Source: Rhodothermales bacterium (GTDB lineage: Bacteria; Bacteroidota; Rhodothermia; Rhodothermales; UBA10348). From it: a stretch of DNA of 64,000 bases. A program made the translations under genes and the position numbers. The notes under the pieces were generated by a model that saw only the letters and a program-made list of their open reading frames with translations, had not been told where the DNA came from and ran no database searches. Positions 1 to 64,000 of the stretch are shown one piece after another. Location of the stretch: positions 124,001 to 188,000 of the forward strand of contig JAVJVN010000004.1 in assembly GCA_040221055.1 (NCBI GenBank). The letters run 5' to 3'. How positions within the stretch are numbered: position 1 is the first letter of the stretch; each line of letters begins with the position of its first letter.

Positions 1-468
1 GACATCTTCACCTTCTTCCAGACCCTTTCCAGGGGCCTGTGTCCGATTGTGGGTGCAGGGACGGAACCGGCGCTGAGCCTGGTCCACGTGCAGGACCTGG
101 TCCGGGGCATGGCGGCCGCCGCCGCGTCGCCCGCTGCGGTCGGGGGCACGTTCTTCCTCGGAAACCGGGCTCCGTATTCCTGGGGGCACATCCGCGACGC
201 GGCGGCGGCCGCCCTCGGACGTCGCGTGCTGACGCTGCGCATCCCCCGGGCGCTGGTCCGACCGGTTGGCGCGGCCAGTGAATGGGCGGGGCGGTTGACC
301 GGAGCGTATCCTCCGCTGAACAGGGAAAAAGCCACGGAAATCCTGGAAGCGGCCACCATGTGCTCCAGCCAACGGGCCATGGAGACCTTCGGATACGCCC
401 CGGAGATCCCGCTGGACGCCGGCATGGCCGAAACCATCGCGTGGTACCGCGACAAGCGTTGGCTGTAA
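1..468 (+). CDS. NAD-dependent epimerase/dehydratase family protein (C-terminal part)
   Basis: This gene runs in from outside the window. The visible 155 residues read in frame from base 1 to a TAA at 466-468. They contain the LVHVQDLVRGM stretch typical of extended short-chain dehydrogenases, where a conserved His-Val-x-Asp segment follows the substrate pocket. They also contain GTFFLGNRAPYSW and a C-terminal AETIAWYRDKRWL, which resembles the tail of sugar-nucleotide or dihydroflavonol-type epimerases. The Rossmann glycine motif and the catalytic YxxxK lie upstream, so substrate and exact subfamily cannot be judged. It is followed 36 bases later by the 2-oxoglutarate dehydrogenase gene on the same strand. 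Confidence 0.8.
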   Translation, partial: DIFTFFQTLSRGLCPIVGAGTEPALSLVHVQDLVRGMAAAAASPAAVGGTFFLGNRAPYSWGHIRDAAAAALGRRVLTLRIPRALVRPVGAASEWAGRLTGAYPPLNREKATEILEAATMCSSQRAMETFGYAPEIPLDAGMAETIAWYRDKRWL

Positions 469-504
469 GCACCGCATGGCATGTGATGCCGTGTTGAATT
501 CCCC

Positions 505-3500
505 ATGGGCCGGAATCCTCATGCGGGGCAGGACGTTGTTGCCCGACCGTTCAACCACACCTCCCCCACCGTGAGCAACCTCGGCTTCAATACGGGCTAC
601 ATCGAAGAATTGTACCGTCAGTACCTGGAGGATCCTTCCTCCGTAGGTGAGAGCTGGCAGGATTTTTTCCAGGACTTCACCCCCGATGAGGGGTTCGTGG
701 CCGCCGAAACGGCCCGCCCCGTACCCACGCCTCCGCCCGCCGCCGAGACCGGGCGACAGGACGAAACGGTCTCCCCGACCACGGCGACGAGCGAAAAGAA
801 AGCCCCGGCTCCGTCGAAGCCCACGCCTGACGCCGATGAAAAAGCCCTCCGTGGCCCTCAGGCCAAGATCGCGGAGAACATGGAGGCCAGCCTGGGTATT
901 CCGACCGCTACCTCCGTACGGACCGTGCCCGTCAAACTGATGGCCGAGAACCGGGCGCTCATCAATGATCACCAGCGTTACGTCGGTGGCGACAAGGTAT
1001 CGTTCACCCACATCATTGCATTCGCCCTGGTACGTGCCCTGAAGCACACGCCCGGCATGAACGCAGCGTTTCGCGAGGACGACGACGGCACGCTGTACCA
1101 CGTCACGCCCAACCACGTGAACGTCGGCCTGGCCATCGACATCGAGCGGCGGGGCAAGCGCTCGCTCCTGGTGCCGAACATCAAGAAAGCGGAGACCCTG
1201 AACTTCGCCCAACTTCTGGGGACCTACAACGATCTCGTCCGCCGCGCCCGCGACAACAAACTCGAGATTTCGGATTTCGAAGGTACGACCGTGTCCATCA
1301 CGAACCCGGGCATGATCGGAACCGGCCTCAGTGTGCCTCGGCTCATGCCCGGTCAGGGGCTCATCCTGGGCATCGGTTCCATCGGGTATCCCCCGGAGTA
1401 CTACGCGTTCTCACCGGACGTCATGGGAAAAACCGGCGTATCGCAGGTCATGACACTCACGTCCACGTATGACCACCGGGTCATCCAGGGCGCCGAATCG
1501 GGTGCCTTCCTGGAGCGGATGGAGCAACTCCTGCGCGGAGAACACGGCTTCTACGAATCCATTTTTGCCGACCTGGGCATCCAGACGGCGCCGTGGCGCC
1601 TGACCTCGGACAGCACGCCGGGGTTCGGCCAGGAAGTGGACTCCACGTTCGACATGATCCACAAGCAGGCCGCCGTGCTGCAGCTCATCCGGGCCTACCG
1701 GGTGCGCGGCCATCTGCAGGCCGACGTGAACCCGCTCGGATACGAATGGGTTTACCACAAGGAACTCGATCCGGCCAGTTACGGCCTGACCATCTGGGAC
1801 CTGGACCGGCAGTTCGTCACGGGCGGCCTGAGCGGCACCGACATGCTTCCGCTCCGCGATATCCTGGACATCCTGCGCCGGACCTACACCCGCCGGGTGG
1901 GCATCGAGTTCATGCACATCTCCGACCCGGACGAGAAACGGTGGTTGCAGGAGCGGATTGAACCGAATGGATCGGAATACGCCATCGGCGAGGCCGAGAA
2001 GCGACGCATGCTGGAGAAATTGAATGCCGCCGAGGCCTTCGAGACCTTCCTGCACACCAAGTACATCGGGCACAAGCGGTTCTCGCTCGAGGGATCGGAA
2101 ACCGTCATTCCCATGCTCGATCGCATCCTTTCCGATGCGGCCGACAAGGGCGTGAACGAGGTGGTCATGGGCATGGCGCATCGCGGCCGCCTGAACGTCC
2201 TGGCGAACATCATGGAGAAGCCCTACGAGGTCATCTTCTCCGAATTCGAAGGCAACATCGATCCTACTACCACGCAGGGATCGGGCGATGTCAAGTACCA
2301 CCTTGGTTCAAAGAGTGAGCACAAGTCGCCGGGCGGCGCATCCATCAAACTGCAGCTGTCCTCCAATCCGAGTCATCTCGAGGCCGTGGACCCCATCGTG
2401 GAGGGCATGGTCCGCGCCAAGCAGGAGGCCCGGATCGAGCAGCATCATGACAATCCCGACGCGGACTATCTCGACTCGGTCATCCCCGTGCTCATCCACG
2501 GCGACGCCGCCTTTGCCGGACAGGGTGTGGTGGCCGAAACGCTGCATCTGAGCCAGCTCCCCGGCTACATGACGGGCGGCACCATCCACATTGTCATCAA
2601 CAACCAGATCGGGTTCACCACCGGCCCGGCCCACGCCCGATCCTCCACCTATGCCACGGACAGCGCCCGGATGATCCAGGCGCCCATTTTCCACGTGAAC
2701 GGCGACGACCCCGAGGCCTGCGTCCGGGTGGCGCGCCTGGCGCTCGAGTACCGGCAGCTGTTCAACAAGGATGTCGTCATCGACATGCTGTGCTACCGGG
2801 TCCGCGGACACAACGAGGGTGATGAACCCACCTACACCCAGCCGCTCCTCTACCAACGGATTGAATCCAAGCGATCCCCGCGGAAGATGTACACGGAGTT
2901 GCTGCTGCGCCGTGGGGACATGACGCCCGAGGATGCGGAACAGATGCTGGACGACTACCGGTCCCGCCTCCAGGACGCGTTCGAGCGGACCAAGGAACTG
3001 GCCGAGACCTCCGATGCGTCCAGCCAGAACCTGCTGGCCGAGCGGACCATTCCGGAATTGCCGGTCGTCGAAACGGCTGCCAAGGAGGAGGACCTCCTCG
3101 ACGTCGTTCGCGCCCTGTCGCAGCTGCCGGAGGATTTCCATACGCACAACAAGCTCGTGCGGCAATTCGAGCGTCGCGAGAAGCTTTACCGGGAGGAGCG
3201 CAAGATCGACTGGGGATTCGGCGAAGCCCTGGCTTACGGATCGCTGCTGCTGGAAGGCGTGCGGATCCGGATGTCGGGCCAGGACACCCGCCGGGGTACC
3301 TTCAGCCACCGGCATGCCGTCCTGTACGATCAGGAAACTGCCGAGGAATACATCCCGCTGAACAACATCCGTCCGGGACAGGCGAACCTGTACATTTACG
3401 ACAGTCTGTTGTCGGAATATGCGGCCTGCGCGTTCGAGTACGGCTATTCCGTGGCTGATCCCCACGCCCTCGTCATCTGGGAGGCCCAGTTCGGTGATTT

Positions 3501-4278
3501 TGCCAACGGTGCGCAGATCGTCTATGACCAGTTCCTCTCGGCCGCCGAGGCCAAATGGGGACAGACCAGCAGCATGGTGCTGTTGTTGCCGCACGGCTAC
3601 GAAGGTCAGGGACCGGAGCATTCCTCCGCCCGCCTTGAGCGTTTCCTGCAGCTCTGCGCAGAGAACAACCTGATTGTGGCCAACCTGTCAACGCCGGCCA
3701 ACCTGTTCCATGCCATGCGTCGACAGGCGTCGTCGGATATCCGGAAGCCGTTGGTGATCATGTCCCCGAAGAGCCTTTTGCGCCACCCGAAAGTGATTTC
3801 CGAGCCCTCGGAGTTTACGCACGGCGCATTCCAGCCCGTCATCCCGGCCGCCAGCAGTCCGGGTGCACCGGAGCCTGCCAAAGCCGAACGCCTGGTCTTC
3901 TGTTCGGGCAAGGTCTACTACGACCTCCTGGAAGCCCTGGAGTCCGGCGGCTCGGCCGAGGGCGGCTCGGCGGCGGCGGGTTCCGTGGCCATTGCCCGCG
4001 TGGAGCAATTCTACCCCTTCCCGGCAGACGCCATCCGTGCGGAGCTGGAGAAATACTCCCAGGTGAAGGACGTCTACTGGCTGCAGGAAGAGCCCGAGAA
4101 CATGGGTGCCTGGTCCTTCCTGCGACACCGGATGGACGATGTCCTGGCAGAGGTGTTCACGGACGGACGTCGCGTGAAGTACGCCGGCCGGAAAGCCTCC
4201 GCGTCTCCCGCCACAGGCAGCTCACGCGTGCATCAGGCCCAGCAGCAGGCGCTCCTTGAAACCGTGCTGAAGGTCTGA
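505..4278 (+). CDS. kgd: Multifunctional 2-oxoglutarate dehydrogenase E1 fused to an E2 succinyltransferase domain (Kgd type)
   Basis: The 1257-residue protein matches the domain order of actinobacterial Kgd. A short E1 N-terminal helix (about 30-56, GYIEELYRQYLEDP) is followed by an Ala/Pro-rich linker. Next comes an E2 acyltransferase catalytic domain (about 115-350) ending in YDHRVIQGAESG, which carries the active-site His. The thiamine-diphosphate E1 domain follows, with GMAHRGRLNVLAN (about 556), IVINNQIGFTTGP (about 697), CYRVRGHNEGDEP and EAQFGDFANGAQ. No lipoyl domain is present, as in Kgd. The enzyme decarboxylates 2-oxoglutarate in the TCA cycle and passes succinyl groups to CoA through a separate lipoyl protein and E3. 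ATG 505 is used; an in-frame GTG at 571 just before SNLGFNTGY is an alternative. KorAB further along offers a ferredoxin-linked route for the same substrate. Confidence 0.95.
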   Translation: MGRNPHAGQDVVARPFNHTSPTVSNLGFNTGYIEELYRQYLEDPSSVGESWQDFFQDFTPDEGFVAAETARPVPTPPPAAETGRQDETVSPTTATSEKKAPAPSKPTPDADEKALRGPQAKIAENMEASLGIPTATSVRTVPVKLMAENRALINDHQRYVGGDKVSFTHIIAFALVRALKHTPGMNAAFREDDDGTLYHVTPNHVNVGLAIDIERRGKRSLLVPNIKKAETLNFAQLLGTYNDLVRRARDNKLEISDFEGTTVSITNPGMIGTGLSVPRLMPGQGLILGIGSIGYPPEYYAFSPDVMGKTGVSQVMTLTSTYDHRVIQGAESGAFLERMEQLLRGEHGFYESIFADLGIQTAPWRLTSDSTPGFGQEVDSTFDMIHKQAAVLQLIRAYRVRGHLQADVNPLGYEWVYHKELDPASYGLTIWDLDRQFVTGGLSGTDMLPLRDILDILRRTYTRRVGIEFMHISDPDEKRWLQERIEPNGSEYAIGEAEKRRMLEKLNAAEAFETFLHTKYIGHKRFSLEGSETVIPMLDRILSDAADKGVNEVVMGMAHRGRLNVLANIMEKPYEVIFSEFEGNIDPTTTQGSGDVKYHLGSKSEHKSPGGASIKLQLSSNPSHLEAVDPIVEGMVRAKQEARIEQHHDNPDADYLDSVIPVLIHGDAAFAGQGVVAETLHLSQLPGYMTGGTIHIVINNQIGFTTGPAHARSSTYATDSARMIQAPIFHVNGDDPEACVRVARLALEYRQLFNKDVVIDMLCYRVRGHNEGDEPTYTQPLLYQRIESKRSPRKMYTELLLRRGDMTPEDAEQMLDDYRSRLQDAFERTKELAETSDASSQNLLAERTIPELPVVETAAKEEDLLDVVRALSQLPEDFHTHNKLVRQFERREKLYREERKIDWGFGEALAYGSLLLEGVRIRMSGQDTRRGTFSHRHAVLYDQETAEEYIPLNNIRPGQANLYIYDSLLSEYAACAFEYGYSVADPHALVIWEAQFGDFANGAQIVYDQFLSAAEAKWGQTSSMVLLLPHGYEGQGPEHSSARLERFLQLCAENNLIVANLSTPANLFHAMRRQASSDIRKPLVIMSPKSLLRHPKVISEPSEFTHGAFQPVIPAASSPGAPEPAKAERLVFCSGKVYYDLLEALESGGSAEGGSAAAGSVAIARVEQFYPFPADAIRAELEKYSQVKDVYWLQEEPENMGAWSFLRHRMDDVLAEVFTDGRRVKYAGRKASASPATGSSRVHQAQQQALLETVLKV

Positions 4279-4379
4279 TTCGGGGCAGCCCGGTTTCGTC
4301 AGGGCCTGCTGACAGGTAGGCTCTTCCTATCGAATCAGGAGGGGATGTTTGTGCAATTTCCAACGTGGTCTGAAAACAG

Positions 4380-4435
4380 GCCGAGCCTATCCCGGCAACG
4401 CCGAGCCCGGGGCAACACTGAGCCCGGAGCAACGC
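4380..4435. repeat. Short degenerate tandem repeat of a GAGCCCGGnGCAAC unit
   Basis: Between the fused dehydrogenase and rpsU, three adjacent units share the pattern GAGCC(C/T)...GCAAC: GCCGAGCCTATCCCGGCAAC, GCCGAGCCCGGGGCAAC and ACTGAGCCCGGAGCAAC. The last two are both 17 bases and differ at four positions. They stop just before the T-tract side of the rpsU terminator. No coding potential is evident. This may be simple slippage or decay of an intergenic hairpin; no function is proposed. Confidence 0.5.
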
Positions 4436-4464
4436 AAAAAGGGCAGACCCTGGCGGGTCTGCCC
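4436..4464 (-). terminator. Rho-independent terminator of rpsU
   Basis: A perfect 10-base-pair stem (GGGCAGACCC / GGGTCTGCCC) encloses a four-base loop at 4441-4464. On the minus strand it is followed directly by five T residues (complement of A4436-A4440). It lies about 80 bases downstream of the rpsU stop. The plus strand has no T-run after it, so it serves mainly the minus strand. Confidence 0.85.
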
Positions 4465-4545
4465 TGCGGCATATTCTGTTCTGCATCCAACGGTCGGTCG
4501 GGGCTCAGGCATTCGGGCCGAACCGGCCGAACCGGCTGGACGGGC

Positions 4546-4737
4546 CTAGTAGCGGGAGCGGCGGCGCGCGTTGCGGGCGGCTTTCTCGCGAGCCAGGCGG
4601 CGCTCTTCAGACGGCTTGGTGAAGGCCATGTTGCCGCGGTAAATGCGGAGCACACGGCTGCGGTTCACGGCGCGCTTGAAGCGGCGGAGTGCGCGGTCAA
4701 TCGACTCGTTATCCCTTACTTTGATACCTACGGGCAC
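4546..4737 (-). CDS. rpsU: Small ribosomal subunit protein bS21
   Basis: This 63-residue, very basic protein has the bS21 pattern: VGIKVRDNESIDRALRRFKR, then SRVLRIYRG and a C-terminal Arg/Lys-rich tail ending RRRSRY. It binds the 30S platform near the 3' end of 16S rRNA and helps initiation. Translation most likely starts at GTG 4737, because AGGAG lies seven bases upstream and homologs start with this PVGIKV segment. The longer ATG-initiated reading into the spacer would add about 31 hydrophobic residues foreign to the family. The gene stands alone, divergent from rdgB, with its own hairpin terminator. Confidence 0.95.
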   Translation of the reverse strand: MPVGIKVRDNESIDRALRRFKRAVNRSRVLRIYRGNMAFTKPSEERRLAREKAARNARRRSRY

Positions 4738-4745
4738 AGTAGCTT

Positions 4746-4750
4746 CTCCT
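4746..4750 (-). promoter_or_regulatory. Shine-Dalgarno AGGAG deciding the rpsU GTG start
   Basis: The minus strand reads AGGAG, then seven bases, then GTG at 4737. A strong Shine-Dalgarno is uncommon in this window and supports the short bS21 start. Confidence 0.75.
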
Positions 4751-4780
4751 ATGGATCTGTTTTTCAAAAGGCACAGAAAG

Positions 4781-4788
4781 GAAATATA
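4781..4788 (-). promoter_or_regulatory. Candidate -7 box for rpsU
   Basis: The minus strand reads TATATTTC in the 80-base rpsU/rdgB spacer, seven of eight matches to the Bacteroidota TAnnTTTG box. It is about 44 bases upstream of the GTG start. No clear -33 TTG at ideal spacing is seen, so this is tentative. Confidence 0.4.
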
Positions 4789-4817
4789 ACCCGAATGGAG
4801 CGCAATAATCAAGAGAC

Positions 4818-5426
4818 ATGAGAATTCCACAATTGGTCATTGCGACCCGGAATGCCGGCAAACTGGTGGAGATTTCCCAGTTGTTGTCCGGGTTGCCCAT
4901 CAAGATCCTTGCCCTGGACGCCTTCCCGGGGGCTCCGGAGGTGGATGAAGACCGTGATACCCTGGAGGGAAACGCAGAGAAAAAGGCGCAAGCCATCCTT
5001 GAATTCACCGGACTTCCATCGCTCTCGGACGATACCGGGCTGGAAGTGCATGTGCTTGGCGGTGCTCCGGGTGTCCATTCAGCCCGGTATGCTGGACCCG
5101 ATTGCCATCCGGCCGACAACCGGAAAAAACTGCTCCGCGCACTGGAAGGGCAGACGGACCGGCGCGCACGCTTCCGTACCGTCGTTGCGCTGGCCACATC
5201 GGACCGTGAGGTCCGGTTCTTCGAAGGGATATGCACAGGCACCATCCTGGATCATGAACGCGGTGACGGTGGATTCGGGTACGACGCTCTGTTCGTACCC
5301 GATGGTTGGACACAGACCTTCGCGGAAATGGACAGCGCCGACAAGAACCGGATTGGACATCGCGGAATGGCCCTGTCGCGCTTGGTATCGTTCTTGGAAG
5401 ACCGTCGGGGAGGCCCGGTCGTATGA
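4818..5426 (+). CDS. rdgB: XTP/dITP diphosphatase (RdgB/HAM1 family)
   Basis: The 202-residue protein carries the Ham1 signatures. [12 protein letters not shown] sits at the N-terminus, LSDDTGLEV marks the metal-binding [12 protein letters not shown] follows, and the GGFGYDALF and [14 protein letters not shown] blocks are near the C-terminus. The enzyme hydrolyses non-canonical purine triphosphates such as dITP and XTP to monophosphates, cleaning the nucleotide pool. Length is normal for the family. Its TGA overlaps the ATG of dtd by four bases (ATGA), indicating translational coupling and the start of a long plus-strand operon that reaches floA. Confidence 0.96.
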
Positions 5427-5926
5427 TTGCCCTTGTCCAACGTGTGAAAGAGGCCCGCGTGGAGATTGTGGAGGGGGAGACAGCGCGCGAATCCGGACGG
5501 ATTGGCCCTGGCCTGCTCGTCCTGCTGGGCGTACACACCACCGATACCGTCGACCAGGCCGAGTGGCTGGCCCGGAAATGTGCCCGACTCCGCATTTTTC
5601 CGGACGAGGAAGGCAAGATGAACCGCTCCCTGATTGACGTCAGGGGCCAGGCGCTGGTCGTGTCGCAGTTCACGCTTTACGGCAACGCGTCCAAGGGAAA
5701 TCGCCCGTCCTTCGTGGAGTCCGCCCCGCCGGAGACGGCAGCGCCCCTGTACAATACCTTCTGCCGATTCCTGTCACGGGAATCGGGGCAGCCCGTTCCT
5801 ACCGGCGAGTTCGGTGCCATGATGGATGTCCACCTGGTGAACGACGGCCCGGTAACCCTCTGGATTGAGAAACGTGCCGACGACTCCACGGTAGAAATGG
5901 ATTCCTACCCGCCCAACCAGCCTTGA
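5423..5926 (+). CDS. dtd: D-aminoacyl-tRNA deacylase
   Basis: The protein begins [15 protein letters not shown], the usual DTD N-terminus. It holds both active-site motifs: [17 protein letters not shown] (SQFTLY block) and [10 protein letters not shown] (Gly-cisPro block). DTD removes D-amino acids, and glycine mischarged on tRNA-Ala, from tRNAs. At 167 residues it is about 20 longer than usual, with an extra polar tail after the GPVT motif ([18 protein letters not shown]). The start at 5423 overlaps the rdgB stop. Upstream in-frame codons lie inside rdgB and are unlikely starts. Confidence 0.96.
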
Positions 5927-5933
5927 ACGCTCC

Positions 5934-7622
5934 ATGACCCTTCGCTTGCCCCTCCTGTTCGCCACCCTATTCGTTACCGTGCTGTTCGCCGGATGCACGT
6001 CGGACAGGACCGACGGGGGTGCCGACCAGCCGCTGCCCTCCTTCATCCTGACCGATGCAACCATCTACACGTCCAATCCGGCGCACCCAACAGCCGAGGC
6101 CATGGCTGTCGTTGAAGGGCGGATTGCTGCCGTGGGCCTGCGGGACGAGGTGGTCGCGACGTGGCCTGACCTGGAAATCCGGAGTGCGGGAGGACAGACC
6201 GTCATTCCGGGTATCATCGATGCGCACGCCCATCTTCGGAATCTCACGGAACTGAACCTGATTGCCAACCTTGTGGGGACGGGCAGCATTGACGACATCA
6301 TTGCCCGGCTTCGCGAAAAGGAAGCCGAACTCGGACCCGGCGACTGGTTGCAGGGCCGCGGATGGGACCAGAACGATTGGGACGTCAAGGAATTCCCGAC
6401 GCGCCATGATTTGGATGCCGCATTTCCGGACCGGCCCGTTTGGCTGGAGCGGATTGACGGACACGCCATGTGGGCCAACACGGCCGCCATCCGCGCCGCA
6501 TCGGACGATCTGTTCCGTTCAGCGGCCGTGCCCGAGGGAGGTGAACTGTTCCGCGAGCCGGATGGCGCAGCCAGTGGTGTGTTCATTGACGATGCAGAGC
6601 ATCTCATCAATCCTGTCGTGCCCGCCTTCACAGACGTCGCGCTCGACGAAGCGTTTGCCGAGGCCCTCTCCGAGACCAACCGGTATGGCATTACCGCGGT
6701 GCACGAGGCCGGCGTCAATCTGGACAACATTGACCGGTTCCGCCGCTTTGCCGACGCGGGTGACCTGACGGTCCGCATCTATGCCATGGTCGAGCCGGGC
6801 GAGACCTTCGACACGTACTGCAACAACCCCTACACGCGGGAGGATGACCTGCTGACCATCCAGTCCGTGAAGATCTACCTGGACGGTGCGTTGGGAAGCC
6901 GCGGTGCGCTCATGTTGGACGAATATTCGGATGCGCCCGGTGTTCATGGTCTGCTCCGCACGCAGCCGGATGAATACCGCGAACTGGTGGACCGGGCGCT
7001 TGCGTGCGGCTACCAGATCAACTCGCATGCCATTGGGGACGGCGCCAACCGGCTGGTCCTGGATACCTACGAGGCGGCCGGCACGACCCCGGAAGGGCGG
7101 CATCGCAACGAGCACGCGCAGATCGTGGCGTTGTCCGATCTGGAGCGGTTCGCGGAACTCGGCGTCATCGCGTCCATGCAGCCTACCCATGCCACCAGCG
7201 ACATGTACTGGGCGGAGGATCGCGTGGGCGCACACCGGATTGAGGGGGGGTATGCGTGGCGCACCCTGTTGGACTCCGGCACCCACTTGGCCTTCGGATC
7301 GGACTTCCCGGTGGAACGCGTGGACCCCATGCTGGGCTTCTTCGCAAGCATAACGCGGCAGGATGACCAGCTCTGGCCGGAAGGCGGCTGGCACGCAGAC
7401 GAGACCCTGACGCGGGAGGAAACGCTTACGGCCTTCACCCTCGGCGCGGCCTGGGCCGGATTCCAGGAAGAGGACCTTGGATCCATCGAGGTCGGCAAAT
7501 GGGCCGATTTCGTGGTGATGGATACGGATATCATGCAGGTGGCCGCGCCCGGTATCCTGGATGCGGATGTCGTGGCCACGTTCGTCGCCGGGCAAGCTGT
7601 CCATGGAGGTCTTCCCGAGTGA
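5934..7622 (+). CDS. Amidohydrolase-family lipoprotein (YtcJ-like)
   Basis: This 562-residue protein opens with a lipoprotein signal (hydrophobic core, then LFAGC at about residues 17-21), so it should be anchored in an envelope membrane. The body is an amidohydrolase of the YtcJ/Amidohydro_3 group. IPGIIDAHAHL supplies the first metal-binding HxH, HEAGVNL and SHAIGDGANRLVLD follow, and FGSDFPVERVDPM carries the late catalytic Asp. The family hydrolyses amide or ester bonds of unknown substrates. The gene sits seven bases after dtd, and its TGA overlaps the GTG start of moaA. No link between its substrate and the Moco genes is evident. Confidence 0.9.
   Translation: MTLRLPLLFATLFVTVLFAGCTSDRTDGGADQPLPSFILTDATIYTSNPAHPTAEAMAVVEGRIAAVGLRDEVVATWPDLEIRSAGGQTVIPGIIDAHAHLRNLTELNLIANLVGTGSIDDIIARLREKEAELGPGDWLQGRGWDQNDWDVKEFPTRHDLDAAFPDRPVWLERIDGHAMWANTAAIRAASDDLFRSAAVPEGGELFREPDGAASGVFIDDAEHLINPVVPAFTDVALDEAFAEALSETNRYGITAVHEAGVNLDNIDRFRRFADAGDLTVRIYAMVEPGETFDTYCNNPYTREDDLLTIQSVKIYLDGALGSRGALMLDEYSDAPGVHGLLRTQPDEYRELVDRALACGYQINSHAIGDGANRLVLDTYEAAGTTPEGRHRNEHAQIVALSDLERFAELGVIASMQPTHATSDMYWAEDRVGAHRIEGGYAWRTLLDSGTHLAFGSDFPVERVDPMLGFFASITRQDDQLWPEGGWHADETLTREETLTAFTLGAAWAGFQEEDLGSIEVGKWADFVVMDTDIMQVAAPGILDADVVATFVAGQAVHGGLPE
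7605..7610 (+). promoter_or_regulatory. Shine-Dalgarno GGAGGT for moaA
   Basis: GGAGGT lies eight bases before GTG 7619, inside the 3' end of the amidohydrolase gene. It supports the GTG start that overlaps the upstream TGA. Confidence 0.7.
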
Positions 7623-8605
7623 GCCATTTGGACGATTCATTCGGGCGGCGCCATACTTATCTCCGCATTTCCCTGACGGAGCGATGCAACCTGCGCTGTA
7701 CCTACTGCATGCCGGCCGAGGGAGTCGAGCTCAAACCGCGCACCCACCTGCTCACGTACGAGGAAATCCTGCGGCTGGCCTCCTTGTTCGCCGGTCTGGG
7801 CGTGAACAAGATCCGGCTGACGGGTGGCGAGCCGCTCATCCGCAAGGATGTGGATGCGCTGGTGGCGGAACTGGGACGCATCCCGGGTATCCGGACGCTG
7901 GCCATAACCACCAACGGGTTGCTCCTGGACCGGCACCTGCCCTCGCTGGCCGCAGGCGGCCTGAATCTCATCAATATCTCGCTCGACACCCTCCGCGAGG
8001 ACCGTTTCCTGACGATCACCCGGCGCCCTGGCCTGGACAAGGTGTTGGACGCCATTGACCTGGCGCTCGCCGCGGATGTCGGGCCGGTGAAGGTGAACTG
8101 CGTAGTAATGAAGGGCGTGAACGAAGATGAACTGGTGGATTTCGTCGCCTTCACCCGGGAGCGAGCGGTGGACGTCCGATTCATCGAGTACATGCCGTTC
8201 GGCGGCAATGGATGGAATGACGGCGACTTCCTGCCGTACGCCGACATGCTCGGGATCATCCGGGAGACCTTCCCCGACCTTTCGCCGGTCGACCTGGACG
8301 CCCATGAAACGGCCAAGTTGTGGGAAGTCCCGGGCTTTGCGGGTCGCGTGGGCTTCATCACCTCCATGAGCCGTAATTTCTGTGGAGGATGCAACCGGCT
8401 TCGACTGACGGCGGACGGCAGTCTGAAGGTGTGTCTCTTCGGCACCGCCGAGCTCAACCTCAGGGATCTCATGCGCGATGGTGTCACCGATGCGGAATTG
8501 ACGGAGGCCATACGGGATGCCCTCAGTCGCAAGAAGGCCAGTCACGCCGGCATGCACGAATTGGCCCGGGGCGACAATCGTCCCATGATCCTCATCGGGG
8601 GATGA
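7619..8605 (+). CDS. moaA: GTP 3',8-cyclase MoaA
   Basis: This radical-SAM enzyme catalyses the first step of molybdenum cofactor synthesis, rearranging GTP to 3',8-cyclo-7,8-dihydro-GTP. From the GTG start the protein has 328 residues. The N-terminal cluster motif CNLRCTYC places cysteines at 23, 27 and 30, and LTGGEPLIRKD follows. The second, C-terminal cluster is CGGCNRLRLTADGSLKVC. The protein ends in the essential double Gly (MILIGG). The start was chosen because SFGRRHTYLRISLTERC begins immediately after it and a GGAGGT precedes it. moaC follows after 31 bases. Confidence 0.96.
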   Translation: MSHLDDSFGRRHTYLRISLTERCNLRCTYCMPAEGVELKPRTHLLTYEEILRLASLFAGLGVNKIRLTGGEPLIRKDVDALVAELGRIPGIRTLAITTNGLLLDRHLPSLAAGGLNLINISLDTLREDRFLTITRRPGLDKVLDAIDLALAADVGPVKVNCVVMKGVNEDELVDFVAFTRERAVDVRFIEYMPFGGNGWNDGDFLPYADMLGIIRETFPDLSPVDLDAHETAKLWEVPGFAGRVGFITSMSRNFCGGCNRLRLTADGSLKVCLFGTAELNLRDLMRDGVTDAELTEAIRDALSRKKASHAGMHELARGDNRPMILIGG

Positions 8606-8636
8606 ACCGCACCGATGTCCGGACGTTAAGTACGCC

Positions 8637-9119
8637 ATGAACACATTCACCCATGTCCACCCCGAAGGCGGCGTCACGATGGTTGACGTGTCGGCCAAGC
8701 CCGACACGGTCCGAACGGCCGTCGCCGTGGGCCGGGTCGTCCTTGGCGAACAGGCATACGCGCAGGTCCGGGACAACACGGTCCACAAGGGCGACGTGCT
8801 GTCCATCGCCCAGATTGCGGGCATCATGGGCGCCAAGGAGACCAGCCGGCTCATCCCGCTCTGCCACCAGGTCACGCTGCAGGGTGTGGACGTGGAATTC
8901 GAACTGGACGAGCCGGAAGCCGCTCTCCGTGTGAGGGCCTACGCCAAGTCCAAGGGCCCGACAGGCGTCGAAATGGAGGCACTCACCGCCGTGTCGGTGG
9001 CGTGCCTGACCGTCTATGACATGTGCAAGTCGATTTCGAAAGAGCTCATCATAGACGACATCCACCTGATCGCCAAATCCGGCGGCCAGAGTGGCGACTA
9101 CAGAAAACAAACCGGTTGA
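8637..9119 (+). CDS. moaC: Cyclic pyranopterin monophosphate synthase MoaC
   Basis: MoaC converts MoaA's product to cyclic pyranopterin monophosphate. The 160-residue protein contains MVDVSAKPDTVRTAVA, KGDVLSIAQIAGIMGAKETS, LIPLCHQVTLQGVDVEFEL and GVEMEALTAVSVACLTVYDMCK. Together these are diagnostic of the family and include the catalytic Asp-Met-Cys-Lys region. Length is normal. It sits between moaA and floA in the same operon (six bases to floA). No moaB, moaD, moaE or mogA is visible in the window. Confidence 0.97.
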   Translation: MNTFTHVHPEGGVTMVDVSAKPDTVRTAVAVGRVVLGEQAYAQVRDNTVHKGDVLSIAQIAGIMGAKETSRLIPLCHQVTLQGVDVEFELDEPEAALRVRAYAKSKGPTGVEMEALTAVSVACLTVYDMCKSISKELIIDDIHLIAKSGGQSGDYRKQTG

Positions 9120-9125
9120 TTCACC

Positions 9126-10115
9126 ATGGGAGATCCCTTCGCAGCAGGCAGTGTCCTCATTATCGGATTGGTCCTTCTTGGACTGATCATCTTCCTGTAC
9201 TTCGTGCCCCTCGGGCTCTGGGTGACGGCCTATTTCTCGGGCGTCCGCCTGAAACTCATGCGGGACCTGGTCGGCATGCGGCTCCGGAAGGTGCCCCCGG
9301 CAGCCATCGTGAAGCCCCTGATTACCGCCCACAAAGCCGGTATTTACCTGGATCCTCCCCAGCTTGAAGCCCACTTCCTGGCCGGTGGCCATGTCCAGAA
9401 GGTGGTCAATGCGCTGATCTCGGCCGACAAGGCCAGCATCGATCTGACGTTCGAGCGGGCAACGGCCATCGACCTGGCCGGTCGTGACGTATTCGAAGCC
9501 GTCCAGGTATCGGTCAACCCGAAGGTCATCCAGACACCTGCCGTTTCGGCCGTCGCCAAGGACGGCATCCAGGTCCGGGCCATAGCCCGCGTGACCGTCC
9601 GGGCCAACATCGAGCGCCTGGTTGGCGGTGCCGGAGAGGAGACCATCATGGCCCGCGTCGGGGAAGGCATCGTGTCCACCATCGGCTCGGCGTCCAGCCA
9701 CAAGGAAGTGCTGGAGAATCCCGATTCCATTTCCAAGGTCGTGTTGGCCAAGGGTCTCGATTCGGGAACGGCGTTCGACATCCTGTCCATCGATATCGCC
9801 GACGTGGATGTGGGCGAGAACATCGGTGCCAAGCTGCAGACCGATCAGGCGGAAGCAGACCTCAAGGTGGCCCGTGCGAAAGCGGAAGAACGTCGCGCCG
9901 CAGCCGTGGCCCGCGAACAGGAAATGCGTGCGTCGGTCGAGGAGCAGCGGGCCAACGTGGTCGCGGCCGAGGCCGAGGTGCCCAAGGCCATGGCCGAAGC
10001 GTTCCGCAGTGGACGCCTGGGCGTCATGGACTATTACAACATGAAGAACGTGGAAGCGGACACCTCCATGCGCCGCTCCATCAGTGGGACCGAAGAACGG
10101 AAGAAGGACATTTGA
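9126..10115 (+). CDS. floA: Flotillin-like protein FloA (SPFH scaffold)
   Basis: The 329-residue protein starts with a membrane hairpin ([31 protein letters not shown]). The SPFH domain follows with [26 protein letters not shown], and a coiled-coil Ala/Glu-rich segment with repeated [13 protein letters not shown] lies at about 245-295. This is the arrangement of FloA/YqfA, which assembles in functional membrane microdomains and affects fluidity. It is co-transcribed behind moaC. Its TGA overlaps the TTG of the next gene. A PspA operon lies 4 kb downstream on the other strand, making a membrane-maintenance neighbourhood. Confidence 0.95.
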
Positions 10116-10636
10116 CCGAACCTCGAACCCATCACCAGGCGGCCGTATTTGCCGGGCTCGGTGTGCTTTCGGCCACCCAGGAGATTGCCGGTGCTGTCAT
10201 GGCCGGCATGCCCGAGGCCGACCCCGAGCTGGTCGCTGAAGAAACGTTGTGCCTGCTTGCCGTGGTCTCAGCCCGTGTAGCCCAGGCCACGGGCGGGGCC
10301 GATGAGACCTTCGCCCATGCCATATTGGCCGCCCCGTTCCTTTATCGGGATTACCTGGTGGGCACGGCCATGCTGGAATCGGGCGATCAGGCGACGGCTG
10401 AATTGGGCGCCGTCATCGGAGCCCGGTTGGAGCGGAAAATGGCGTTCTATGTCGCCCATTTTCCGCCTGGAGCGCATCCGCCCCCCCCGCAGATACGCGA
10501 GAAGATGCTGCTGTGGATGGGGCGGATCTCACCTCCGAAAATGCCATCGGGGCCGGAAGACCGCCTGGATGCCTCGGGGGTCGTGGACCGCGTCGTCCAC
10601 CATGGCCGGTTGATGTCGACCCTGCTGAAAGCATAG
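10112..10636 (+). CDS. Unknown protein coupled to floA
   Basis: I do not recognise this 174-residue protein. It appears to start at a TTG that overlaps the floA stop (TTGA), which suggests coupled translation. The first half is helical and Ala/Glu-rich with modest hydrophobicity ([20 protein letters not shown], then [21 protein letters not shown]). A proline cluster ([10 protein letters not shown]) follows, and then a C-terminal segment with [12 protein letters not shown]. No signal peptide or clear transmembrane helix is seen. Its position suggests a FloA-related or cytosolic accessory role, but that is inference from context only. The stop is 21 bases before the convergent CNNM gene end. 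Confidence 0.7.
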
Positions 10637-10657
10637 CCAGACCGCACGCTCCGCTTC

Positions 10658-11959
10658 TCAGCGGCCGTTCTTCTTCTCGTCCTGTACGAGTTCGCTGGCC
10701 CGCGTAATCCGCACCATGTCGACGCGGTTGGTGGACGCGGCCAGCACCTGGAACCGGTAGCCGTCCAACTCGAATTCGTCGCGACGGGCGGGTATGGTGC
10801 CCAGCCTCGCCAGGATGAACCCGGCTATGGTCTCGTAGTCTCCGTCATCGGAGAGCTGAATGGGCGTCCGCTCGCGAAGTTCGTCGATATCCACCCGGCC
10901 GCTGGCAATGACCGTCCTGTCGTCCACCACGCGCAACACATGGTCCTCGTGGTCGAACTCGTCCTGGATATCGCCGAACAACTCCTCAAGCAAATCTTCG
11001 GTGGTAACCAGACCTGCCGTCCCGCCATACTCATCGATGACGATGGCAATCGACGTCCCGGTAGCCAGGAATTCCCGGAGCAGGTCCTTCGACATCTTGG
11101 TTTCAGGAACGAAGTTCACGGAGCGCAGGATGTCCGGCACGTGCTGTGGCTTGTCGAACAGGTCATACGCGAACACAATACCCACGATGTTGTCAATGTT
11201 CTCCCGGTAGACGGGCAGCTTGGAGTGCCCGGACTTGACAAATGTGGCTTGCAGCTCCGGAATGGAGGTTCTCTCTTCCACCGCCACCAGATCCGTTCGC
11301 GGAACCATGGATTCCTTGACGCGCACCGATCCCATGGCAAACACGTTGGAAAGCAAGGTGCTCTCTTCCTCATCCAGGTCGAGATCCCCTGCCCGCTTGC
11401 TCTCCTCGATCATGAGTTCGAAATCCCGCCGCATGAATTGCGACAAGGATTCGGCGTCGGTTTTCATGAGCCGCATGAGCCCTGCCGCAGACCATCGCGC
11501 GAGGGAGATCAGCGGGAGCAACACGAAATAACAGACGCGAAGCGGAACGGCCAACACGAAAACAGCCCGGTTCGCGAATTCCCGCATGAACGACTTCGGA
11601 AGGATTTCCCCGAACAGCAGGACGACCATCGCCGCAATAATGGTCTGCGCGACCAGGACAGCCACTTCCAACCCCGCGGAATCGGGCACCATGAACGACG
11701 AGAACGACTGCGTCAGCGGAGCTTCCAGCCAGAAAGCCGCCAGCGAAGAGTAGATGACCAGTGCCAGGTTGTTGCCCACCAGGGTCGTGGTCAACAGGGC
11801 GGCCGGATCTTCCAGGAATCTCGAAACCAGGGCACCCGCCCGTCCCCCTCTCCGAGCCGAAACTTCTACCCGGAGCCGGTTCGCGGCCACGAACGCAATT
11901 TCCGATCCGGAAAAGAACGCGCTGAGCAGCAGGGTCAGGGCAATGAACAGGAGGATCAT
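10658..11959 (-). CDS. CNNM/CorC-type transporter (hemolysin C family)
   Basis: This 433-residue membrane protein has the CNNM (DUF21) transmembrane domain with LLLSAFFSGSEIAFVAANRLR at its N-terminus, where the SGSE signature is diagnostic. Two CBS domains follow (about 200-320, including VPRTDLVAVEERTS and IVIDEYGGTAGLVTTEDLLEEL). A C-terminal CorC_HlyC domain comes last, with GDYETIAGFILARLGTIP. Members transport Mg2+ or Co2+ or modulate such transport, with CBS domains sensing adenine nucleotides. It is the last gene of the minus-strand operon that begins with pspA, nine bases after the enoyl-CoA hydratase. Confidence 0.94.
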   Translation of the reverse strand: MILLFIALTLLLSAFFSGSEIAFVAANRLRVEVSARRGGRAGALVSRFLEDPAALLTTTLVGNNLALVIYSSLAAFWLEAPLTQSFSSFMVPDSAGLEVAVLVAQTIIAAMVVLLFGEILPKSFMREFANRAVFVLAVPLRVCYFVLLPLISLARWSAAGLMRLMKTDAESLSQFMRRDFELMIEESKRAGDLDLDEEESTLLSNVFAMGSVRVKESMVPRTDLVAVEERTSIPELQATFVKSGHSKLPVYRENIDNIVGIVFAYDLFDKPQHVPDILRSVNFVPETKMSKDLLREFLATGTSIAIVIDEYGGTAGLVTTEDLLEELFGDIQDEFDHEDHVLRVVDDRTVIASGRVDIDELRERTPIQLSDDGDYETIAGFILARLGTIPARRDEFELDGYRFQVLAASTNRVDMVRITRASELVQDEKKNGR

Positions 11960-11968
11960 GATGGGGTA

Positions 11969-12751
11969 TTATAGACCTTTGAATGCGGCCTGGCGACGTT
12001 CAAGGAACGCATCCACGCCTTCCTGGAAGTCGTCCGTACCGCACGCCTGACCGAACAGCGCGGCTTCCTCACGGAGTCCGGCGTCCAGGGGGACGTCACT
12101 GGAGGCCAGGGCCTTGAGGGTAAGAGCCACGGCAATGGGCGCCTTCGACACGATGGTCTGCATGAGCGCCCGTGCCCCCGCCATCAATTCATCGGGCGGG
12201 AATACCCGGTTCACAAGTCCGATTTCATAGGCCCGTCGGGCGTCGATCATGTCCCCCGTCAGGACCAGTTCCGTGGCCAACCCCTTGCCCACAATCCGGG
12301 GCAACCGCTGCGTACCACCGTATCCGGGGATGATCCCCAGGTTCACTTCAGGTTGCCCGAAGCGTGCCTTCTCCGAAGCGACGCGCAGATGGCAGGCCAG
12401 CGACAGTTCCGACCCGCCGCCGAGGGCGAATCCGTTGACGACAGCCATGACAGGCTTCGGAAACTGCTCGATCCGGCTGAATACCGCCTGCCCCCGCAGT
12501 GCAAACGCATGCCCGGACGTCGCATTCAATTGCTTGAATTGCTTGATGTCGGCACCGGCCACGAAGCTCTTCTCGCCCGCTCCGGTAATCAGCACCCCCC
12601 GCACGTCCGGATCCGCTTCGGCGGCCGTGAACCACGCATCCAGGTCATCCAGGACCTGAGCGTTCAACGCGTTCAACTTGTCGGGGCGATTGATGGTGAC
12701 GGTGGCAATGCCATGGGCATCGATGTCCACCAGAAGCGTTTCCAGCGTCAT
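11969..12751 (-). CDS. Enoyl-CoA hydratase/isomerase family protein
   Basis: The 260-residue crotonase-fold protein holds the oxyanion-hole segments GAGEKSFVAGADIKQF and NGFALGGGSELSLACHLRVAS. The catalytic-Glu region is ARFGQPEVNLGIIPGYGGTQRLPR, with both Glu residues expected of hydratases (positions about 113 and 133). It probably hydrates trans-2-enoyl-CoA in fatty-acid or butyryl-type metabolism. ATG 12751 is preferred over an upstream ATG whose extra 26 residues are Arg/Pro-rich and unlike the family. It sits between the coiled-coil membrane gene (16 bases) and the CNNM gene (9 bases). Substrate cannot be set from sequence. Confidence 0.93.
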   Translation of the reverse strand: MTLETLLVDIDAHGIATVTINRPDKLNALNAQVLDDLDAWFTAAEADPDVRGVLITGAGEKSFVAGADIKQFKQLNATSGHAFALRGQAVFSRIEQFPKPVMAVVNGFALGGGSELSLACHLRVASEKARFGQPEVNLGIIPGYGGTQRLPRIVGKGLATELVLTGDMIDARRAYEIGLVNRVFPPDELMAGARALMQTIVSKAPIAVALTLKALASSDVPLDAGLREEAALFGQACGTDDFQEGVDAFLERRQAAFKGL

Positions 12752-12767
12752 GGATTGTCTGCGGTGG

Positions 12768-13631
12768 TTATTCGCGGGTGCGGGTTGTGCCCGAAGGCTC
12801 GGGCGTCCGGATTTCAGTGGGGTCCTCAAACGTATCCATCTCGTTCAGCAGATCGGTCGGATTGGCAAATACCTCCTCCAGCTCCACGACCGAAGCCTGT
12901 GTTTCTTCCACTTCCGAAAGGAGCGTGTCCAACTGGAAGGAAATCTCGTCCGGATTGCGCAGCGTGAGGGACTGCTCCTCGATGTACTTGATGACATCTT
13001 CAATGGTCTCAAGCTGGGCCTCGATGATCTCCAGGTTCTCGGCCCCTTTCTGCGATCGCTCCAGGCGCTGTTCCAGGATCTTCAGGCGTCGCTGCTTGAT
13101 GGCCCGGACACGCGGTGTATCGTCCTGCATGTCCTTGTGGAGGGCCTGGATGGTTCGCTGCACCTCGGTTTCGGTGGCGGACGTTCCGGAAAATTCGTAC
13201 CGCTCCTTCTGATAGAGGAGTTTGAGGTACGAATCCAACAGTCCGTTGATCTTGGACAGATGGCTGTCCAGCATGCCCTGCGAAGCGTAGCTCAACTTCC
13301 GGTAGTTCGCCCGGATATCGGACTCGATCTTCCGGAGCCGGGCATAGCGGCGCTGATTGCCCTTTTCCAGATTCTGGAAGAGCTCTTTCTGGCTGGGCGG
13401 CTTGGCGTGCTCTACCGCCTTCCGGGAACGTACGGCCCGGCGGAAGCGCTCATTCCGGGGCATGGTCCCCAGGTACACGAGTTCCAGGCCGGTCGTAAGC
13501 ATGAGGATCAAGTCGAACGGCCACGTCGCACCCGTCATGCTCACGCCGAAAGCCACAGCCATCGCCGCAATCAGGAACGTCAGGTTCCACGGGTGGAGGA
13601 ACGCCTCCCGATTGTAATTGATGTCCTTCAT
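12768..13631 (-). CDS. Membrane-anchored coiled-coil protein of the pspA operon
   Basis: I cannot name this 287-residue protein. It has two predicted transmembrane segments near the N-terminus (about 15-33, WNLTFLIAAMAVAFGVSMTG, and about 37-55, FDLILMLTTGLELVYLG). A long charged, largely helical cytosolic region follows (QRRYARLRKIESDIRANYRK, RRLKILEQRLERSQK, EIIEAQLETIEDVIKYIEEQ) and then an acidic, Pro/Thr-containing tail. The start lies two bases after the stop of the truncated pspA paralog, so the genes are surely co-expressed. By position and architecture it could anchor or regulate the PspA-like coiled-coil proteins at the membrane, in the role PspB/PspC play elsewhere, but it has no similarity to them that I can see. 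Confidence 0.8.
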   Translation of the reverse strand: MKDINYNREAFLHPWNLTFLIAAMAVAFGVSMTGATWPFDLILMLTTGLELVYLGTMPRNERFRRAVRSRKAVEHAKPPSQKELFQNLEKGNQRRYARLRKIESDIRANYRKLSYASQGMLDSHLSKINGLLDSYLKLLYQKERYEFSGTSATETEVQRTIQALHKDMQDDTPRVRAIKQRRLKILEQRLERSQKGAENLEIIEAQLETIEDVIKYIEEQSLTLRNPDEISFQLDTLLSEVEETQASVVELEEVFANPTDLLNEMDTFEDPTEIRTPEPSGTTRTRE

Positions 13632-13633
13632 GG

Positions 13634-14068
13634 TCAGCGCTTCATGCGGCCGATCGTCTTTTCAGGCATCGACGGGGGTGGATTCGAGGGATCGGCAGAC
13701 GCCGCCCCCCCGGATGAGTTCGGTGCGGATGCGGCCATCTTCCGCTGCGCGTCCATGGCTTGCCTGGCCCGGATGCGAGCGATTTCCGCTTCGTCTTCGG
13801 CTTCCTGGTTGATGACCGATGCGTTCTCGTCGGCCGCTTCCAGCGCGATTTCGAGACGGGCTTCCTGCAACGCGGCGTCATGCGACAACCGGTCCGTCAT
13901 TTCCCGATGCTCGTCCAGAAGGCGCTCCGCAGAGGATACCATGTCCGAGACCGCACCCGTCACCTTGCGCGACCGTTCCGCCTGCCGGGCCATGCCCTTC
14001 AGCTGGCGGATTTTGCGCAGGTGCTCTTTCTCGGTCTCTTTCAGACGTTGGTATTCTTCGGGGGTCAT
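13634..14068 (-). CDS. Truncated PspA-like coiled-coil protein
   Basis: The 144-residue protein aligns by eye with the C-terminal third of the adjacent PspA. MTDRLSHDAALQEARLEIAL parallels MLTRLQEETARNEARMEMAL, each is followed by an acidic helix, and both end in a KTIGR or KTIGK tail after a Pro/Ser-rich linker. It lacks the amphipathic N-terminal helix and the long hairpin of ESCRT-III-like PspA/Vipp1 proteins. Its ATG overlaps the pspA TGA by one base (TGATG). It could be a duplicated and shortened paralog that caps or modulates PspA polymers. That role is inference. Confidence 0.8.
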   Translation of the reverse strand: MTPEEYQRLKETEKEHLRKIRQLKGMARQAERSRKVTGAVSDMVSSAERLLDEHREMTDRLSHDAALQEARLEIALEAADENASVINQEAEDEAEIARIRARQAMDAQRKMAASAPNSSGGAASADPSNPPPSMPEKTIGRMKR

Positions 14069-14835
14069 CAGTTTTGTGTGCGCTGTTTTCCGATGGTTTT
14101 TCCGGATGATTCGCTCTCCTGCTCCGGAATGTCAAGTTCGGGCTCGGCGGTCGCGCCACCGGTATCGCCCACACCCATCTCGAGCTTGAATTGCCGCACC
14201 AGTTCCGATGCGCGCAGCTTCTGGGCATCCTCTTCAATGCGGAGCGTATCGGTATCCACCGAGTCCAGGGCCATTTCCATGCGGGCTTCGTTGCGGGCCG
14301 TCTCTTCCTGGAGACGCGTCAGCATTTCATCGTGGGTCTGGTCAATGCCACCCACTTCGAAGGACTCGAGGGTATCGGCCACCTTGGCCTGCCACTTCGC
14401 GCGTTCGTGCGCGCGGAGTGCATCCTTGGCCTCCGCAATCTTGCGCTCTTTCTCGCGCATGAAGGCTTTCTTGACCTGGATGGCCTTGTCGTACGCCAGG
14501 GAGGCGTACTTGAGCTGGTCCTGGGAGCTCTTCAGGTTCTCACGGACCGATTCCAGGCGCATGGCGTAGCGTTCGGCGATGTCATCGCGACCAGCCTGGA
14601 TGCCCGCCTTGATCTTGGACGTCAGGTCCGCGATCTCATTCTCATACTTGCGGACCTCCTTCTGGAGCATCATCACGTTGGCTTTCACCGTGGCGATGTT
14701 CTCATTCATCTTCGGGACCTGATCGTTCAGTTCCCGGATGTTCTGCTCCAGAATGAGTTTGGGGTCCTCCAGGGCCGAAATGGCGCCTCCGAAGACGGAT
14801 TTTACGAACCGGGTGAAACGTGACCAGATCGACAT
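14068..14835 (-). CDS. pspA: Phage-shock protein A homolog (PspA/IM30 family)
   Basis: The 255-residue protein begins MSIWSRFTRFVKSVFGGAIS, the amphipathic helix that inserts into stressed membranes. LEDPKLILEQNIRELNDQV and a long coiled-coil hairpin follow, as in all PspA/Vipp1 (ESCRT-III-like) proteins. The C-terminal extension (Gly/Thr linker and SSGKTIGKQRTQN) is longer than in E. coli PspA (222 residues). ATG 14835 is used because the conserved helix starts there; upstream in-frame sequence runs into the deoA gene's complement. It heads an operon with a truncated paralog, a membrane coiled-coil protein, an enoyl-CoA hydratase and a CNNM transporter. No pspF, pspB or pspC is present. Confidence 0.93.
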   Translation of the reverse strand: MSIWSRFTRFVKSVFGGAISALEDPKLILEQNIRELNDQVPKMNENIATVKANVMMLQKEVRKYENEIADLTSKIKAGIQAGRDDIAERYAMRLESVRENLKSSQDQLKYASLAYDKAIQVKKAFMREKERKIAEAKDALRAHERAKWQAKVADTLESFEVGGIDQTHDEMLTRLQEETARNEARMEMALDSVDTDTLRIEEDAQKLRASELVRQFKLEMGVGDTGGATAEPELDIPEQESESSGKTIGKQRTQN

Positions 14836-14929
14836 GTGCTCTTCACGATTGGGTTTGATTGCGCCTTGCTTGCCAAATATAGGAAAGGCGGCCTGAACAG
14901 GGGTCCTACGTCGACAATCGCCAACAGAT

Positions 14930-16255
14930 TCACGACCAGCGACCATCGGTAAAACGGTCCACCACAACCGGGGTCCCTTCCGGGGCATGGGTGGACCAGG
15001 TAAAGGCCGCCAGCAGCATAGCCCGGGCATCGTCCACGTGATCGAGCTGACCGGCATGGATGTCGGCCAGGAGGTCTCCGGGTGCCACCGGATCGCCCGC
15101 GCGCTTGTGCAGGCGGAAACCAGCCACCGGATCGACCTCGTCCTCTTTCCGGGCACGCCCCGCCCCGAGTCGGACGGCGGCCCGCCCCACCGTACGGGCA
15201 TGAACGGCAGAAACGTACGGCCCGGCATCCGGGGGGGCTGTGAGGGTGGCGACGGGCTCGGATCCGGGGCGGCTGGCGGGCTGGTCCACGACGGACAGGT
15301 CCCCGCCCTGGGCGGCGACCAGTTCCCGGAATGTGTTGAAGGCCCGACCGTCGGCAATCACGGAACGGACGACTTCGACGGCCTCGCCAAGCGTGCCGGC
15401 GCGACCGCCGAGCACCACCATTTCAGCGGCCAGCCGCTCGGTCAGACCGGACACATCTGCCGGACCTTCCCCTTTGAGGATCTCGATGGACTCGACGATT
15501 TCCGGCCAATTCCCGACCGTCCGACCCAGCGGTTCGTTCATGTCCGTCAACAGCGCCACCGTCCGCTTCCCGAACTGTTCGCCCAGACGGACCATGGTTT
15601 CAGCCAGCTCGCGAGCACGCGCTTCTTCCTGCATGAACGCTCCCGAGCCGAACTTGACGTCCAGCACCAGGGCATCAATACCCTCAGCCAGTTTTTTCGA
15701 GAGGATGGAGGCAGCGATGAACGGGATGAACTCGACTGTCCCCGTAACATCCCTGAGCGCATAGAGCTTGCGGTCGGCCGGAGCGATTTCACGGGTCTGG
15801 CCGATCATGACCACGCCGAGGTCGGCCAACTGCCTACGGTACGCCGGAATGTCCATACTGGTGGAAAACCCGGGAATGGACTCCAGTTTGTCGAGCGTCC
15901 CTCCGGTGTGACCCAGGCCGCGCCCCGAAATCATGGGTACGGGAACGCCGCACGCGGCCACGATGGGGGCCAACGGAATGGAGATCTTGTCCCCGACGCC
16001 GCCCGTCGAGTGCTTGTCCACCTTGATGCCCGGGATGTCCGACAGGTCCAGGACTTCCCCCGAATGCAACATGGCGTGCGTCAGCGCCCCCATCTCCTCG
16101 TCGGACATGCCCTTCAGGAAGGCGGCCATGAGGAAGGCGGACATCTGGTAGTCCGGCACGTCCCCGGCGGTGTACGCGCGGGTCAACCACTCGATTTCGA
16201 TGGTCGACAAGGCGCCCCCGTCACGTTTTTTCAGGATGAGATCGGTGACGTTCAT
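14930..16255 (-). CDS. deoA: Thymidine phosphorylase (pyrimidine-nucleoside phosphorylase)
   Basis: This 441-residue enzyme splits thymidine or other pyrimidine nucleosides with phosphate into base and (deoxy)ribose-1-phosphate. The family signature is complete. KHSTGGVGDKISIPLAPI is the phosphate loop, SGRGLGHTGGTLDKLESIPG follows, and DVTGTVEFIPFIAASILSKKLAEG and DALVLDVKFGSGAFM supply substrate contacts. A C-terminal domain with RLHKRAGDPVAPGDLLADIH, like the biotinyl-like fold of the family, ends the protein. The start matches the conserved MNVTDLILKKRDGGALS. It lies about 130 bases after rpmE, with a strong hairpin between them. Confidence 0.95.
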   Translation of the reverse strand: MNVTDLILKKRDGGALSTIEIEWLTRAYTAGDVPDYQMSAFLMAAFLKGMSDEEMGALTHAMLHSGEVLDLSDIPGIKVDKHSTGGVGDKISIPLAPIVAACGVPVPMISGRGLGHTGGTLDKLESIPGFSTSMDIPAYRRQLADLGVVMIGQTREIAPADRKLYALRDVTGTVEFIPFIAASILSKKLAEGIDALVLDVKFGSGAFMQEEARARELAETMVRLGEQFGKRTVALLTDMNEPLGRTVGNWPEIVESIEILKGEGPADVSGLTERLAAEMVVLGGRAGTLGEAVEVVRSVIADGRAFNTFRELVAAQGGDLSVVDQPASRPGSEPVATLTAPPDAGPYVSAVHARTVGRAAVRLGAGRARKEDEVDPVAGFRLHKRAGDPVAPGDLLADIHAGQLDHVDDARAMLLAAFTWSTHAPEGTPVVVDRFTDGRWS

Positions 16256-16269
16256 GCCAACAACGTACG

Positions 16270-16300
16270 AAAATGGGGGCGCGCCTGCGGCGCGCCCCCA
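16270..16300 (-). terminator. Rho-independent terminator after rpmE
   Basis: A perfect 12-base-pair stem (TGGGGGCGCGCC / GGCGCGCCCCCA) with a three-base loop spans 16274-16300. On the minus strand it is followed by TTTT (complement of A16270-A16273). It lies between rpmE and deoA, so deoA, which starts 15 bases later, depends on read-through or on a promoter overlapping the hairpin. Confidence 0.8.
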
Positions 16301-16385
16301 TCAAAATATTCAGCCATTCACCAGCCGTGCGGGCAAGACCGGGTGTCCGGGATGCCTCGGCGGCCAGGACCGTTCCGGGGCCCGG

Positions 16386-16592
16386 TCAGTTCTTGGCGTA
16401 GCGACGCTTGAACTTCTCGACACGACCGGCCGTGTCAATAAACTGCTTCTTGCCGGTATAGAACGGATGGTTCGTCGAATCGATTTCCGAAACGTACGTA
16501 TCGCCCGGCATGGTCGACTTGATCTTGATGGTCGAGCCGTCGGACAGCTTGACGTCGACGAAGTGGTAGTCCGGATGGAGGTCGTTTTTCAT
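16386..16592 (-). CDS. rpmE: Large ribosomal subunit protein bL31 (zinc-free form)
   Basis: The 68-residue protein ends with the L31 hallmark HPFYTGKKQFIDTAGRVEKFKRRY and starts MKNDLHPDYHFVDV. Length fits the short (type A) L31. However, the four zinc-binding cysteines of that form are absent: the usual CxxC is replaced by KLSDGS and the CSxCHPFY element by IDSTNHPFY. It is therefore a cysteine-less variant. It binds the 50S subunit near the 5S rRNA and bridges to 30S. ATG 16592 is chosen from the conserved N-terminus; upstream in-frame sequence is not conserved in type. Confidence 0.93.
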   Translation of the reverse strand: MKNDLHPDYHFVDVKLSDGSTIKIKSTMPGDTYVSEIDSTNHPFYTGKKQFIDTAGRVEKFKRRYAKN

Positions 16593-16694
16593 GGCAGCGC
16601 CTAGGGTCAAAAGAGATAGCTGGGCAATATAAGGATGAGCGCGTACTCTTTCAAAGTCCGCGCGTTCAGGCTTTGCGTGCAATTCACGCGGGCG

Positions 16695-17852
16695 TCAATG
16701 TACTTCCCAGGTATCCCCTTCGGTCAACAGGTCGTTCAACGACCCCTTGCCCGCCCGCTTCACCACGGCCTGGACCTGCGCATGGAGTTGATCCTCATAC
16801 GTGGGACGATCTTCGCGGTAGAATACGCCGAAGGGTTGGGGCAACTCCGGATTCCAGTACACCCGCGAGATGATGGTGGCCAGTTCGCGCGACGTCTCGT
16901 CGTACACGAGGCAGTCGTCGGCTGACCACTGGCCCGACTCCAGGTCCACGGACACCAGACGGAATCCATCCAGACGGATACCCTTCTTCCCGTCGGCGTA
17001 CGTCAGGGGCTTGCCATGCTCCACGTAGAGGGCACGATCCGGCCGCGAATCCTTTTCCGTGTACTGGAAAAAGGCCCCGTCGTTGAAGATGTTGCAGTTC
17101 TGGTAGACTTCCACGAAACCGGTACCGTGGTGGGCATGCGCCCGTTCGAACATCTCCTTCATGTGCTTCGGATCGCGGTCCATGGTCCGGGCCACGAACG
17201 AGGCATCGGCACCCAGCACGACGGCCGAGGGATTGAACGGATGGTCAATGGACCCGAACGGCGTCGACTTGGTCACCTTGCCCACTTCGGATGTCGGCGA
17301 ATATTGCCCCTTCGTCAGACCGTAGATCTGGTTGTTGAAGAGGATCATCTGCACATTCAGGTTCCGACGCATGATGTGGATGAGATGGTTCCCCCCGATG
17401 GACAGGCCGTCCCCGTCCCCGGTGACAATCCATACGTCCAACTCGGGACGGGATGCCTTCAATCCCGAGGCAATCGTCGGCGCACGTCCGTGGATGGAGT
17501 GCATGCCGTATGTGTTCATGTAGTACGGGAAGCGACTGGAACAGCCGATACCCGAAATGAACACCGTGTTCTCACGCGGAACGCCGAGCTCCGGCATGAG
17601 ACGCTGGACTGTGGCCAGAATGGCATAATCGCCGCATCCCGGACACCACCGGACGTCCTGGTCCGACGCAAAATCCGCCCGCGTCAGGGCGGAACTTCCG
17701 TCCCCACCGGCCGCGCCGGGAGGCAGGGTCGGTTTCTTGGCACCCGGGGGCAATGTGGGTTTCTTCGCACCGCCCATTCCGGGCGGCAACGTGGGTTTCT
17801 TTGCCGCGCCCATTCCGGGCGGCAGGGTCGGTTTTTTCTTGTTGTCAGCCAT
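16695..17852 (-). CDS. korB: 2-oxoacid:ferredoxin oxidoreductase, beta subunit, with an N-terminal KKPTLPPG repeat
   Basis: This is the thiamine-diphosphate subunit of a Kor/Oor-type enzyme. DVRWCPGCGDYAILATVQ and GIGCSSRFPYYMNTYGMHSIHGRA are followed by WIVTGDGDGLSIGGNHLIH and NVQMILFNNQIYGLTKGQYSP. With KorA it oxidises 2-oxoglutarate or a related 2-oxoacid to acyl-CoA and reduces ferredoxin. The core starts near residue 58. Before it lie about 50 residues with four copies of KKPTLPPG (residues 6-13, 18-25, 30-37 and 39-46) separated by Gly/Ala/Met spacers, which is not part of the family. The ATG overlaps the korA end by eight bases, confirming that the extension is in the operon's reading frame. 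385 residues against about 340 usual. Confidence 0.93.
   Translation of the reverse strand: MADNKKKPTLPPGMGAAKKPTLPPGMGGAKKPTLPPGAKKPTLPPGAAGGDGSSALTRADFASDQDVRWCPGCGDYAILATVQRLMPELGVPRENTVFISGIGCSSRFPYYMNTYGMHSIHGRAPTIASGLKASRPELDVWIVTGDGDGLSIGGNHLIHIMRRNLNVQMILFNNQIYGLTKGQYSPTSEVGKVTKSTPFGSIDHPFNPSAVVLGADASFVARTMDRDPKHMKEMFERAHAHHGTGFVEVYQNCNIFNDGAFFQYTEKDSRPDRALYVEHGKPLTYADGKKGIRLDGFRLVSVDLESGQWSADDCLVYDETSRELATIISRVYWNPELPQPFGVFYREDRPTYEDQLHAQVQAVVKRAGKGSLNDLLTEGDTWEVH
17715..17837 (-). repeat. Tandem repeat encoding four KKPTLPPG units in korB
   Basis: Four imperfect DNA repeats of 27 to 36 bases encode KKPTLPPG with GMGAA, GMGGA and A spacers. Codons vary between copies, which suggests protein-level selection or an old expansion rather than a fresh duplication. 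Confidence 0.85.
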
Positions 17853-19704
17853 TGATCATGTCCATGATCTTGCGTTGGATCTCACTCGGGCCGAAGGGCC
17901 GGCCCTGGATCTTGTTCAGCGGCTCGAACGGCAACAGGAACCGGTCGCGCAAAATGCGAACCATCTGGCCGTTGTTCATTTCCGGTACGAGCAACCGGCG
18001 GAACCGGCCGAAAATCGGCTCCAGATCCGCGGGAAGCGGGTTCAGATACCGCAGGTGCATGGCACCCACCCGATGTCCTTCATCGCGGACCCGCGTGACG
18101 GCCGCCTCGATGGCACCCCGGGTGGAGCCCCAGCCAACAACCAGCACCTCACCCTCCTCATCGCCATAAAGCTCGGTCGGCGGGATTTCCTGCACGATCC
18201 GTTCCACTTTGGCCGCCCGGATATGCGTCATGTGCTCGTGGTTCATGGGGTCGTACGACACGTTACCGGTCACATCCGCCTTCTCCAGTCCACCAATCCG
18301 ATGCTCCAGGTCCGGCGTACCCGGCTTGGCCCACGGTCGGGCGAGGGTCTCGGGGTTCCGCTTGTACGGATGATACACGTCGGCTCCGTCCACGGTCGCA
18401 TTCAGTTCGGTGGCAAACGCGACCTCGAAATCCCGGAGGTCATCCGGGGAAGGAATAAGCCATGGTTCCGATCCGTTTGCGAGGTAACCGTCGGACAACA
18501 ACAGGACCGGGGTCATGTACTTCACGGCCAGGCGGCACGCTTCGTAGGCGGTTTCAAAACAGTCTCCCGGAGTGCTGGCCGCAATAATGGGCAACGAGGA
18601 GTCACCGTTACGCCCGTACATGGCCTGCATGAGGTCGGACTGCTCCGTCTTTGTCGGCAGGCCGGTGGAGGGTCCACCCCGCTGCACATTGATGATGACG
18701 AGGGGCAATTCCGTGATATGCGCGAGTCCGATGGCTTCAGCCTTCAGTGCAACACCGGGACCGGACGTGCCGGTGATTCCCAGGCTTCCCCCGAAGCTGG
18801 CACCGATGGCCATGCCGACGGCGGCAATTTCGTCTTCAGCCTGCACGGTAACAATGCCATGGTTCTTGTACCGGCTGAGCGAATGCAGGATGTCCGACGC
18901 GGGCGTGATGGGATAGGAACCGTAGAAAATGGACAGCCCACTCTTGTTCGCCGCAGCCACGAGACCCATGGCCAACGCGTGAACGCCCATGATGGCACGG
19001 TATCGCCCGGGAGGTAATTTCGCGGGCGTGACTTCGTACCGCGTCACGAACAACTCGGTCGTCTCCCCGAAATAGAATCCTTTCCGGAGCAATTCCAGGT
19101 TGGCATCCCGGATGTCCGGCTTTTTGGCGAATTTCTTGCCTATCCACTCCTCAGCGGGTGTAATGGGCCGCGAATACAACCAGAGCGCCAGCCCGAGCGC
19201 GAACATGTTCTTGGACCGGTCCACCTCCTTCTGGTTCAGACCGGAGTCCTTGAGCGTCTCGCGTGTCAGGCGCGTCAACTCGACCTGGATGACGCGGTAT
19301 CGGTCCAGCGACCCGTCTTCCAGGGGGTTCGCCGCGTAATGGGCCAGATCCAGGCTGCGCTGATCGAAGGCGTTCGAGTTGACCAGGATGGTCCCGCCAA
19401 TGCGGACACGATCCAGGTTCACCTTGAGGGCCGCCGGGTTCATGGCGACGAGCAAATCCACCTCGTCTCCCGGCGTCCGGATGTCAATCGAGCCAAAGTG
19501 GAGCTGGAATCCGGAGACGCCGTACGTGGTGCCCGCGGGAGCCCGGATTTCAGCGGGGAAGTCGGGCAGCGTGGCCAGATCGTTCATCGCGTACGCTGTG
19601 GCCAGCGTGAATTGCGATCCGGTGAGCTGCATGCCATCGCCGGAATCTCCGGCGAAGAGGATTGTCGCTTCTGGAAGCGTTTGGAGCTGCTTATCGGCCA
19701 TCAA
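17845..19704 (-). CDS. korA: 2-oxoacid:ferredoxin oxidoreductase, fused gamma-alpha subunit
   Basis: The 619-residue protein joins the gamma domain (about 1-190; ILFAGDSGDGMQLTGSQFTLA, PAEIRAPAGTTYGVSGFQL) to the alpha pyrimidine-binding domain. The latter has FYGSYPITPASDILHSLSRY, VQAEDEIAAVGMAIGASFGG and GPSTGLPTKTEQSDLMQAMY. A C-terminal transketolase-like domain ends the protein. This fused form is typical of aerobic and halophilic KorA. The SGPGVALKAEAIG segment and the pairing with KorB point to 2-oxoglutarate or pyruvate; the Kor assignment follows the fused architecture and is not proven. The gene precedes korB and overlaps it, and is divergent from apaG. Confidence 0.93.
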   Translation of the reverse strand: MMADKQLQTLPEATILFAGDSGDGMQLTGSQFTLATAYAMNDLATLPDFPAEIRAPAGTTYGVSGFQLHFGSIDIRTPGDEVDLLVAMNPAALKVNLDRVRIGGTILVNSNAFDQRSLDLAHYAANPLEDGSLDRYRVIQVELTRLTRETLKDSGLNQKEVDRSKNMFALGLALWLYSRPITPAEEWIGKKFAKKPDIRDANLELLRKGFYFGETTELFVTRYEVTPAKLPPGRYRAIMGVHALAMGLVAAANKSGLSIFYGSYPITPASDILHSLSRYKNHGIVTVQAEDEIAAVGMAIGASFGGSLGITGTSGPGVALKAEAIGLAHITELPLVIINVQRGGPSTGLPTKTEQSDLMQAMYGRNGDSSLPIIAASTPGDCFETAYEACRLAVKYMTPVLLLSDGYLANGSEPWLIPSPDDLRDFEVAFATELNATVDGADVYHPYKRNPETLARPWAKPGTPDLEHRIGGLEKADVTGNVSYDPMNHEHMTHIRAAKVERIVQEIPPTELYGDEEGEVLVVGWGSTRGAIEAAVTRVRDEGHRVGAMHLRYLNPLPADLEPIFGRFRRLLVPEMNNGQMVRILRDRFLLPFEPLNKIQGRPFGPSEIQRKIMDMING

Positions 19705-19812
19705 AAACCCTCATCAAGGGTGTGTTGGGACGTGCCTCCAGTATACTTCCTGCAATGCATCCATGCGACACCCATCGTCGAACATTCATGGGATGTCCGA
19801 GTACATGGCGGC

Positions 19813-20196
19813 ATGATTCCCTACATCTCCATATCCCACGATGTACGGGTAACCGTTCGCCCAGTCTATCTGGATGGTCAATCCGATGTGCTGACCTCCC
19901 GCTTCGTGTTCGGCTACTACGTCCGCATTGAGAACGAGGGCTTCGACGATGTCCAGTTGCTTCGCCGGCATTGGCGGATAACCGATGCCACGGGACGCAT
20001 TGAAGAGGTCGAAGGCGAGGGCGTCATCGGTCAACAGCCGGTCATCGCGCCCGGTGCGTTCCACGAGTACAACTCCTACAGTGTCCTGAAAACCTTCACG
20101 GGCACGATGGAGGGTTCGTACTTGATGGAACGGAGCCGGGGGGACCGCTTCCAGGTCGCGATCCCCCGGTTCCATCTGCAAGCGGCATCGAACTGA
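19813..20196 (+). CDS. apaG: ApaG domain protein
   Basis: The 127-residue protein matches ApaG across its length. It opens SHDVRVTVRPVYLDGQSD, continues FVFGYYVRIENEGFDDVQLLRRHWRITDA, and closes GVIGQQPVIAPGAFHEYNSYSVLKTFTGTMEGSY. The fold is an immunoglobulin-like beta sandwich; in enteric bacteria the gene is linked to Ap4A hydrolase and ksgA, but its biochemical role is unclear. ATG 19813 gives the family's usual length and N-terminus; longer in-frame readings run back through the complement of korA. It is a single gene divergent from korA. Confidence 0.92.
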   Translation: MIPYISISHDVRVTVRPVYLDGQSDVLTSRFVFGYYVRIENEGFDDVQLLRRHWRITDATGRIEEVEGEGVIGQQPVIAPGAFHEYNSYSVLKTFTGTMEGSYLMERSRGDRFQVAIPRFHLQAASN

Positions 20197-20212
20197 CGCC
20201 GCAAAGGCCGGA

Positions 20213-20716
20213 TCAGAATGAGAGTCCGGCGCTCAGGACCAGCTGTTCGAATCCGCCAAGCCCGAACTTGGCCTCGGCAAAGAATTTGCCGAAGTCCAGA
20301 CCGGCTCCGAGATTGAGACCGACATCACTGGATGACGCATCGCCGAACGGTGTATCCACCGATGCCCGCGCATACTGCAGACCCGCAAGGGCATACAGCG
20401 AACCCGAACTGACGTCGGTGAAGGGGTAGTGTCCGTTGGCATTCACTTCGAAGAAGTTGGACGTGTAATCCTGTCCGGACACGGTGGTGGTTTCCGGAAG
20501 GTAGAATACGCCGTCCACGCCTACGCTCAAGCCCTCGACAGCACTCACGTTCAGGGGCATGTAATACCCGGCAGTAATGCCGATTTCCGTATCGAGCCCG
20601 AAAGCCGCGCCAACCCGGATCTGGGCATCGGCCCGGGACGGAATCAGGAGTGTGACGACGAAAAGCGCGGTGAACGCGACGGAGGACACGCGATTGTTTC
20701 GCAGGTTGTGGTTCAT
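20213..20716 (-). CDS. Small outer-membrane beta-barrel-like protein
   Basis: The 167-residue protein has a classical signal peptide (hydrophobic VAFTALFVVTLLI, cleavage likely after SRADA). Eight or so alternating amphipathic strands rich in Gly, Tyr and Phe follow (GAAFGLDTEIGITAGYYMPL, GVDGVFYLPE, LYALAGLQYARASV, LGAGLDFGKFFAEAKFG). It ends in a C-terminal Phe (LSAGLSF), the outer-membrane sorting signature. It resembles OmpX/OmpW-like small barrels, with no specific function evident. It is convergent with apaG (16 bases apart). Confidence 0.85.
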   Translation of the reverse strand: MNHNLRNNRVSSVAFTALFVVTLLIPSRADAQIRVGAAFGLDTEIGITAGYYMPLNVSAVEGLSVGVDGVFYLPETTTVSGQDYTSNFFEVNANGHYPFTDVSSGSLYALAGLQYARASVDTPFGDASSSDVGLNLGAGLDFGKFFAEAKFGLGGFEQLVLSAGLSF

Positions 20717-20785
20717 GGGAAGATCCTCATTTGGGTGAATGGGTCCCTAACGTAACCGTTCATTGGACGTAAGGAATATCCCCGA

Positions 20786-20812
20786 TGCCGGGTATTATTG
20801 CAAAACCCGGCA
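20786..20812 (-). terminator. Hairpin downstream of the 86-residue unknown gene
   Basis: An 8-base stem TGCCGGGT / ACCCGGCA with an 11-base A/T-rich loop lies just after the stop at 20821. There is no T-run on the minus strand, so it may be a weak or Rho-assisted terminator or only an RNA end-stabilising hairpin. Confidence 0.35.
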
Positions 20813-20820
20813 CACCCCGC

Positions 20821-21081
20821 TCAGATCTTCTCGACACGGATGGTCCGCTCGGCGGTGGTGAATTCAATGACCTGATTGCCATCTGCGAGGCCGAATTCCA
20901 GGATGGCCGCCGGCAGCATGTCCTTCGGCGTATCCATCTGGAAGAGCGTATCGGCCACGACATGCCAATCCTCGGCGGTGAGATGCACGACGGACACACC
21001 GCTCTCCTCGACGAACGGAGCGTATCCCAATACCCGGTTCATGTGATTGATGCCCTGCTTCTGGTGGAGATTCGGATCCAT
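20821..21081 (-). CDS. Unknown small protein
   Basis: The protein has 86 residues from ATG 21081; an in-frame ATG at 21042 would give 73. It is acidic, with no signal or membrane segment. Its core is [56 protein letters not shown], quoted here only as landmarks at about residues 19-77 ([18 protein letters not shown]). I do not recognise a family. It is divergent from thyA with a 65-base spacer, so the two probably share a regulatory region. Confidence 0.65.
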
Positions 21082-21146
21082 TTCGCGTCGCTTGTTTTGT
21101 AGATTGCAGGAGTGTGATGTTCTGCCCGCCAATCCGTTCCCACGCC

Positions 21147-21941
21147 ATGCGACCGTATCTCGATTTGCTTGCCCATGTCCGCGAACACGGTGTCCTGAAA
21201 GAGGACCGGACCGGGACCGGCACCAAGTCCGTTTTCGGGTGGCAAATGCGGTTCAACATGGCCGACGGATTCCCGCTCGTGACCACCAAGAAGGTGTACT
21301 TCAAGGGCCTCGCCGTGGAGATGCTCTGGCTCCTGAAGGGGGAGACGAACATCCGTTTCCTGGTCGACAACAACGTGCATATCTGGGATGCGTGGGCCGA
21401 TGAAAAAGGCGACCTCGGTCCGGTCTACGGAAAGCAGTGGGTTTCGTGGGAAGGCCGGGATGGCCGTCCCATCAACCAGATTGCGCGGGTCGTGGAGTCC
21501 ATACGCACGAATCCGGATTCTCGACGCCACATCGTGAACGCGTGGAACGTGTCGGACCTTGACCGGATGGCCCTGCCCCCGTGCCACATGTTCTTCCAGT
21601 TCTACGTTGCCGCCGGACGCCTGTCCTGTCAGTTGTATGTGCGCTCGAACGACCTCTTCCTGGGCGCCCCGTTCAATATTGCAGAATATGCGCTCCTGCT
21701 CCACATGATGGCCCAGCAATGCGACCTGGAACCGGGCGAGTTGGTCTATACCATCGGCGACGCCCACATCTACATGAACCACCTGGACCAGATTGACGAG
21801 CAGCTGAAGCGCGAGCCGTACGCACTGCCCCGGCTGCGGCTGAAACGCCGACCGCCGAGCATTTTCGATTACACCTACGAGGATTTCGAGCTCGTGGACT
21901 ACCGGTTTCATCCGGCCATCAAAGCACCGGTGGCCGTCTGA
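21147..21941 (+). CDS. thyA: Thymidylate synthase
   Basis: The 264-residue protein equals E. coli ThyA in length and follows it motif by motif. [19 protein letters not shown] comes first, [19 protein letters not shown] follows, and the [10 protein letters not shown] segment is next. The active-site loop [12 protein letters not shown] carries the nucleophilic Cys, and [25 protein letters not shown] is the folate-binding region. It methylates dUMP with methylene-tetrahydrofolate, giving dihydrofolate for FolA. The start [11 protein letters not shown] at 21147 is preferred to the ATG 33 bases upstream. The TGA shares a base with the folA ATG. Confidence 0.97.
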
Positions 21942-22432
21942 TGGAGATCGTGATCATTGCCGCGGTCGGGCGGACCAACCGGGTGATCGGCAAGGGCATG
22001 GACCTGCCGTGGCATATCCCGGCTGATCTGAAGCGCTTCAAGGCCCTGACCGAAGGGCATCCCATCCTGATGGGGCGCCGCACGTTCGAATCGCTCGTCC
22101 ACCAATTCGGGGGACCACTGAAGAACCGTCGCAACCTGGTGCTGGCCAGCGACATATCGTGGCCGGAATACGACAACGTGGAGGTTTTCGAGAGCGTCGA
22201 GGAAGCGCTGGCGGCCGCGGACGGGGCGGAACGGTTGTTCATCGGGGGCGGCGCCAGTGTCTACCGGACCTTCCTGGAGCACGCCGACCGGATGGAACTC
22301 ACCCTGGTGGACGGACAGCACGACGGCGACGTCTTTTTCCCGGAGTGGGAGCATCTGGTGGGCACCCGCTACACGGAAACCGCCCGCGATGACCGGGACG
22401 GGTTCAGTTTCGTGACGTACGAGCGCCGCTGA
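21941..22432 (+). CDS. folA: Dihydrofolate reductase
   Basis: This 163-residue enzyme reduces the dihydrofolate made by ThyA. Recognisable parts are IIAAVGRTNRVIGKGMDLPWHIPADLKRFK (the catalytic acidic residue and Trp around 28-34), HPILMGRRTFESL (NADPH site), RRNLVLASD and LFIGGGASVYRTFL. Translation starts at an ATG overlapping the thyA stop (TGATG), so thyA-folA is one coupled unit. It is convergent with purB, only seven bases apart, with no terminator visible between them. Confidence 0.97.
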   Translation: MEIVIIAAVGRTNRVIGKGMDLPWHIPADLKRFKALTEGHPILMGRRTFESLVHQFGGPLKNRRNLVLASDISWPEYDNVEVFESVEEALAAADGAERLFIGGGASVYRTFLEHADRMELTLVDGQHDGDVFFPEWEHLVGTRYTETARDDRDGFSFVTYERR

Positions 22433-22439
22433 GCAGAAC

Positions 22440-23732
22440 CTACAGCCCTACCCGTTCGAAGATTTCGTCCACCCGTTTCAGGTGGTAGGCGTCGTCGAAA
22501 ACGGCTTCGATTTCTCTTTCCGACAGCTGCCCTCGAATGGCTGCGTCCGCCAGCACGATCTCGCGGAACGGACGCTCCTCATCCCACGCCAGTGCCGTAC
22601 AGGGCTGGACCATGTCATAGGCCGCCTCCCGCATGAGCCCCTTGTCAATCAGCGCGTTCAACAAACGCTGACTGTTGTACAGGCCGTGGGTGCGCTGCAT
22701 GTTGCGGCGCATGTTTTCCGGATAGACGACCAGGTTGTCCACCAGTCCGGTGAAACGCGTCAGGGCGTAATGCAGGATGGTGGTGGCATCGGGAATGATG
22801 ACCCGTTCGACGGACGAATGGGAAATATCCCGCTCGTGCCACAGCGGCACATTCTCGTAGGCGGACACCATGTACCCCCGGAGCAGGCGGGCGCATCCGG
22901 TAATGTTCTCGCTGCCAATGGGGTTTCGTTTGTGCGGCATGGACGAGGAGCCCTTCTGTCCCTTACGGAACGCTTCCTCCACCTCGCGCACCTCGGATTT
23001 CTGGAGGCCCCGGATTTCAACGGCCATTTTCTCGAGGGTCGCGCCTGTCAAGGCCAGCACAGACAGGTAGTGCGCGTGCCGGTCCCGCTGCAACACCTGT
23101 GTGGAAATGGGGGCGGCCTCCAGGCCCAGCCGCTCGCACGTCAATCGCTCGATGTCCGTGGGGACGTGGGCAAACGTACCCACCGATCCCGATACCTTGC
23201 CGACCCGCATGTCTTCGGCTGCCCGCACGAACCGATCCCGGTTCCGGCGCAACTCGGCGTGGTAAAGGGCCATTTTCAGCCCGAACGTCGTGGGTTCGGC
23301 ATGCACGCCGTGCGTGCGACCCATCATGAGGGTGTGCCGATGCTCGTTGGCCCGGCGGGCAACGACTTCAATGAGCGCATCGAGGGCCTCCAGCAGGAAT
23401 GCATTTGCCTTTTTTATGCGTACGGACCATGCCGTATCGACCACATCGGACGACGTCAGGCCGTAATGCACCCACTTGCGTTCATCGCCCAGGGACTCGG
23501 AAACGGCCCGCGTGAACGCCACGACATCGTGCCGCGTGGACTCTTCGATCTCATGGATGCGGGCAATGTCGAACGTGGCGTTCGCGTAGAGCTTTTCCAC
23601 GTCCTCCTTCGGAATGACACCGATTTCGGACCACGCCGCACAGGCGGCCAGTTCCACCTCGAGCCAGGCCTCGAATTGAGCCTGTTCACTCCAGAGGGCG
23701 GTCATTTCGGGACGGGAATAGCGGTCAATCAT
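22440..23732 (-). CDS. purB: Adenylosuccinate lyase
   Basis: The 430-residue member of the fumarase/aspartase superfamily acts twice in purine synthesis, releasing fumarate from SAICAR and from adenylosuccinate. It starts [20 protein letters not shown], holds the catalytic His region [17 protein letters not shown], and carries the family signature [17 protein letters not shown] (about 260-276), where the flexible loop Ser acts as base. [14 protein letters not shown] binds substrate. Length is that of the short bacterial PurB. It stands alone on the minus strand. Confidence 0.97.
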
Positions 23733-23851
23733 GGCAACGCGGGGTCGGGTTCAGCAGGGTCGGGCTGGTGTTCAGCACAACAAAATACCGCACCCGCCCG
23801 CTCCAGGCCGCTCCCGGCTGTGAATGAGGCTGGAATTGGGGCAACGGCGGC

Positions 23852-26560
23852 CTACTTGAGGTCGCGCGGGGCCAACCGGTTCAGTTCCTCGAACCAGTTC
23901 ACGACCAACCAGATCTCCCCACGCTCTCCTTGACTTTCGGGATACGCCACCCAGACATTCCCTCCGGCATCCACATCGAAATAAAGAGCCCCGTCAGTTC
24001 CGGTCTGAAAACCGGACGGCCCCGTGAACACCACTTCCGACGGCCCGAGTTGACGGAACGTCGGCTCGGTCGTAACCGGTGTGCGGGTAATCGTGCCCTG
24101 GTATTCGGAAAAGATGGCGGATCCGTCAGGAGACCATTTCGGCATGCAGCCCTGTTCCACGATCTGGATGGGTTCGCCGGTTCCGTCCAGCGACACGACC
24201 TCCAGGGATCCGCACCACGAACTTCCACCCCGCAGGAAGGCCACGTAGGTGCCGTCAGGTGACAGTGTGGGCTTGGTTAAATTTTCTGCCACATCCAGCA
24301 CCAGTCGCGTGGACTCCGTCTGGAAATCGTGGACGTACAAATCCAGCGGGCCGTTGTTGAATACCATGTACCGACCATCGGGGGTAAGCGCCTGATCCCC
24401 GATGTCCGGGATGTCGGGAAGAATGACCTCATTGGCACCCGACCCGTCGGCATTGCGCCGGAGAATGACCCAACCGTCGGCGCGTTGTTGATCGAAGTAG
24501 ACGGTCCGGTCGCCGGCTCCCCAGACGGGCAAGTCATACCCGCCTTCCCGGGTCAGGCGGGTCACGGTTTCCCGCTCCAGGTCCATGATGTAGACGTCGG
24601 CTTGTTGCCGAAGCTCGGGAATGGCGCTTACCACCACGCGACTGCCGTCGCCGGATATGCTGAACTCGGACGACATGGCCCCCGGAAGGGTAGCCTGACG
24701 CTCGGGATTTCCGGTGGACGAAATCCGATAGAGCGTGCTGGGCACGGACTGGCCGGACTGATCGCCCAGTTCCTCATACACCAATACGCCGGAGGGAGAA
24801 ACCACAGCCGGGAACGAGCGGGCACCCAGGGCGACGGTCGCGCCCTCCACGGCGCCGGTTTTCAGGTTGATGGGCGTGGCGTAGGTTTGCGGGGACGGAG
24901 CGCTCAGTGCTTCCTGGATGGTCAGGAGATGGCCCGTCGGCGTAATGGCGTGTGCATAGACCGACGGCAAGTATTCTGTGGCGTCTTTGTCGTCTTCCAG
25001 CTTGGTCACCCGGACGGGCACAAGTCCCGGTGCCAGTGTGGTGTACAGCGAGAACGATCCTCCCGGGGCGGTAACCAGATTGAACAGCCCCGTCGGGCCG
25101 TCCAACGTATCCAGATCGGCAATTTTCGTGACCCGTCCGTTCTCGTCCACGCCCGAGAGTCCCCACGTGCTGTCGGTGAAGACAAAGCCACCCGCGGCCG
25201 TGAACCCGGGCGACATCAGGCGATTGGTTTCGCCACCAATGACCGGCGCGGCAACACCACCCGAAACGGGTGCGCGCCACCAACGGGCCTCGGTATTGTT
25301 GAAGAAATACACCCAGCGCCCGTCCGGTGAAACGTGGGGCCGGACGCCATTGGCGGAGCGTTCCACTTCCCGGATGGTGGCCGTGGCCAGGTCGTAGGCC
25401 AATATTCGTGTCGGATTGACGGCCGCGTAGAAGACAAACCGGTTGTCCGGCGTGATGTCGGCACGAAGGGGCGACCCGGCATCGGGCAGGTGCAGCCGGG
25501 CCCGGAGGACGGCGCTGGAGGTGTTCGAGTCCGTACCGACCGGACCCACCTTCCATCCAATGGCCAGGCCGGCAACGAGCAGGATGGGGAGCGCGGCCCA
25601 GATCCAGACAGGCAGGCGGGACGCTGCAGGGGCCGATGCGCCGCGCGGGATGCTGGTCTCGATGGCGGATGCGGGCGCGGCCGAGACACCGGACGGTGAC
25701 GCAACGCCCGACATGGCCGGCACACTTCGACGGGAAACGCCGCTGGCCCCGATGGCCAGCGCCTTCAGGTCCGCAATAATGCCGGACGCCGTCTGATACC
25801 GGATTTCCTTGTCCTTGGCGAGCGCCTTGAACACAATGCGCTCCAGTTCCATGGGGACGCCTGTCCGGACCGCCGTCAGCGGCTCGGGCATTTCATTCAG
25901 GATGCCGTAGACGACCGCTTGCTCATATTCCCCGCCGAACGGCAGGCGTCCGGCCACCATCTCGTAAATGACGGTTCCCAGCGAGTACAGATCGGTGCGA
26001 CCGTCCACTTCATCGCCCCGGGCCTGCTCGGGACTCATGTAGGCCACCGTGCCGAGGGTGGAGCCCATCCGCGTGAGCTGTGTGGACTGCTGCGTCTTGG
26101 CCAGCCCGAAATCCAGCACCTTGACAGCCCCGTCACCGGCCAACATGATGTTGGCGCTCTTGATGTCCCGGTGCACGATATCCTTGGCGTGCGCCGCGCC
26201 CAACGCGCCTGCAATCTGGAGGGCAATCCGGATGACGTCCTCGAGTTTCATGGGCCCCCGCTTCACCTCCTCCGAAAGCATGGGACCGTCAATGAATTCC
26301 ATGGCGATGAACGGGGTGCCGTCCACCTCATCGATCTCATAGATCTGTGCGATGTGGGGGTGGTTCAGCGCCGCTGCCGCTTTGGCTTCCCGGTAGAAGC
26401 GGGCCCGGTCGTCATCGGTCGACAGCGCTCCGGGAGGCAGCACCTTGATGGCGACCATTCGGTCCAGCTTGGTGTCCTGGGCCTTGTAGACAACGCCCAT
26501 GCCTCCACGGCCCAATTCGTGTAGGATCTGGTAGTGGGAAAGCGTACTTCCGGTCATCAT
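23852..26560 (-). CDS. Transmembrane Ser/Thr protein kinase with a TolB-like propeller
   Basis: The 902-residue protein starts with a complete Hanks-type kinase. The glycine loop is GRGGMGVVYKAQ, Lys39 sits in VAIK, HRDIKSANIM has the catalytic Asp132, DFG is at 150-152, and a GTVAYMSPEQ activation segment follows. A Ser/Ala-rich linker leads to one transmembrane helix (317-336, PVWIWAALPILLVAGLAIGW). About 560 extracytoplasmic residues with repeated PDGR/PDGTYVAF units form a WD40-like (PD40/TolB) propeller. It probably senses an envelope ligand and phosphorylates cytosolic targets. Tandem ATGs at 26560/26557 are the likely start; a TTG at 26584 is also possible. It follows an ECF sigma gene by 58 bases. 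Confidence 0.93.
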   Translation of the reverse strand: MMTGSTLSHYQILHELGRGGMGVVYKAQDTKLDRMVAIKVLPPGALSTDDDRARFYREAKAAAALNHPHIAQIYEIDEVDGTPFIAMEFIDGPMLSEEVKRGPMKLEDVIRIALQIAGALGAAHAKDIVHRDIKSANIMLAGDGAVKVLDFGLAKTQQSTQLTRMGSTLGTVAYMSPEQARGDEVDGRTDLYSLGTVIYEMVAGRLPFGGEYEQAVVYGILNEMPEPLTAVRTGVPMELERIVFKALAKDKEIRYQTASGIIADLKALAIGASGVSRRSVPAMSGVASPSGVSAAPASAIETSIPRGASAPAASRLPVWIWAALPILLVAGLAIGWKVGPVGTDSNTSSAVLRARLHLPDAGSPLRADITPDNRFVFYAAVNPTRILAYDLATATIREVERSANGVRPHVSPDGRWVYFFNNTEARWWRAPVSGGVAAPVIGGETNRLMSPGFTAAGGFVFTDSTWGLSGVDENGRVTKIADLDTLDGPTGLFNLVTAPGGSFSLYTTLAPGLVPVRVTKLEDDKDATEYLPSVYAHAITPTGHLLTIQEALSAPSPQTYATPINLKTGAVEGATVALGARSFPAVVSPSGVLVYEELGDQSGQSVPSTLYRISSTGNPERQATLPGAMSSEFSISGDGSRVVVSAIPELRQQADVYIMDLERETVTRLTREGGYDLPVWGAGDRTVYFDQQRADGWVILRRNADGSGANEVILPDIPDIGDQALTPDGRYMVFNNGPLDLYVHDFQTESTRLVLDVAENLTKPTLSPDGTYVAFLRGGSSWCGSLEVVSLDGTGEPIQIVEQGCMPKWSPDGSAIFSEYQGTITRTPVTTEPTFRQLGPSEVVFTGPSGFQTGTDGALYFDVDAGGNVWVAYPESQGERGEIWLVVNWFEELNRLAPRDLK

Positions 26561-26618
26561 GTCAGGGGGTGGGTGGGAAAGCAAAGATCCGCCACCGAAC
26601 CCGGATGTGCAATCCGCC

Positions 26619-27230
26619 CTACAACATGTGCCGTTTGTCGCGCAGATACTTGTACAACAGCGCCCGCGCCCGGAAAATATGAGCCTTCACGGTCCCCAGG
26701 GGCAAATCCAGGGCCAGGGCGATTTCCTCGTACGACCGGTCCTGCTGGTGCCGCATGACAATGACTTTGTGGTATTTGGGCGGCAGCGAATCGATGGCCT
26801 GCTGAATGAGTTCACGCTGTTGGTCTTCCACGATGTGCCGATCGGGCCGGTAGGACGTATCGGGTAGCTCGTATTCTATTTCGCCGTCCTTGGTCTGGAA
26901 CGGCTTGTCGATGGACAGCGTCGACAGCTTCTTCTTGCGCAGGTAATCGATGGTATGATTCGTGGCAATCTTGTAGAGCCACGTCGAGAACGCGTATTCG
27001 CTCGAATAGGAGTGCAGCGCTGAAAACGCCTTGATGAAACACTCCTGGACCAGATCGTCCACTTCGCCTTGTTTGCGGACCATGCGTTGTACGTGGCGGG
27101 TGAGCGCACCCTGGTACTTCTGCATGAGTTCGTTGTACGCACCTTGCCGGCCCGCGAGCGCTTCGCTTACGAGCGCGCGGTCCTGCTCACTGGACTGTGA
27201 CGGTGTGTTATCGTTCGAGCCTTTGGGCAT
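26619..27230 (-). CDS. ECF-type RNA polymerase sigma factor
   Basis: This 203-residue sigma-70-family factor has region 2 (QKYQGALTRHVQRMVRKQGEVDDLVQECFIKAF and FSTWLYKIATNHTIDYLRKK, about 40-105) and region 4 (LPPKYHKVIVMRHQQDRSYEEIALALDLPLGTVKAHIFRAR, about 148-190, with its helix-turn-helix). Regions 1 and 3 are missing, as in ECF factors. No anti-sigma factor is adjacent; instead a transmembrane Ser/Thr kinase follows on the same strand. This fits the arrangement of kinase-controlled ECFs, and regulation by that kinase is inference. ATG 27230 gives the natural N-terminus MPKGSND; upstream in-frame sequence is Arg-rich spacer. Confidence 0.93.
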   Translation of the reverse strand: MPKGSNDNTPSQSSEQDRALVSEALAGRQGAYNELMQKYQGALTRHVQRMVRKQGEVDDLVQECFIKAFSALHSYSSEYAFSTWLYKIATNHTIDYLRKKKLSTLSIDKPFQTKDGEIEYELPDTSYRPDRHIVEDQQRELIQQAIDSLPPKYHKVIVMRHQQDRSYEEIALALDLPLGTVKAHIFRARALLYKYLRDKRHML

Positions 27231-27404
27231 GGATGCGTCTTCGGCGATGGGGTGGCAAGATAAGGGCCAGATCAGACTACGCCAGACCCTGTCCAACGCT
27301 CCCCGGGATCGCGCACCCACCGAGACGTATTAACACACCGGAGGTTGCACCCGTTCCGGTAACAATCCAGCCCGGGTTGCGTCTTACGCTACCCTGACCA
27401 AACC

Positions 27405-27812
27405 ATGCGTTCCGTGAAACCTGTCCATATCGTTGCAACATGCGCCGCAGCCCTCGGCCTGCTCGGAGGCGCCCTGATTTTCGCTCCATTGGAAACCGCC
27501 GGCTGGTTCGGATGGCAGATGGACCAGGAACTCCCGCTTTCCTTGCTTGGAAGTGCCATCTTCGGACTGGCGCTGCTGAACTGGATGGGCCGGAACGCTG
27601 TCTACGGAGGCATTTACGGACGTCCGATCCTTCTGGGAAATCTGGCCCATGCTTTTGCCGGTTTCATGGCACTCATCGGGGTTGCGACACTCGATGGACC
27701 GTGGCCCATTCTTGCGGTGACCGTCTTTTACGGTTTGTACGCGGCTGGGTATGCACGTATCATGTTCAGTCCTCCGTACAATTCCGCCTCCAATGAGCGA
27801 CCGGCTGTATAA
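27405..27812 (+). CDS. Unknown small membrane protein
   Basis: The 135-residue protein appears to be almost entirely membrane-embedded, with four hydrophobic stretches: about 8-26 (IVATCAAALGLLGGALIFA), 42-60, 73-92 and 98-116. No family is recognised; the layout resembles small four-helix proteins of the DUF4345/DoxX size class. It lies 174 bases from the divergent sigma gene. Its last 20 bases overlap the start of the next gene, implying an operon with the two paralogs that follow. Confidence 0.75.
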   Translation: MRSVKPVHIVATCAAALGLLGGALIFAPLETAGWFGWQMDQELPLSLLGSAIFGLALLNWMGRNAVYGGIYGRPILLGNLAHAFAGFMALIGVATLDGPWPILAVTVFYGLYAAGYARIMFSPPYNSASNERPAV

Positions 27813-28602
27813 CGAAAAGGAGATTGCATCGATCTTGCGGCGCGCCTCGACCCTGTCGCCCGATGCATCGGATGAAACGCGAGTTGGCCTTTCTCTGGAA
27901 GAATTGCGACAGGTTGGCGCTGAGTCCGGTTTGGATCCGGATGCGGTAGAGGCAGCGGCAGCAGAGCTGGAGGCGCGTCCGACTACGACGCTTCCGGCGG
28001 GCATATTCGGCGGACCACTTACGCACACCAGTACGGTGGTCATTGACCACGAACTCTCCGGAGAAAAGTGGGAAGACATGCTCGTCGCCATCCGAAAGTC
28101 TTTCGGAAAGCCCGGAATTGTACAGACCAGACCTCACGTCTACGAATGGGTTACTCCTGAATCGTTTAGCGGTGAATCGGGACACGTCTTGGCAACGGTC
28201 CGAAATGGGAAAACCAAAATCCAGGTTTTTTGGAGTGACCCGACGTCGGCCATTCCGTTTTTCATCCCGACAATCATTGGTGCAGTGATTTTATTGCCCA
28301 TCCTCTTTGAAGAACTCAGCATGGGGTTCACGGGCATTCCAGTCTGGATGGCCATTGTAGCCATTAACTTCATGTTGTCGCGCTTCGGTGTAAGTGTTCG
28401 TGGTCGTATGGGTATCCGGAAAGTAGAGCGATTGGCGGAAGAGCTGCGGACGATGGGAACGAAGGCCGCATCTCCTTCCCAGACGACGAGCACGGCGGCA
28501 CCTGCCGAAGTAGCAATGACGGACTCCGCTTTCCGTCTGGATGTGGACGATCAGACCACGCCGACGACTGAAAAAAGCGCATCCCGGAAGAGGGTTCGAT
28601 GA
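27793..28602 (+). CDS. Membrane protein with an N-terminal EKEI helical domain (paralog 1)
   Basis: The 269-residue protein begins with a compact helical module: RLYNEKEIASILRRAS, then VGLSLEELRQVGAESGLDPDAVEAAAAELE. I have seen this style in other Bacteroidota and Gemmatimonadota membrane proteins but cannot name it. A mixed domain containing HVLATVRNGKTKIQVF follows (about 85-160). Two transmembrane segments come next (about 165-183, FFIPTIIGAVILLPIL, and 190-210, GIPVWMAIVAINFMLS), and then a basic helix and a Thr/Ala-rich tail. The start ATG 27793 overlaps the previous gene. The next gene is a paralog beginning at the overlapping ATGA. Confidence 0.8.
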   Translation: MSDRLYNEKEIASILRRASTLSPDASDETRVGLSLEELRQVGAESGLDPDAVEAAAAELEARPTTTLPAGIFGGPLTHTSTVVIDHELSGEKWEDMLVAIRKSFGKPGIVQTRPHVYEWVTPESFSGESGHVLATVRNGKTKIQVFWSDPTSAIPFFIPTIIGAVILLPILFEELSMGFTGIPVWMAIVAINFMLSRFGVSVRGRMGIRKVERLAEELRTMGTKAASPSQTTSTAAPAEVAMTDSAFRLDVDDQTTPTTEKSASRKRVR

Positions 28603-29222
28603 CGCAACGCCTCTACGACGAAAAGGAAATCGCTGCCATTCTGCGAGCTGCTGCCGATGAGTCCGAAGATGGTACTTCAGGAGCCGAAGTTGGCCTGAGC
28701 GTCGATGAGCTTGCCCAGATTGGCGCTGAGAGCGGCCTGGACCCGGCGGCTATCCGACGGGCAGCCACGCGCATGGATGCCGCCCCTTCGAGGGCCGTTC
28801 CCTCCTCGTCCATATGGGGAGGTCCCGTTTCACACGAGCGCACTTGGACTCTGGACCGTGAGTTGACCTCCAGCGAGTGGGAGCTTGTTTTGGCCGATAT
28901 CCGGCGTGCATTCGGCATTCCGGGTGTCGTTTCGGTTCGCGAGGGCGCCTTCGAATGGGTACACAAAACCATCGATAGCTTCACAGCCCACGTGTCCGCC
29001 ACGGTTCGAAACGGCAAGACCACGTTTCAGGTCGCGGCTGGTGACCCTGTTCGGCCTACCCGTTCTCATAAACGGTATGGACTTGGGGTCCGAAGGTATC
29101 GTACTGTGGACATTCCTCGTCGCGGCCCTTTTCCTCGCCTCGCGGACCGGTGTCAAGGCCCACGCCCGCCGCAACCGCCAGAAAATCGACGGTCTTCTTG
29201 TCGATATGGACCGTACGCTTGA
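28599..29222 (+). CDS. Paralog 2 of the EKEI membrane protein, frameshifted after residue 150
   Basis: The first 150 residues align closely with the preceding gene (RLYDEKEIAAILRAA, VGLSVDELAQIGAESGLDP, SATVRNGKTTFQVAAGDP). After GDP (about 29049) the reading frame turns into an Arg/Pro-rich sequence and stops at 29222. The expected transmembrane continuation is found in another frame from 29041. Compared with paralog 1, about 13 codons between GDP and the VTLFGLPVL-equivalent are missing. The bases GTGACCCT at the joint encode the end of one part and the start of the other, as expected for a deletion between short repeats. The truncated product would be soluble. A sequencing error alone would not explain the missing codons. 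Confidence 0.7.
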   Translation: MTQRLYDEKEIAAILRAAADESEDGTSGAEVGLSVDELAQIGAESGLDPAAIRRAATRMDAAPSRAVPSSSIWGGPVSHERTWTLDRELTSSEWELVLADIRRAFGIPGVVSVREGAFEWVHKTIDSFTAHVSATVRNGKTTFQVAAGDPVRPTRSHKRYGLGVRRYRTVDIPRRGPFPRLADRCQGPRPPQPPENRRSSCRYGPYA

Positions 29223-29309
29223 ACGCGAAGCGGGTCCGGCCGCGAACGCTTCCGAAGAAGCCATCCCGCAACCGGAGCCGCCCACAGATCTGTTCGAAGG
29301 CGTTCCGGA

Positions 29310-29337
<28 letters not shown>
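29041..29337 (+). pseudogene. Out-of-frame C-terminal remnant of paralog 2
   Basis: This frame reads VTLFGLPVLINGMDLGSEG, then IVLWTFLVAALFLASR (a transmembrane helix) and a basic helix TGVKAHARRNRQKIDGLL. It aligns without gaps with residues about 175-235 of paralog 1. It has no start of its own near the joint. Its last 28 bases overlap the end of glutamine synthetase on the other strand. It is the lost C-terminus of the preceding gene. Confidence 0.7.
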
Positions 29338-31493
<2,156 letters not shown>

Positions 31494-31525
31494 GGCTTGT
31501 TCAGGAGTGCGTGGTCAGATGTGGG

Positions 31526-31990
31526 TCAGGTGGACGGTTCGACGGGAATGGATCGGGTATCCTTGAAGGAGCTCAGGACAATGGACGTAGAAGTACCGTG
31601 GACGCCGGGCCATTCCTGGATGGTCCCGAGAAGTCGCTCCAGGGCGGCCGTGTTGCGCACGAGGACCCGCAGGACGTGGGATCCTTCGCCCGTGATGGAA
31701 TGCACCTCCTGGACCTCCGGAAGCGCGCTGGCGCGTTCCACGAACTGGGCGTAATGGTTGGACCGGTCGACCATGACGCGGATGAAGGCAGAGATGTCGT
31801 ATCCGACACGACGGGCATCGACCACGGCGTGGTAGCCCTGGATGATGCCGCGCTCCTCCAGTTTCCGCATGCGGTCGCTGACGGACGGGACGGACATGCC
31901 AACGGCTTCACTGATTTCATTCCGTTTGATGCGCCCGCGCTCCTGCAGCAACTCCAGGATGCGGGTGTCCATTTCGTCAATTCGATCCAT
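31526..31990 (-). CDS. Lrp/AsnC-family transcriptional regulator
   Basis: The 154-residue regulator has an N-terminal winged helix (MDRIDEMDTRILELLQERGRIKRNEISEAVGMSVPSVSDRMRKLE) and a C-terminal RAM ligand-binding domain with SAFIRVMV, VQEVHSITGEGSHVLRVLVRN and GTSTSIVLSSFKDT. Such proteins form octamers around DNA and respond to amino acids. The gene lies 32 bases upstream of glnN on the same strand. Control of nitrogen assimilation is therefore plausible, and an AT-rich tract with short inverted repeats sits before it. Confidence 0.94.
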   Translation of the reverse strand: MDRIDEMDTRILELLQERGRIKRNEISEAVGMSVPSVSDRMRKLEERGIIQGYHAVVDARRVGYDISAFIRVMVDRSNHYAQFVERASALPEVQEVHSITGEGSHVLRVLVRNTAALERLLGTIQEWPGVHGTSTSIVLSSFKDTRSIPVEPST

Positions 31991-32021
31991 CCGATGCGCC
32001 GAGTCCTAAATAATTAAGGTA

Positions 32022-32029
32022 TAAATATA
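32022..32029 (-). promoter_or_regulatory. Candidate -7 box of the lrp-glnN unit
   Basis: The minus strand reads TATATTTA, seven of eight matches to TAnnTTTG, about 32 bases before the regulator's ATG. It lies in an AT-rich island (32007-32045) with partly inverted AATAATTAAGG / CCTTATTTAAA arms, a plausible Lrp autoregulatory site. Tentative. Confidence 0.45.
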
Positions 32030-32140
32030 CGTTCGCCTTATTTAAAACGCCACCCCCCTCTCGAATCTTAACATTGGGTTGACAAACCTTCTTCACACAT
32101 TTGAAACGGCTGCCGGGGATCGGCGCACACCCGCGAGCCG

Positions 32141-32148
32141 TATATTTG
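32141..32148 (+). promoter_or_regulatory. -7 box of the tRNA(CAT) gene
   Basis: TATATTTG matches the Bacteroidota -7 consensus TAnnTTTG exactly and ends nine bases before the first base of the tRNA. No -33 TTG at standard spacing was found. Confidence 0.55.
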
Positions 32149-32156
32149 CACGCGCC

Positions 32157-32229
32157 GGGCCCGTAGCTCAGTGGTTAGAGCTGCCGACTCATAATCGGTA
32201 GGTCGCAGGTTCAAGTCCTGCCGGGCCCA
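32157..32229 (+). tRNA. tRNA with anticodon CAT (Ile2 or Met)
   Basis: This 73-base cloverleaf has acceptor arms GGGCCCG / CGGGCCC, D-loop AGCTCAGTGGTTAGAGC, anticodon loop CTCATAA and T-arm GCAGGTTCAAGTCCTGC. The anticodon CAT allows elongator Met, initiator Met or lysidine-modified Ile. The AGCTCAGTGGTTAGAGC D-arm and GGTCGC variable region resemble bacterial tRNA-Ile(CAU), and the first pair G-C excludes an initiator. CCA is not encoded. A strong terminator follows. Confidence 0.9.
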
Positions 32230-32264
32230 CATTGAACGGGTGTGCCCATTTCAGCACACGCAAG

Positions 32265-32297
32265 AAGGGGCGGCCCGCATGGCGGGCCGCCCCTTTC
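32265..32297 (+). terminator. Strong hairpin terminator after tRNA(CAT)
   Basis: A perfect 14-base-pair stem (AAGGGGCGGCCCGC / GCGGGCCGCCCCTT) with a three-base ATG loop is followed by a T-rich stretch on the plus strand. It lies 36 bases after the tRNA. The opposite strand ends in TTCTTG, so it may also act, more weakly, for the fasciclin gene coming from the right. Confidence 0.85.
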
Positions 32298-32348
32298 TTA
32301 TGGTGCGTATGCACGGCACGCACCAATCAACCTGTTCACCGGTTGGTG

Positions 32349-32810
32349 TCAGGGCAGCAGGACGGTATCGATCACGTGGATGACGCCGTTGCTGGCAGCG
32401 ATATCGGCTGTGACGACATTTGCGTTGCCAATCCGCAGGCCAATCGGAGCGGCCTTGCCGTTGACCGTCGTGGCAGATGTCGTGGAGAGCAGGTCACCCG
32501 ACATGATCTTGCCGGCAACCACGTGGTAGGTCAGGATGGCTACCAACTGATCCTTGTTCTCGGGCTTCAGCAGGCTCTCGACCGTTCCGGCCGGAAGCTT
32601 CGCAAACGCTTCGTCGGTGGGAGCGAAAACCGTGAATGGGCCTTCGCTCTTCAGCGTGGCGACCAGATCGGCGGCCTGCACGGCAGCTACGAGCGTGGAG
32701 AACGTGCCGGCTTCGACGGCCACATCCACAATGTCTTTCTTGTACTGAGCCTGAGCGACGCTGGCGCCGAAGAGCAGGGTAATGAGGAGCAGGGAGAGAT
32801 AGTTTTTCAT
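32349..32810 (-). CDS. Secreted fasciclin (FAS1) domain protein
   Basis: The 153-residue protein has a signal peptide ([18 protein letters not shown]) and one FAS1 domain. The domain runs from [23 protein letters not shown] through [19 protein letters not shown] (H1 box) and [16 protein letters not shown] to [15 protein letters not shown] (H2 box). Single-FAS1 bacterial proteins mediate adhesion or matrix interactions; the ligand is unknown. It is monocistronic, bounded by the tRNA terminator downstream. Confidence 0.94.
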
Positions 32811-32945
32811 GGGACGATGTTCCGTTGTGTTTGATGAACGGTTGACAACGTACCCTTGCTACACGGCTCCTGAAACGCGATTTCGGGAAGCGGAGCTTGC
32901 GTGCGACGAACGGCGACAGGGAACGACGAACGGCAGGGCACCCGG

Positions 32946-33698
32946 TCAGGAGCCGAGCCGGGTCTCCACCTGTGGCCAATAACGGCGGCTCAACTTCAAC
33001 TCCGTACCGTCCTTCAGGTAGACCACGTAGTCCCCGTGGAAGAACGGTTTGATCTCACGGATGAAGGTCATGCGGACGATGGTGGAGCGGTGGATGCGGA
33101 CGAACATATCGGGGTCAAGTTTTTCCTCCATACCCGCCATCGTCTCCCGGATGAGATGGTCGTCCCCGCCCGTGTGCAGAACGACATAATCACCAGCCGC
33201 CTCTACCCAATGGACATCCGCCACGTCGACGAATCGGATGGATCCACGCTCCCTGACGAGGAAACGGGACGGCCGGTCCGACGTGCCCAGCAGCTCCCTG
33301 AGCCTCCCCTCCAGGTCCGCGGAACGTTGCTGTCCCATGAGCCGACGAACCCGCTCCAACGTGGCCTCGAATCGTTCATCCGAAAACGGCTTGACGATGT
33401 AGTCTATCGCGCTTGCATCGAAGGCTTTGAGCGCGTATTCGTTGTAGGCGGTGGCAAAAACGACATACGGCATCGCATCCACCCCGATTTCTTCCACCAC
33501 CTCAAGACCCGACAAGCCGGGCATCTGGATGTCCAGGAAGACCAGATCCGGTCGCAGCTTCCGAATGGCCTCCACAGCCGCAAGGCCATCCATGGCCTCT
33601 CCCACCACCTCCATGTCGTGCTGTTCATTGAGGAGCAGACGAAGTGTGTCCCTGGCCAGCGCTTCGTCGTCAACAATCAGGACACGGATCCGGCTCAT
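32946..33698 (-). CDS. LytTR-family response regulator
   Basis: The 250-residue protein has a canonical receiver domain (IRVLIVDDEALARDTL, LVFLDIQMPGLSGLEVVEEI with the phospho-acceptor Asp, FATAYNEYALKAF, IDYIVKPFSDERF with the conserved Lys). A LytTR DNA-binding domain follows (IRFVDVADVHWVEAAGDYVVLHT, MFVRIHRSTIVRMTFI, LKDGTELKLSRRYW). It binds direct repeats in promoters. The ATG overlaps the kinase stop by four bases. The start at 33698 matches the usual MSRIRVLIVDDE. Confidence 0.96.
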   Translation of the reverse strand: MSRIRVLIVDDEALARDTLRLLLNEQHDMEVVGEAMDGLAAVEAIRKLRPDLVFLDIQMPGLSGLEVVEEIGVDAMPYVVFATAYNEYALKAFDASAIDYIVKPFSDERFEATLERVRRLMGQQRSADLEGRLRELLGTSDRPSRFLVRERGSIRFVDVADVHWVEAAGDYVVLHTGGDDHLIRETMAGMEEKLDPDMFVRIHRSTIVRMTFIREIKPFFHGDYVVYLKDGTELKLSRRYWPQVETRLGS

Positions 33699-34855
33699 TC
33701 CGTACCCGCGGAGAAGGTGATGACCGGCTCGATACACACCGGAATGCAAATGCGCACTTCAAGCCCGCCTGAGGGGGCATTGCGAAGGCTGAATTCCTGT
33801 TCCGTACCATACAGGTGTTCCAGTCGGCCCTGCGTATTGGCCAATCCGACGCCCTCTTTCAGTCGACCCGGATCCTTCAGTCCCGGACCGTTGTCCCGGA
33901 CGGACAGGCACAGCCGGTCGCCCTCGCGGCGCGCCGAAATAACGAGTACGCCCGGGGCTGCCTGGGGGGCAATACCATGATGAATGGCATTTTCCACAAT
34001 GGGTTGCAGGATGAGATTGGGTACGTACAGGGATTGGACATCGTCGCCCAGCTCCATTTGGACATCGAGCCGGTCCCCAAATCGGACGCGTTCGATATCC
34101 AGGTAGCGCCGCAAGAAATCCAGCTCCTGATCCAACGGGATTTCCTGCTGGCCCTTGTTCTCGAGTGCCAGTCGAAGGAAGTCACCCAACTGCCCGAGCA
34201 TGTTCACCGCCATTCGGTTCTCATCTTTCCGGACCAGAGCGGCAATGGAATGCAGCGTATTGAACAGGAAGTGCGGGTGTATCTGCATTTTCAGTGCGCG
34301 CAGGTTGGCTTGCGCCAACTGCACCTGCAAGGCCGATGCCTGGGTTTCCCGGGTCACGTACTTCCGGTAATATTCCCATGCGCTGTAAAGGCCGACGATG
34401 GCGGTCCACGTCAGGATGTTGCCATGGATGCGCGAAAAGAAGTGGACCCTGTACAACTCCGTGTTCATGGTGTCGTGCAATCCGGCTGTCCGGAAAAGCA
34501 CAAGGTTGACCAGGGAATGCACCAGCATGGCTGCAATGAGTGCAGGGACGTGGATGGTCAACAGCACGCGAACCCAATTGTCCGCCGTCAACGGCCAAGT
34601 TCGCAATAAATGGACGACAACGGGCGCCAGAATGGCCCATATGTACCAGTTCGGCAGCGTACTGACCAGTGCAAACGACCAGTTGAGCGGCTGGGCCGTC
34701 ACGACCTGGTTCAGGTAATAGAAGGAAAGGGCGGCCAGGCCGGGCAGCGACCACAGCGCGATGTACACCGGCAGGTTGAGCCAGGACGCCCATGGACGGG
34801 GGAGAGAGCCCGCAACCGGGCCCTTCCCGGGCAGGGATGGAGTTCGGGAGATCAT
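33695..34855 (-). CDS. LytS-like sensor histidine kinase
   Basis: The 386-residue kinase has five or six membrane helices in its first 165 residues and a His_kinase (PF06580-type) domain. The phospho-acceptor box is LRALKMQIHPHFLFNTLHSIAALVRKDE, and a HATPase follows with LILQPIVENAIHHGIAP (N box) and VRDNGPGL (G box). No separate sensor domain is visible, so the membrane part probably senses. It is the partner of the LytTR regulator whose gene overlaps its stop (ATGA). Targets are unknown; such pairs often control envelope functions. Confidence 0.95.
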   Translation of the reverse strand: MISRTPSLPGKGPVAGSLPRPWASWLNLPVYIALWSLPGLAALSFYYLNQVVTAQPLNWSFALVSTLPNWYIWAILAPVVVHLLRTWPLTADNWVRVLLTIHVPALIAAMLVHSLVNLVLFRTAGLHDTMNTELYRVHFFSRIHGNILTWTAIVGLYSAWEYYRKYVTRETQASALQVQLAQANLRALKMQIHPHFLFNTLHSIAALVRKDENRMAVNMLGQLGDFLRLALENKGQQEIPLDQELDFLRRYLDIERVRFGDRLDVQMELGDDVQSLYVPNLILQPIVENAIHHGIAPQAAPGVLVISARREGDRLCLSVRDNGPGLKDPGRLKEGVGLANTQGRLEHLYGTEQEFSLRNAPSGGLEVRICIPVCIEPVITFSAGTE

Positions 34856-34945
34856 CAGGGAATATACATGCCGGGAGAAGCCTCAACGATGCTTTTTGCG
34901 ATCAACGGCGACCTGCTGCGACGAGCGGCGGCTCGCCTTGCCCCC

Positions 34946-35881
34946 TTATTCCGGTGTACACAGACCCAGGAAAGCCGGCAGGCCATGGAGATGGTCCACA
35001 TGATCCGGTGCCGTGTTGCCAGCAAAGGCGAGGACCTGGAACTTTCCATGACCGGCGCGACCCACGCCTTGCATGCCGGCGGGCCCCCACTCGAGTACCG
35101 GCGTCATGGTCAGGCCGAGATCGGAGACCAGCCAGGCCGCCGTCTCGGTGGTACTGGCGTAGGTGCCCGGAAACACCGCCGAGTGCGTGACCACCATGCA
35201 CGCGTCCCCGGCGACCGCTCGCTTCGCCATGGTGAAGAAGGGGTGCAACTTTGCGGTGTTCAACTGTCCACCGTCATACAGGAGCTGCCCTTCCGGGATA
35301 TAATCGGTGTGCAAGCCGTCGAGCAGGATAAGGGCATCCACCCGCCCTCCATGGACGGGCAGGATGGCCCGAACCGCGCCGTATCCGGCACTCCAAGAGG
35401 AAATGGTGACGGAGCGGATGGGCCGCGGGGCGGCCGCCGTGGCAGCCCCGGCTACCCCGGCGGCGTCTGCTGCAGCTTGCAGAATGCCCGGAAACAACGC
35501 CGGATCGGCAAACGGCCGCTCATAGGCTGAGGACCCGGCGCCGAGGTTCAGGACCGCAACGACCATGGGAAGCTCCGCGAGCGCCGCGGCATGCTTCGCC
35601 ACATAACCGGCGCCGTGGAAATGAACGAGAACGTCTATCGAATCACGCCCAACCGCCCCGTCCGGGACATGCAATGCGACCGGGCGGGACAAACCCAGGT
35701 CCACCTCGGTATGGAAGCCACCCGTCGTCCCTTCCTGCACCCGTTCATGCCCCCGGATGTGTTCCGCCATGGGTGACGGGAACTGGGACTGGGGTACCGG
35801 TTTTGAGGCACAGCCGGCGACGACCAGTAGCACGGGGAGGCACGAGCGAATGACGCAGCCCAACCGAACAGGCAAACGCAT
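34946..35881 (-). CDS. Putative alpha/beta-hydrolase-like lipoprotein
   Basis: The 311-residue protein begins with a lipoprotein signal (CLPVLLVVAGC, lipidated Cys about 24). Its body suggests a serine hydrolase. DVLVHFHGAGYVAKH looks like an oxyanion HG segment, TISSWSAGYGAVRAIL gives a Ser inside an S-W-S-A-G nucleophile elbow, ALILLDGLHTDY may hold the acid, and DHVDHLHGLP near the C-terminus the His. No specific family is recognised. ATG 35881 is the likely start; ATG 35926 would add 15 basic residues. It is divergent from the membrane hydrolase gene at 36021. Confidence 0.8.
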   Translation of the reverse strand: MRLPVRLGCVIRSCLPVLLVVAGCASKPVPQSQFPSPMAEHIRGHERVQEGTTGGFHTEVDLGLSRPVALHVPDGAVGRDSIDVLVHFHGAGYVAKHAAALAELPMVVAVLNLGAGSSAYERPFADPALFPGILQAAADAAGVAGAATAAAPRPIRSVTISSWSAGYGAVRAILPVHGGRVDALILLDGLHTDYIPEGQLLYDGGQLNTAKLHPFFTMAKRAVAGDACMVVTHSAVFPGTYASTTETAAWLVSDLGLTMTPVLEWGPAGMQGVGRAGHGKFQVLAFAGNTAPDHVDHLHGLPAFLGLCTPE

Positions 35882-36020
35882 GGGAAGCCGGGAGCGCCAA
35901 CGCTGCTTGAAATTCTGACGGCACATGTGCTGCGGCAATCGTTGAAACGTTAGGAAGGTACGCAAGCGACCGCTCACCCACGCCCGTCGACAACACTCCA
36001 CCGAGGACTTTCGAAGACCC

Positions 36021-37031
36021 ATGGACTCCCTCACACAGATCGCGCTCGGCGCGGCGGTTGGCGAAGCCACCCTCGGGCACCGCGTCGGCCGGAAAGCGGC
36101 GGCGTGGGGTGCCTTCCTCGGCACACTGCCGGACCTGGATGTGCTGTTCAATCCGTTCCTGGATGCCGCCCAGCAGCTGGCCATCCACCGGGGTTTCTCG
36201 CATTCGTTCTTGGTCGCGCTGGTCGCAGCGCCCGTCATAGGCTGGCTGCTGCACTGGCTGCATGAAGGTCGAAACCCGACGGCTTCCTGGAAGTCCTGGG
36301 CCGCCCTGGCGTGGTGGTGCTTGGTCACCCATATCGTTATCGACCTGTTCACTGTCTACGGCACGCAGATCTTCTGGCCATTGACCGACCATCCGTTCGG
36401 GTTGGATGCCATCTTCATCGTCGACCCGCTCTACACCTTGCCGCTGGCTGCCGGATTGCTCACCGGCTTGATTTCACGGCGACACCGGACGGCCGTCTGG
36501 TGGGGCCTGGCCGTCAGCACGACCTACCTGGCGTGGGCACTCACCGCCAAGGCATGGGCCCATGGAGCCTTCAAGGAAGGATTCGATGCGCAGGGCATCC
36601 GCGTGGAGCGGATGATGTCCAGCCCGTCGCCCCTCAACACCGTCCTGTGGATGGGCATGGCCGAGGCCGACGATACGCTCTGGGTGGCCACATACAGTCT
36701 GTTGGACAGTGGACCACCGACCAGTGCGGTGGCTGTTCCGCGCCGAACGGCAGCGCTGGACGGGCACCTGCAGGACCGGGGCGTCGAGCGGCTGGAGTGG
36801 TTTTCCAAAGGATGGTGGATAGCCGACACGTCCGGAGTCCGACCGGCCATCGTTGACCCGCGCTTCGGCCGGTCCGACCTCTTCCTGGCCGACGACGGTG
36901 CGTGGACCTTCCGGTTCGAGTTGCTTGCAGACTCCACCGGGGCATACCACACCTTCACGGAGCTCAACCCGGATGTATCCGGGCTGGACGGGCTGCCAGA
37001 GCGGCTCTGGCGCCGGATTCAGGGCCATTGA
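36021..37031 (+). CDS. Membrane-bound metal-dependent hydrolase (YdjM/DUF457-like)
   Basis: The 336-residue protein starts MDSLTQIALGAAVGEATLGHRVG and carries the family's histidine/aspartate motifs: GTLPDLDVLFNPF, HRGFSHSFLVAL and WWCLVTHIVIDLFTVYGT. Five transmembrane segments occupy about 65-180, followed by a soluble C-terminal domain of about 150 residues. Homologs, including E. coli YdjM, are annotated as inner-membrane metal-dependent hydrolases of undefined substrate. It is convergent with rodA, 19 bases apart. Confidence 0.92.
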   Translation: MDSLTQIALGAAVGEATLGHRVGRKAAAWGAFLGTLPDLDVLFNPFLDAAQQLAIHRGFSHSFLVALVAAPVIGWLLHWLHEGRNPTASWKSWAALAWWCLVTHIVIDLFTVYGTQIFWPLTDHPFGLDAIFIVDPLYTLPLAAGLLTGLISRRHRTAVWWGLAVSTTYLAWALTAKAWAHGAFKEGFDAQGIRVERMMSSPSPLNTVLWMGMAEADDTLWVATYSLLDSGPPTSAVAVPRRTAALDGHLQDRGVERLEWFSKGWWIADTSGVRPAIVDPRFGRSDLFLADDGAWTFRFELLADSTGAYHTFTELNPDVSGLDGLPERLWRRIQGH

Positions 37032-37050
37032 CACGGAGCCCAGACGGCGG

Positions 37051-38310
37051 TCAGTAGCCGTAGATCGAAAATTCGTCCTTCCGCATGTGCAGGGAGAGGA
37101 CAATGGCCAGCAAGGCGGTATTGGCCAACAGGGCCGATCCTCCGTAGGAGATGAACGGCAACGGAATCCCGATGACCGGCAACAGGGACGTGGCCATCCC
37201 GACATTGATGAACGTGTGGACCAGGTAGATCCCGACCGCGCCGGAGGCCACCATGACGCCGAACGGATGCTTCATCTGCCCACCCAGGTGCACCAACCGG
37301 ACCAGGAATGCCATCAAAAGCAGCAATACCAGTGCCGCCCCCAGGAAGCCGAATTCCTCTCCGATGACGGAAAACACGAAATCGGTCGACTGCTCCGGCA
37401 CATACGATCCCTGGGTCTGTGTGCCCTGCATGAATCCTTTGCCGTTCCAGCCACCCGAGCCAATGGCCGCCATGGATTGCAGTTGATGGAAGCCGGCGTT
37501 GTCCCTGAATTCCGCGGCTCCGGGATTCGTGAAGGAAAGCACACGGGCGACCTGGTATGGCTGCAGGACGTTCATGATGGCGAAGGACGCCACAGCAGCC
37601 GTGCCACCCGAGAAAAGAGCGGCAACGCCCGCCATCCGCCGGTCCTTCGTGCGCCACCACATGAAACCGGTGAACACCAACGCAAAAATGACGGCCGCCG
37701 GCAGGTTCACGATGGCCAGGTACCCCGCTACGGCCGGAGCAATCATGATGAGCAGCAGGTTGAATTCCAGGCCGCTCCAGAACAGGGCGATCGGAATGAG
37801 CCCGAAAAACACAAGTGCCGTTCCCGTGTCGTTCTGGAGGATGATGAGCACCGCCGGCAACAGGATGATGCCTACAATGCTGAGTCCAACGTCCAGGCCC
37901 ATCGTCTTGGGGCGCCGCATACCCACCAACTGGGCCAGGGCCAGGACCGTACCCACCTTGGCGAGCTCGGAAACCTGGAATTGAATGGGACCCAGGACGA
38001 TCCAGCTCTTTGCCCCGTTGATCTCCCGGCCTACCAGGAGCGATGCCAAAAGAAGCAGCACCGTAATCGCATAGATGGGAAAGGCCGCCATCTGGTAAAA
38101 ACGGATGGGCAGGAGGAGGGCGATCACCAGGCCCACGGACGAAATACCCAACCACATGACCTGGCGGTCAAAGTTCTGGCGTGGGCTCGACGTGAACAGA
38201 TCGGCGGCCGCACCGTGCGTTGTGGAATAGATGGCCAGCAATCCGGATACCACCAGGACGAGCCAAAGCGCGAGACTCATGGCATCCAGCCGCGTGTACC
38301 AGGGCTTCAT
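37051..38310 (-). CDS. rodA: Peptidoglycan glycosyltransferase RodA
   Basis: This 419-residue SEDS protein polymerises glycan strands during side-wall growth. Ten membrane helices are evident. Landmark motifs are AKSWIVLGPIQFQVSELAKVG, LLPAVLIILQNDTGTALVFF, AIGSGGWNGKGFMQGTQTQGSYVPEQSTDFVFSVIGEEFGFLG (segment about 295-340, with the catalytic-region Asp/Glu) and GIPLPFISYGGSALL near the C-terminus. It overlaps the upstream mrdA stop by four bases (ATGA), the usual PBP2-RodA pair. mreBCD are not adjacent: the gene upstream of mrdA is divergent. Confidence 0.97.
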   Translation of the reverse strand: MKPWYTRLDAMSLALWLVLVVSGLLAIYSTTHGAAADLFTSSPRQNFDRQVMWLGISSVGLVIALLLPIRFYQMAAFPIYAITVLLLLASLLVGREINGAKSWIVLGPIQFQVSELAKVGTVLALAQLVGMRRPKTMGLDVGLSIVGIILLPAVLIILQNDTGTALVFFGLIPIALFWSGLEFNLLLIMIAPAVAGYLAIVNLPAAVIFALVFTGFMWWRTKDRRMAGVAALFSGGTAAVASFAIMNVLQPYQVARVLSFTNPGAAEFRDNAGFHQLQSMAAIGSGGWNGKGFMQGTQTQGSYVPEQSTDFVFSVIGEEFGFLGAALVLLLLMAFLVRLVHLGGQMKHPFGVMVASGAVGIYLVHTFINVGMATSLLPVIGIPLPFISYGGSALLANTALLAIVLSLHMRKDEFSIYGY

Positions 38311-40151
38311 GGCGCCGTTCTCCCGGGCGATTGCTCCCCGATCGGCTGGCTCCGGCGCTGCAATACCTGATTCCAGAGTGGCTGCCGGCCTTGCATTTCG
38401 ATGTGACCCTTGAGGTACTGCTCCATCAAGAACATGCCCACGATGCCCGCATTGCCGGAACCCGATCCGCCATTCTCGACCATGACGGCCACGGCAATCT
38501 GCGGATTGTCAGCCGGAGCGTATCCGATGAAAACCGAGTCGTCCTCCCCACGGGGGTTCTGTGCCGTTCCGGTCTTGCCTGCCGACGGTATGCCCGGTAT
38601 GATCAACCAGGGCGTTTTCTCCGCGATCATCCGTCGCATGCCGGTACGCACGAGTTCCAGGTAAGCCGGATTCACGTTCAGGGGCTCGGGGGATGCGAGG
38701 TCGAGCCGGGTCTCCTCACCCGTTTCCGGCTGACGGGCATGGTCGAGCAGGTGGGGGGTAATGAGCGTTCCGCCATTGGCCAGCGCCGAGACGTACCGGA
38801 CCAGTTGGATGGGGGTCACCAGCAGCTCTCCCTGGCCGACCCCCAGATTCATGGCCTGGCCCTCATTCCACCGGTTCACGCCCAGCCGTTCGTTGTAATA
38901 GGTCGAATCGGGTATGAGTCCGGTACTGACTTCCGACTGGGAAAGATCGATGGCCGCCCGCTGCTCGAACCCGAACGCACGGGCGTATTTGTCCAACGTG
39001 TTCACGTCCATCCGGCGCATCAGCTCGAAAAAAAACGTATTGCAGGACTGCTTGATGGCCTCTACCACTCCGATGGTGCCGTGCGTATCCATGCATTTGA
39101 AGATGCGTCCTCCCCCCCGCGGGTGATAGCCCGGGCAGTTGAACCGGAAGCCCTCATCGATGACACCCTCCTGCAAGGCCATGATGGCTATGAGGGGCTT
39201 GAATGTAGATCCGGGCATGAAGGCCGACTGCGTAACGCGGTTGAACAGGGGCTTGTCTGCCGACGTCATCAGGTAATCCCACTGTTCGGGATTGACCGAG
39301 CCGGTGAACACGTCCAACTTGTAGTCCGGCGCCGAGTGGAAGGCCAGCACACCGCCCGTATTGACATCCATGGCGATGACCGCACCCCGCTTGTCCGTGA
39401 ACAGCGACTCGGCGACGGCTTGCGTACCGGCATCGATGGTCAGGTACAGGTCCTTCCCGCTCAGCGGCGGTCGGTCTTCCCGTCCGCCCAGGTAATCCTG
39501 GACCACCTGCCCGCGTATGTTGACCATCTTGAAGGCACTCCCCACCGTGCCCCGGACTTCCGTCTCGTACTGACGCTCCAGCCCGGCGCTCCCTATCTGG
39601 TCTCCCGGGCGGTATCCCCGTGACCGCCAGGTCTCCAGGTCGCTCCGATTGATTTCCCGGACGTAGCCGAGCACATGCGACAACTCGGCCTCGTCGGTGT
39701 ACCGGCGTTTCTGGAACACTTCATGGGTGATTCCCGGCAATTCATGCCGGTGCTCGAGCACCCGGGACAGCATCCGGAACGGAACATCCACGGCCAGGGG
39801 ACTCGGACGGAATACACTCCACTCCCGGGCGGCCCGCACCCGGGCCGTGACGACGCTGTCCGGGACTTCCAGGAAGGACGCCAGGACCGGGACCGTGGTC
39901 GTATCGAAATAGGTGGGGGTCACCAGCAGGTTGTAGCCGGATGTGTTGTCCACCAACAACGTGCCGTTGCGGTCGAAGAACATGCCGCGTGCCGGCAATT
40001 GCCGTCGCTCCTTGACGGCATTGCTCCTCGACTCCCCGCTGTGGTCTGCGTAGTCCACGATCTGCAGTTTGCCCAGCCGCAGTACTAGCACGCCTACCAA
40101 CAGCACAATGAGCAACGAAAATATGCGAACGCGCAGGCGGGCGTCATCCAT
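38307..40151 (-). CDS. mrdA: Penicillin-binding protein 2
   Basis: The 614-residue monofunctional class B transpeptidase works with RodA. One N-terminal membrane anchor (IFSLLIVLLVGVLVLRLG) precedes the dimerisation domain (RGMFFDRNGTLLVDN, ELSHVLGYVREI, GSAGLERQYETEVRG). The penicillin-binding domain has SxxK as PGSTFKPL (Ser about 315), SxN as SCN in AIKQSCNTFFFELM, and KTG at about 526 (SAGKTGTAQNP). ATG 40151 is preferred to an in-frame start 60 bases upstream. A 165-base divergent spacer separates it from the outer-membrane peptidase gene. Confidence 0.96.
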   Translation of the reverse strand: MDDARLRVRIFSLLIVLLVGVLVLRLGKLQIVDYADHSGESRSNAVKERRQLPARGMFFDRNGTLLVDNTSGYNLLVTPTYFDTTTVPVLASFLEVPDSVVTARVRAAREWSVFRPSPLAVDVPFRMLSRVLEHRHELPGITHEVFQKRRYTDEAELSHVLGYVREINRSDLETWRSRGYRPGDQIGSAGLERQYETEVRGTVGSAFKMVNIRGQVVQDYLGGREDRPPLSGKDLYLTIDAGTQAVAESLFTDKRGAVIAMDVNTGGVLAFHSAPDYKLDVFTGSVNPEQWDYLMTSADKPLFNRVTQSAFMPGSTFKPLIAIMALQEGVIDEGFRFNCPGYHPRGGGRIFKCMDTHGTIGVVEAIKQSCNTFFFELMRRMDVNTLDKYARAFGFEQRAAIDLSQSEVSTGLIPDSTYYNERLGVNRWNEGQAMNLGVGQGELLVTPIQLVRYVSALANGGTLITPHLLDHARQPETGEETRLDLASPEPLNVNPAYLELVRTGMRRMIAEKTPWLIIPGIPSAGKTGTAQNPRGEDDSVFIGYAPADNPQIAVAVMVENGGSGSGNAGIVGMFLMEQYLKGHIEMQGRQPLWNQVLQRRSQPIGEQSPGRTAP

Positions 40152-40316
40152 GGTGGCAAGGGGCCCCGTTGGGGCGTTTCCGGTTACGAATGGGGCCGGA
40201 AATGCAACCATTCAGCATTCAGGCGCATTTCAGGCAAACCAATGTGTGGACCCATCGTTAGTACCCGACGACACCCACGTGGTTTCGGAAGGCATTTATT
40301 ACTATCCGCGGGCACC

Positions 40317-43300
40317 ATGGCCAAGAGATCGACGACCTTTATCGGGCTTTCCTGCGCTTTTTTCGGCGTTTTGTTTTTTGCCGTGGCCGCCCCGGCCGCG
40401 GGTCAGTATTTCGGCAGGAACAAGGTCCAGTACGACAATTTCGACTTCAAATCGTTCAGGACGGATCATTTCGAAATCTACTTCTACCCCGAGGCGCGCG
40501 TGGCTGTCCAGGATGCGTCCCGGATGGCCGAACGGTGGTATCAGCGGCATTCGCGCACGTTCCTGAGGGAGTTCTATGAACGCAAGCCCATCATCCTGTA
40601 TGCCAACGACGCCGACTTCCATCAGACAAATGCCATAAGCGGGTCGCTCGGAGAAGGCACCGGCGGGGTGACCGAATCCCTGAAGGAGCGGGTCATCATG
40701 CCCCTCACCGGCAGCTATTGGGACACCGACCACGTGCTGGGACACGAGCTGGTCCACAGTTTCCAGTACGATATCGCCCTCTCCCGCACGGATTCGGTCC
40801 GATTCTCGTTCCAGTATGTTCCGCTTTGGCTGGTAGAAGGCATGGCGGAATACCTGTCCGTCGGACGGCGCGATACCCACACGGCCATGTGGATGCGCGA
40901 CGCCGCCCTGCGGGACGACCTGCCGACCATCGAGCAGATCACGAAGGACATGAGTTACTTCCCGTATCGGTACGGGCAGGCCTACATGGCCTACGTGGGA
41001 GGCAAATACGGGGATGCCGCGGTCGCCAACCTGTTCAAACTGAGCGGCCGGGTGGGCGTCGATTCGTCCTTCGTGTACACGCTCGGCATTACGGCCGATT
41101 CGCTATCCAACGAATGGATCCAGACCGTCAAGGACACCTACCTGCCCCTGACCGAGGGCCGTACGCCGGCTGACAGCGCGGGCCGCAAGGTCCTGGCATC
41201 GGATATCGACGCGGGAGACATGAATATCTCCCCCATGATTTCTCCGGACGGGCAGTACGTGGCGTTCCTGTCGGAGAAGGATCTCTTCAACATCAACCTG
41301 TTCATTGCCGACGCGAACACCGGAAAGGTCGTCAAGAAGCTGAAGTCCACGGCCCGGAATTCGCATTTCGACCAGATCCGGTTCATCTCATCGTCCGGGT
41401 CCTGGTCGCCCGACGGCAAGCGCTTCGCCTTCATCACGTTCGTCCAGGGCGACAACGAAATCTCCATCCTGGACTGGTCCAAAGGCTCCATCGAGCGACG
41501 GATTTCCGTGGACGGCGTGACCGCCATCACCAATCTGGCGTGGTCCCCGGACGGCGATCATCTGGCGTTTTCGGGCATGAACGGGGGCATTTCCGACCTG
41601 TACGTGCTGGACCTGCGTACGTCTGCCGTGGAGCAGTTGACCAACGACCGGTACGCCGATCTGCAGCCGGCCTGGTCCCCGGACGGGATCCACCTCGCCT
41701 TCACCACGGACCGGGGCGAGGAAGGCACGGACTTCGCCACGTTGTCCTACGGCGCCGAGCGCGTGGGTATCATCAACACGGAGACGCTCGACATCCGGAT
41801 CGTGCGACCCTTCGACGGAATGCATCACAATCCCCAGTTCACGCCGGACGGACAGAACATCCTGTTCATTTCCGACCACGACGGGTTCAAGGACATCTAT
41901 CGATTGAACCTCGAGACGGAAGACGTATTCCGCGTGACCCATCTGCAGACCGGGGTTTCGGGCATTACCAAGATGTCGCCCGCCATGTCCGTGGCGCAGC
42001 AGAGCGGTCGCATGATGTTCACGGTATTCGGCGACAGCAAATACACGGTGTTCTCCAAGGATCTGGATGAACTGGAAGGCGAACCCTATGTGCCGGGACC
42101 GCAGGCCGACTACCAGCTTGCTGCGACGCTCCCGCCCAACCGGGACGCCAATGAAGGCTTGGTCGGCAACTATCTGAACGATCCGCTCAGCGGGTTGCCG
42201 GAGGACCGGGACTACTCGGAACTGGCGTACAGCCCCCGCCTCAAGCTGGATTACGTGGCCCCGCCGTCGGTGGGCGTTCAGGCCGGTGGCGTGTACGGTT
42301 CAGGGGTCGTGGGTGGTGTCGGCTTTTTCTTCAGCGACATGCTGGGCAACCAGAACCTGACCCTGATTGCACAGGCCAACGGCACGTTCAAGGACATCGG
42401 CGCCCAGGCTGCCTACCTGAACCGCAAGAACCGGCTGAACTGGGGAGGTCAAGTGGGCCATATCCCACTCCTGTTCGGGTCGTCGTTCGTCGGTCCGAAT
42501 GTCATTGACCCGGAAACGGGCCTGCCATCGCAGACCATCCAACAAATCCGCCAGCGCATTTACGTGGACCAGCTCCAGGGCGTGGCCGTGTATCCGTTCA
42601 CCACCACCCGGCGGGTCGAGCTGACCTCAGGGTTCACGCGGTACGGATTCGACTACGAGGTGGACACCTACTACTTCAGCCAATTCGGTGTCCGTCGCGA
42701 AAGGACGAGTCTGAGTGACCAGGAGCCGGACCCCATCTATTTCGCCCAGGCCGGCCTGGCACTGGTCAGCGACTACTCCTTCTTCGGCTTCACATCCCCC
42801 ATCCGGGGTGGCCGATCGCGTTTTGAAATCGCGCCGTTCGTGGGCTCACAGACCTTCATCCGTCTCCAGGCCGACTATCGCCGGTATTTCAATCTGAACC
42901 CGTTCACGTTTGCCATCCGTGGCCTCCACGTGGGAAACTACGGTGCAACGGCATCCAGTCAGAACGACATTTTCACCCAGGAATATCTGGGATACGCCAA
43001 CTCGTTCGGCTTCGTCCGGGGCTACTCCTTCACGTCGTTTGAAGGCTTCGGGGAGTGTACGGCCACCGCGGACGGCCGATGCGCCGAGGAAGACCGCCTC
43101 TTCGGAACGCGCATGGCGCTCATGAGCGTGGAAACCCGGATTCCGCTGTTCGGCACGGAGCAGTATGGTCTCATCAACTTTCCGTACCTTCCCACCGAAG
43201 TCTCATTCTTCGCAGATGGTGGCGTGGCATGGACGAAGGACGACCTTCCGGTCCTGAAATTCGAAACCGACCCGACGCCGGAGCGGATTCCTGTTTTCTC

Positions 43301-43424
43301 GGCCGGGGTGTCCACCCGATTCAACATGTTCGGGTTCTCCGTGATCGAGATCTTCTACGCCAAACCGTTCCAGCGGCCTGGAAAGGGGGCCCATTTCGGG
43401 TTCCAGATCATCCCGGGCTGGTAA
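40317..43424 (+). CDS. Outer-membrane metallopeptidase-like/propeller/beta-barrel fusion
   Basis: The 1035-residue protein has a signal peptide (FFGVLFFAVAAPAAGQ). A gluzincin-type peptidase-like domain follows, with HELVH at 143-147 and a downstream Glu178 in VEGMAEYLS. At about 305-590 a TolB/PD40 propeller shows repeats such as ISPDGQYVAFLSE, WSPDGKRFAF, WSPDGDHLAFSG and FTPDGQNILFISD. From about 640 to the end a BamA-like surface-antigen barrel is present (SPRLKLDYVAPPSVGVQAGG, FRGYSF-type loop as FVRGYSFTSF, final FGFQIIPGW). It should sit in the outer membrane with the propeller in the periplasm. The role could be proteolysis, assembly or sensing; both zinc-site elements are intact. Start ATG 40317 opens the signal peptide. 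Confidence 0.9.
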   Translation: MAKRSTTFIGLSCAFFGVLFFAVAAPAAGQYFGRNKVQYDNFDFKSFRTDHFEIYFYPEARVAVQDASRMAERWYQRHSRTFLREFYERKPIILYANDADFHQTNAISGSLGEGTGGVTESLKERVIMPLTGSYWDTDHVLGHELVHSFQYDIALSRTDSVRFSFQYVPLWLVEGMAEYLSVGRRDTHTAMWMRDAALRDDLPTIEQITKDMSYFPYRYGQAYMAYVGGKYGDAAVANLFKLSGRVGVDSSFVYTLGITADSLSNEWIQTVKDTYLPLTEGRTPADSAGRKVLASDIDAGDMNISPMISPDGQYVAFLSEKDLFNINLFIADANTGKVVKKLKSTARNSHFDQIRFISSSGSWSPDGKRFAFITFVQGDNEISILDWSKGSIERRISVDGVTAITNLAWSPDGDHLAFSGMNGGISDLYVLDLRTSAVEQLTNDRYADLQPAWSPDGIHLAFTTDRGEEGTDFATLSYGAERVGIINTETLDIRIVRPFDGMHHNPQFTPDGQNILFISDHDGFKDIYRLNLETEDVFRVTHLQTGVSGITKMSPAMSVAQQSGRMMFTVFGDSKYTVFSKDLDELEGEPYVPGPQADYQLAATLPPNRDANEGLVGNYLNDPLSGLPEDRDYSELAYSPRLKLDYVAPPSVGVQAGGVYGSGVVGGVGFFFSDMLGNQNLTLIAQANGTFKDIGAQAAYLNRKNRLNWGGQVGHIPLLFGSSFVGPNVIDPETGLPSQTIQQIRQRIYVDQLQGVAVYPFTTTRRVELTSGFTRYGFDYEVDTYYFSQFGVRRERTSLSDQEPDPIYFAQAGLALVSDYSFFGFTSPIRGGRSRFEIAPFVGSQTFIRLQADYRRYFNLNPFTFAIRGLHVGNYGATASSQNDIFTQEYLGYANSFGFVRGYSFTSFEGFGECTATADGRCAEEDRLFGTRMALMSVETRIPLFGTEQYGLINFPYLPTEVSFFADGGVAWTKDDLPVLKFETDPTPERIPVFSAGVSTRFNMFGFSVIEIFYAKPFQRPGKGAHFGFQIIPGW

Positions 43425-43431
43425 GCCCCTG

Positions 43432-44532
43432 ATGTATACCGCCCTTCGCCCCCTGCTTTTTGCCGTCGGACCCGAAACGGCCCACACGTTCGCGGCGCTC
43501 GCCGCGCGGACCGCACAACGCGTGACCCCGTTCCTGCTCGACCGGATGTTCGAGTATGCCCATCCTGCACTGTCGCAGGACCTGTTCGGTCTGACCTTCA
43601 CCAATCCGGTGGGACTGGCGGCCGGTTTTGACAAGAATGCCCGCCTGGTCCCCTTTTTCCGCCACGCCGGTGCCGGATTCGTGGAAATCGGGTCGGTCAC
43701 GGCCCGGAAGAGCCGGGGCAATCCGCGCCCGCGGCTGTTCCGCCTGCCGGAAGACGAGGCCCTCATCAACCGGATGGGCTTGGGCAACCACGGGGCCCGG
43801 CGGATTGCCCCGCGCGTGGCCCGTCAGGCCGGACGCCGAACGTGGCCCCTGGGCGTAAACATTGCCAAGACCCACGATCCGCACATCATGGGTGACGATG
43901 CCCTGGACGACTTCGTCCAATCTTTCCGGCTGCTGGCACCCGTCGCAGACTACATCACACTGAACGTATCGTGTCCCAACACGGCCGAGGGCAAGACCTT
44001 CGAGGACCCGAATGCCTTCGACGACCTGCTTGCGGCCATCATGCGTTCTGCCGCCGACCTGAAACGGCGCCCCCCCATCCTGGTCAAGTTTTCCCCGCCC
44101 GACACCGAACGGTTCGTGCTGGACAGCTTGTTCGACGAACTCCTCCTGGTGGCGCAGGCTCACGGAGTGGATGGGTTCGTGGCCACGAACACCGCCCCGG
44201 ACCGGGAGGGACTGACCGCGGATCCCATCCGTATTGCGTCGATGGGCAAGGGCGGACTCAGCGGCCGTCCGATAGCGCGGCGTTCAGACGGGCTCGTCCG
44301 CTATATCCATCGAAAGACCGGCGGCAAGACACCCATAGTGGGTGTCGGTGGTATCGATTCAGCAGAATCGGCGTACCGGAAGATCAAAGCCGGTGCGAGT
44401 CTGGTGCAGATATACACCGGTTTGGTTTATCATGGACCCGGCCTCTTCCGCTCCATAAAGGAAGGACTGGTCCGACTGCTTGAGGAGGACGGACATTCGT
44501 CCATCAAACATGCCGTTGGAGTCGAGGCCTGA
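43432..44532 (+). CDS. pyrD: Dihydroorotate dehydrogenase (quinone), class 2
   Basis: The 366-residue enzyme oxidises dihydroorotate to orotate in pyrimidine synthesis and passes electrons to quinone. Class 2 is shown by the N-terminal amphipathic membrane-binding helices (MYTALRPLLFAVGPETAHTF) and by NPVGLAAGFDKNARLVP. FVEIGSVTARKSRGNPRPRLFRL, the LNVSCPNTAEGK stretch with the catalytic Ser region, LVKFSPP, and GVGGIDSAESAYRKIKAGASLVQIYTGLVYHGP (FMN phosphate site) complete the match. It begins eight bases after the outer-membrane protein gene and precedes an acyl-CoA ligase. Confidence 0.97.
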   Translation: MYTALRPLLFAVGPETAHTFAALAARTAQRVTPFLLDRMFEYAHPALSQDLFGLTFTNPVGLAAGFDKNARLVPFFRHAGAGFVEIGSVTARKSRGNPRPRLFRLPEDEALINRMGLGNHGARRIAPRVARQAGRRTWPLGVNIAKTHDPHIMGDDALDDFVQSFRLLAPVADYITLNVSCPNTAEGKTFEDPNAFDDLLAAIMRSAADLKRRPPILVKFSPPDTERFVLDSLFDELLLVAQAHGVDGFVATNTAPDREGLTADPIRIASMGKGGLSGRPIARRSDGLVRYIHRKTGGKTPIVGVGGIDSAESAYRKIKAGASLVQIYTGLVYHGPGLFRSIKEGLVRLLEEDGHSSIKHAVGVEA

Positions 44533-44562
44533 GCCACCCCTTCACGACAGCCTGAGCCCGAC

Positions 44563-46452
44563 ATGCCCACACTCGTCGACTTCAAGACCATCCCCGAGAT
44601 GTTCAACCGCCTGACGGCCCGTTTCGAGGGCCAGAACAGGACGGTGCTCAAGTACATGGACCGGGACACCAAGGCCTGGACCGATATTTCCTGGGAATCC
44701 TTCCGGGATCAGGTGCACGCCATGGCCGGCTACCTGTATTCCAAGGGCGTCCGCCCCGGCGACCGCGTATCCATCCTGTCGGAAAACCGGCCGGAATGGG
44801 CATTCACCGACATGGCCACCCAATTGTTGGGTGGCGTGAGTGTATCGCTCTACACGTCGCTGCCGCCCCGGGAGGTCTCGTACATCCTGCACGATTCCGG
44901 CGCGTGCATTTTCATCGTGTCGACCACCATCCAGCTGAAGAAGGCGCTCGAGATCTACGATGTATGCCCGGAATTGAAGCACATCGTGTCCATGACGCCG
45001 CTCACGGACGAGCATCCGGACTATGTGTCGTACTTCCCGGATGCCATGACCGAAGGCGCAGCCATGTATGAGGAGTACAAGGACGCCATCCGTTCGCTGG
45101 AGGCGAGCGTCAAGCCCGAAGACCTGTCCTGCCTCATCTACACGTCCGGAACGACGGGCAACCCGAAAGGGGTCATGCTGTCGCACCACAATTTCGCGTC
45201 GAACATCCAGTCGGCCATCAACCAGATCGACCTCACGCCGACGGACCGGCATCTGTCGTTCTTGCCGCTGTGCCATTCATTTGAGCGTACCGGCGGCTAC
45301 TTGGGAGCGCTCTCGGCCGGCGTCATGATTGCCTACGCCCAGTCCATCGATACCGTGACCCGGGACATCGTGGACGTCAAGCCCACCATTCTGATAGCCG
45401 TCCCGCGCCTGTACGAAAAGATCTACAACGGCGTCATGAAGTCCGTCGAGGAAGGCGGCGAGCGCAAAAAGAAAATCTTCGACTGGGCCGTCCGGACCGG
45501 GTACAAGTACCACATGGCCAAGGCCACCGGCAAATCACCGGGGCCGTTCCTGTCCGCCGGAAACGCCGTGGCACAGAAGCTCGTCTTCTCGAAGTTGCAG
45601 GAAAAACTCGGCGGTGCCCTGCGCTTCGGCGTATCGGGCGGCGCGGCGCTGCCGAAGACCATCGGGGAGTTCTTCTTTGCCGCAGGCATCCCCCTGGTGG
45701 AAGGCTACGGCCTGACGGAGACGTCGCCCGTACTGACCATTTCCCCCTTCCACAAGCCCCGGTACGGAGCGGTCGGGCATGTCATCAGCGGCATTACGGT
45801 GGGCATCCAGGACCTGGAGAGCGAAACCATCCTCGGTCAACTCAGTGGCGAGGACTACCCGTCGTCGCTCACCACACGGGACGGGGAAATCGTGGCGCGT
45901 GGCCCCAACATCATGATGGGGTACTGGAACAACCCGGACGCCACTGCCGAGGCCATCGATGCCAAGGGATGGTACCACACCGGCGATGTGGGTCGGTTCG
46001 ATGACGGTTTCCTCGTGATCACCGACCGCATAAAACACATGATCGTCTCGGCCGGCGGCAAGAACATCTACCCGGGACCCATCGAAGAAAAATTCAAGCA
46101 CGAACCGTGGATTGACCAGATCAACATCATCGGGGAAGCCCGCGAGTACCTGACGGTCCTCGTGGTTCCGAATGAGGATGCCATCCAGGCGTTCGTGCGG
46201 CAGGAAGGGCTCAAGGCCGATTCCTACGCCGCCATGCTCGAACTGGACGAAGTCAAGCGCGTCTTCCAGCAGATGTTCAAGTCGTATTCCCGGAATGCGG
46301 CATCGCACGAGAAGGTGCGTGATTTCCGGCTGATCGCCGAGCCGTTCACCATTGAGAATGGCATGATGACGCCGACCATGAAACTGAAGCGCAACGTCAT
46401 CGAGTCGACCTATGCCGACCTTATCGAAGAAATGTACGCAGGCGTAGTCTGA
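44563..46452 (+). CDS. Long-chain fatty-acid-CoA ligase (AMP-forming)
   Basis: The 629-residue ANL-superfamily enzyme resembles the FadD15/FAA1 branch. The phosphate loop is LIYTSGTTGNPKGVMLSH and HLSFLPLCHSFERTGG follows. EGYGLTETSPVLTISP is the adenylate motif, WYHTGDVGRFDDGFLVITDRIKHMIVSAGGKNIYPGPIE the hinge, and LKRNVI the C-terminal Lys segment. It activates fatty acids to acyl-CoA for beta-oxidation or lipid synthesis. Its last base is shared with the ATG of the following regulator gene, so the two are translationally coupled. Confidence 0.96.
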   Translation: MPTLVDFKTIPEMFNRLTARFEGQNRTVLKYMDRDTKAWTDISWESFRDQVHAMAGYLYSKGVRPGDRVSILSENRPEWAFTDMATQLLGGVSVSLYTSLPPREVSYILHDSGACIFIVSTTIQLKKALEIYDVCPELKHIVSMTPLTDEHPDYVSYFPDAMTEGAAMYEEYKDAIRSLEASVKPEDLSCLIYTSGTTGNPKGVMLSHHNFASNIQSAINQIDLTPTDRHLSFLPLCHSFERTGGYLGALSAGVMIAYAQSIDTVTRDIVDVKPTILIAVPRLYEKIYNGVMKSVEEGGERKKKIFDWAVRTGYKYHMAKATGKSPGPFLSAGNAVAQKLVFSKLQEKLGGALRFGVSGGAALPKTIGEFFFAAGIPLVEGYGLTETSPVLTISPFHKPRYGAVGHVISGITVGIQDLESETILGQLSGEDYPSSLTTRDGEIVARGPNIMMGYWNNPDATAEAIDAKGWYHTGDVGRFDDGFLVITDRIKHMIVSAGGKNIYPGPIEEKFKHEPWIDQINIIGEAREYLTVLVVPNEDAIQAFVRQEGLKADSYAAMLELDEVKRVFQQMFKSYSRNAASHEKVRDFRLIAEPFTIENGMMTPTMKLKRNVIESTYADLIEEMYAGVV

Positions 46453-47198
46453 TGCCGGATTCCCCCCGGACGACCCTTTCCGTGTGCCTTGTATCGTCGA
46501 GCCCGGTCCTGGAGTCGACCGTGCGGATGATCTGCGCTGCCCCGCACCGGGTGCAACGCTTCGACCTGGGCGACCTGGTCACCGAGGCGGCCACGCCGTC
46601 CGGCAACGCGCAGGCCATTGTGGAACAGGCCTCCCGGTCGGATGTCGTGCTCATTGAGTGGAACCTGGACCAGGCCCCGGAAATCAACACCCTCTCTTTC
46701 CATGTCCGGAAACGACTGGCGTGTCCGGTGGTGGCTCTGTGCCGGGGTGGACAGGACGACATTGTGGGCGGATTGGCCGCGGGGGCCGATGCAGCGCTCA
46801 CCTTCCCGTTCACGGTGGCCCAATTGCAGGCCATGGTGCTGGCCTGGCATCGCCTGGTGGATGCGGCGCGAACGGAACACCCGCCGCCGGTATCCAGGAA
46901 CATGTTGGAGCACGGGCGCCTCGTCCTGGACCTGACCGCGCATCGGTTCACGATTGACGGCATGGAAGTGGAACTGACGCCCCGGGAGTTTGCCCTCCTG
47001 ACGTATCTCATGGAGCGGCCCGACACCGTCTGTTCACGCGAGGACATCCAGGACGTCGTGTGGGGCATCCAGTTCGACACCGGAACGAACATGGTGGATG
47101 TCTACATGTATTTCCTTCGCCGGAAACTGGCGGCGCATGGCGTGACGGACGTCATCACGACCATACGGGGACACGGCTACCGGCTGGACTCGACCTGA
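46452..47198 (+). CDS. OmpR-type regulator with a degenerate receiver domain
   Basis: The 248-residue protein has a C-terminal OmpR/PhoB winged helix (about 155-245; GMEVELTPREFALLTYLMER, VVWGIQFDTGTNMVDVYMYFLRRKL, ITTIRGHGYRLD). The N-terminal part folds like a receiver, but Glu69 replaces the phospho-acceptor Asp (DVVLIEWNLDQ). The conserved Lys of the KPF motif is Phe (LTFPFTVAQL), and the N-terminal acidic pair is missing (CLVSSSPVLEST). It should therefore work without classical phosphorylation. It overlaps the acyl-CoA ligase by one base, with no kinase adjacent. The last 22 bases overlap the end of the gene on the other strand. Confidence 0.9.
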   Translation: MPDSPRTTLSVCLVSSSPVLESTVRMICAAPHRVQRFDLGDLVTEAATPSGNAQAIVEQASRSDVVLIEWNLDQAPEINTLSFHVRKRLACPVVALCRGGQDDIVGGLAAGADAALTFPFTVAQLQAMVLAWHRLVDAARTEHPPPVSRNMLEHGRLVLDLTAHRFTIDGMEVELTPREFALLTYLMERPDTVCSREDIQDVVWGIQFDTGTNMVDVYMYFLRRKLAAHGVTDVITTIRGHGYRLDST

Positions 47199-47953
47199 AT
47201 CCGGTCAGCGGCGGGTACATCTCCCGGCAGACGCAGCGCCAGGATGGAGCCTTCCTGCAGGGCCCGGTAAATGGCCCGGATGTCCTCGGCGGGAAGTTGG
47301 AGACGGAGGACCGTGGTGACCCCACCCCGGCCCATTCGTGTCGGCAGCGTATCCAGCAGGAAGCCCGGGCCCGGAAGTCGCCCGGAAACCAGGCGGACTT
47401 CGAGTCCATCGTACTGCAGCACGGCATAGTCGGGGACATCGGGCTCCGGCACGTCCTGTGGGGGCCGCTTGGCCGCTTCCACGGTGTCGACGGGCGCGAC
47501 GACCTCACGGACCGGCACATGTGGGATGTCGGAGTGGAACGAGGTCAGGCGGAGCGCATCGGCTGGTTTCGGCCGGGGTATACGAGCGATGTCGTCGATA
47601 TGGGCGCGTTCGGCGCGCATCGTCCGGACCGGTACGCCGCCCATGAAGAGCACGACCGTACCGGCGCTGGCGTTCGTGGTGTCGGCCAGATCAATGGAAA
47701 GGGAAGGTTCCGACAACCCAGCCGCCTCGAGGCGGGCTTGCAGCCACGACAGGTGGGTGGCTTGCGCCTGGAGCGATGCCTCCGTGCCGTCCAGCCCACT
47801 GCGTGTTTCCAGCGCCGGAAACACGACAATGAACAGGATGACGGCCACGGGCGGGACGACAAACCCTGCCATGATCCACGACCCCATCCACCGGGTTTGG
47901 GTGGGGGCGGTGGTGGCTGCAGTGCTGTCCGGGGCGGCGTGTGGCTCGCTCAA
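47177..47953 (-). CDS. Unknown single-pass membrane protein of the transpeptidase operon
   Basis: The 258-residue protein appears to start at TTG 47953, which overlaps the TGA of the L,D-transpeptidase gene. One membrane helix lies at about 25-45 (IMAGFVVPPVAVILFIVVF). The rest, likely periplasmic, has a short coiled-coil (SLQAQATHLSWLQARLEAAG) and a Pro/Val-rich linker. A C-terminal beta-rich part contains YAVLQYDGLEVRLVSGRLPG and LQLPAEDIRAIYRALQEGSI. No family is recognised. Operon position suggests a cell-wall or envelope role. Confidence 0.75.
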   Translation of the reverse strand: MSEPHAAPDSTAATTAPTQTRWMGSWIMAGFVVPPVAVILFIVVFPALETRSGLDGTEASLQAQATHLSWLQARLEAAGLSEPSLSIDLADTTNASAGTVVLFMGGVPVRTMRAERAHIDDIARIPRPKPADALRLTSFHSDIPHVPVREVVAPVDTVEAAKRPPQDVPEPDVPDYAVLQYDGLEVRLVSGRLPGPGFLLDTLPTRMGRGGVTTVLRLQLPAEDIRAIYRALQEGSILALRLPGDVPAADRIQVESSR

Positions 47954-48597
47954 TAGATATACACCGGCGCGCCGATGGGAAGGGTGGAGTGGACCGCTTC
48001 GAGGTCGCTGGCACCCAGTCGGATGCATCCGTGGGATACGGGCATGCCCAGCAATCGCTCATAGGGCGTGCCGTGCACGAGGTAGCCGTCGCCCATGGAA
48101 AGCGCGTACTTGCCCAGCACGCCGCGTTCGTACCGCAACGGACTGCCGGGTGGCGGCACGGGCTCCCCTTCTTCAATGAACGCCCAGTCCGGCTTCGTCC
48201 AGACAGGTCGCGTCCGTTTCGATTCAATGCGGCGGATGCCGCGCGGCGTGTTGAACAGCCATTCGCGATCTCCTTCTGCCTTGAGTCGGATGTAACTGCC
48301 CGTGGAACAGGGACCCTCCAGCAGCAGACCGTTGCCCTGCATGAGCCGGAAGGTGTTGTCGGATGAACTCACGACGAGATAAGGTCCGGACGGCACGCGC
48401 CGTGCCAGGCGACGCTCCAGGTTGGCGAGTGTGCGGACGTCGGCCGGGGACGAAACGGGCGTTATTTCCACTTGCGGCGTCGGAGCCAACGCCGCGGCCA
48501 TCCACGCCCGGGGACGTTCCCCGACGGCCAGGAGGATGGCGGCCAGCACAATGCCGGCCTGCAGTCCGATAAGGAATGAAAGAATCCGCGCACGCAT
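47950..48597 (-). CDS. L,D-transpeptidase (YkuD domain), short form
   Basis: The 215-residue protein has an N-terminal membrane anchor or signal (ILSFLIGLQAGIVLAAILLAV). A YkuD catalytic domain ends in HGTPYERLLGMPVSHGCIRL, with the catalytic His and Cys of the HGx...SHGC signature. Upstream are GPYLVVSSSDNTFRLMQGNG and LKAEGDREWLFNTPRGI. Such enzymes form 3-3 peptidoglycan cross-links or attach proteins to peptidoglycan. The ATG shares a base with the TGA of the longer L,D-transpeptidase gene (TGATG). Confidence 0.93.
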   Translation of the reverse strand: MRARILSFLIGLQAGIVLAAILLAVGERPRAWMAAALAPTPQVEITPVSSPADVRTLANLERRLARRVPSGPYLVVSSSDNTFRLMQGNGLLLEGPCSTGSYIRLKAEGDREWLFNTPRGIRRIESKRTRPVWTKPDWAFIEEGEPVPPPGSPLRYERGVLGKYALSMGDGYLVHGTPYERLLGMPVSHGCIRLGASDLEAVHSTLPIGAPVYIY

Positions 48598-49712
48598 CAA
48601 TTCATGGTCCCCACGATGGTGACAGGTGTGCCCACGGCGACCTGCCGGAACAGCTCGTTCATGGTGGTATTGGTCATGGCCACGCATCCATTGGTCCAGT
48701 CCGCGCCCTTTCCGCCCTCTCCGTGGATTTCAATGAGTCCGCCAATCCGTGCGTTCGCCGGAATAAGGCCTTCCCGCTTGGCCGTGGTGAAGGCCCGGCG
48801 GTCCTCGGCGTTCGGAAAGTCGATTTCCAGGGCCCGGTAATACCGGGTCTCGCCGCGTCCCCGTTTCCGGATGATGCGGTAGCGTCCCTCGGGCGTTGCG
48901 TTGTCGCCTTCCATTTGTTTGTCGCCCACCCATTCGGGGCCCAGTTCCACAGGCCAGCTCTGGATGCGGCGACCCGCCGTATACAGATGCAGGGTTCTGT
49001 TCAACTTGTCCACGATGATGGCGGATGTACCCGCGTCCCGCGATGCCTTGAGCGTTTCCCGGACCCAACGGTCCCACTGGGGCGCATTCTCCATCCAGGT
49101 CGTGAGTTGGGTTTGCAATTCCGTCTCCATCCCCACCAGCAGGCGATTTCCCTGCCGGAGATGCTCGAGCGCCGTGGCGTATTTCCGCGACTTGGCGTGG
49201 GCATCGCTGCGATGCAGGTTCAGTTCGGCCTCGGCCCATCGGCGAATGCGGGTCTCGGTGCGTGGCAATTCGGCCATCAGGGACGATACGCTGTTGGCAC
49301 GGGCATGGACCACCAGGCGTTCCGCCGCCAACTGGCGCCGGAGCGAGTCGCGCAGCGTTGCTGTTTGCTGGATGGTGACTGCTGCCGATTCCACGAGTCG
49401 CACGGCCAGGGAATCCACGTGGCTGTAGTTCCTCAGGATGGCCGGACGATCCGATTCCTCACGCAAGGCGGCCAGCGTCTCAGCCCACAGGACCTCGGCT
49501 TCAGCCAGTCCGGTCGGGACCAGGTGCCGTGCATCGGAGGCGCGGACCTCGGCCAGGGCGCGACGGGCGTCGTCCACGCTTTGCTCCGGTGCGGCCGGAG
49601 ACAACGCCAGAAGCACGGCCGTCCCGAGGACGGCCGTGCCGATGGCAATCAGTGTCAGGCGTTTGATCTTAACTGCGGACAGGTGTGCCCGTCCCTGCGA
49701 TGGCTGTTTCAA
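48597..49712 (-). CDS. L,D-transpeptidase with an N-terminal helical domain
   Basis: The 371-residue protein has a membrane anchor (about 18-38, LTLIAIGTAVLGTAVLLALS) and then about 180 helical residues. These are rich in Ala, Glu and Arg (SVDDARRALAEVRASDARH, TIQQTATLRDSLRRQLAAERL). A C-terminal YkuD domain contains SAIIVDKLNRTLHLYTAGR and EGDNATPEGRYRI. The catalytic segment is IEIHGEGGKGADWTNGCVAMTN (HG...NGC instead of SHGC). The helical part resembles the preceding lipoprotein. Its start overlaps that gene's end by 44 bases. Confidence 0.92.
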   Translation of the reverse strand: MKQPSQGRAHLSAVKIKRLTLIAIGTAVLGTAVLLALSPAAPEQSVDDARRALAEVRASDARHLVPTGLAEAEVLWAETLAALREESDRPAILRNYSHVDSLAVRLVESAAVTIQQTATLRDSLRRQLAAERLVVHARANSVSSLMAELPRTETRIRRWAEAELNLHRSDAHAKSRKYATALEHLRQGNRLLVGMETELQTQLTTWMENAPQWDRWVRETLKASRDAGTSAIIVDKLNRTLHLYTAGRRIQSWPVELGPEWVGDKQMEGDNATPEGRYRIIRKRGRGETRYYRALEIDFPNAEDRRAFTTAKREGLIPANARIGGLIEIHGEGGKGADWTNGCVAMTNTTMNELFRQVAVGTPVTIVGTMN

Positions 49713-50271
49713 GTTCCGTCTGCAAGGATGAGGCCTTCTGCAGGGCCTGCGTTACGATCTGGTTCGCCGTCAGGAAGTCGCCTTCCATCTGGGCCTGCTG
49801 TGCGGTCTCAAGCGACTGGCGGACGAGGTCGACATCCACCTGGATGGCAGCCAGCGCCAGGGCACCGTCTTTTCCGCGGGGTGCGCGGGCCATGAGCGTG
49901 CCCAGGTTGGTCAACGACTCTTCCAGCGAGACGAACAGACCTTCGTTGGTCGTGCGCATTTCTTCCTTCCGGTCGGCGACCGTCTGCTCGGCCTGCGTAG
50001 CGGTTTCCAGGGCGGAAGCCAGCAGTGCGTTGGCACGATCGTAATCACGGGTCAGGGAATTCCTGGCGTTCTGGACTTCAATTTCCGCCTGTGCGGCGGC
50101 GAAAGAATCCTGAGCAGCCTGGTAGAGCTCCATGACATACACATCCGCCTCGGCCGCATCGGCCGTCTGCAGGGCCGTCTGGGTGGCTTCAATCTGCTCC
50201 TGCGGAGGCTTGGCACAGCCGGCAACCAGAACGGTTACGGCCAGTATCGCTATGAAAGCGAAGTTCTTCAT
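49669..50271 (-). CDS. Coiled-coil lipoprotein of the transpeptidase operon
   Basis: The 200-residue lipoprotein (AVTVLVAGCAKPP, lipidated Cys 19) is almost wholly helical, with Ala/Gln/Glu-rich heptads: QIEATQTALQTADAAEADVY, AAQDSFAAAQAEIEVQNARN, ALLASALETATQAEQTVADR. It resembles DUF4398-type outer-membrane lipoproteins. It is the first gene of a four-gene operon with two L,D-transpeptidases. It could be a spacer or a protein tethered to peptidoglycan, but it lacks an evident C-terminal Lys attachment signal. Confidence 0.88.
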   Translation of the reverse strand: MKNFAFIAILAVTVLVAGCAKPPQEQIEATQTALQTADAAEADVYVMELYQAAQDSFAAAQAEIEVQNARNSLTRDYDRANALLASALETATQAEQTVADRKEEMRTTNEGLFVSLEESLTNLGTLMARAPRGKDGALALAAIQVDVDLVRQSLETAQQAQMEGDFLTANQIVTQALQKASSLQTELETAIAGTGTPVRS

Positions 50272-50543
50272 TTCTGTAGGTGTTCATTGGATCCGGCCCT
50301 GAGCAATCGCACTTCGACCGCAGAAAACCGGAATAAGGCAATGTTACGGCGGGTCGGGAGGCGGCCTCTCAAAGGCCCATTAAGCTTTGCGTCCGTCCGG
50401 TTAAATTCTGCTTAAAAGGCGGTGGATGTCCGCTCTTGCTGGCAGAGGGGGCTTTCATTGCCAGAAAGACCAGCAGTCGGGGCGGATGGCCGTTGAATGC
50501 TGGAACCTGCACGCCGAACCTGCATTGCATGGCCCACACATTT

Positions 50544-50617
<74 letters not shown>

Positions 50618-50628
50618 CACCAGAAGAG

Positions 50629-50656
50629 AAAAGGCAGGCCAACGGTCTGCCTTTTC
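50629..50656 (+). terminator. Terminator of tRNA-Pro
   Basis: The arms AAAAGGCAG / CTGCCTTTT form a nine-pair stem around a nine-base loop just after the tRNA, with the U-tract built into the right arm. Confidence 0.75.
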
Positions 50657-50690
50657 AATTATGGGGAGGGGTAAGGGATTGTCCAAAGGA

Positions 50691-50708
50691 AAATCCCGCC
50701 ACCCCGAC
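50691..50708 (+). repeat. Duplicated 3' end of tRNA-Pro (att-like direct repeat)
   Basis: AAATCCCGCCACCCCGAC occurs at 50601-50618 (T-arm and acceptor end of tRNA-Pro) and exactly again here, 90 bases later. Sequence around the second copy is not tRNA-like. Such repeats arise when integrative elements use a tRNA 3' end as attachment site; only 72 bases now separate the two copies, so any element has been lost or lies elsewhere. Confidence 0.8.
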
Positions 50709-50761
50709 TGTCAGGAGGCTTCCAACGCTGCCGCGTTTGGAAGCCTTCGATGTTTACGGCG

Positions 50762-51448
50762 TCACGCGTGATGGGCGCGACGCCACGTCATCCCCCACCC
50801 CGCGAGCACCATCAGGGCGGCCACGCCGCCCAGGGCCAACATGGGTACGAGGGCAGCCTTCGGCATGAATCCCCGGGTGGCCAGGAACAGGCCGAGTCCC
50901 ATGGCACCGCCGAGCCACCAACCCGCGCGCTCAACAACCGTCATTCCAGCGAGCAGGGCCGGCTCCCCCGCTTCCGCAGGGCCCCGCGCCAACACCGCGT
51001 GTCCGGCTGCCCATATCCGATCGGCATCCCAGCACAGCAGATAGATGACGGCCAGCAACATGGCCGTCGTTATCCATGCCGTCAGGCCGAAACCGATACC
51101 CCACGTCACGAGCACAATGCTGAAGATGATCGGCAAAAACAGCAGGGCCCCGAGGGTTGCCGTTGCCGGGATGACAATCAGGATGGCGGACAGCACCTGC
51201 ATGATACCGATGAAGTACCAGTAGGGCCCGGTCTGGTACATGGCTTCGAAAAAGAAACCCACCGGGTTCTCCACCGGCAAGACGGTGAATCGCTGACCGG
51301 TCGCCTTGACCAGTCCGGTCGGCAGAAAGGCCATGAGCATGAGGAGTCGATTCGCCAGCGTGAATCGGGCCAGGAACGGAGTCGTCCGGATCCGGGCGTG
51401 GAGCGCGCGAAGGCGCGGCGGGAGTTCAGCTGACGGATGACGCGTCAT
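50762..51448 (-). CDS. DoxX-like membrane protein
   Basis: The 228-residue protein has about six membrane segments. The first motif block, LANRLLMLMAFLPTGLVKATGQRF, and GPYWYFIGIMQVLSAILIVIPATATLGALLFLPIIF resemble DoxX-type proteins, as does the LLAVIYLLCWDADRI helix end. DoxX proteins take part in thiosulfate or redox-linked membrane functions, but specifics cannot be set. ATG 51448 is used. It is divergent from the ArsR-type regulator across 104 bases containing a palindrome, so that regulator may control it too. Confidence 0.8.
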   Translation of the reverse strand: MTRHPSAELPPRLRALHARIRTTPFLARFTLANRLLMLMAFLPTGLVKATGQRFTVLPVENPVGFFFEAMYQTGPYWYFIGIMQVLSAILIVIPATATLGALLFLPIIFSIVLVTWGIGFGLTAWITTAMLLAVIYLLCWDADRIWAAGHAVLARGPAEAGEPALLAGMTVVERAGWWLGGAMGLGLFLATRGFMPKAALVPMLALGGVAALMVLAGWGMTWRRAHHA

Positions 51449-51517
51449 GGTATTCAGGGATGTGTTCGTGGCAACCGCCCTCACTACGGCAGCCGGAGGG
51501 CCCGGTTACTTTTTATA

Positions 51518-51548
51518 TTGACAAATAAATTTGTCCATTGTAGATTCG
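51518..51548 (+). promoter_or_regulatory. Promoter of the ArsR-SRPBCC unit
   Basis: TTGACA at 51518-51523 is followed after 17 bases by TAGATT at 51541-51546. TAGATTCG also matches seven of eight positions of the TAnnTTTG -7 box. Transcription would begin about 51553, at or next to the ATG, giving a leaderless or nearly leaderless message. Confidence 0.6.
51520..51535. promoter_or_regulatory. Palindromic operator GACAAAT-AA-ATTTGTC
   Basis: A perfect 7-2-7 palindrome lies inside the promoter spacer, overlapping the -35 element, in the region between the ArsR-type regulator and the divergent DoxX-like gene. Its position is ideal for autorepression by the winged-helix regulator. Confidence 0.7.
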
Positions 51549-51552
51549 GGGT

Positions 51553-52137
51553 ATGATGCAAAGCGAACTCCACATGATCCATACGCCGCGGGCCGCCTCG
51601 GCCGCCCTGGCAGACCTGCGTGTTTCCATCCTGAATGCCCTCCGGGAGCCCAATTCCGCGTCCGGACTGGCGTCGGTCCTGGGCCTTCCCCGACAGAAGG
51701 TCAACTATCATGTTCGCCAACTCGAGGATGAGGGACTGGTCCGGAAGGTGGGTGAACGACCCGCCCGCGGATTCACCGAGGTGCTCATGCAGACGGTGGC
51801 TCGGCGGTTCATGATTGTGCCGCAGGTACTTGGCGACGTCGCGGCCGACCGGAAAGACATGGAGGACCAGGTATCGAGCATGTACCTGGCCGCGCTCGCC
51901 GCAGAAGTCATCCAGGATCTGGCTGAACTGCGCCCGAAGGCCGAGCAGCAGGAAAAGCGCCTTGCCACGCTGTCCCTTGCCTCGACCGTCCGCTTCAAAT
52001 CCATGGAAGACCAGCACGCCTTCGCCGACAAGCTGACAACGTTCGTCGCCGATCTCATCCGGGAATACCACGCCGACACCGGTCGCGAATTCAAATTGAT
52101 GGCCGGCGTCTACCCGAATCCCGACACAACCACATAG
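51553..52137 (+). CDS. ArsR-like winged-helix transcriptional regulator
   Basis: The 194-residue protein has an N-terminal helix-turn-helix: LADLRVSILNALREPNSASGLASVLGLPRQKVNYHVRQLEDEGLVRKVGE. A longer helical C-terminal half follows (AEVIQDLAELRPKAEQQEKRL) and no metal-binding cysteines are present. It is of the HTH_20/ArsR type that pairs with SRPBCC (AHSA1) proteins. The start has two consecutive ATGs (51553, 51556). An SRPBCC gene follows after 48 bases, and a palindrome overlaps its promoter. Confidence 0.92.
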   Translation: MMQSELHMIHTPRAASAALADLRVSILNALREPNSASGLASVLGLPRQKVNYHVRQLEDEGLVRKVGERPARGFTEVLMQTVARRFMIVPQVLGDVAADRKDMEDQVSSMYLAALAAEVIQDLAELRPKAEQQEKRLATLSLASTVRFKSMEDQHAFADKLTTFVADLIREYHADTGREFKLMAGVYPNPDTTT

Positions 52138-52185
52138 CACCACGCGTCGCTCAGCGACCAACCCGTCACTCGACCCAGCAAAGCC

Positions 52186-52929
52186 ATGCCAGAACCCAAG
52201 AAAACCGCCGGCAAGACCATCCGGATTGCCGCCTCACCCGCCCGCGTTTGGCGGGCCCTCACCGACCCTGAAGCCCTCGCCAGCTGGTTTCCCGTGAAGG
52301 CCGAAATCAAGCCGGGCGTGGGCGGAACCATGCGCATGTACTGGGATGAGAAGAACGGATTCGATGAGCGCATTGAGATCTGGGAGCCCGAACGCCATCT
52401 GCGCACCGCCGATGACAACGCCGGCTACCCCGGGGTGGCCACGGATTACCACCTGGAAGCGGACGGCGACTCTACCATCCTGCGCGTCGTTTCGTCCGGA
52501 TTCGGGGAAGACGATCGCTGGCAGGACATCCTGGACAGTTTCCAACTGGGATGGAATTTCGAGTTGGAAGGCCTGAAGTACTGGCTGGAAGTGCACGCGG
52601 ACAAGCCTCGCACGGTGGTGCGCGCCTCCCGGCGCAATACCGGTGACGTTCACGACGTGTGGACCCGACTGACCGGCCCGGGTGGCTTCCTTCCAGCGTC
52701 CGGTCTTTCGGACGGTGCCACCACCCTCGAAACGGCACCACCGTTCCAGATGGTGCTCCGGACGGCACCGGACAGCGCGCTGGGAGATGCCCTGTTGCGG
52801 CTCCAGGTGCTGACCGAGGCGGTCGGCGGCCACGTGAACATCTGGGCCTCGTGCTACGATCTGGACACGGCATCCGCAGACCGGATGGCAGCGGAATGGC
52901 AACGATGGCTGGACGCAAATGTCCGCTGA
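52186..52929 (+). CDS. SRPBCC (AHSA1/START-like) domain protein
   Basis: The 247-residue protein starts with an activator-of-Hsp90-like SRPBCC domain: TIRIAASPARVWRALTDPEALASWFPVKAEIKPGVGG, then ERIEIWEPERHLRTA, and LDSFQLGWNFELEGLKYWLE at about 125-145. A C-terminal part of about 95 residues (VHDVWTRLTGPGGFLPASGL onwards) resembles a second, degenerate copy. These proteins bind hydrophobic ligands in a deep pocket. The adjoining ArsR-type gene suggests ligand-linked control. Ligand unknown. Confidence 0.92.
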   Translation: MPEPKKTAGKTIRIAASPARVWRALTDPEALASWFPVKAEIKPGVGGTMRMYWDEKNGFDERIEIWEPERHLRTADDNAGYPGVATDYHLEADGDSTILRVVSSGFGEDDRWQDILDSFQLGWNFELEGLKYWLEVHADKPRTVVRASRRNTGDVHDVWTRLTGPGGFLPASGLSDGATTLETAPPFQMVLRTAPDSALGDALLRLQVLTEAVGGHVNIWASCYDLDTASADRMAAEWQRWLDANVR

Positions 52930-53038
52930 CGGACACCCGCAGGCCGGGAACGGACAACACAACGCCGTGGAAATCGCGGCGCATCGGCCACCGGGGCGTG
53001 ATTGAAGGACAGGCACGGATGTTGCTCGTGGCTCCATC

Positions 53039-55459
53039 ATGCTGTATCACTACATCCAGACCGCCATCCGGTCCATCCGCCGGCATCCCGGCTACGCATT
53101 CATCAACATTGCAGGATTGTCGGTGGCCGTTTGTGTCGCCCTGCTCCTCTTGTTGTTCACCCGCACGGAGCTGTCCTACGACCGCTTCCATGACAACGCC
53201 GATCGCACGTATCGCGTGTCGGTCATGGAGGATTGGGGTCCCGACCAGCAGTTCTTCAATACGACCACCCCATTGCGTATTGGTCCGACCGTCCTGGAGC
53301 AGATTCCCGACGTGGAAGCCTGGGTCCGGTACGATCGCTGGCGGACCCGGGTCATAAGCGGCGACGACCTGTTCGACGAGTCGCTCTTCATGGTCGATCC
53401 CTCCTTCCACGACGTGTTCGATTTCGAGGTGCTCGAGGGGGATCCCGACACCATGTTCGACGAGCCCACCGCTGTGGTGTTGACCGAAACCGCGCGGGAA
53501 CGGTGGCTGGGAACGGAAACCGCTCTCGGTGCCACGCTCCAGATGGACATCGGCGATGGCCTGCGGGAATTCACGGTTACGGGGGTCCTGGCGAACCCGC
53601 CCATAGAATCGAGCCTCCAGTTCACGGGTCTCCTGTCCTACCGGCTCGGGGAAATGATCCTTCCACCGGGCCGGCAGGATGCCTGGTTCAACGTGGGACC
53701 GGAGACGTATGCGGTCCTCGGTGAGGGAGTCACCGCCGAGCAGGTCGAGTCCGACATGGCGGCCATCATCACCCAGAACGGCGTGGGTGCCGAACAGGGC
53801 ATCGAATACATACTCGGGCTGCAACCGATTACGGATATCCACCTGAATCCCGAGTACCCCGTCGGCCACGGCCGGGTATCGAACCCGGTCTATGTCCAGT
53901 TGATGGCGGCATTGGCCCTGTTGCTGCTGGTCGTGGCGTCCATCAACTTCGTCACCTTGTCCATCGGGCGATCCCTCGGGCGCGCCCGGGAGGTAGGCGT
54001 CCGCAAGGCCATCGGCGCGGGCCGGGGGCAACTCATGCGGCAATACTGGGGCGAGTCACTGGTCCATACCGGCCTGGCCCTGATCTTCGGCATTGGACTA
54101 GCTGAATTGATGTCCCCGGCGTTCGAAGCCCTGAGTGGCCAGCCCGTCCTGCTCAGGGCGGACCTGTCCACGGTGGCGCTCGCCCTGGGCGTCTACGCAG
54201 TCATCGGCCTGGCAGCCGGGCTCTATCCGGCCATCCTGCTTTCCGGCATGCAGCCGGTGCGTGCGTTGCGCGGGTCCGCCGGTTCGGTCGGGGCCACCGG
54301 ACGGGTGCGAAAGACCCTCGTGGTCGCCCAATTCGCGTTCACCATCCTGTTGCTGGCCGGTACCAGCGTCGTGCAGCGCCAGTTGGACTTCATCCAGAAG
54401 GCCGACCTGGGCTATGAAGGCGATCAAGTCGTTTACGTATCGGTCGACTTGCCATCCGGAGAGACCTTCGAACTGGCCGAACGCATCCGCACGGCGGCGG
54501 CAAGTGACCCCGGAATCCAATCCGTTGCGTCATCCCTGATCACCTTCGGCGAGGCCGGATGGGGACGCGCCGGATACACCGCCACGGACGGATCGTACCG
54601 CCGTTTCTACGTGAACATCGTGGACCACGCCTTCGTCCCGACACTCGGTCTGCGCATGGCCGAGGGACGTAATTTCAGCCTCGATCAGCCCGCCGACTTC
54701 GCCACCGGACTCCTGGTCAACCAGGCGTTCGTGGATGCGTACGGCTGGGTCGAGCCGCTGCAGGCACAGTTGCCCGGCAACTGGCCGGAGCATCGTATTC
54801 TGGGCGTTGTGGAGGACTTCCACTATGCCAGCCTGCACAGCCGCATTGAGCCGGCCGTCATGGCCATGAGCTCAGACCTGCTGTTCGCCGGGATCGAGGA
54901 TTTTGACTTCCCGGGCGCCATGCGGGGCAACATCGTGTTCCGATTGGACGGTGCAGACCGCCGGGAAGGCATGGCTCGCCTCGAGACCCTCTGGGCCAGA
55001 GCGGCACCCGACCTGCCGTTCAACTACCAGCACCTGGACGCCAACCTGGAGGCGCAGTATGAGCAGGAACAGCGCGTGGCCCGGATTACCGGCCTGGGCT
55101 CCCTGCTTGCCGTACTCATTGCCGGACTGGGTCTGTTGGGACTCGCGGCCCTCGCCGTGGCGCGCCGCACCAAGGAAATCGGCATCCGTCGGGTCCTGGG
55201 TGCAAGCGCCATGGGCATTGTGGGTCTCTTCACGGCCGAGTTCAGCCGACTCGTAACGGTAGCCTTCCTGGTTGCTGTGCCCGTAACCTGGTGGGCGACG
55301 GACCGGTGGCTGGAGACCTTCGCCTACCGGACGACGGTTGGGATCAGCCCCTTCCTGCTGGCGGGCGCCGTGGCATTCGGCATCATGCTGGCGGCCGTCG
55401 CCGCACGTACGGGCAAAGCGGCCATGGCGCCGCCGGTGACCTCACTCCGGAACGAATAA
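53039..55459 (+). CDS. ABC transporter permease with two FtsX domains (MacB type), copy 1
   Basis: The 806-residue protein has an N-terminal membrane helix (YAFINIAGLSVAVCVALLLLLF), a MacB-type periplasmic domain and a first FtsX domain. The latter is at about 290-420: LMAALALLLLVVASINFVTLSIGRSLGRAREVGVRKAIGAGRGQL. A second periplasmic domain and a second FtsX domain follow (about 680-800: LLAVLIAGLGLLGLAALAVARRTKEIGIRRVLGAS). Such permeases work by mechanotransmission with a cytosolic ATPase. No ATPase gene is nearby. It resembles the gene at 56325, which also has 806 residues. Confidence 0.94.
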   Translation: MLYHYIQTAIRSIRRHPGYAFINIAGLSVAVCVALLLLLFTRTELSYDRFHDNADRTYRVSVMEDWGPDQQFFNTTTPLRIGPTVLEQIPDVEAWVRYDRWRTRVISGDDLFDESLFMVDPSFHDVFDFEVLEGDPDTMFDEPTAVVLTETARERWLGTETALGATLQMDIGDGLREFTVTGVLANPPIESSLQFTGLLSYRLGEMILPPGRQDAWFNVGPETYAVLGEGVTAEQVESDMAAIITQNGVGAEQGIEYILGLQPITDIHLNPEYPVGHGRVSNPVYVQLMAALALLLLVVASINFVTLSIGRSLGRAREVGVRKAIGAGRGQLMRQYWGESLVHTGLALIFGIGLAELMSPAFEALSGQPVLLRADLSTVALALGVYAVIGLAAGLYPAILLSGMQPVRALRGSAGSVGATGRVRKTLVVAQFAFTILLLAGTSVVQRQLDFIQKADLGYEGDQVVYVSVDLPSGETFELAERIRTAAASDPGIQSVASSLITFGEAGWGRAGYTATDGSYRRFYVNIVDHAFVPTLGLRMAEGRNFSLDQPADFATGLLVNQAFVDAYGWVEPLQAQLPGNWPEHRILGVVEDFHYASLHSRIEPAVMAMSSDLLFAGIEDFDFPGAMRGNIVFRLDGADRREGMARLETLWARAAPDLPFNYQHLDANLEAQYEQEQRVARITGLGSLLAVLIAGLGLLGLAALAVARRTKEIGIRRVLGASAMGIVGLFTAEFSRLVTVAFLVAVPVTWWATDRWLETFAYRTTVGISPFLLAGAVAFGIMLAAVAARTGKAAMAPPVTSLRNE

Positions 55460-55460
55460 T

Positions 55461-56237
55461 TTACCGGTCGCGCACGCATCGGAAGCCGATGGACGGCGAG
55501 CGGATGTCCTGCAGGGTGCCGGCCCGCCAGTAGATAGCCGTGACGGCGAGCTCCGACGAGAATCCGCCGCCCCGGACCAATCGCATGTCGAACGTCTCCA
55601 GGTCATGCCAGATGGGCTCCTGGCCCGGTGCCGGATATTTTTCGTAGTAGGCGCTTATCCACTCCGCTACGTTGCCGCCCATGTCGAAGAGCCCGAACCG
55701 GTTGGGTTCACGTGAGCCCACGACGAAGGCCTCCGCGAGCGCGTTCTCGCGGTAGCGCGCATAGTATTCCACTTCCTCCGCGCTGTCCGTACCCGGGAAT
55801 TTCTGTTTTTCCGTACCCCCGGCTGCCAGGTATTCCCACTCCTGCTCGGTCGGCAGCCGGCCACCGATGTAGGCACAGAAATCCACGGCCTCCTGCCAGA
55901 CCACCTCGCTGATGGCGCGCGCACCGCGGTTCGGATTGTCCGGTTGCCACATGGGGCGTCCGGTCCGTGACGTGAACCAGTCGTATTGGGCCACCGTCGT
56001 CTCGTAACGCGAGACGTCCAGATCGGGAACGGTTACCGGATGGGCCGGAACAGCGTCCGGGTTCGTCCCCTCCCAGGTATCGCCCATCATGTACGTGCCG
56101 CCCGGAATCGGGACCCATTCGTAGCCGAGGTCAGTCAGTTCCGCAGCCATCCGACTGCCGGTGCATCCGCTGGCCACCAGCAGGAGCAGGGTCGCGGCCA
56201 TCGTCACGGCGGCGCCCGGAGAGTTCATTTCGCGCAT
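55461..56237 (-). CDS. Formylglycine-generating-enzyme-like (SUMF1) lipoprotein
   Basis: The 258-residue protein has a lipoprotein signal (TLLLLVASGCTG) and an FGE-sulfatase domain: YEWVPIPGGTYMMGDTWEG, DVSRYETTVAQYDWFTSRTGR, GGRLPTEQEWEYLAAGG, GLFDMGGNVAEWISAYYE and RGGGFSS...SIGFRCVRD. The two Cys of true formylglycine-generating enzymes are not evident, so it is probably one of the many SUMF1-fold proteins with other roles. ATG 56237 is used. It is convergent with copy 1 of the permease and lies after copy 2 on the same strand. Confidence 0.9.
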   Translation of the reverse strand: MREMNSPGAAVTMAATLLLLVASGCTGSRMAAELTDLGYEWVPIPGGTYMMGDTWEGTNPDAVPAHPVTVPDLDVSRYETTVAQYDWFTSRTGRPMWQPDNPNRGARAISEVVWQEAVDFCAYIGGRLPTEQEWEYLAAGGTEKQKFPGTDSAEEVEYYARYRENALAEAFVVGSREPNRFGLFDMGGNVAEWISAYYEKYPAPGQEPIWHDLETFDMRLVRGGGFSSELAVTAIYWRAGTLQDIRSPSIGFRCVRDR

Positions 56238-56324
56238 CTGAAGAAATGGACGGGGGTGCAACAGGAGGCAGGGTGCCCACACGCCCCTGTAGACCCGCAT
56301 CCCCGTCAAGAGTTGCCCCGGGAC

Positions 56325-58745
56325 CTACGACCGCTGGATGGCCTTGACCGGATCCAGCAACGCCGCCTTCACCGACTGTCCGGCCACGGTCAGCCACGCA
56401 ATCCCCAGGGCCATGAGCCCCGCCACTCCGAACAGCCACCACGGCATGGAGGTGGCATAGGCAAAACCGGAGAGCCAACGATCCATCATGAACCAGGAGA
56501 TGGGGAACGATACGATGCACGCCACCAGCACCAATGCCGTGAACTGCCTGGACAGGAGGCGGACCACGGAGACCACCGATGCGCCGAGCACCTTGCGGAT
56601 CCCGATTTCCTTGTAGCGCAACACGGTGACGTACGAGGCCAGGCCAAACAGGCCCAGACAGGCAATCACGACCGCCAGGATGCTGAAGGTGGTGTAGATG
56701 AATCCGAGGCGCTGCTCCTGTTCGTAGGCCGCCCGGAAGTCCTCGTCCACGAACCAGTACGCAAACGGATACTCGGATTCGAACGAAGCATAGCGCTCCT
56801 CCAGGGCCGCGAGCGTTTCGGACACCCGTTCGGAGTCGATCCGGATGGGCATGTAACGCGCGTATCCGGCGGTCCGGAAAACCGCCGGCATGATGGGTTT
56901 GTGCAGCGATTCCATGTGTACATCCCGCACGACACCAATGATTTCTCCGACGGCATCACCCCCGTCCGGACCCGCTCCCGGGCGATACAGCCGCTTGCCG
57001 ATGGCATCTTCCGGTGTCCACCCCATGCGCCGGACGGCGGCTTCGTTGACGACCCACGCCGTCGCATCGGCCTCCCGACCTTCCTCGAACGACCGGCCGG
57101 CCACGATTTCCAGTCCCATGGTGGCGATATAGGAGTGTGAAACGCTTCCCGTCTGCGCCACGAAGAATTCGCCCTGCGGCATGTTCTCCGAGCGGAACAC
57201 CGTCGTATTGTGGATGCGATCCTGCCCGGGCAGGATATCGGCCATGGCCGCGTTCCGGATGGCCGGGTTGGCCAGGAGGTCGCCCCGGAAGGCCTCGAAT
57301 TGCTGTCGGGCCTGCTGTGAATGCACCGGGACCACCACGAGCTGCTCCGGATTGAAGCCCAGGTTCTGTTCGCTCATGAATGCCAGCTGACGGTAGACGA
57401 CGAACGTGGAAACGAGCATGGTGATGGAGATGGCAAACTGGAACACCACCAAGCCGGACCGAAGCAGCGCTCCACGGCGTCCCCCGGTCACCATGCCCTT
57501 CAGGACGGCGGCCGGTTGGTAGGAGGACAACACGGCTGCCGGCCAGGCACCCGCCAGAAGCCCGGTAACGAGAACGGCGCCCAGCATGACCAGCCCGATC
57601 CAGGGCTCCAGCGCCAATTGGACGTCCGCCATGCGGTTGAAGGCGGGAATCAGCGCCACCACCAGTACGGAGGCCACCACCATGGCAAAAATCGAGGTCA
57701 CCAGGGATTCTCCCAGGAACTGCCGGACCAGCTGTCCCCGCTCGGATCCCAATACCTTGCGCAAACCGACTTCCCGGGCACGACCAGCGGCCCGGGCCGT
57801 ACCGAGATTGACGAAATTGATGCATGCAATGAGCAGGATGAACCCGGCGATGACGCCCAGAAGCCATACGTATCGGAGATCCCCGGCCCGCCCCATCTGG
57901 TCTTCGGCCTGACTCTGGAGATACAGTTCCGGCATGGACTGGAGGACCCAGTCATACTTGAATCCAGCCTCCCGTGCATCGTCCATGGTTACCCCCATCA
58001 TGCGCTCCACATCCTGCCCGACAAATCGGTCCACGGACATGCGTACGGTTTCGCCGAATGCCACCGGGTCCACCCCGGGGCGCAACTTCAGATAGGTGTA
58101 GAAGGAGTTGTTCAGCCACTCGGGATCGTTGTGACGGGAGGAAGACAGGAACGATGCCACGAAATCCGGTCGCAGGTGGGCGTTGTGGCGTGGAACCCTG
58201 AAAACGCCGGTAATCTCATACGTGGCGTTGCCATCCACGGTGACCACCTTGCCGATCGGGTCCTCATTCCCGAAGTACGTGGCCGCCTTCGTTTCCGACA
58301 GGACGAGGGTATTCGGGCGGTTCAAGGCCGTCGCCGGGTCGCCTTTCACGAGGGGTAGCGCAAAGAAATCGAACAGCGTTGAATCGGCCAGGAAAAATCC
58401 CGACTCGTTGTATCGGTTGTCCCCGTACGTGACCAGGGTCGGACCCCAGTTGTCCAGCCGCACGGCCGACTCGAGTTCGGGAAACGCATCCAGGAAGGCA
58501 CCGGCCATGACGGCCGGTGAGCTGGCCGTCAGCACCTTCTGTTCGCCGAGTTCCGCATCCAGTTGGACCTGGAAGATCCGGTCACCGTCCGGGTGGTGTG
58601 CATCGAACGCGAATTCGTTCACCACGAACAACGTGATCATGATGAACGCGGCCAGCCCGACGCCCAGACCGAAGACATTGATGAAGGTGTAGGCCTTCTG
58701 GCGGGCCATGGAGCGAAGCGTGACGGTCAGATAGTTCCGAAGCAT
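56325..58745 (-). CDS. ABC transporter permease with two FtsX domains (MacB type), copy 2
   Basis: This 806-residue permease starts MLRNYLTVTLRSMARQKAYTFINVFGLGVGLAAF. It has the same order as copy 1: MacB-like periplasmic domain, FtsX at about 285-410 (LLIACINFVNLGTARAAGRAREVGLRKVLGSERGQLVRQFLGES), second periplasmic domain (VAGRSFEEGREADATAWVVNE), FtsX at about 680-800 (CLGLFGLASYVTVLRYKEIGIRKVLGASVVSVVRL). ATG 58745 is preferred because upstream in-frame sequence runs through the complement of the DUF4386 gene. It lies 50 bases after the DUF4386 gene on the same strand and may share its transcript. No ATPase is adjacent. Confidence 0.94.
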   Translation of the reverse strand: MLRNYLTVTLRSMARQKAYTFINVFGLGVGLAAFIMITLFVVNEFAFDAHHPDGDRIFQVQLDAELGEQKVLTASSPAVMAGAFLDAFPELESAVRLDNWGPTLVTYGDNRYNESGFFLADSTLFDFFALPLVKGDPATALNRPNTLVLSETKAATYFGNEDPIGKVVTVDGNATYEITGVFRVPRHNAHLRPDFVASFLSSSRHNDPEWLNNSFYTYLKLRPGVDPVAFGETVRMSVDRFVGQDVERMMGVTMDDAREAGFKYDWVLQSMPELYLQSQAEDQMGRAGDLRYVWLLGVIAGFILLIACINFVNLGTARAAGRAREVGLRKVLGSERGQLVRQFLGESLVTSIFAMVVASVLVVALIPAFNRMADVQLALEPWIGLVMLGAVLVTGLLAGAWPAAVLSSYQPAAVLKGMVTGGRRGALLRSGLVVFQFAISITMLVSTFVVYRQLAFMSEQNLGFNPEQLVVVPVHSQQARQQFEAFRGDLLANPAIRNAAMADILPGQDRIHNTTVFRSENMPQGEFFVAQTGSVSHSYIATMGLEIVAGRSFEEGREADATAWVVNEAAVRRMGWTPEDAIGKRLYRPGAGPDGGDAVGEIIGVVRDVHMESLHKPIMPAVFRTAGYARYMPIRIDSERVSETLAALEERYASFESEYPFAYWFVDEDFRAAYEQEQRLGFIYTTFSILAVVIACLGLFGLASYVTVLRYKEIGIRKVLGASVVSVVRLLSRQFTALVLVACIVSFPISWFMMDRWLSGFAYATSMPWWLFGVAGLMALGIAWLTVAGQSVKAALLDPVKAIQRS

Positions 58746-58795
58746 GACAGTACGGTCGTGTGAATGAACACAACACGTGTGTACCTGCGCATTTG

Positions 58796-59488
58796 TTACG
58801 CTCGTCGGATGGCCAACCATAAGGCCAATGGGACTTCCGCAGCAACGGCAAAGACCATGACCGCACCCACCCACACGGCTTCGGCGGATGGATACAGGAC
58901 CATTCCGAACGTTTCCATCAAGTAGGCGACGCCGGCCAGCCCTGTCAGAACGGCCAACAGCCGAGGGAAGAAGTGCATGCGTGCCATCAGGATTCCCGTC
59001 AGGATGAGGCTGACACCAAAGAAGGCACCGGCAATCAAGTACCCCATGCTGTGCAGGTCCATGAATTGCAGGGCCAGATCCGGAGCAGACCCCGGAACAA
59101 GTTCCGGATGTTGAAGCACCTCGAGTGCCATGTAGTGATTCAACAGATTGAGGCTGCCGATGGCCGGATGGGCAATCAACCGGAACGTCGCCGCAGCGGT
59201 CGCCAGCGTTCGACCCGCCGGACGCAGGACGTACCACAGCAGGACCGCGACCAAGGCATCGGCCATGAAGGCCAGCAGATCCGATGCCAAACCGAACTTG
59301 AACAGGAACGCATGTTCCAGGATGTTCGCCGCAGTTTCGGCGGCATTTCCATCCACGACAAGGCGTTCGCGGACACCGCCCTGTGCGAATCCGGCAGCGA
59401 TGATGACGACGATATAGGCCAGGCCGGCCCAACGGGCGTGGTTTGATCGACCGGACGAAGCGGGCGCAAGGGACGGGGTCGGTTTCAT
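58796..59488 (-). CDS. DUF4386-family membrane protein
   Basis: The 230-residue protein has six membrane helices and the DUF4386 features: ARWAGLAYIVVIIAAGFAQG at the start, AANILEHAFLFKFGLASDLLAFMADALVAVLLWYVLRP, NLLNHYMALEVLQ and the acidic/aromatic FMDLHSMGYLIAGAFFG. Function of the family is unknown. Its ATG overlaps the stop of the upstream MDR oxidoreductase gene by four bases, so both are probably controlled by the TetR regulator at the divergent promoter. Confidence 0.9.
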   Translation of the reverse strand: MKPTPSLAPASSGRSNHARWAGLAYIVVIIAAGFAQGGVRERLVVDGNAAETAANILEHAFLFKFGLASDLLAFMADALVAVLLWYVLRPAGRTLATAAATFRLIAHPAIGSLNLLNHYMALEVLQHPELVPGSAPDLALQFMDLHSMGYLIAGAFFGVSLILTGILMARMHFFPRLLAVLTGLAGVAYLMETFGMVLYPSAEAVWVGAVMVFAVAAEVPLALWLAIRRA

Positions 59489-60465
59489 TGGGCCTCCATG
59501 GTAATGATGACGTTTCCGGTTTTCCGGCCGGTGTCCACATGGGCATGCGCCTCGGCGATGGCCGACAGCGGCATGGTCCGGTCAATCACGGGCCGGAGGG
59601 CCCCGGCGGTCACAGCGTCCCGGACGAACATCAAATCGGTTCGACGGTCTTCACGGTCACGAAGTCCGGTGAAGGAGATCCGTGCGCGCCGACCCCTCGA
59701 GAATCGGGTGCGCAGCATGTCCAGGACAATCCGTCCGCCCAGGACCGTCGTCATGTACAGTCCGGTAGGCGCAAGCGATCCCACCGCCTCGCTGAACCGG
59801 CTTGCACCAACCGTGTCGAAAATGACATCCCACGTTTGACCTGATTGCGTCCAGTCGTCCTTCTTGTAGTCGATGACCGCATGGGCGCCGAGATCGCTGA
59901 CCATATCCACGTTGCCGGTGCTGGTCACACCGGTCACATGCGCCCCGAGATGCCGAGCCAGTTGAACGGCTGCTGACCCGACGGCTCCCGAGGCCCCGAT
60001 GATCAGGATCCGCTGACCGGCTTTCAAACCCGCCGTCTCCCGCAGGAAGGCGAGTGCGGTCAATTCGCCTCCGGTCAGGGCAGCACCCTCCTCGAAGGAC
60101 AGGGACGGCGGCAGCAGCAGCACCGGTCCGGTCCAGGGTACGACCACATATTCGGCGTGAGCCCCGAAGACGGGTCCCGTTTCACCGAATACGGCGTCCC
60201 CGGGTTCGAATCCGACGACTTCGCTTCCGATGGCTGCCACCGTGCCAGCGAATTGCGTACCCAATACCGGTTTCCCGGGCCGGACGAATCCCGTGGCGGA
60301 TCGGGCAATGAAGGGATCGCCCTTCCGGAATGTTGCGTCTTCCGACGCGAGCGCCGTGGCATGAACGCGGATGAGCAATTCACCCGGGCCAGGCTCCGGT
60401 GCAGGAATATCGGCTACCCGAACGACGTCGGGTCCGCCATACGTGGTGTAGACAGCAGCTTTCAT
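59485..60465 (-). CDS. Zinc-independent MDR oxidoreductase (quinone-oxidoreductase-like)
   Basis: The 326-residue medium-chain dehydrogenase/reductase starts MKAAVYTTYGGPDVVRVADI. Its GroES-like domain carries GTQFAGTVAAIGSEVVGFEPGDAVFGE and the nucleotide site is IIGASGAVGSAAVQLARHLGAHVTGVTS. Structural- and catalytic-zinc Cys residues are missing, as in quinone reductases (QOR) and related enoyl reductases. It likely reduces quinones or enones with NADPH. ATG 60465 is chosen from the conserved start. It faces the TetR gene, with two palindromic sites between. Confidence 0.94.
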   Translation of the reverse strand: MKAAVYTTYGGPDVVRVADIPAPEPGPGELLIRVHATALASEDATFRKGDPFIARSATGFVRPGKPVLGTQFAGTVAAIGSEVVGFEPGDAVFGETGPVFGAHAEYVVVPWTGPVLLLPPSLSFEEGAALTGGELTALAFLRETAGLKAGQRILIIGASGAVGSAAVQLARHLGAHVTGVTSTGNVDMVSDLGAHAVIDYKKDDWTQSGQTWDVIFDTVGASRFSEAVGSLAPTGLYMTTVLGGRIVLDMLRTRFSRGRRARISFTGLRDREDRRTDLMFVRDAVTAGALRPVIDRTMPLSAIAEAHAHVDTGRKTGNVIITMEAQ

Positions 60466-60504
60466 GGGGGTGATGCGGTGTGGGTGTTCCTCTAATTCCA
60501 GAGA

Positions 60505-60519
60505 ACTTACGGTGTAAGT
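60505..60519. promoter_or_regulatory. Palindromic operator 1, ACTTAC-GGT-GTAAGT
   Basis: A perfect 6-3-6 palindrome lies in the 110-base spacer between the MDR oxidoreductase and TetR genes. It has the same arms as operator 2, centred 36 bases away, close to the start of the minus-strand gene. It probably binds the TetR regulator. Confidence 0.8.
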
Positions 60520-60540
60520 CTTGAATGGTTGCACACTCGG

Positions 60541-60555
60541 ACTTACGTTGTAAGT
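60541..60555. promoter_or_regulatory. Palindromic operator 2, ACTTAC-GTT-GTAAGT
   Basis: The second perfect 6-3-6 palindrome has identical arms to operator 1 and differs only in the central triplet. It lies 21 bases before the TetR ATG, well placed for autorepression. Confidence 0.8.
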
Positions 60556-60575
60556 AACGTTTTCATCAACACCCC

Positions 60576-61268
60576 ATGTACCCACCATCCGACGCCGGGC
60601 AGACACCCCTGACCCGGAAGATCATCATCCAGCACGCCGTCTCCCTGGCCGACGCGGAAGGACTGGACGCGCTTTCCATGCGCAAACTCGCCTCACGATG
60701 CGGCGTCGAGGCCATGTCCCTGTACAATCACGTGGACAACAAGGATGATGTCCTGAACGGGATGGTCGAGTCCATCATCCAGAAGGTCCACGTCCCCCGG
60801 GCCGACGCCGATTGGCGCCAGGAAATGCGCACACGGGCCCTGTCGGCGCATGCCCTTTTCCTGCAACACCCCTGGGCTTCCATGCTGATCGTATCCCGCG
60901 TCAACGCCGGTCCGAACATGTTCAAGTGGGTGGACGCCACCATCGGGTGCCTCCGAGCCGCCGGTTTCTCATGGGCCGCGGCCGATGCCGCGTGGAACGC
61001 CCTGGACAGCTTCATCCACGGATTCACACTACAGCGGCTGAACTTCCCGTTCAAGGAAGGAGAGTACGCACAGGCTGCGGCCGCGTGGCTGCCGTCCATC
61101 CCGCAGGACACCTTGCCCCATCTCCACGGAATGGCCCGGGAGGTGGCGGAAGAACGTCACAGCGGTATTCCGGACTTCACATTCGGGCTCGACATCCTGT
61201 TGGATGGCCTGGAGCGGGTGCTCATCGAAAACCAGGGCTTCCCTTTGACAGGACCTACTCCCTCGTGA
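60576..61268 (+). CDS. TetR-family transcriptional regulator
   Basis: The 230-residue repressor has the TetR DNA-binding domain: LTRKIIIQHAVSLADAEGLDALSMRKLASRCGVEAMSLYNHVDNKDDVLNGMVESI, with the recognition helix ending in LYNHV. A C-terminal ligand-binding domain of the TetR_C_1 type follows (AHALFLQHPWASMLIVSR, ALDSFIHGFTLQRLNFPF). It is divergent from an MDR oxidoreductase/DUF4386 unit. Two identical-arm palindromes lie in between, so it probably represses both directions until an effector binds. Its 3' end overlaps the convergent permease gene by 14 bases. Confidence 0.95.
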   Translation: MYPPSDAGQTPLTRKIIIQHAVSLADAEGLDALSMRKLASRCGVEAMSLYNHVDNKDDVLNGMVESIIQKVHVPRADADWRQEMRTRALSAHALFLQHPWASMLIVSRVNAGPNMFKWVDATIGCLRAAGFSWAAADAAWNALDSFIHGFTLQRLNFPFKEGEYAQAAAAWLPSIPQDTLPHLHGMAREVAEERHSGIPDFTFGLDILLDGLERVLIENQGFPLTGPTPS

Positions 61269-63876
61269 TGGCGGACACCGGATTGATGCGCGTGGCGCGC
61301 AGGGCGTGGACACCGACCGTCAACAGCGCAAATGTCAGCGCCACGATACCGGCCATCAGGATGGGCCACACAGTCAGGTCAATGCGATAAGCGAATCCGT
61401 TCAACCACCGCGCCAGCGCCAACCAGGCCACCGGCGCAGCCAGCGCGAAGGCCACGCCCAGCAGGACTACGAATTCGGCCGATACGAGGCGCACGATGTC
61501 TGCGAGCCCGGCACCCAGCACCTTACGGACGCCGATTTCGGGTGTCCGTCGATTCACCGCGTATGCCGACAGGCCGAACAGTCCCAGGCAAGCCACGAAA
61601 ATCGCAAGGCCGGAGAACCAGGAAATGACGGCTCGCATGCGGGCCTCCTGACGGTACAGGGCGGCAACCCGATCGTCCAGGAATGTATAGTCGAACAGCT
61701 CGCCCGGAAGCAGTTGGTCAAACACGTCCCGGACTCCCTCCAGGGCCGTCCTTGCGTCGGACCCGGCAAACCGGACCAGCATCATGCCACCCCCGTCCGG
61801 CCGGAGCGGGATGACCAACGGCTCCACGGTCTGCCGGAACGATGAAATGTTGAAATCCCGAACGACACCCACGACCGGCCCCCGGTATTGATTGCCCCAG
61901 ACCACCACGCTCCCCACGCGCTCCCCGGGTGCGAGCCCGAATTGTCGGGCGGCGGTCTCGTTGATGACCCACGCCATCGTATCGGTGGGCTGGGTGCGGG
62001 AAAATCCACGACCCTCCAACAATTCCAGGCCAAGCGCATCAACAATATCATGGTCGGCCGTCCAACTGACGCGCATGTATTGACCATCGTCCAGGTTCTG
62101 GCCTTCCAAGCGGAATTCCTCCATGCTGTACCGGGACCCCGGAGCATCCGATGTCTGCGATACGGCGCGCACGGCCGGTACGGCCAGAAGGGCATTCCTG
62201 AGGGCGTCGGGATTTTCGCTCACGAATGTTCGCCCTCCCTCCGTCAGGTCCACGAGCAGTGTGCCGTCCTGGTCGTAGCCGAGATCCGCGTTCAGGGCAT
62301 AGGTGAGTTGGTGCCATACCACGATGGCGCCCGCCATCAGGAATACGGAGGCCGCAAACTGGAAAACGACGAGGCCCTTCCGGATGAACATGGCCCGGCG
62401 GCGTGGGCCACTCCGTCCCCGCAAGCCGTCAATGGGCGTGAATGACGATATCAGCATGGCCGGCCACCACCCGGCGACCAGGCCCACGCCCACCGCGGAA
62501 GCAAGCAGAAGGGTCAAGATGGACGGGTCCAGCACCAGTCGCCACGACACATTCATGCCCGTGAGTTCCGTGAACAGGGGAAGCGCCAGCAGGATGACGA
62601 TCACAGCAACGCCTGCGCCAATCAGACTCTGGATGAGGGCCTCGGCCAGCAGCTGCCACACCACCTGCAGGCGCCGCGCCCCGAACGTTTTCCGGATGGC
62701 CGTGTCACGAACGCGCGATGTGGCCCGTGCGACCGACAGATTCACGAAATTGACGGCAGCGATGAGCAGGATGAACAGGGCAACAATCGAAAAGGTGTAC
62801 ACCACCGCCACCGATCCATTCGCCCGGTACTCCTTCTCCAGGTCGGAGTGCAAGTGGATGGACGCCACGGGTTGCAGGTGCATGCGTGCCATTTCGTGCG
62901 GGACGCCCGATACGATCCCGTCGAAGAAGGCGTCCAGGAATTCCGGGAAACGTTTCGTGACGGAACCGGCGGACGTGCGCTCTCCCAATCTGACATAGGT
63001 CAACATGCCGGCCCATGTGCGGCTCTGCGCCCGCGGGGAGTCCGGTCCGAACCGACTCACGAACGGGTACAGGAAGTCCACGTCCAGATGGGTCGGCACA
63101 TCCTGGTCCGCAAAAACGCCCACTACCGGAGAATTCCCTTCGCCCACGATCTCGATCGATTCCCCGACCACGTTGGTCCGACCGAAATATTTCATGGCCA
63201 TCGACTCGCTGATGACCAGCGTCCAGGGCTCCCGGAGCACCGTCGCGGGATCTCCGTGCAGCAGGCGGTAGCCGAAAACATTGAAAAACGTGGAATCGGC
63301 CAATCCTCCGTTCACTTCGCTGAATTGCCGATCCCCCACGCGGAACACGGAAGCGCCCGTCAATGCGTAGAAACGGACCATCTGCTCTACTTCCGGAATC
63401 GTTGCCATGAGCTCCGGTCCAACGGCGGGACCGATGGATGCCCAGTGGGTATCGTCTTCCATGAATTCGAGCGTCACGCGATAGAGTCGGTCGAATGCTG
63501 GATGACCGGTATCGTAGGAGCGCTCGTGGCGCACGAAGACGAATATCAGGATGACACAGGCCAGGCCAACACCCAGACCCAGCGCATTCAACCCGGAAAA
63601 CACAGGTTCACGGCGAACACGACGGGCCGCCAGGCGGAAGTGGTTGGAGATCATGGGAAATGCGGGATTGAATGAATGCCCCTTCCAGAGGCGGGGTCGG
63701 ATGACGATGCTGGCCACGTCCAGCCAGAATCGGAGGGCGGAAGTCGCGGGAGATGCGAGGCGGGAGCGATGCTCGTACAGATCGAACAGGTCCCAGGCCG
63801 TATCGCGGCCACGCTCCTCGCCCATCAGGCGACAAAGGATGCGCGCTGCCAGCGCGGGGGGTTCCTGCCAGCTCAT
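61255..63876 (-). CDS. PadR-linked ABC permease with an N-terminal prefix domain, copy 3
   Basis: The 873-residue permease begins with about 70 soluble residues of the permease-prefix type (ALAARILCRLMGEERGRDTAWDLFDLYEHR, then WLDVASIVIRPRLWKG). The two-FtsX architecture follows: membrane start FSGLNALGLGVGLACVILIF, first FtsX near 365-490 (VNFVNLSVARATSRVRDTAIRKTFGARRLQVVWQLLAEA) and second near 760-870 (ACLGLFGLSAYAVNRRTPEIGVRKVLGAGLADIVRL). Its ATG overlaps the stop of the upstream PadR gene (ATGA), the usual arrangement for prefix-domain permeases. The 3' end overlaps the TetR gene by 14 bases. Confidence 0.94.
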   Translation of the reverse strand: MSWQEPPALAARILCRLMGEERGRDTAWDLFDLYEHRSRLASPATSALRFWLDVASIVIRPRLWKGHSFNPAFPMISNHFRLAARRVRREPVFSGLNALGLGVGLACVILIFVFVRHERSYDTGHPAFDRLYRVTLEFMEDDTHWASIGPAVGPELMATIPEVEQMVRFYALTGASVFRVGDRQFSEVNGGLADSTFFNVFGYRLLHGDPATVLREPWTLVISESMAMKYFGRTNVVGESIEIVGEGNSPVVGVFADQDVPTHLDVDFLYPFVSRFGPDSPRAQSRTWAGMLTYVRLGERTSAGSVTKRFPEFLDAFFDGIVSGVPHEMARMHLQPVASIHLHSDLEKEYRANGSVAVVYTFSIVALFILLIAAVNFVNLSVARATSRVRDTAIRKTFGARRLQVVWQLLAEALIQSLIGAGVAVIVILLALPLFTELTGMNVSWRLVLDPSILTLLLASAVGVGLVAGWWPAMLISSFTPIDGLRGRSGPRRRAMFIRKGLVVFQFAASVFLMAGAIVVWHQLTYALNADLGYDQDGTLLVDLTEGGRTFVSENPDALRNALLAVPAVRAVSQTSDAPGSRYSMEEFRLEGQNLDDGQYMRVSWTADHDIVDALGLELLEGRGFSRTQPTDTMAWVINETAARQFGLAPGERVGSVVVWGNQYRGPVVGVVRDFNISSFRQTVEPLVIPLRPDGGGMMLVRFAGSDARTALEGVRDVFDQLLPGELFDYTFLDDRVAALYRQEARMRAVISWFSGLAIFVACLGLFGLSAYAVNRRTPEIGVRKVLGAGLADIVRLVSAEFVVLLGVAFALAAPVAWLALARWLNGFAYRIDLTVWPILMAGIVALTFALLTVGVHALRATRINPVSAITRE

Positions 63877-64000
63877 GGCTGCAAGCCTCCCTTGACATAG
63901 GCCAGAAGGGACATGCGCGTGGATTGGACCGCCGAGAGGGCGGCCATTCCGGAGCCCGTCACTTCGTAGAACCGCTTCCGCCGGCCGCCCTTTGCGGGCG
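63873..64000 (-). CDS. PadR-family transcriptional regulator (C-terminal part)
   Basis: Only the last 42 residues lie in the window. They read GGRRKRFYEVTGSGMAAL followed by a short helix and a stop at 63873. The R-R-K-x-Y-x-x-T-x-x-G-x-x-x-L pattern is the wing of PadR winged-helix regulators. The stop overlaps the ATG of the permease gene, so the two are coupled. The helix-turn-helix itself is outside the window. Confidence 0.75.
   Translation of the reverse strand, partial: PAKGGRRKRFYEVTGSGMAALSAVQSTRMSLLAYVKGGLQP

Follow-up and report, generated by a model that had tools for sequence, protein, structure and literature searches.

What could be the function of a single protein that joins a zinc-peptidase-like domain, a TolB-like propeller and a BamA-like barrel? 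Such a protein is encoded on the forward strand at positions 40317-43424 of the window, the whole 64,000-nucleotide stretch of DNA analysed here. The order of signal peptide, peptidase, propeller and barrel, which the first-pass annotation had read from the sequence, is borne out by Pfam and NCBIfam profiles, by an alignment of relatives and by predicted folds, and the occurrence of a peptidase-like domain, a propeller and a C-terminal barrel in one protein is thus confirmed as a real feature.

Domain architecture of the protein

The open reading frame specifies 1035 residues without an inner stop. A further in-frame ATG lies upstream at 40242; the start at 40317 yields a signal-peptide-like N-terminus (MAKRSTT...AAPAAG, followed by QY, as judged by eye). 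The structure was predicted with AlphaFold2 on 17 sequences (pLDDT 72.9, pTM 0.61); a single-sequence prediction (pLDDT 34.5) was discarded. The following features can be delineated:

40317..43424, + strand: whole gene, 1035 aa, with signal peptide, zinc-peptidase-like domain, TolB-like propeller and Omp85-type barrel (profile matches and structure prediction)
40317..40403, + strand: signal peptide, residues 1-29, probably cleaved behind Gly29 (visual reading of the sequence)
40407..41171, + strand: gluzincin-like peptidase domain, residues ~31-285 (Peptidase_MA_2 at 90-272 and BSP at 137-197, both below cut-off; predicted alpha/beta fold)
40743..40757, + strand: HELVH zinc motif, residues 143-147 (conservation in aligned rows)
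40836..40838, + strand: Glu174 in WLVEGMAEY, probable third zinc ligand (conservation in aligned rows)
40965..40967, + strand: Tyr217, candidate catalytic tyrosine (conservation; the catalytic role is putative)
41184..42086, + strand: TolB-like beta-propeller, residues ~290-590 (PD40 repeats; fold match to TolB 1c5k)
42087..42245, + strand: linker of 53 residues, 591-643, without a recognised POTRA; least conserved part
42246..43421, + strand: Omp85-type beta-barrel, residues 644-1035 (fold match to BamA 8xnb; TIGR03303 5.9e-7)
43014..43025, + strand: VRGY at residues 900-903, a motif of the Omp85 loop-6 type with five predicted strands after it

Both zinc-site elements are intact, as had been claimed: HELVH at 143-147 and E174, 30 residues after the motif's E, lie on successive predicted helices (134-155 and 170-182), a partial answer to the objection that widely separated zinc residues would overturn the reading, and present the gluzincin (clan MA) signature of HExxH plus a downstream Glu. 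Of 124 aligned rows, 118 retain H143, E144, H147 and E174; the other six are PD40 proteins that have no peptidase domain. Y217, G220 and W267 are constant in all 118 rows that keep the site. In active zincins, the position of E144 is that of the catalytic base, not of a metal ligand. Across the three larger groups of relatives, conservation is highest in the peptidase domain; in the nearest group, mean identity to the query is 79.5% for the peptidase, 66.9% for the propeller and 63.5% for the barrel.

The peptidase profile matches of the protein itself (Pfam, E <= 10) stay below the cut-offs, with 23.2 bits against 32.4 for Peptidase_MA_2 (6.7e-5) and 21.9 bits against 23.8 for BSP (1.7e-4), which counts against the zinc-peptidase reading. 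The two families match 13 and 15 of the 17 members of the relatives' alignment, respectively, at E <= 0.01, and the Peptidase_MA_2 cut-off is passed by three paralogues in the home genome (C6, C12 and C11), while the fourth (C9) has no match to this family. When the peptidase alignment was compared with solved structures, no significant relative emerged (best match marginal, E 0.026), and the listed structure matches of the model, being propellers and barrels, barely probe the peptidase fold. The constant residues suggest that the domain may bind zinc and cleave proteins. The earlier description as a potentially active protease has its footing in the constancy of H143, E144, H147, E174 and Y217.

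The propeller is recognized by PD40 (6.7e-27, five stretches, four of them at E <= 0.01) and by the NCBIfam TolB model (3.7e-37), and residues 313-589 of the predicted structure superimpose on TolB 1c5k (Z 24.7, rmsd 2.5, 243 residues). TolB is therefore the best propeller match both by sequence and by fold, but the protein is not a TolB equivalog, given a score of 128.2 bits against a cut-off of 343.15 and the fusion of the propeller to a barrel. TolB itself is free in the periplasm, has an N-terminal domain of its own and lacks a barrel. No TolB above the curated cut-off was found in the home genome.

The C-terminal barrel, whose absence the first-pass annotation had named as grounds for abandoning its reading, is present in the predicted structure: residues 644-1035 superimpose on BamA 8xnb (Z 23.7, rmsd 4.2, 317 residues). 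At the sequence level, the NCBIfam BamA model TIGR03303 matches residues 835-1020 (5.9e-7) with 28.2 bits against a cut-off of 297.15, and PF01103, the Pfam model for Omp85, gives no match to the protein at E <= 10 and matches only one of the 17 members of the relatives' alignment; three of the four home paralogues, including C6 and C12, exceed its cut-off. In profile comparisons, the barrel aligns with those of C6 and C12 at 97.9 and 98.8% probability, but not significantly with the BamA of the home genome (2%); for the latter, four other home Omp85-type proteins, C11 and C9, probabilities range from 0.1 to 2.5%. The homology is therefore carried via C6 and C12 and by the fold. In the Omp85/TpsB superfamily, loop 6 carries an RGF/RGY motif with five strands between it and the end, and we take VRGY at 900-903 to be a motif of this type. 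Focus-type rows covering its column show RGY, RGF or, once, RGL; C6-type rows differ there, and LRGF occurs farther along in the C6 sequence.

By fold, profile and paralogue barrels, the protein thus falls under the Omp85/TpsB barrel definition of Heinz and Lithgow (PMC4104836; here and below, the papers cited are drawn on in part). It lies outside the wording of PMC11116518, in which an Omp85 comprises a barrel and at least one POTRA: the linker is modelled as two short helices and one strand without a POTRA pattern, and a Pfam search up to E 10, a range in which filters remove most matches above 0.1, gives no POTRA. Nor is it a BamA, as it scores below the equivalog cut-off and shows no recognised POTRA array. 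The 'pore' of the earlier reading is not supported, since the barrels of BamA and TamA are reported to be shut toward the exterior (PMC4104836).

Distribution, paralogues and gene neighbourhood

Relatives were matched in all 60 genomes up to order level (home genome included), in 124 of 198 Bacteroidota genomes, and in 60 of 61 and 20 of 40 genomes of two other sampled phyla; these are counts of matches, with the domain architecture checked on the retrieved loci. Judged from these sequence matches, the relatives are old and widespread in Bacteroidota and two further sampled groups. As they occur in hundreds of genomes and the zinc site is present in every aligned peptidase-bearing row, the architecture is more than chance, and on this distribution we reject a rare fusion or an assembly artefact. 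The idea of a singular fusion likewise finds no support, given the matches in three sampled phyla and the four further related genes in the home genome; several copies per genome suggest specialized substrates rather than one general job. Since the home genome encodes a BamA equivalog in a separate gene (348.6 bits, cut-off 297.15), the protein is an addition to BamA and not its replacement. There is no sign of a recent horizontal gain either, as the gene order is stable and the GC content (0.59-0.64 in kilobase bins across the gene) is similar to that of the examined flanks (0.61-0.66).

Three neighbours recur within the order:

38307..40211, - strand: PBP2-type transpeptidase, divergent, 105 bases from the gene; in 22/24 order loci
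37051..38310, - strand: RodA-type protein; in 20/24 order loci
43432..44532, + strand: PyrD, dihydroorotate dehydrogenase, same strand, 7 bases downstream; in 21/24 order loci

In a wider set of 28 loci, just six, all from the window's order, have recognisable PBP2, RodA and PyrD genes, so that the linkage appears to be lineage-bound; second focus-type copies (L063 and L064) are without it. In five of 13 loci from another phylum (that of L039), genes for MlaD, an ABC ATPase and MlaE adjoin the gene tail to tail, a hint that lipids rather than proteins are maintained. The full set was found in no other locus of the 28, the window's order included.

Relation to known systems

A propeller combined with an Omp85 barrel has been on record since 2014, when Heinz and Lithgow described a WD40-Omp85 subfamily, with a TolB-like propeller N-terminal to a POTRA-less Omp85 barrel, and likened it to a BamA-BamB fusion (PMC4104836). 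The present protein, with its PD40 propeller ahead of a POTRA-less barrel, belongs to this subfamily by that definition. Sections 10 and 13 of the paper do not mention a peptidase in the subfamily, and the word 'peptidase' is absent from its main text (tables, figures and supplements apart). It is the nearest of the open-access matches listed, a scope from which subscription papers and preprints are mostly missing; none of them describes a peptidase-propeller-Omp85 protein.

Other systems are similar in parts. PlpD of Pseudomonas aeruginosa likewise carries an enzyme domain on an Omp85 barrel, with the enzyme in the periplasm (PMC11116518), but has a patatin lipase and POTRA in place of zinc peptidase and propeller; in our protein, Pfam up to E 10 finds neither patatin nor POTRA, and it is thus not of the PlpD (type Vd) kind. 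BepA, BamB and BamA, a zinc protease, a propeller and an Omp85 barrel, act jointly on outer-membrane proteins (PMC13067283). They are separate proteins, whereas here the parts form one chain in a genome that keeps its own BamA, and Pfam up to E 10 matches neither the M48 peptidase nor the TPR of BepA. Absent from the Pfam matches, too, is PF00149, presumably the calcineurin-like phosphoesterase family and not a zincin. This family defines the Omp85 'Metallo' subfamily, which bears a metal-dependent enzyme domain on its barrel and possibly serves periplasmic quality control (PMC4104836).

Possible functions

The barrel is probably embedded in the outer membrane. Our leading proposal, to which we give slightly less than an even chance, is that of an outer-membrane-anchored, periplasm-facing zinc peptidase that uses an Omp85 scaffold and takes part in the upkeep of outer-membrane proteins. 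The barrel would anchor peptidase and propeller on the periplasmic side and keep the enzyme at the inner leaflet, the propeller would dock substrates or envelope partners, and the peptidase would cut what is docked; the barrel might itself capture barrel proteins that are misfolded or stalled by binding their edge strands. The protein would then work like a fusion of the BamB, BepA and Omp85 barrel roles of Proteobacteria, and a link between quality control and outer-membrane assembly or secretion, as suggested at first reading, can reasonably be inferred. Against this proposal stand the conserved neighbours, which are cell-wall genes and PyrD rather than Bam or chaperone genes, as well as the Mla genes in one phylum, the several copies per genome, the extracellular propeller subunit BamI discussed below and the non-significant profile comparison of the barrel with the home BamA.

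The periplasmic side is favoured by the precedent of PlpD, whose patatin domain stays in the periplasm (PMC11116518). That the barrel instead exports or holds peptidase and propeller outside, in a type Vd-like manner, and thereby digests external protein, seems unlikely to us. Enzyme first and Omp85-type barrel last is the order of PlpD, for which secretion had initially been put forward (PMC4104836), the presence of several related genes in one genome would fit nutrient hydrolases, and the propeller subunit BamI lies in the extracellular part of the Bacteroides BAM, so that a propeller in Bacteroidota need not be periplasmic (PMC12578637). Yet later work located the enzyme domain of PlpD in the periplasm and judged the export of a folded domain through its barrel unfavourable (PMC11116518), folded domains totalling about 560 residues would need to cross here, and broad conservation with stable neighbours within the order is unlike a variable nutrient hydrolase. 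Somewhat less likely still is a role in tying PBP2-RodA elongation to the outer membrane, with the propeller holding a partner at the cell wall, in the way that TolB binds Pal, and the peptidase trimming this partner. The closeness of the propeller to TolB, the home genome without a TolB above the cut-off, and the divergent PBP2 gene speak for such a role; the lineage-bound linkage and the copies without it speak against it, and gene order can last without function, PyrD being about equally conserved.

We regard it as improbable that the protein is a PlpD-like scaffold in phospholipid homeostasis with the peptidase as regulator: loss of PlpD alters phospholipid levels (PMC11116518) and Mla genes adjoin in one phylum, but these are convergent, and their full set is not seen in the other loci of the 28. 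Similarly remote is a zinc site that is structural or binds without cleavage, leaving the protein a scaffold. Sequence alone cannot decide this, and the peptidase profiles match weakly, but E144 and Y217 are kept wherever the peptidase domain occurs.

The machinery with which Bacteroidota and related groups assemble their outer membranes differs from that of E. coli, and the literature passages covered do not treat the removal of failed outer-membrane proteins in these bacteria. A widespread multi-copy family with a constant zinc site on an Omp85 barrel is a concrete candidate for this task and would, next to the patatins, be the second class of enzyme carried by an Omp85 scaffold. In its boldest form, which we put forward as speculation with the odds well against it, the proposal describes a one-chain quality-control machine of the outer membrane that is ancestral to the Bacteroidota-Gemmatimonadota-Fibrobacterota group: the POTRA-less Omp85 barrel would hand outer-membrane proteins that have stalled to the zinc peptidase of the same chain via the TolB-like propeller, paralogues would serve different client sets, and the main copy in the window's order would be coordinated with the PBP2-RodA elongation machinery.

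Domain plan and predicted fold

The first-pass annotation had claimed a single protein in which a HELVH motif and a later glutamate are followed by a PD40 propeller and a C-terminal barrel, an order borne out by the sequence, the profiles and the predicted fold. Judged by eye, the protein starts with an N-terminal signal peptide; its PD40 repeats precede the barrel.

40317-43424 (+), open reading frame of the focus protein (1035 residues by translation)
residues 143-147, HELVH
residue 174, E174, within WLVEG

PD40 is the strongest of the three Pfam matches cited (6.7e-27), followed by Peptidase_MA_2 (6.7e-5; 23.2 bits, below the cut-off of 32.4) and BSP (1.7e-4; 21.9 bits, below 23.8). Two NCBIfam models, TolB (3.7e-37) and BamA (5.9e-7, residues 835-1020), match far below their cut-offs. 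At E <= 0.01, PD40 is found in 17/17 members of the relatives' alignment (focus protein included), BSP in 15/17, Peptidase_MA_2 in 13/17 and Omp85 (PF01103) in a single one, which is not the focus protein.

A structure prediction without relatives was discarded (pLDDT 34.5); AlphaFold2 with 16 sequences from named contigs reached a pLDDT of 72.9 and a pTM of 0.61. In VIA-align, model residues 313-589 superimpose on TolB (1c5k; Z 24.7, rmsd 2.5, 243 residues) and residues 644-1035 on Deinococcus BamA (8xnb; Z 23.7, rmsd 4.2, 317 residues). The predicted helices 134-155, with HELVH, and 170-182, with E174, follow one another in the order expected of gluzincins. The model's 17 strand segments from residue 643 on would fit a barrel of 16 strands. 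A long loop holds VRGY (900-903), and five strands come after it, the arrangement of Omp85 loop 6. No POTRA domain is recognisable in the model's 53-residue linker.

Paralogues and the nature of the barrel

The home genome encodes four further proteins with HExxH, a later glutamate and PD40 repeats, named here after their contigs:

C6 (L068), passes the Peptidase_MA_2 and PF01103 cut-offs
C12 (L003), passes both
C11 (L004), passes Peptidase_MA_2; barrel not recognised by the PF01103 profile
C9 (L140), passes PF01103; peptidase assignment rests on motifs and alignment

The profiles thus back the full plan in C6 and C12. Compared directly by profile, the focus barrel gives no significant match to the home BamA (2% probability), to four further Omp85-type proteins of the home genome (0.2-2.5%) or to C11 and C9 (0.1%). 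For the barrels of C6 and C12 the alignment probabilities are 97.9 and 98.8%; since these two also pass PF01103 (44.3 and 48.7 bits vs a cut-off of 24) and the predicted fold matches, there is good, though indirect, support for an Omp85-type focus barrel.

Distribution, conservation and age

A match occurs in all 60 relatives' genomes, home genome included (E <= 0.001), of which three (G029, G043, G053) hold only diverged types and no focus-type gene. Fifteen close relatives came from one scan of genome contigs, and two loci (L033, L041) are titled Rhodothermales. Genome-wise sampling covered three phyla. Among 198 Bacteroidota genomes, each at least 90% complete, 124 have a match at E <= 1e-20 (for 7 of these the top match reaches just 1e-22 to 1e-32) and 74 do not. 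Matches occur in 60/61 genomes of the phylum of G242, reached via L039 (titled Gemmatimonadetes), and in 20/40 of that of G243, reached via L040 (titled Fibrobacter sp.), both phylum names coming from assembly titles, which can err for metagenomes. Many matches stop after roughly 550 N-terminal residues, although most of the open frames that hold them run to some 940-1250 residues; domain architecture was checked on fetched loci, and the counts given here are of matches.

In our widest alignment (124 rows, with some genes entered repeatedly: L002/L068/L137, L004/L008, L109/L178), H143, E144, H147 and E174 are all kept in 118 rows, and Y217, G220 and W267 are constant in these rows, which were selected by the zinc site. 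The other six (L005, L006, L132, L135, L138, L139) are PD40 proteins in which both HExxH and the peptidase domain are missing. L139 is the gene at 23852-26584 of the window, which by eye resembles a protein-kinase domain with PD40-type repeats after it. The peptidase is the most conserved domain in every group except the tiny last one:

Mean identity to the query (%): peptidase, propeller, barrel
nearest 48 rows: 79.5, 66.9, 63.5
next 26 rows: 54.1, 47.6, 44.6
next 41 rows: 38.1, 32.0, 29.3
last two rows: 25.3, 24.5, 26.4 (barrel from one row only)

A midpoint-rooted tree of peptidase and propeller from the 118 rows contains a focus-type group (24 rows from the phylum of L039 and 68 others; support 0.984), a C12-type group (4 and 7; 0.997) and a C6-type group (12 rows, none from that phylum; 0.935), with C9 and C11 outside all three; the others take in rows of L040's genome. 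Because the focus-type and C12-type groups both hold rows of L039's phylum plus others, both gene types seem to predate the separation of the phyla. In some lineages the main copy has itself been duplicated, as the genomes of L035 and L036 each have at least three focus-type places:

L036, 2801-6085 and 6512-9043, two tandem focus-type copies

Precedents, possible function and gene neighbourhood

PF00149 is the calcineurin-like phosphoesterase family. Section 10 of Heinz and Lithgow's paper terms it a metalloprotease domain; they described a WD40-Omp85 subfamily, likened to a BamA-BamB fusion, and a search of their main text did not find the word 'peptidase' (PMC4104836). Term searches retrieved no passage on a peptidase-propeller-barrel protein from two Bacteroidota BAM papers (PMC12611786, PMC12578637) or a TamL paper (PMC12045153). 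Across the whole home genome, no TolB scores above the curated cut-off, despite many PD40-type matches.

That the metal ligands and the catalytic glutamate do not vary speaks for an active enzyme, and the signal peptide, TolB-like propeller and short linker to the barrel speak for a periplasmic one. According to passages of PMC11116518, the patatin domain of PlpD from Pseudomonas aeruginosa, long believed secreted, is periplasmic, a precedent for such an enzyme on an Omp85 barrel; passages of PMC13067283 describe E. coli BamB as a propeller on BamA and the zinc protease BepA as degrading stalled proteins at BAM. By analogy with these precedents, and given the arguments above, the focus protein may serve in outer-membrane protein upkeep. 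Envelope coupling, surface display and lipid upkeep are less likely alternatives; PlpD loss is described as altering phospholipid levels (PMC11116518). BamI, a propeller subunit in the extracellular part of BAM (a passage of PMC12578637), means that a propeller in Bacteroidota need not be periplasmic.

Neighbours were counted at 24 loci of the order, one per genome, from 30 fetched stretches (second copies or paralogues L063, L064, L068, L069, L070 and L072 left out). Divergent PBP2 is present in 22, RodA in 20 and PyrD in 21; L045 lacks all three. RodA is also absent from L046, as well as from L048 and L067, where the contig ends nearby; PyrD is absent from L047 and from L053, a locus at a contig end. 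L062 does have PBP2, which a long antisense frame masked in the automated count. In the window, 105 bases separate PBP2 from the focus gene, and PyrD begins 7 bases past its stop. In a second set of 28 loci, the three genes were recognised in 6, all from this order. In 5 of this set's 13 loci from L039's phylum (L039, L147, L150, L151, L152; same clusters and layout, with the Pfam check on L039), the homologue adjoins MlaD, an ABC ATPase and MlaE:

L039, 5917-11811, focus homologue and MlaD, ABC ATPase, MlaE, tail to tail
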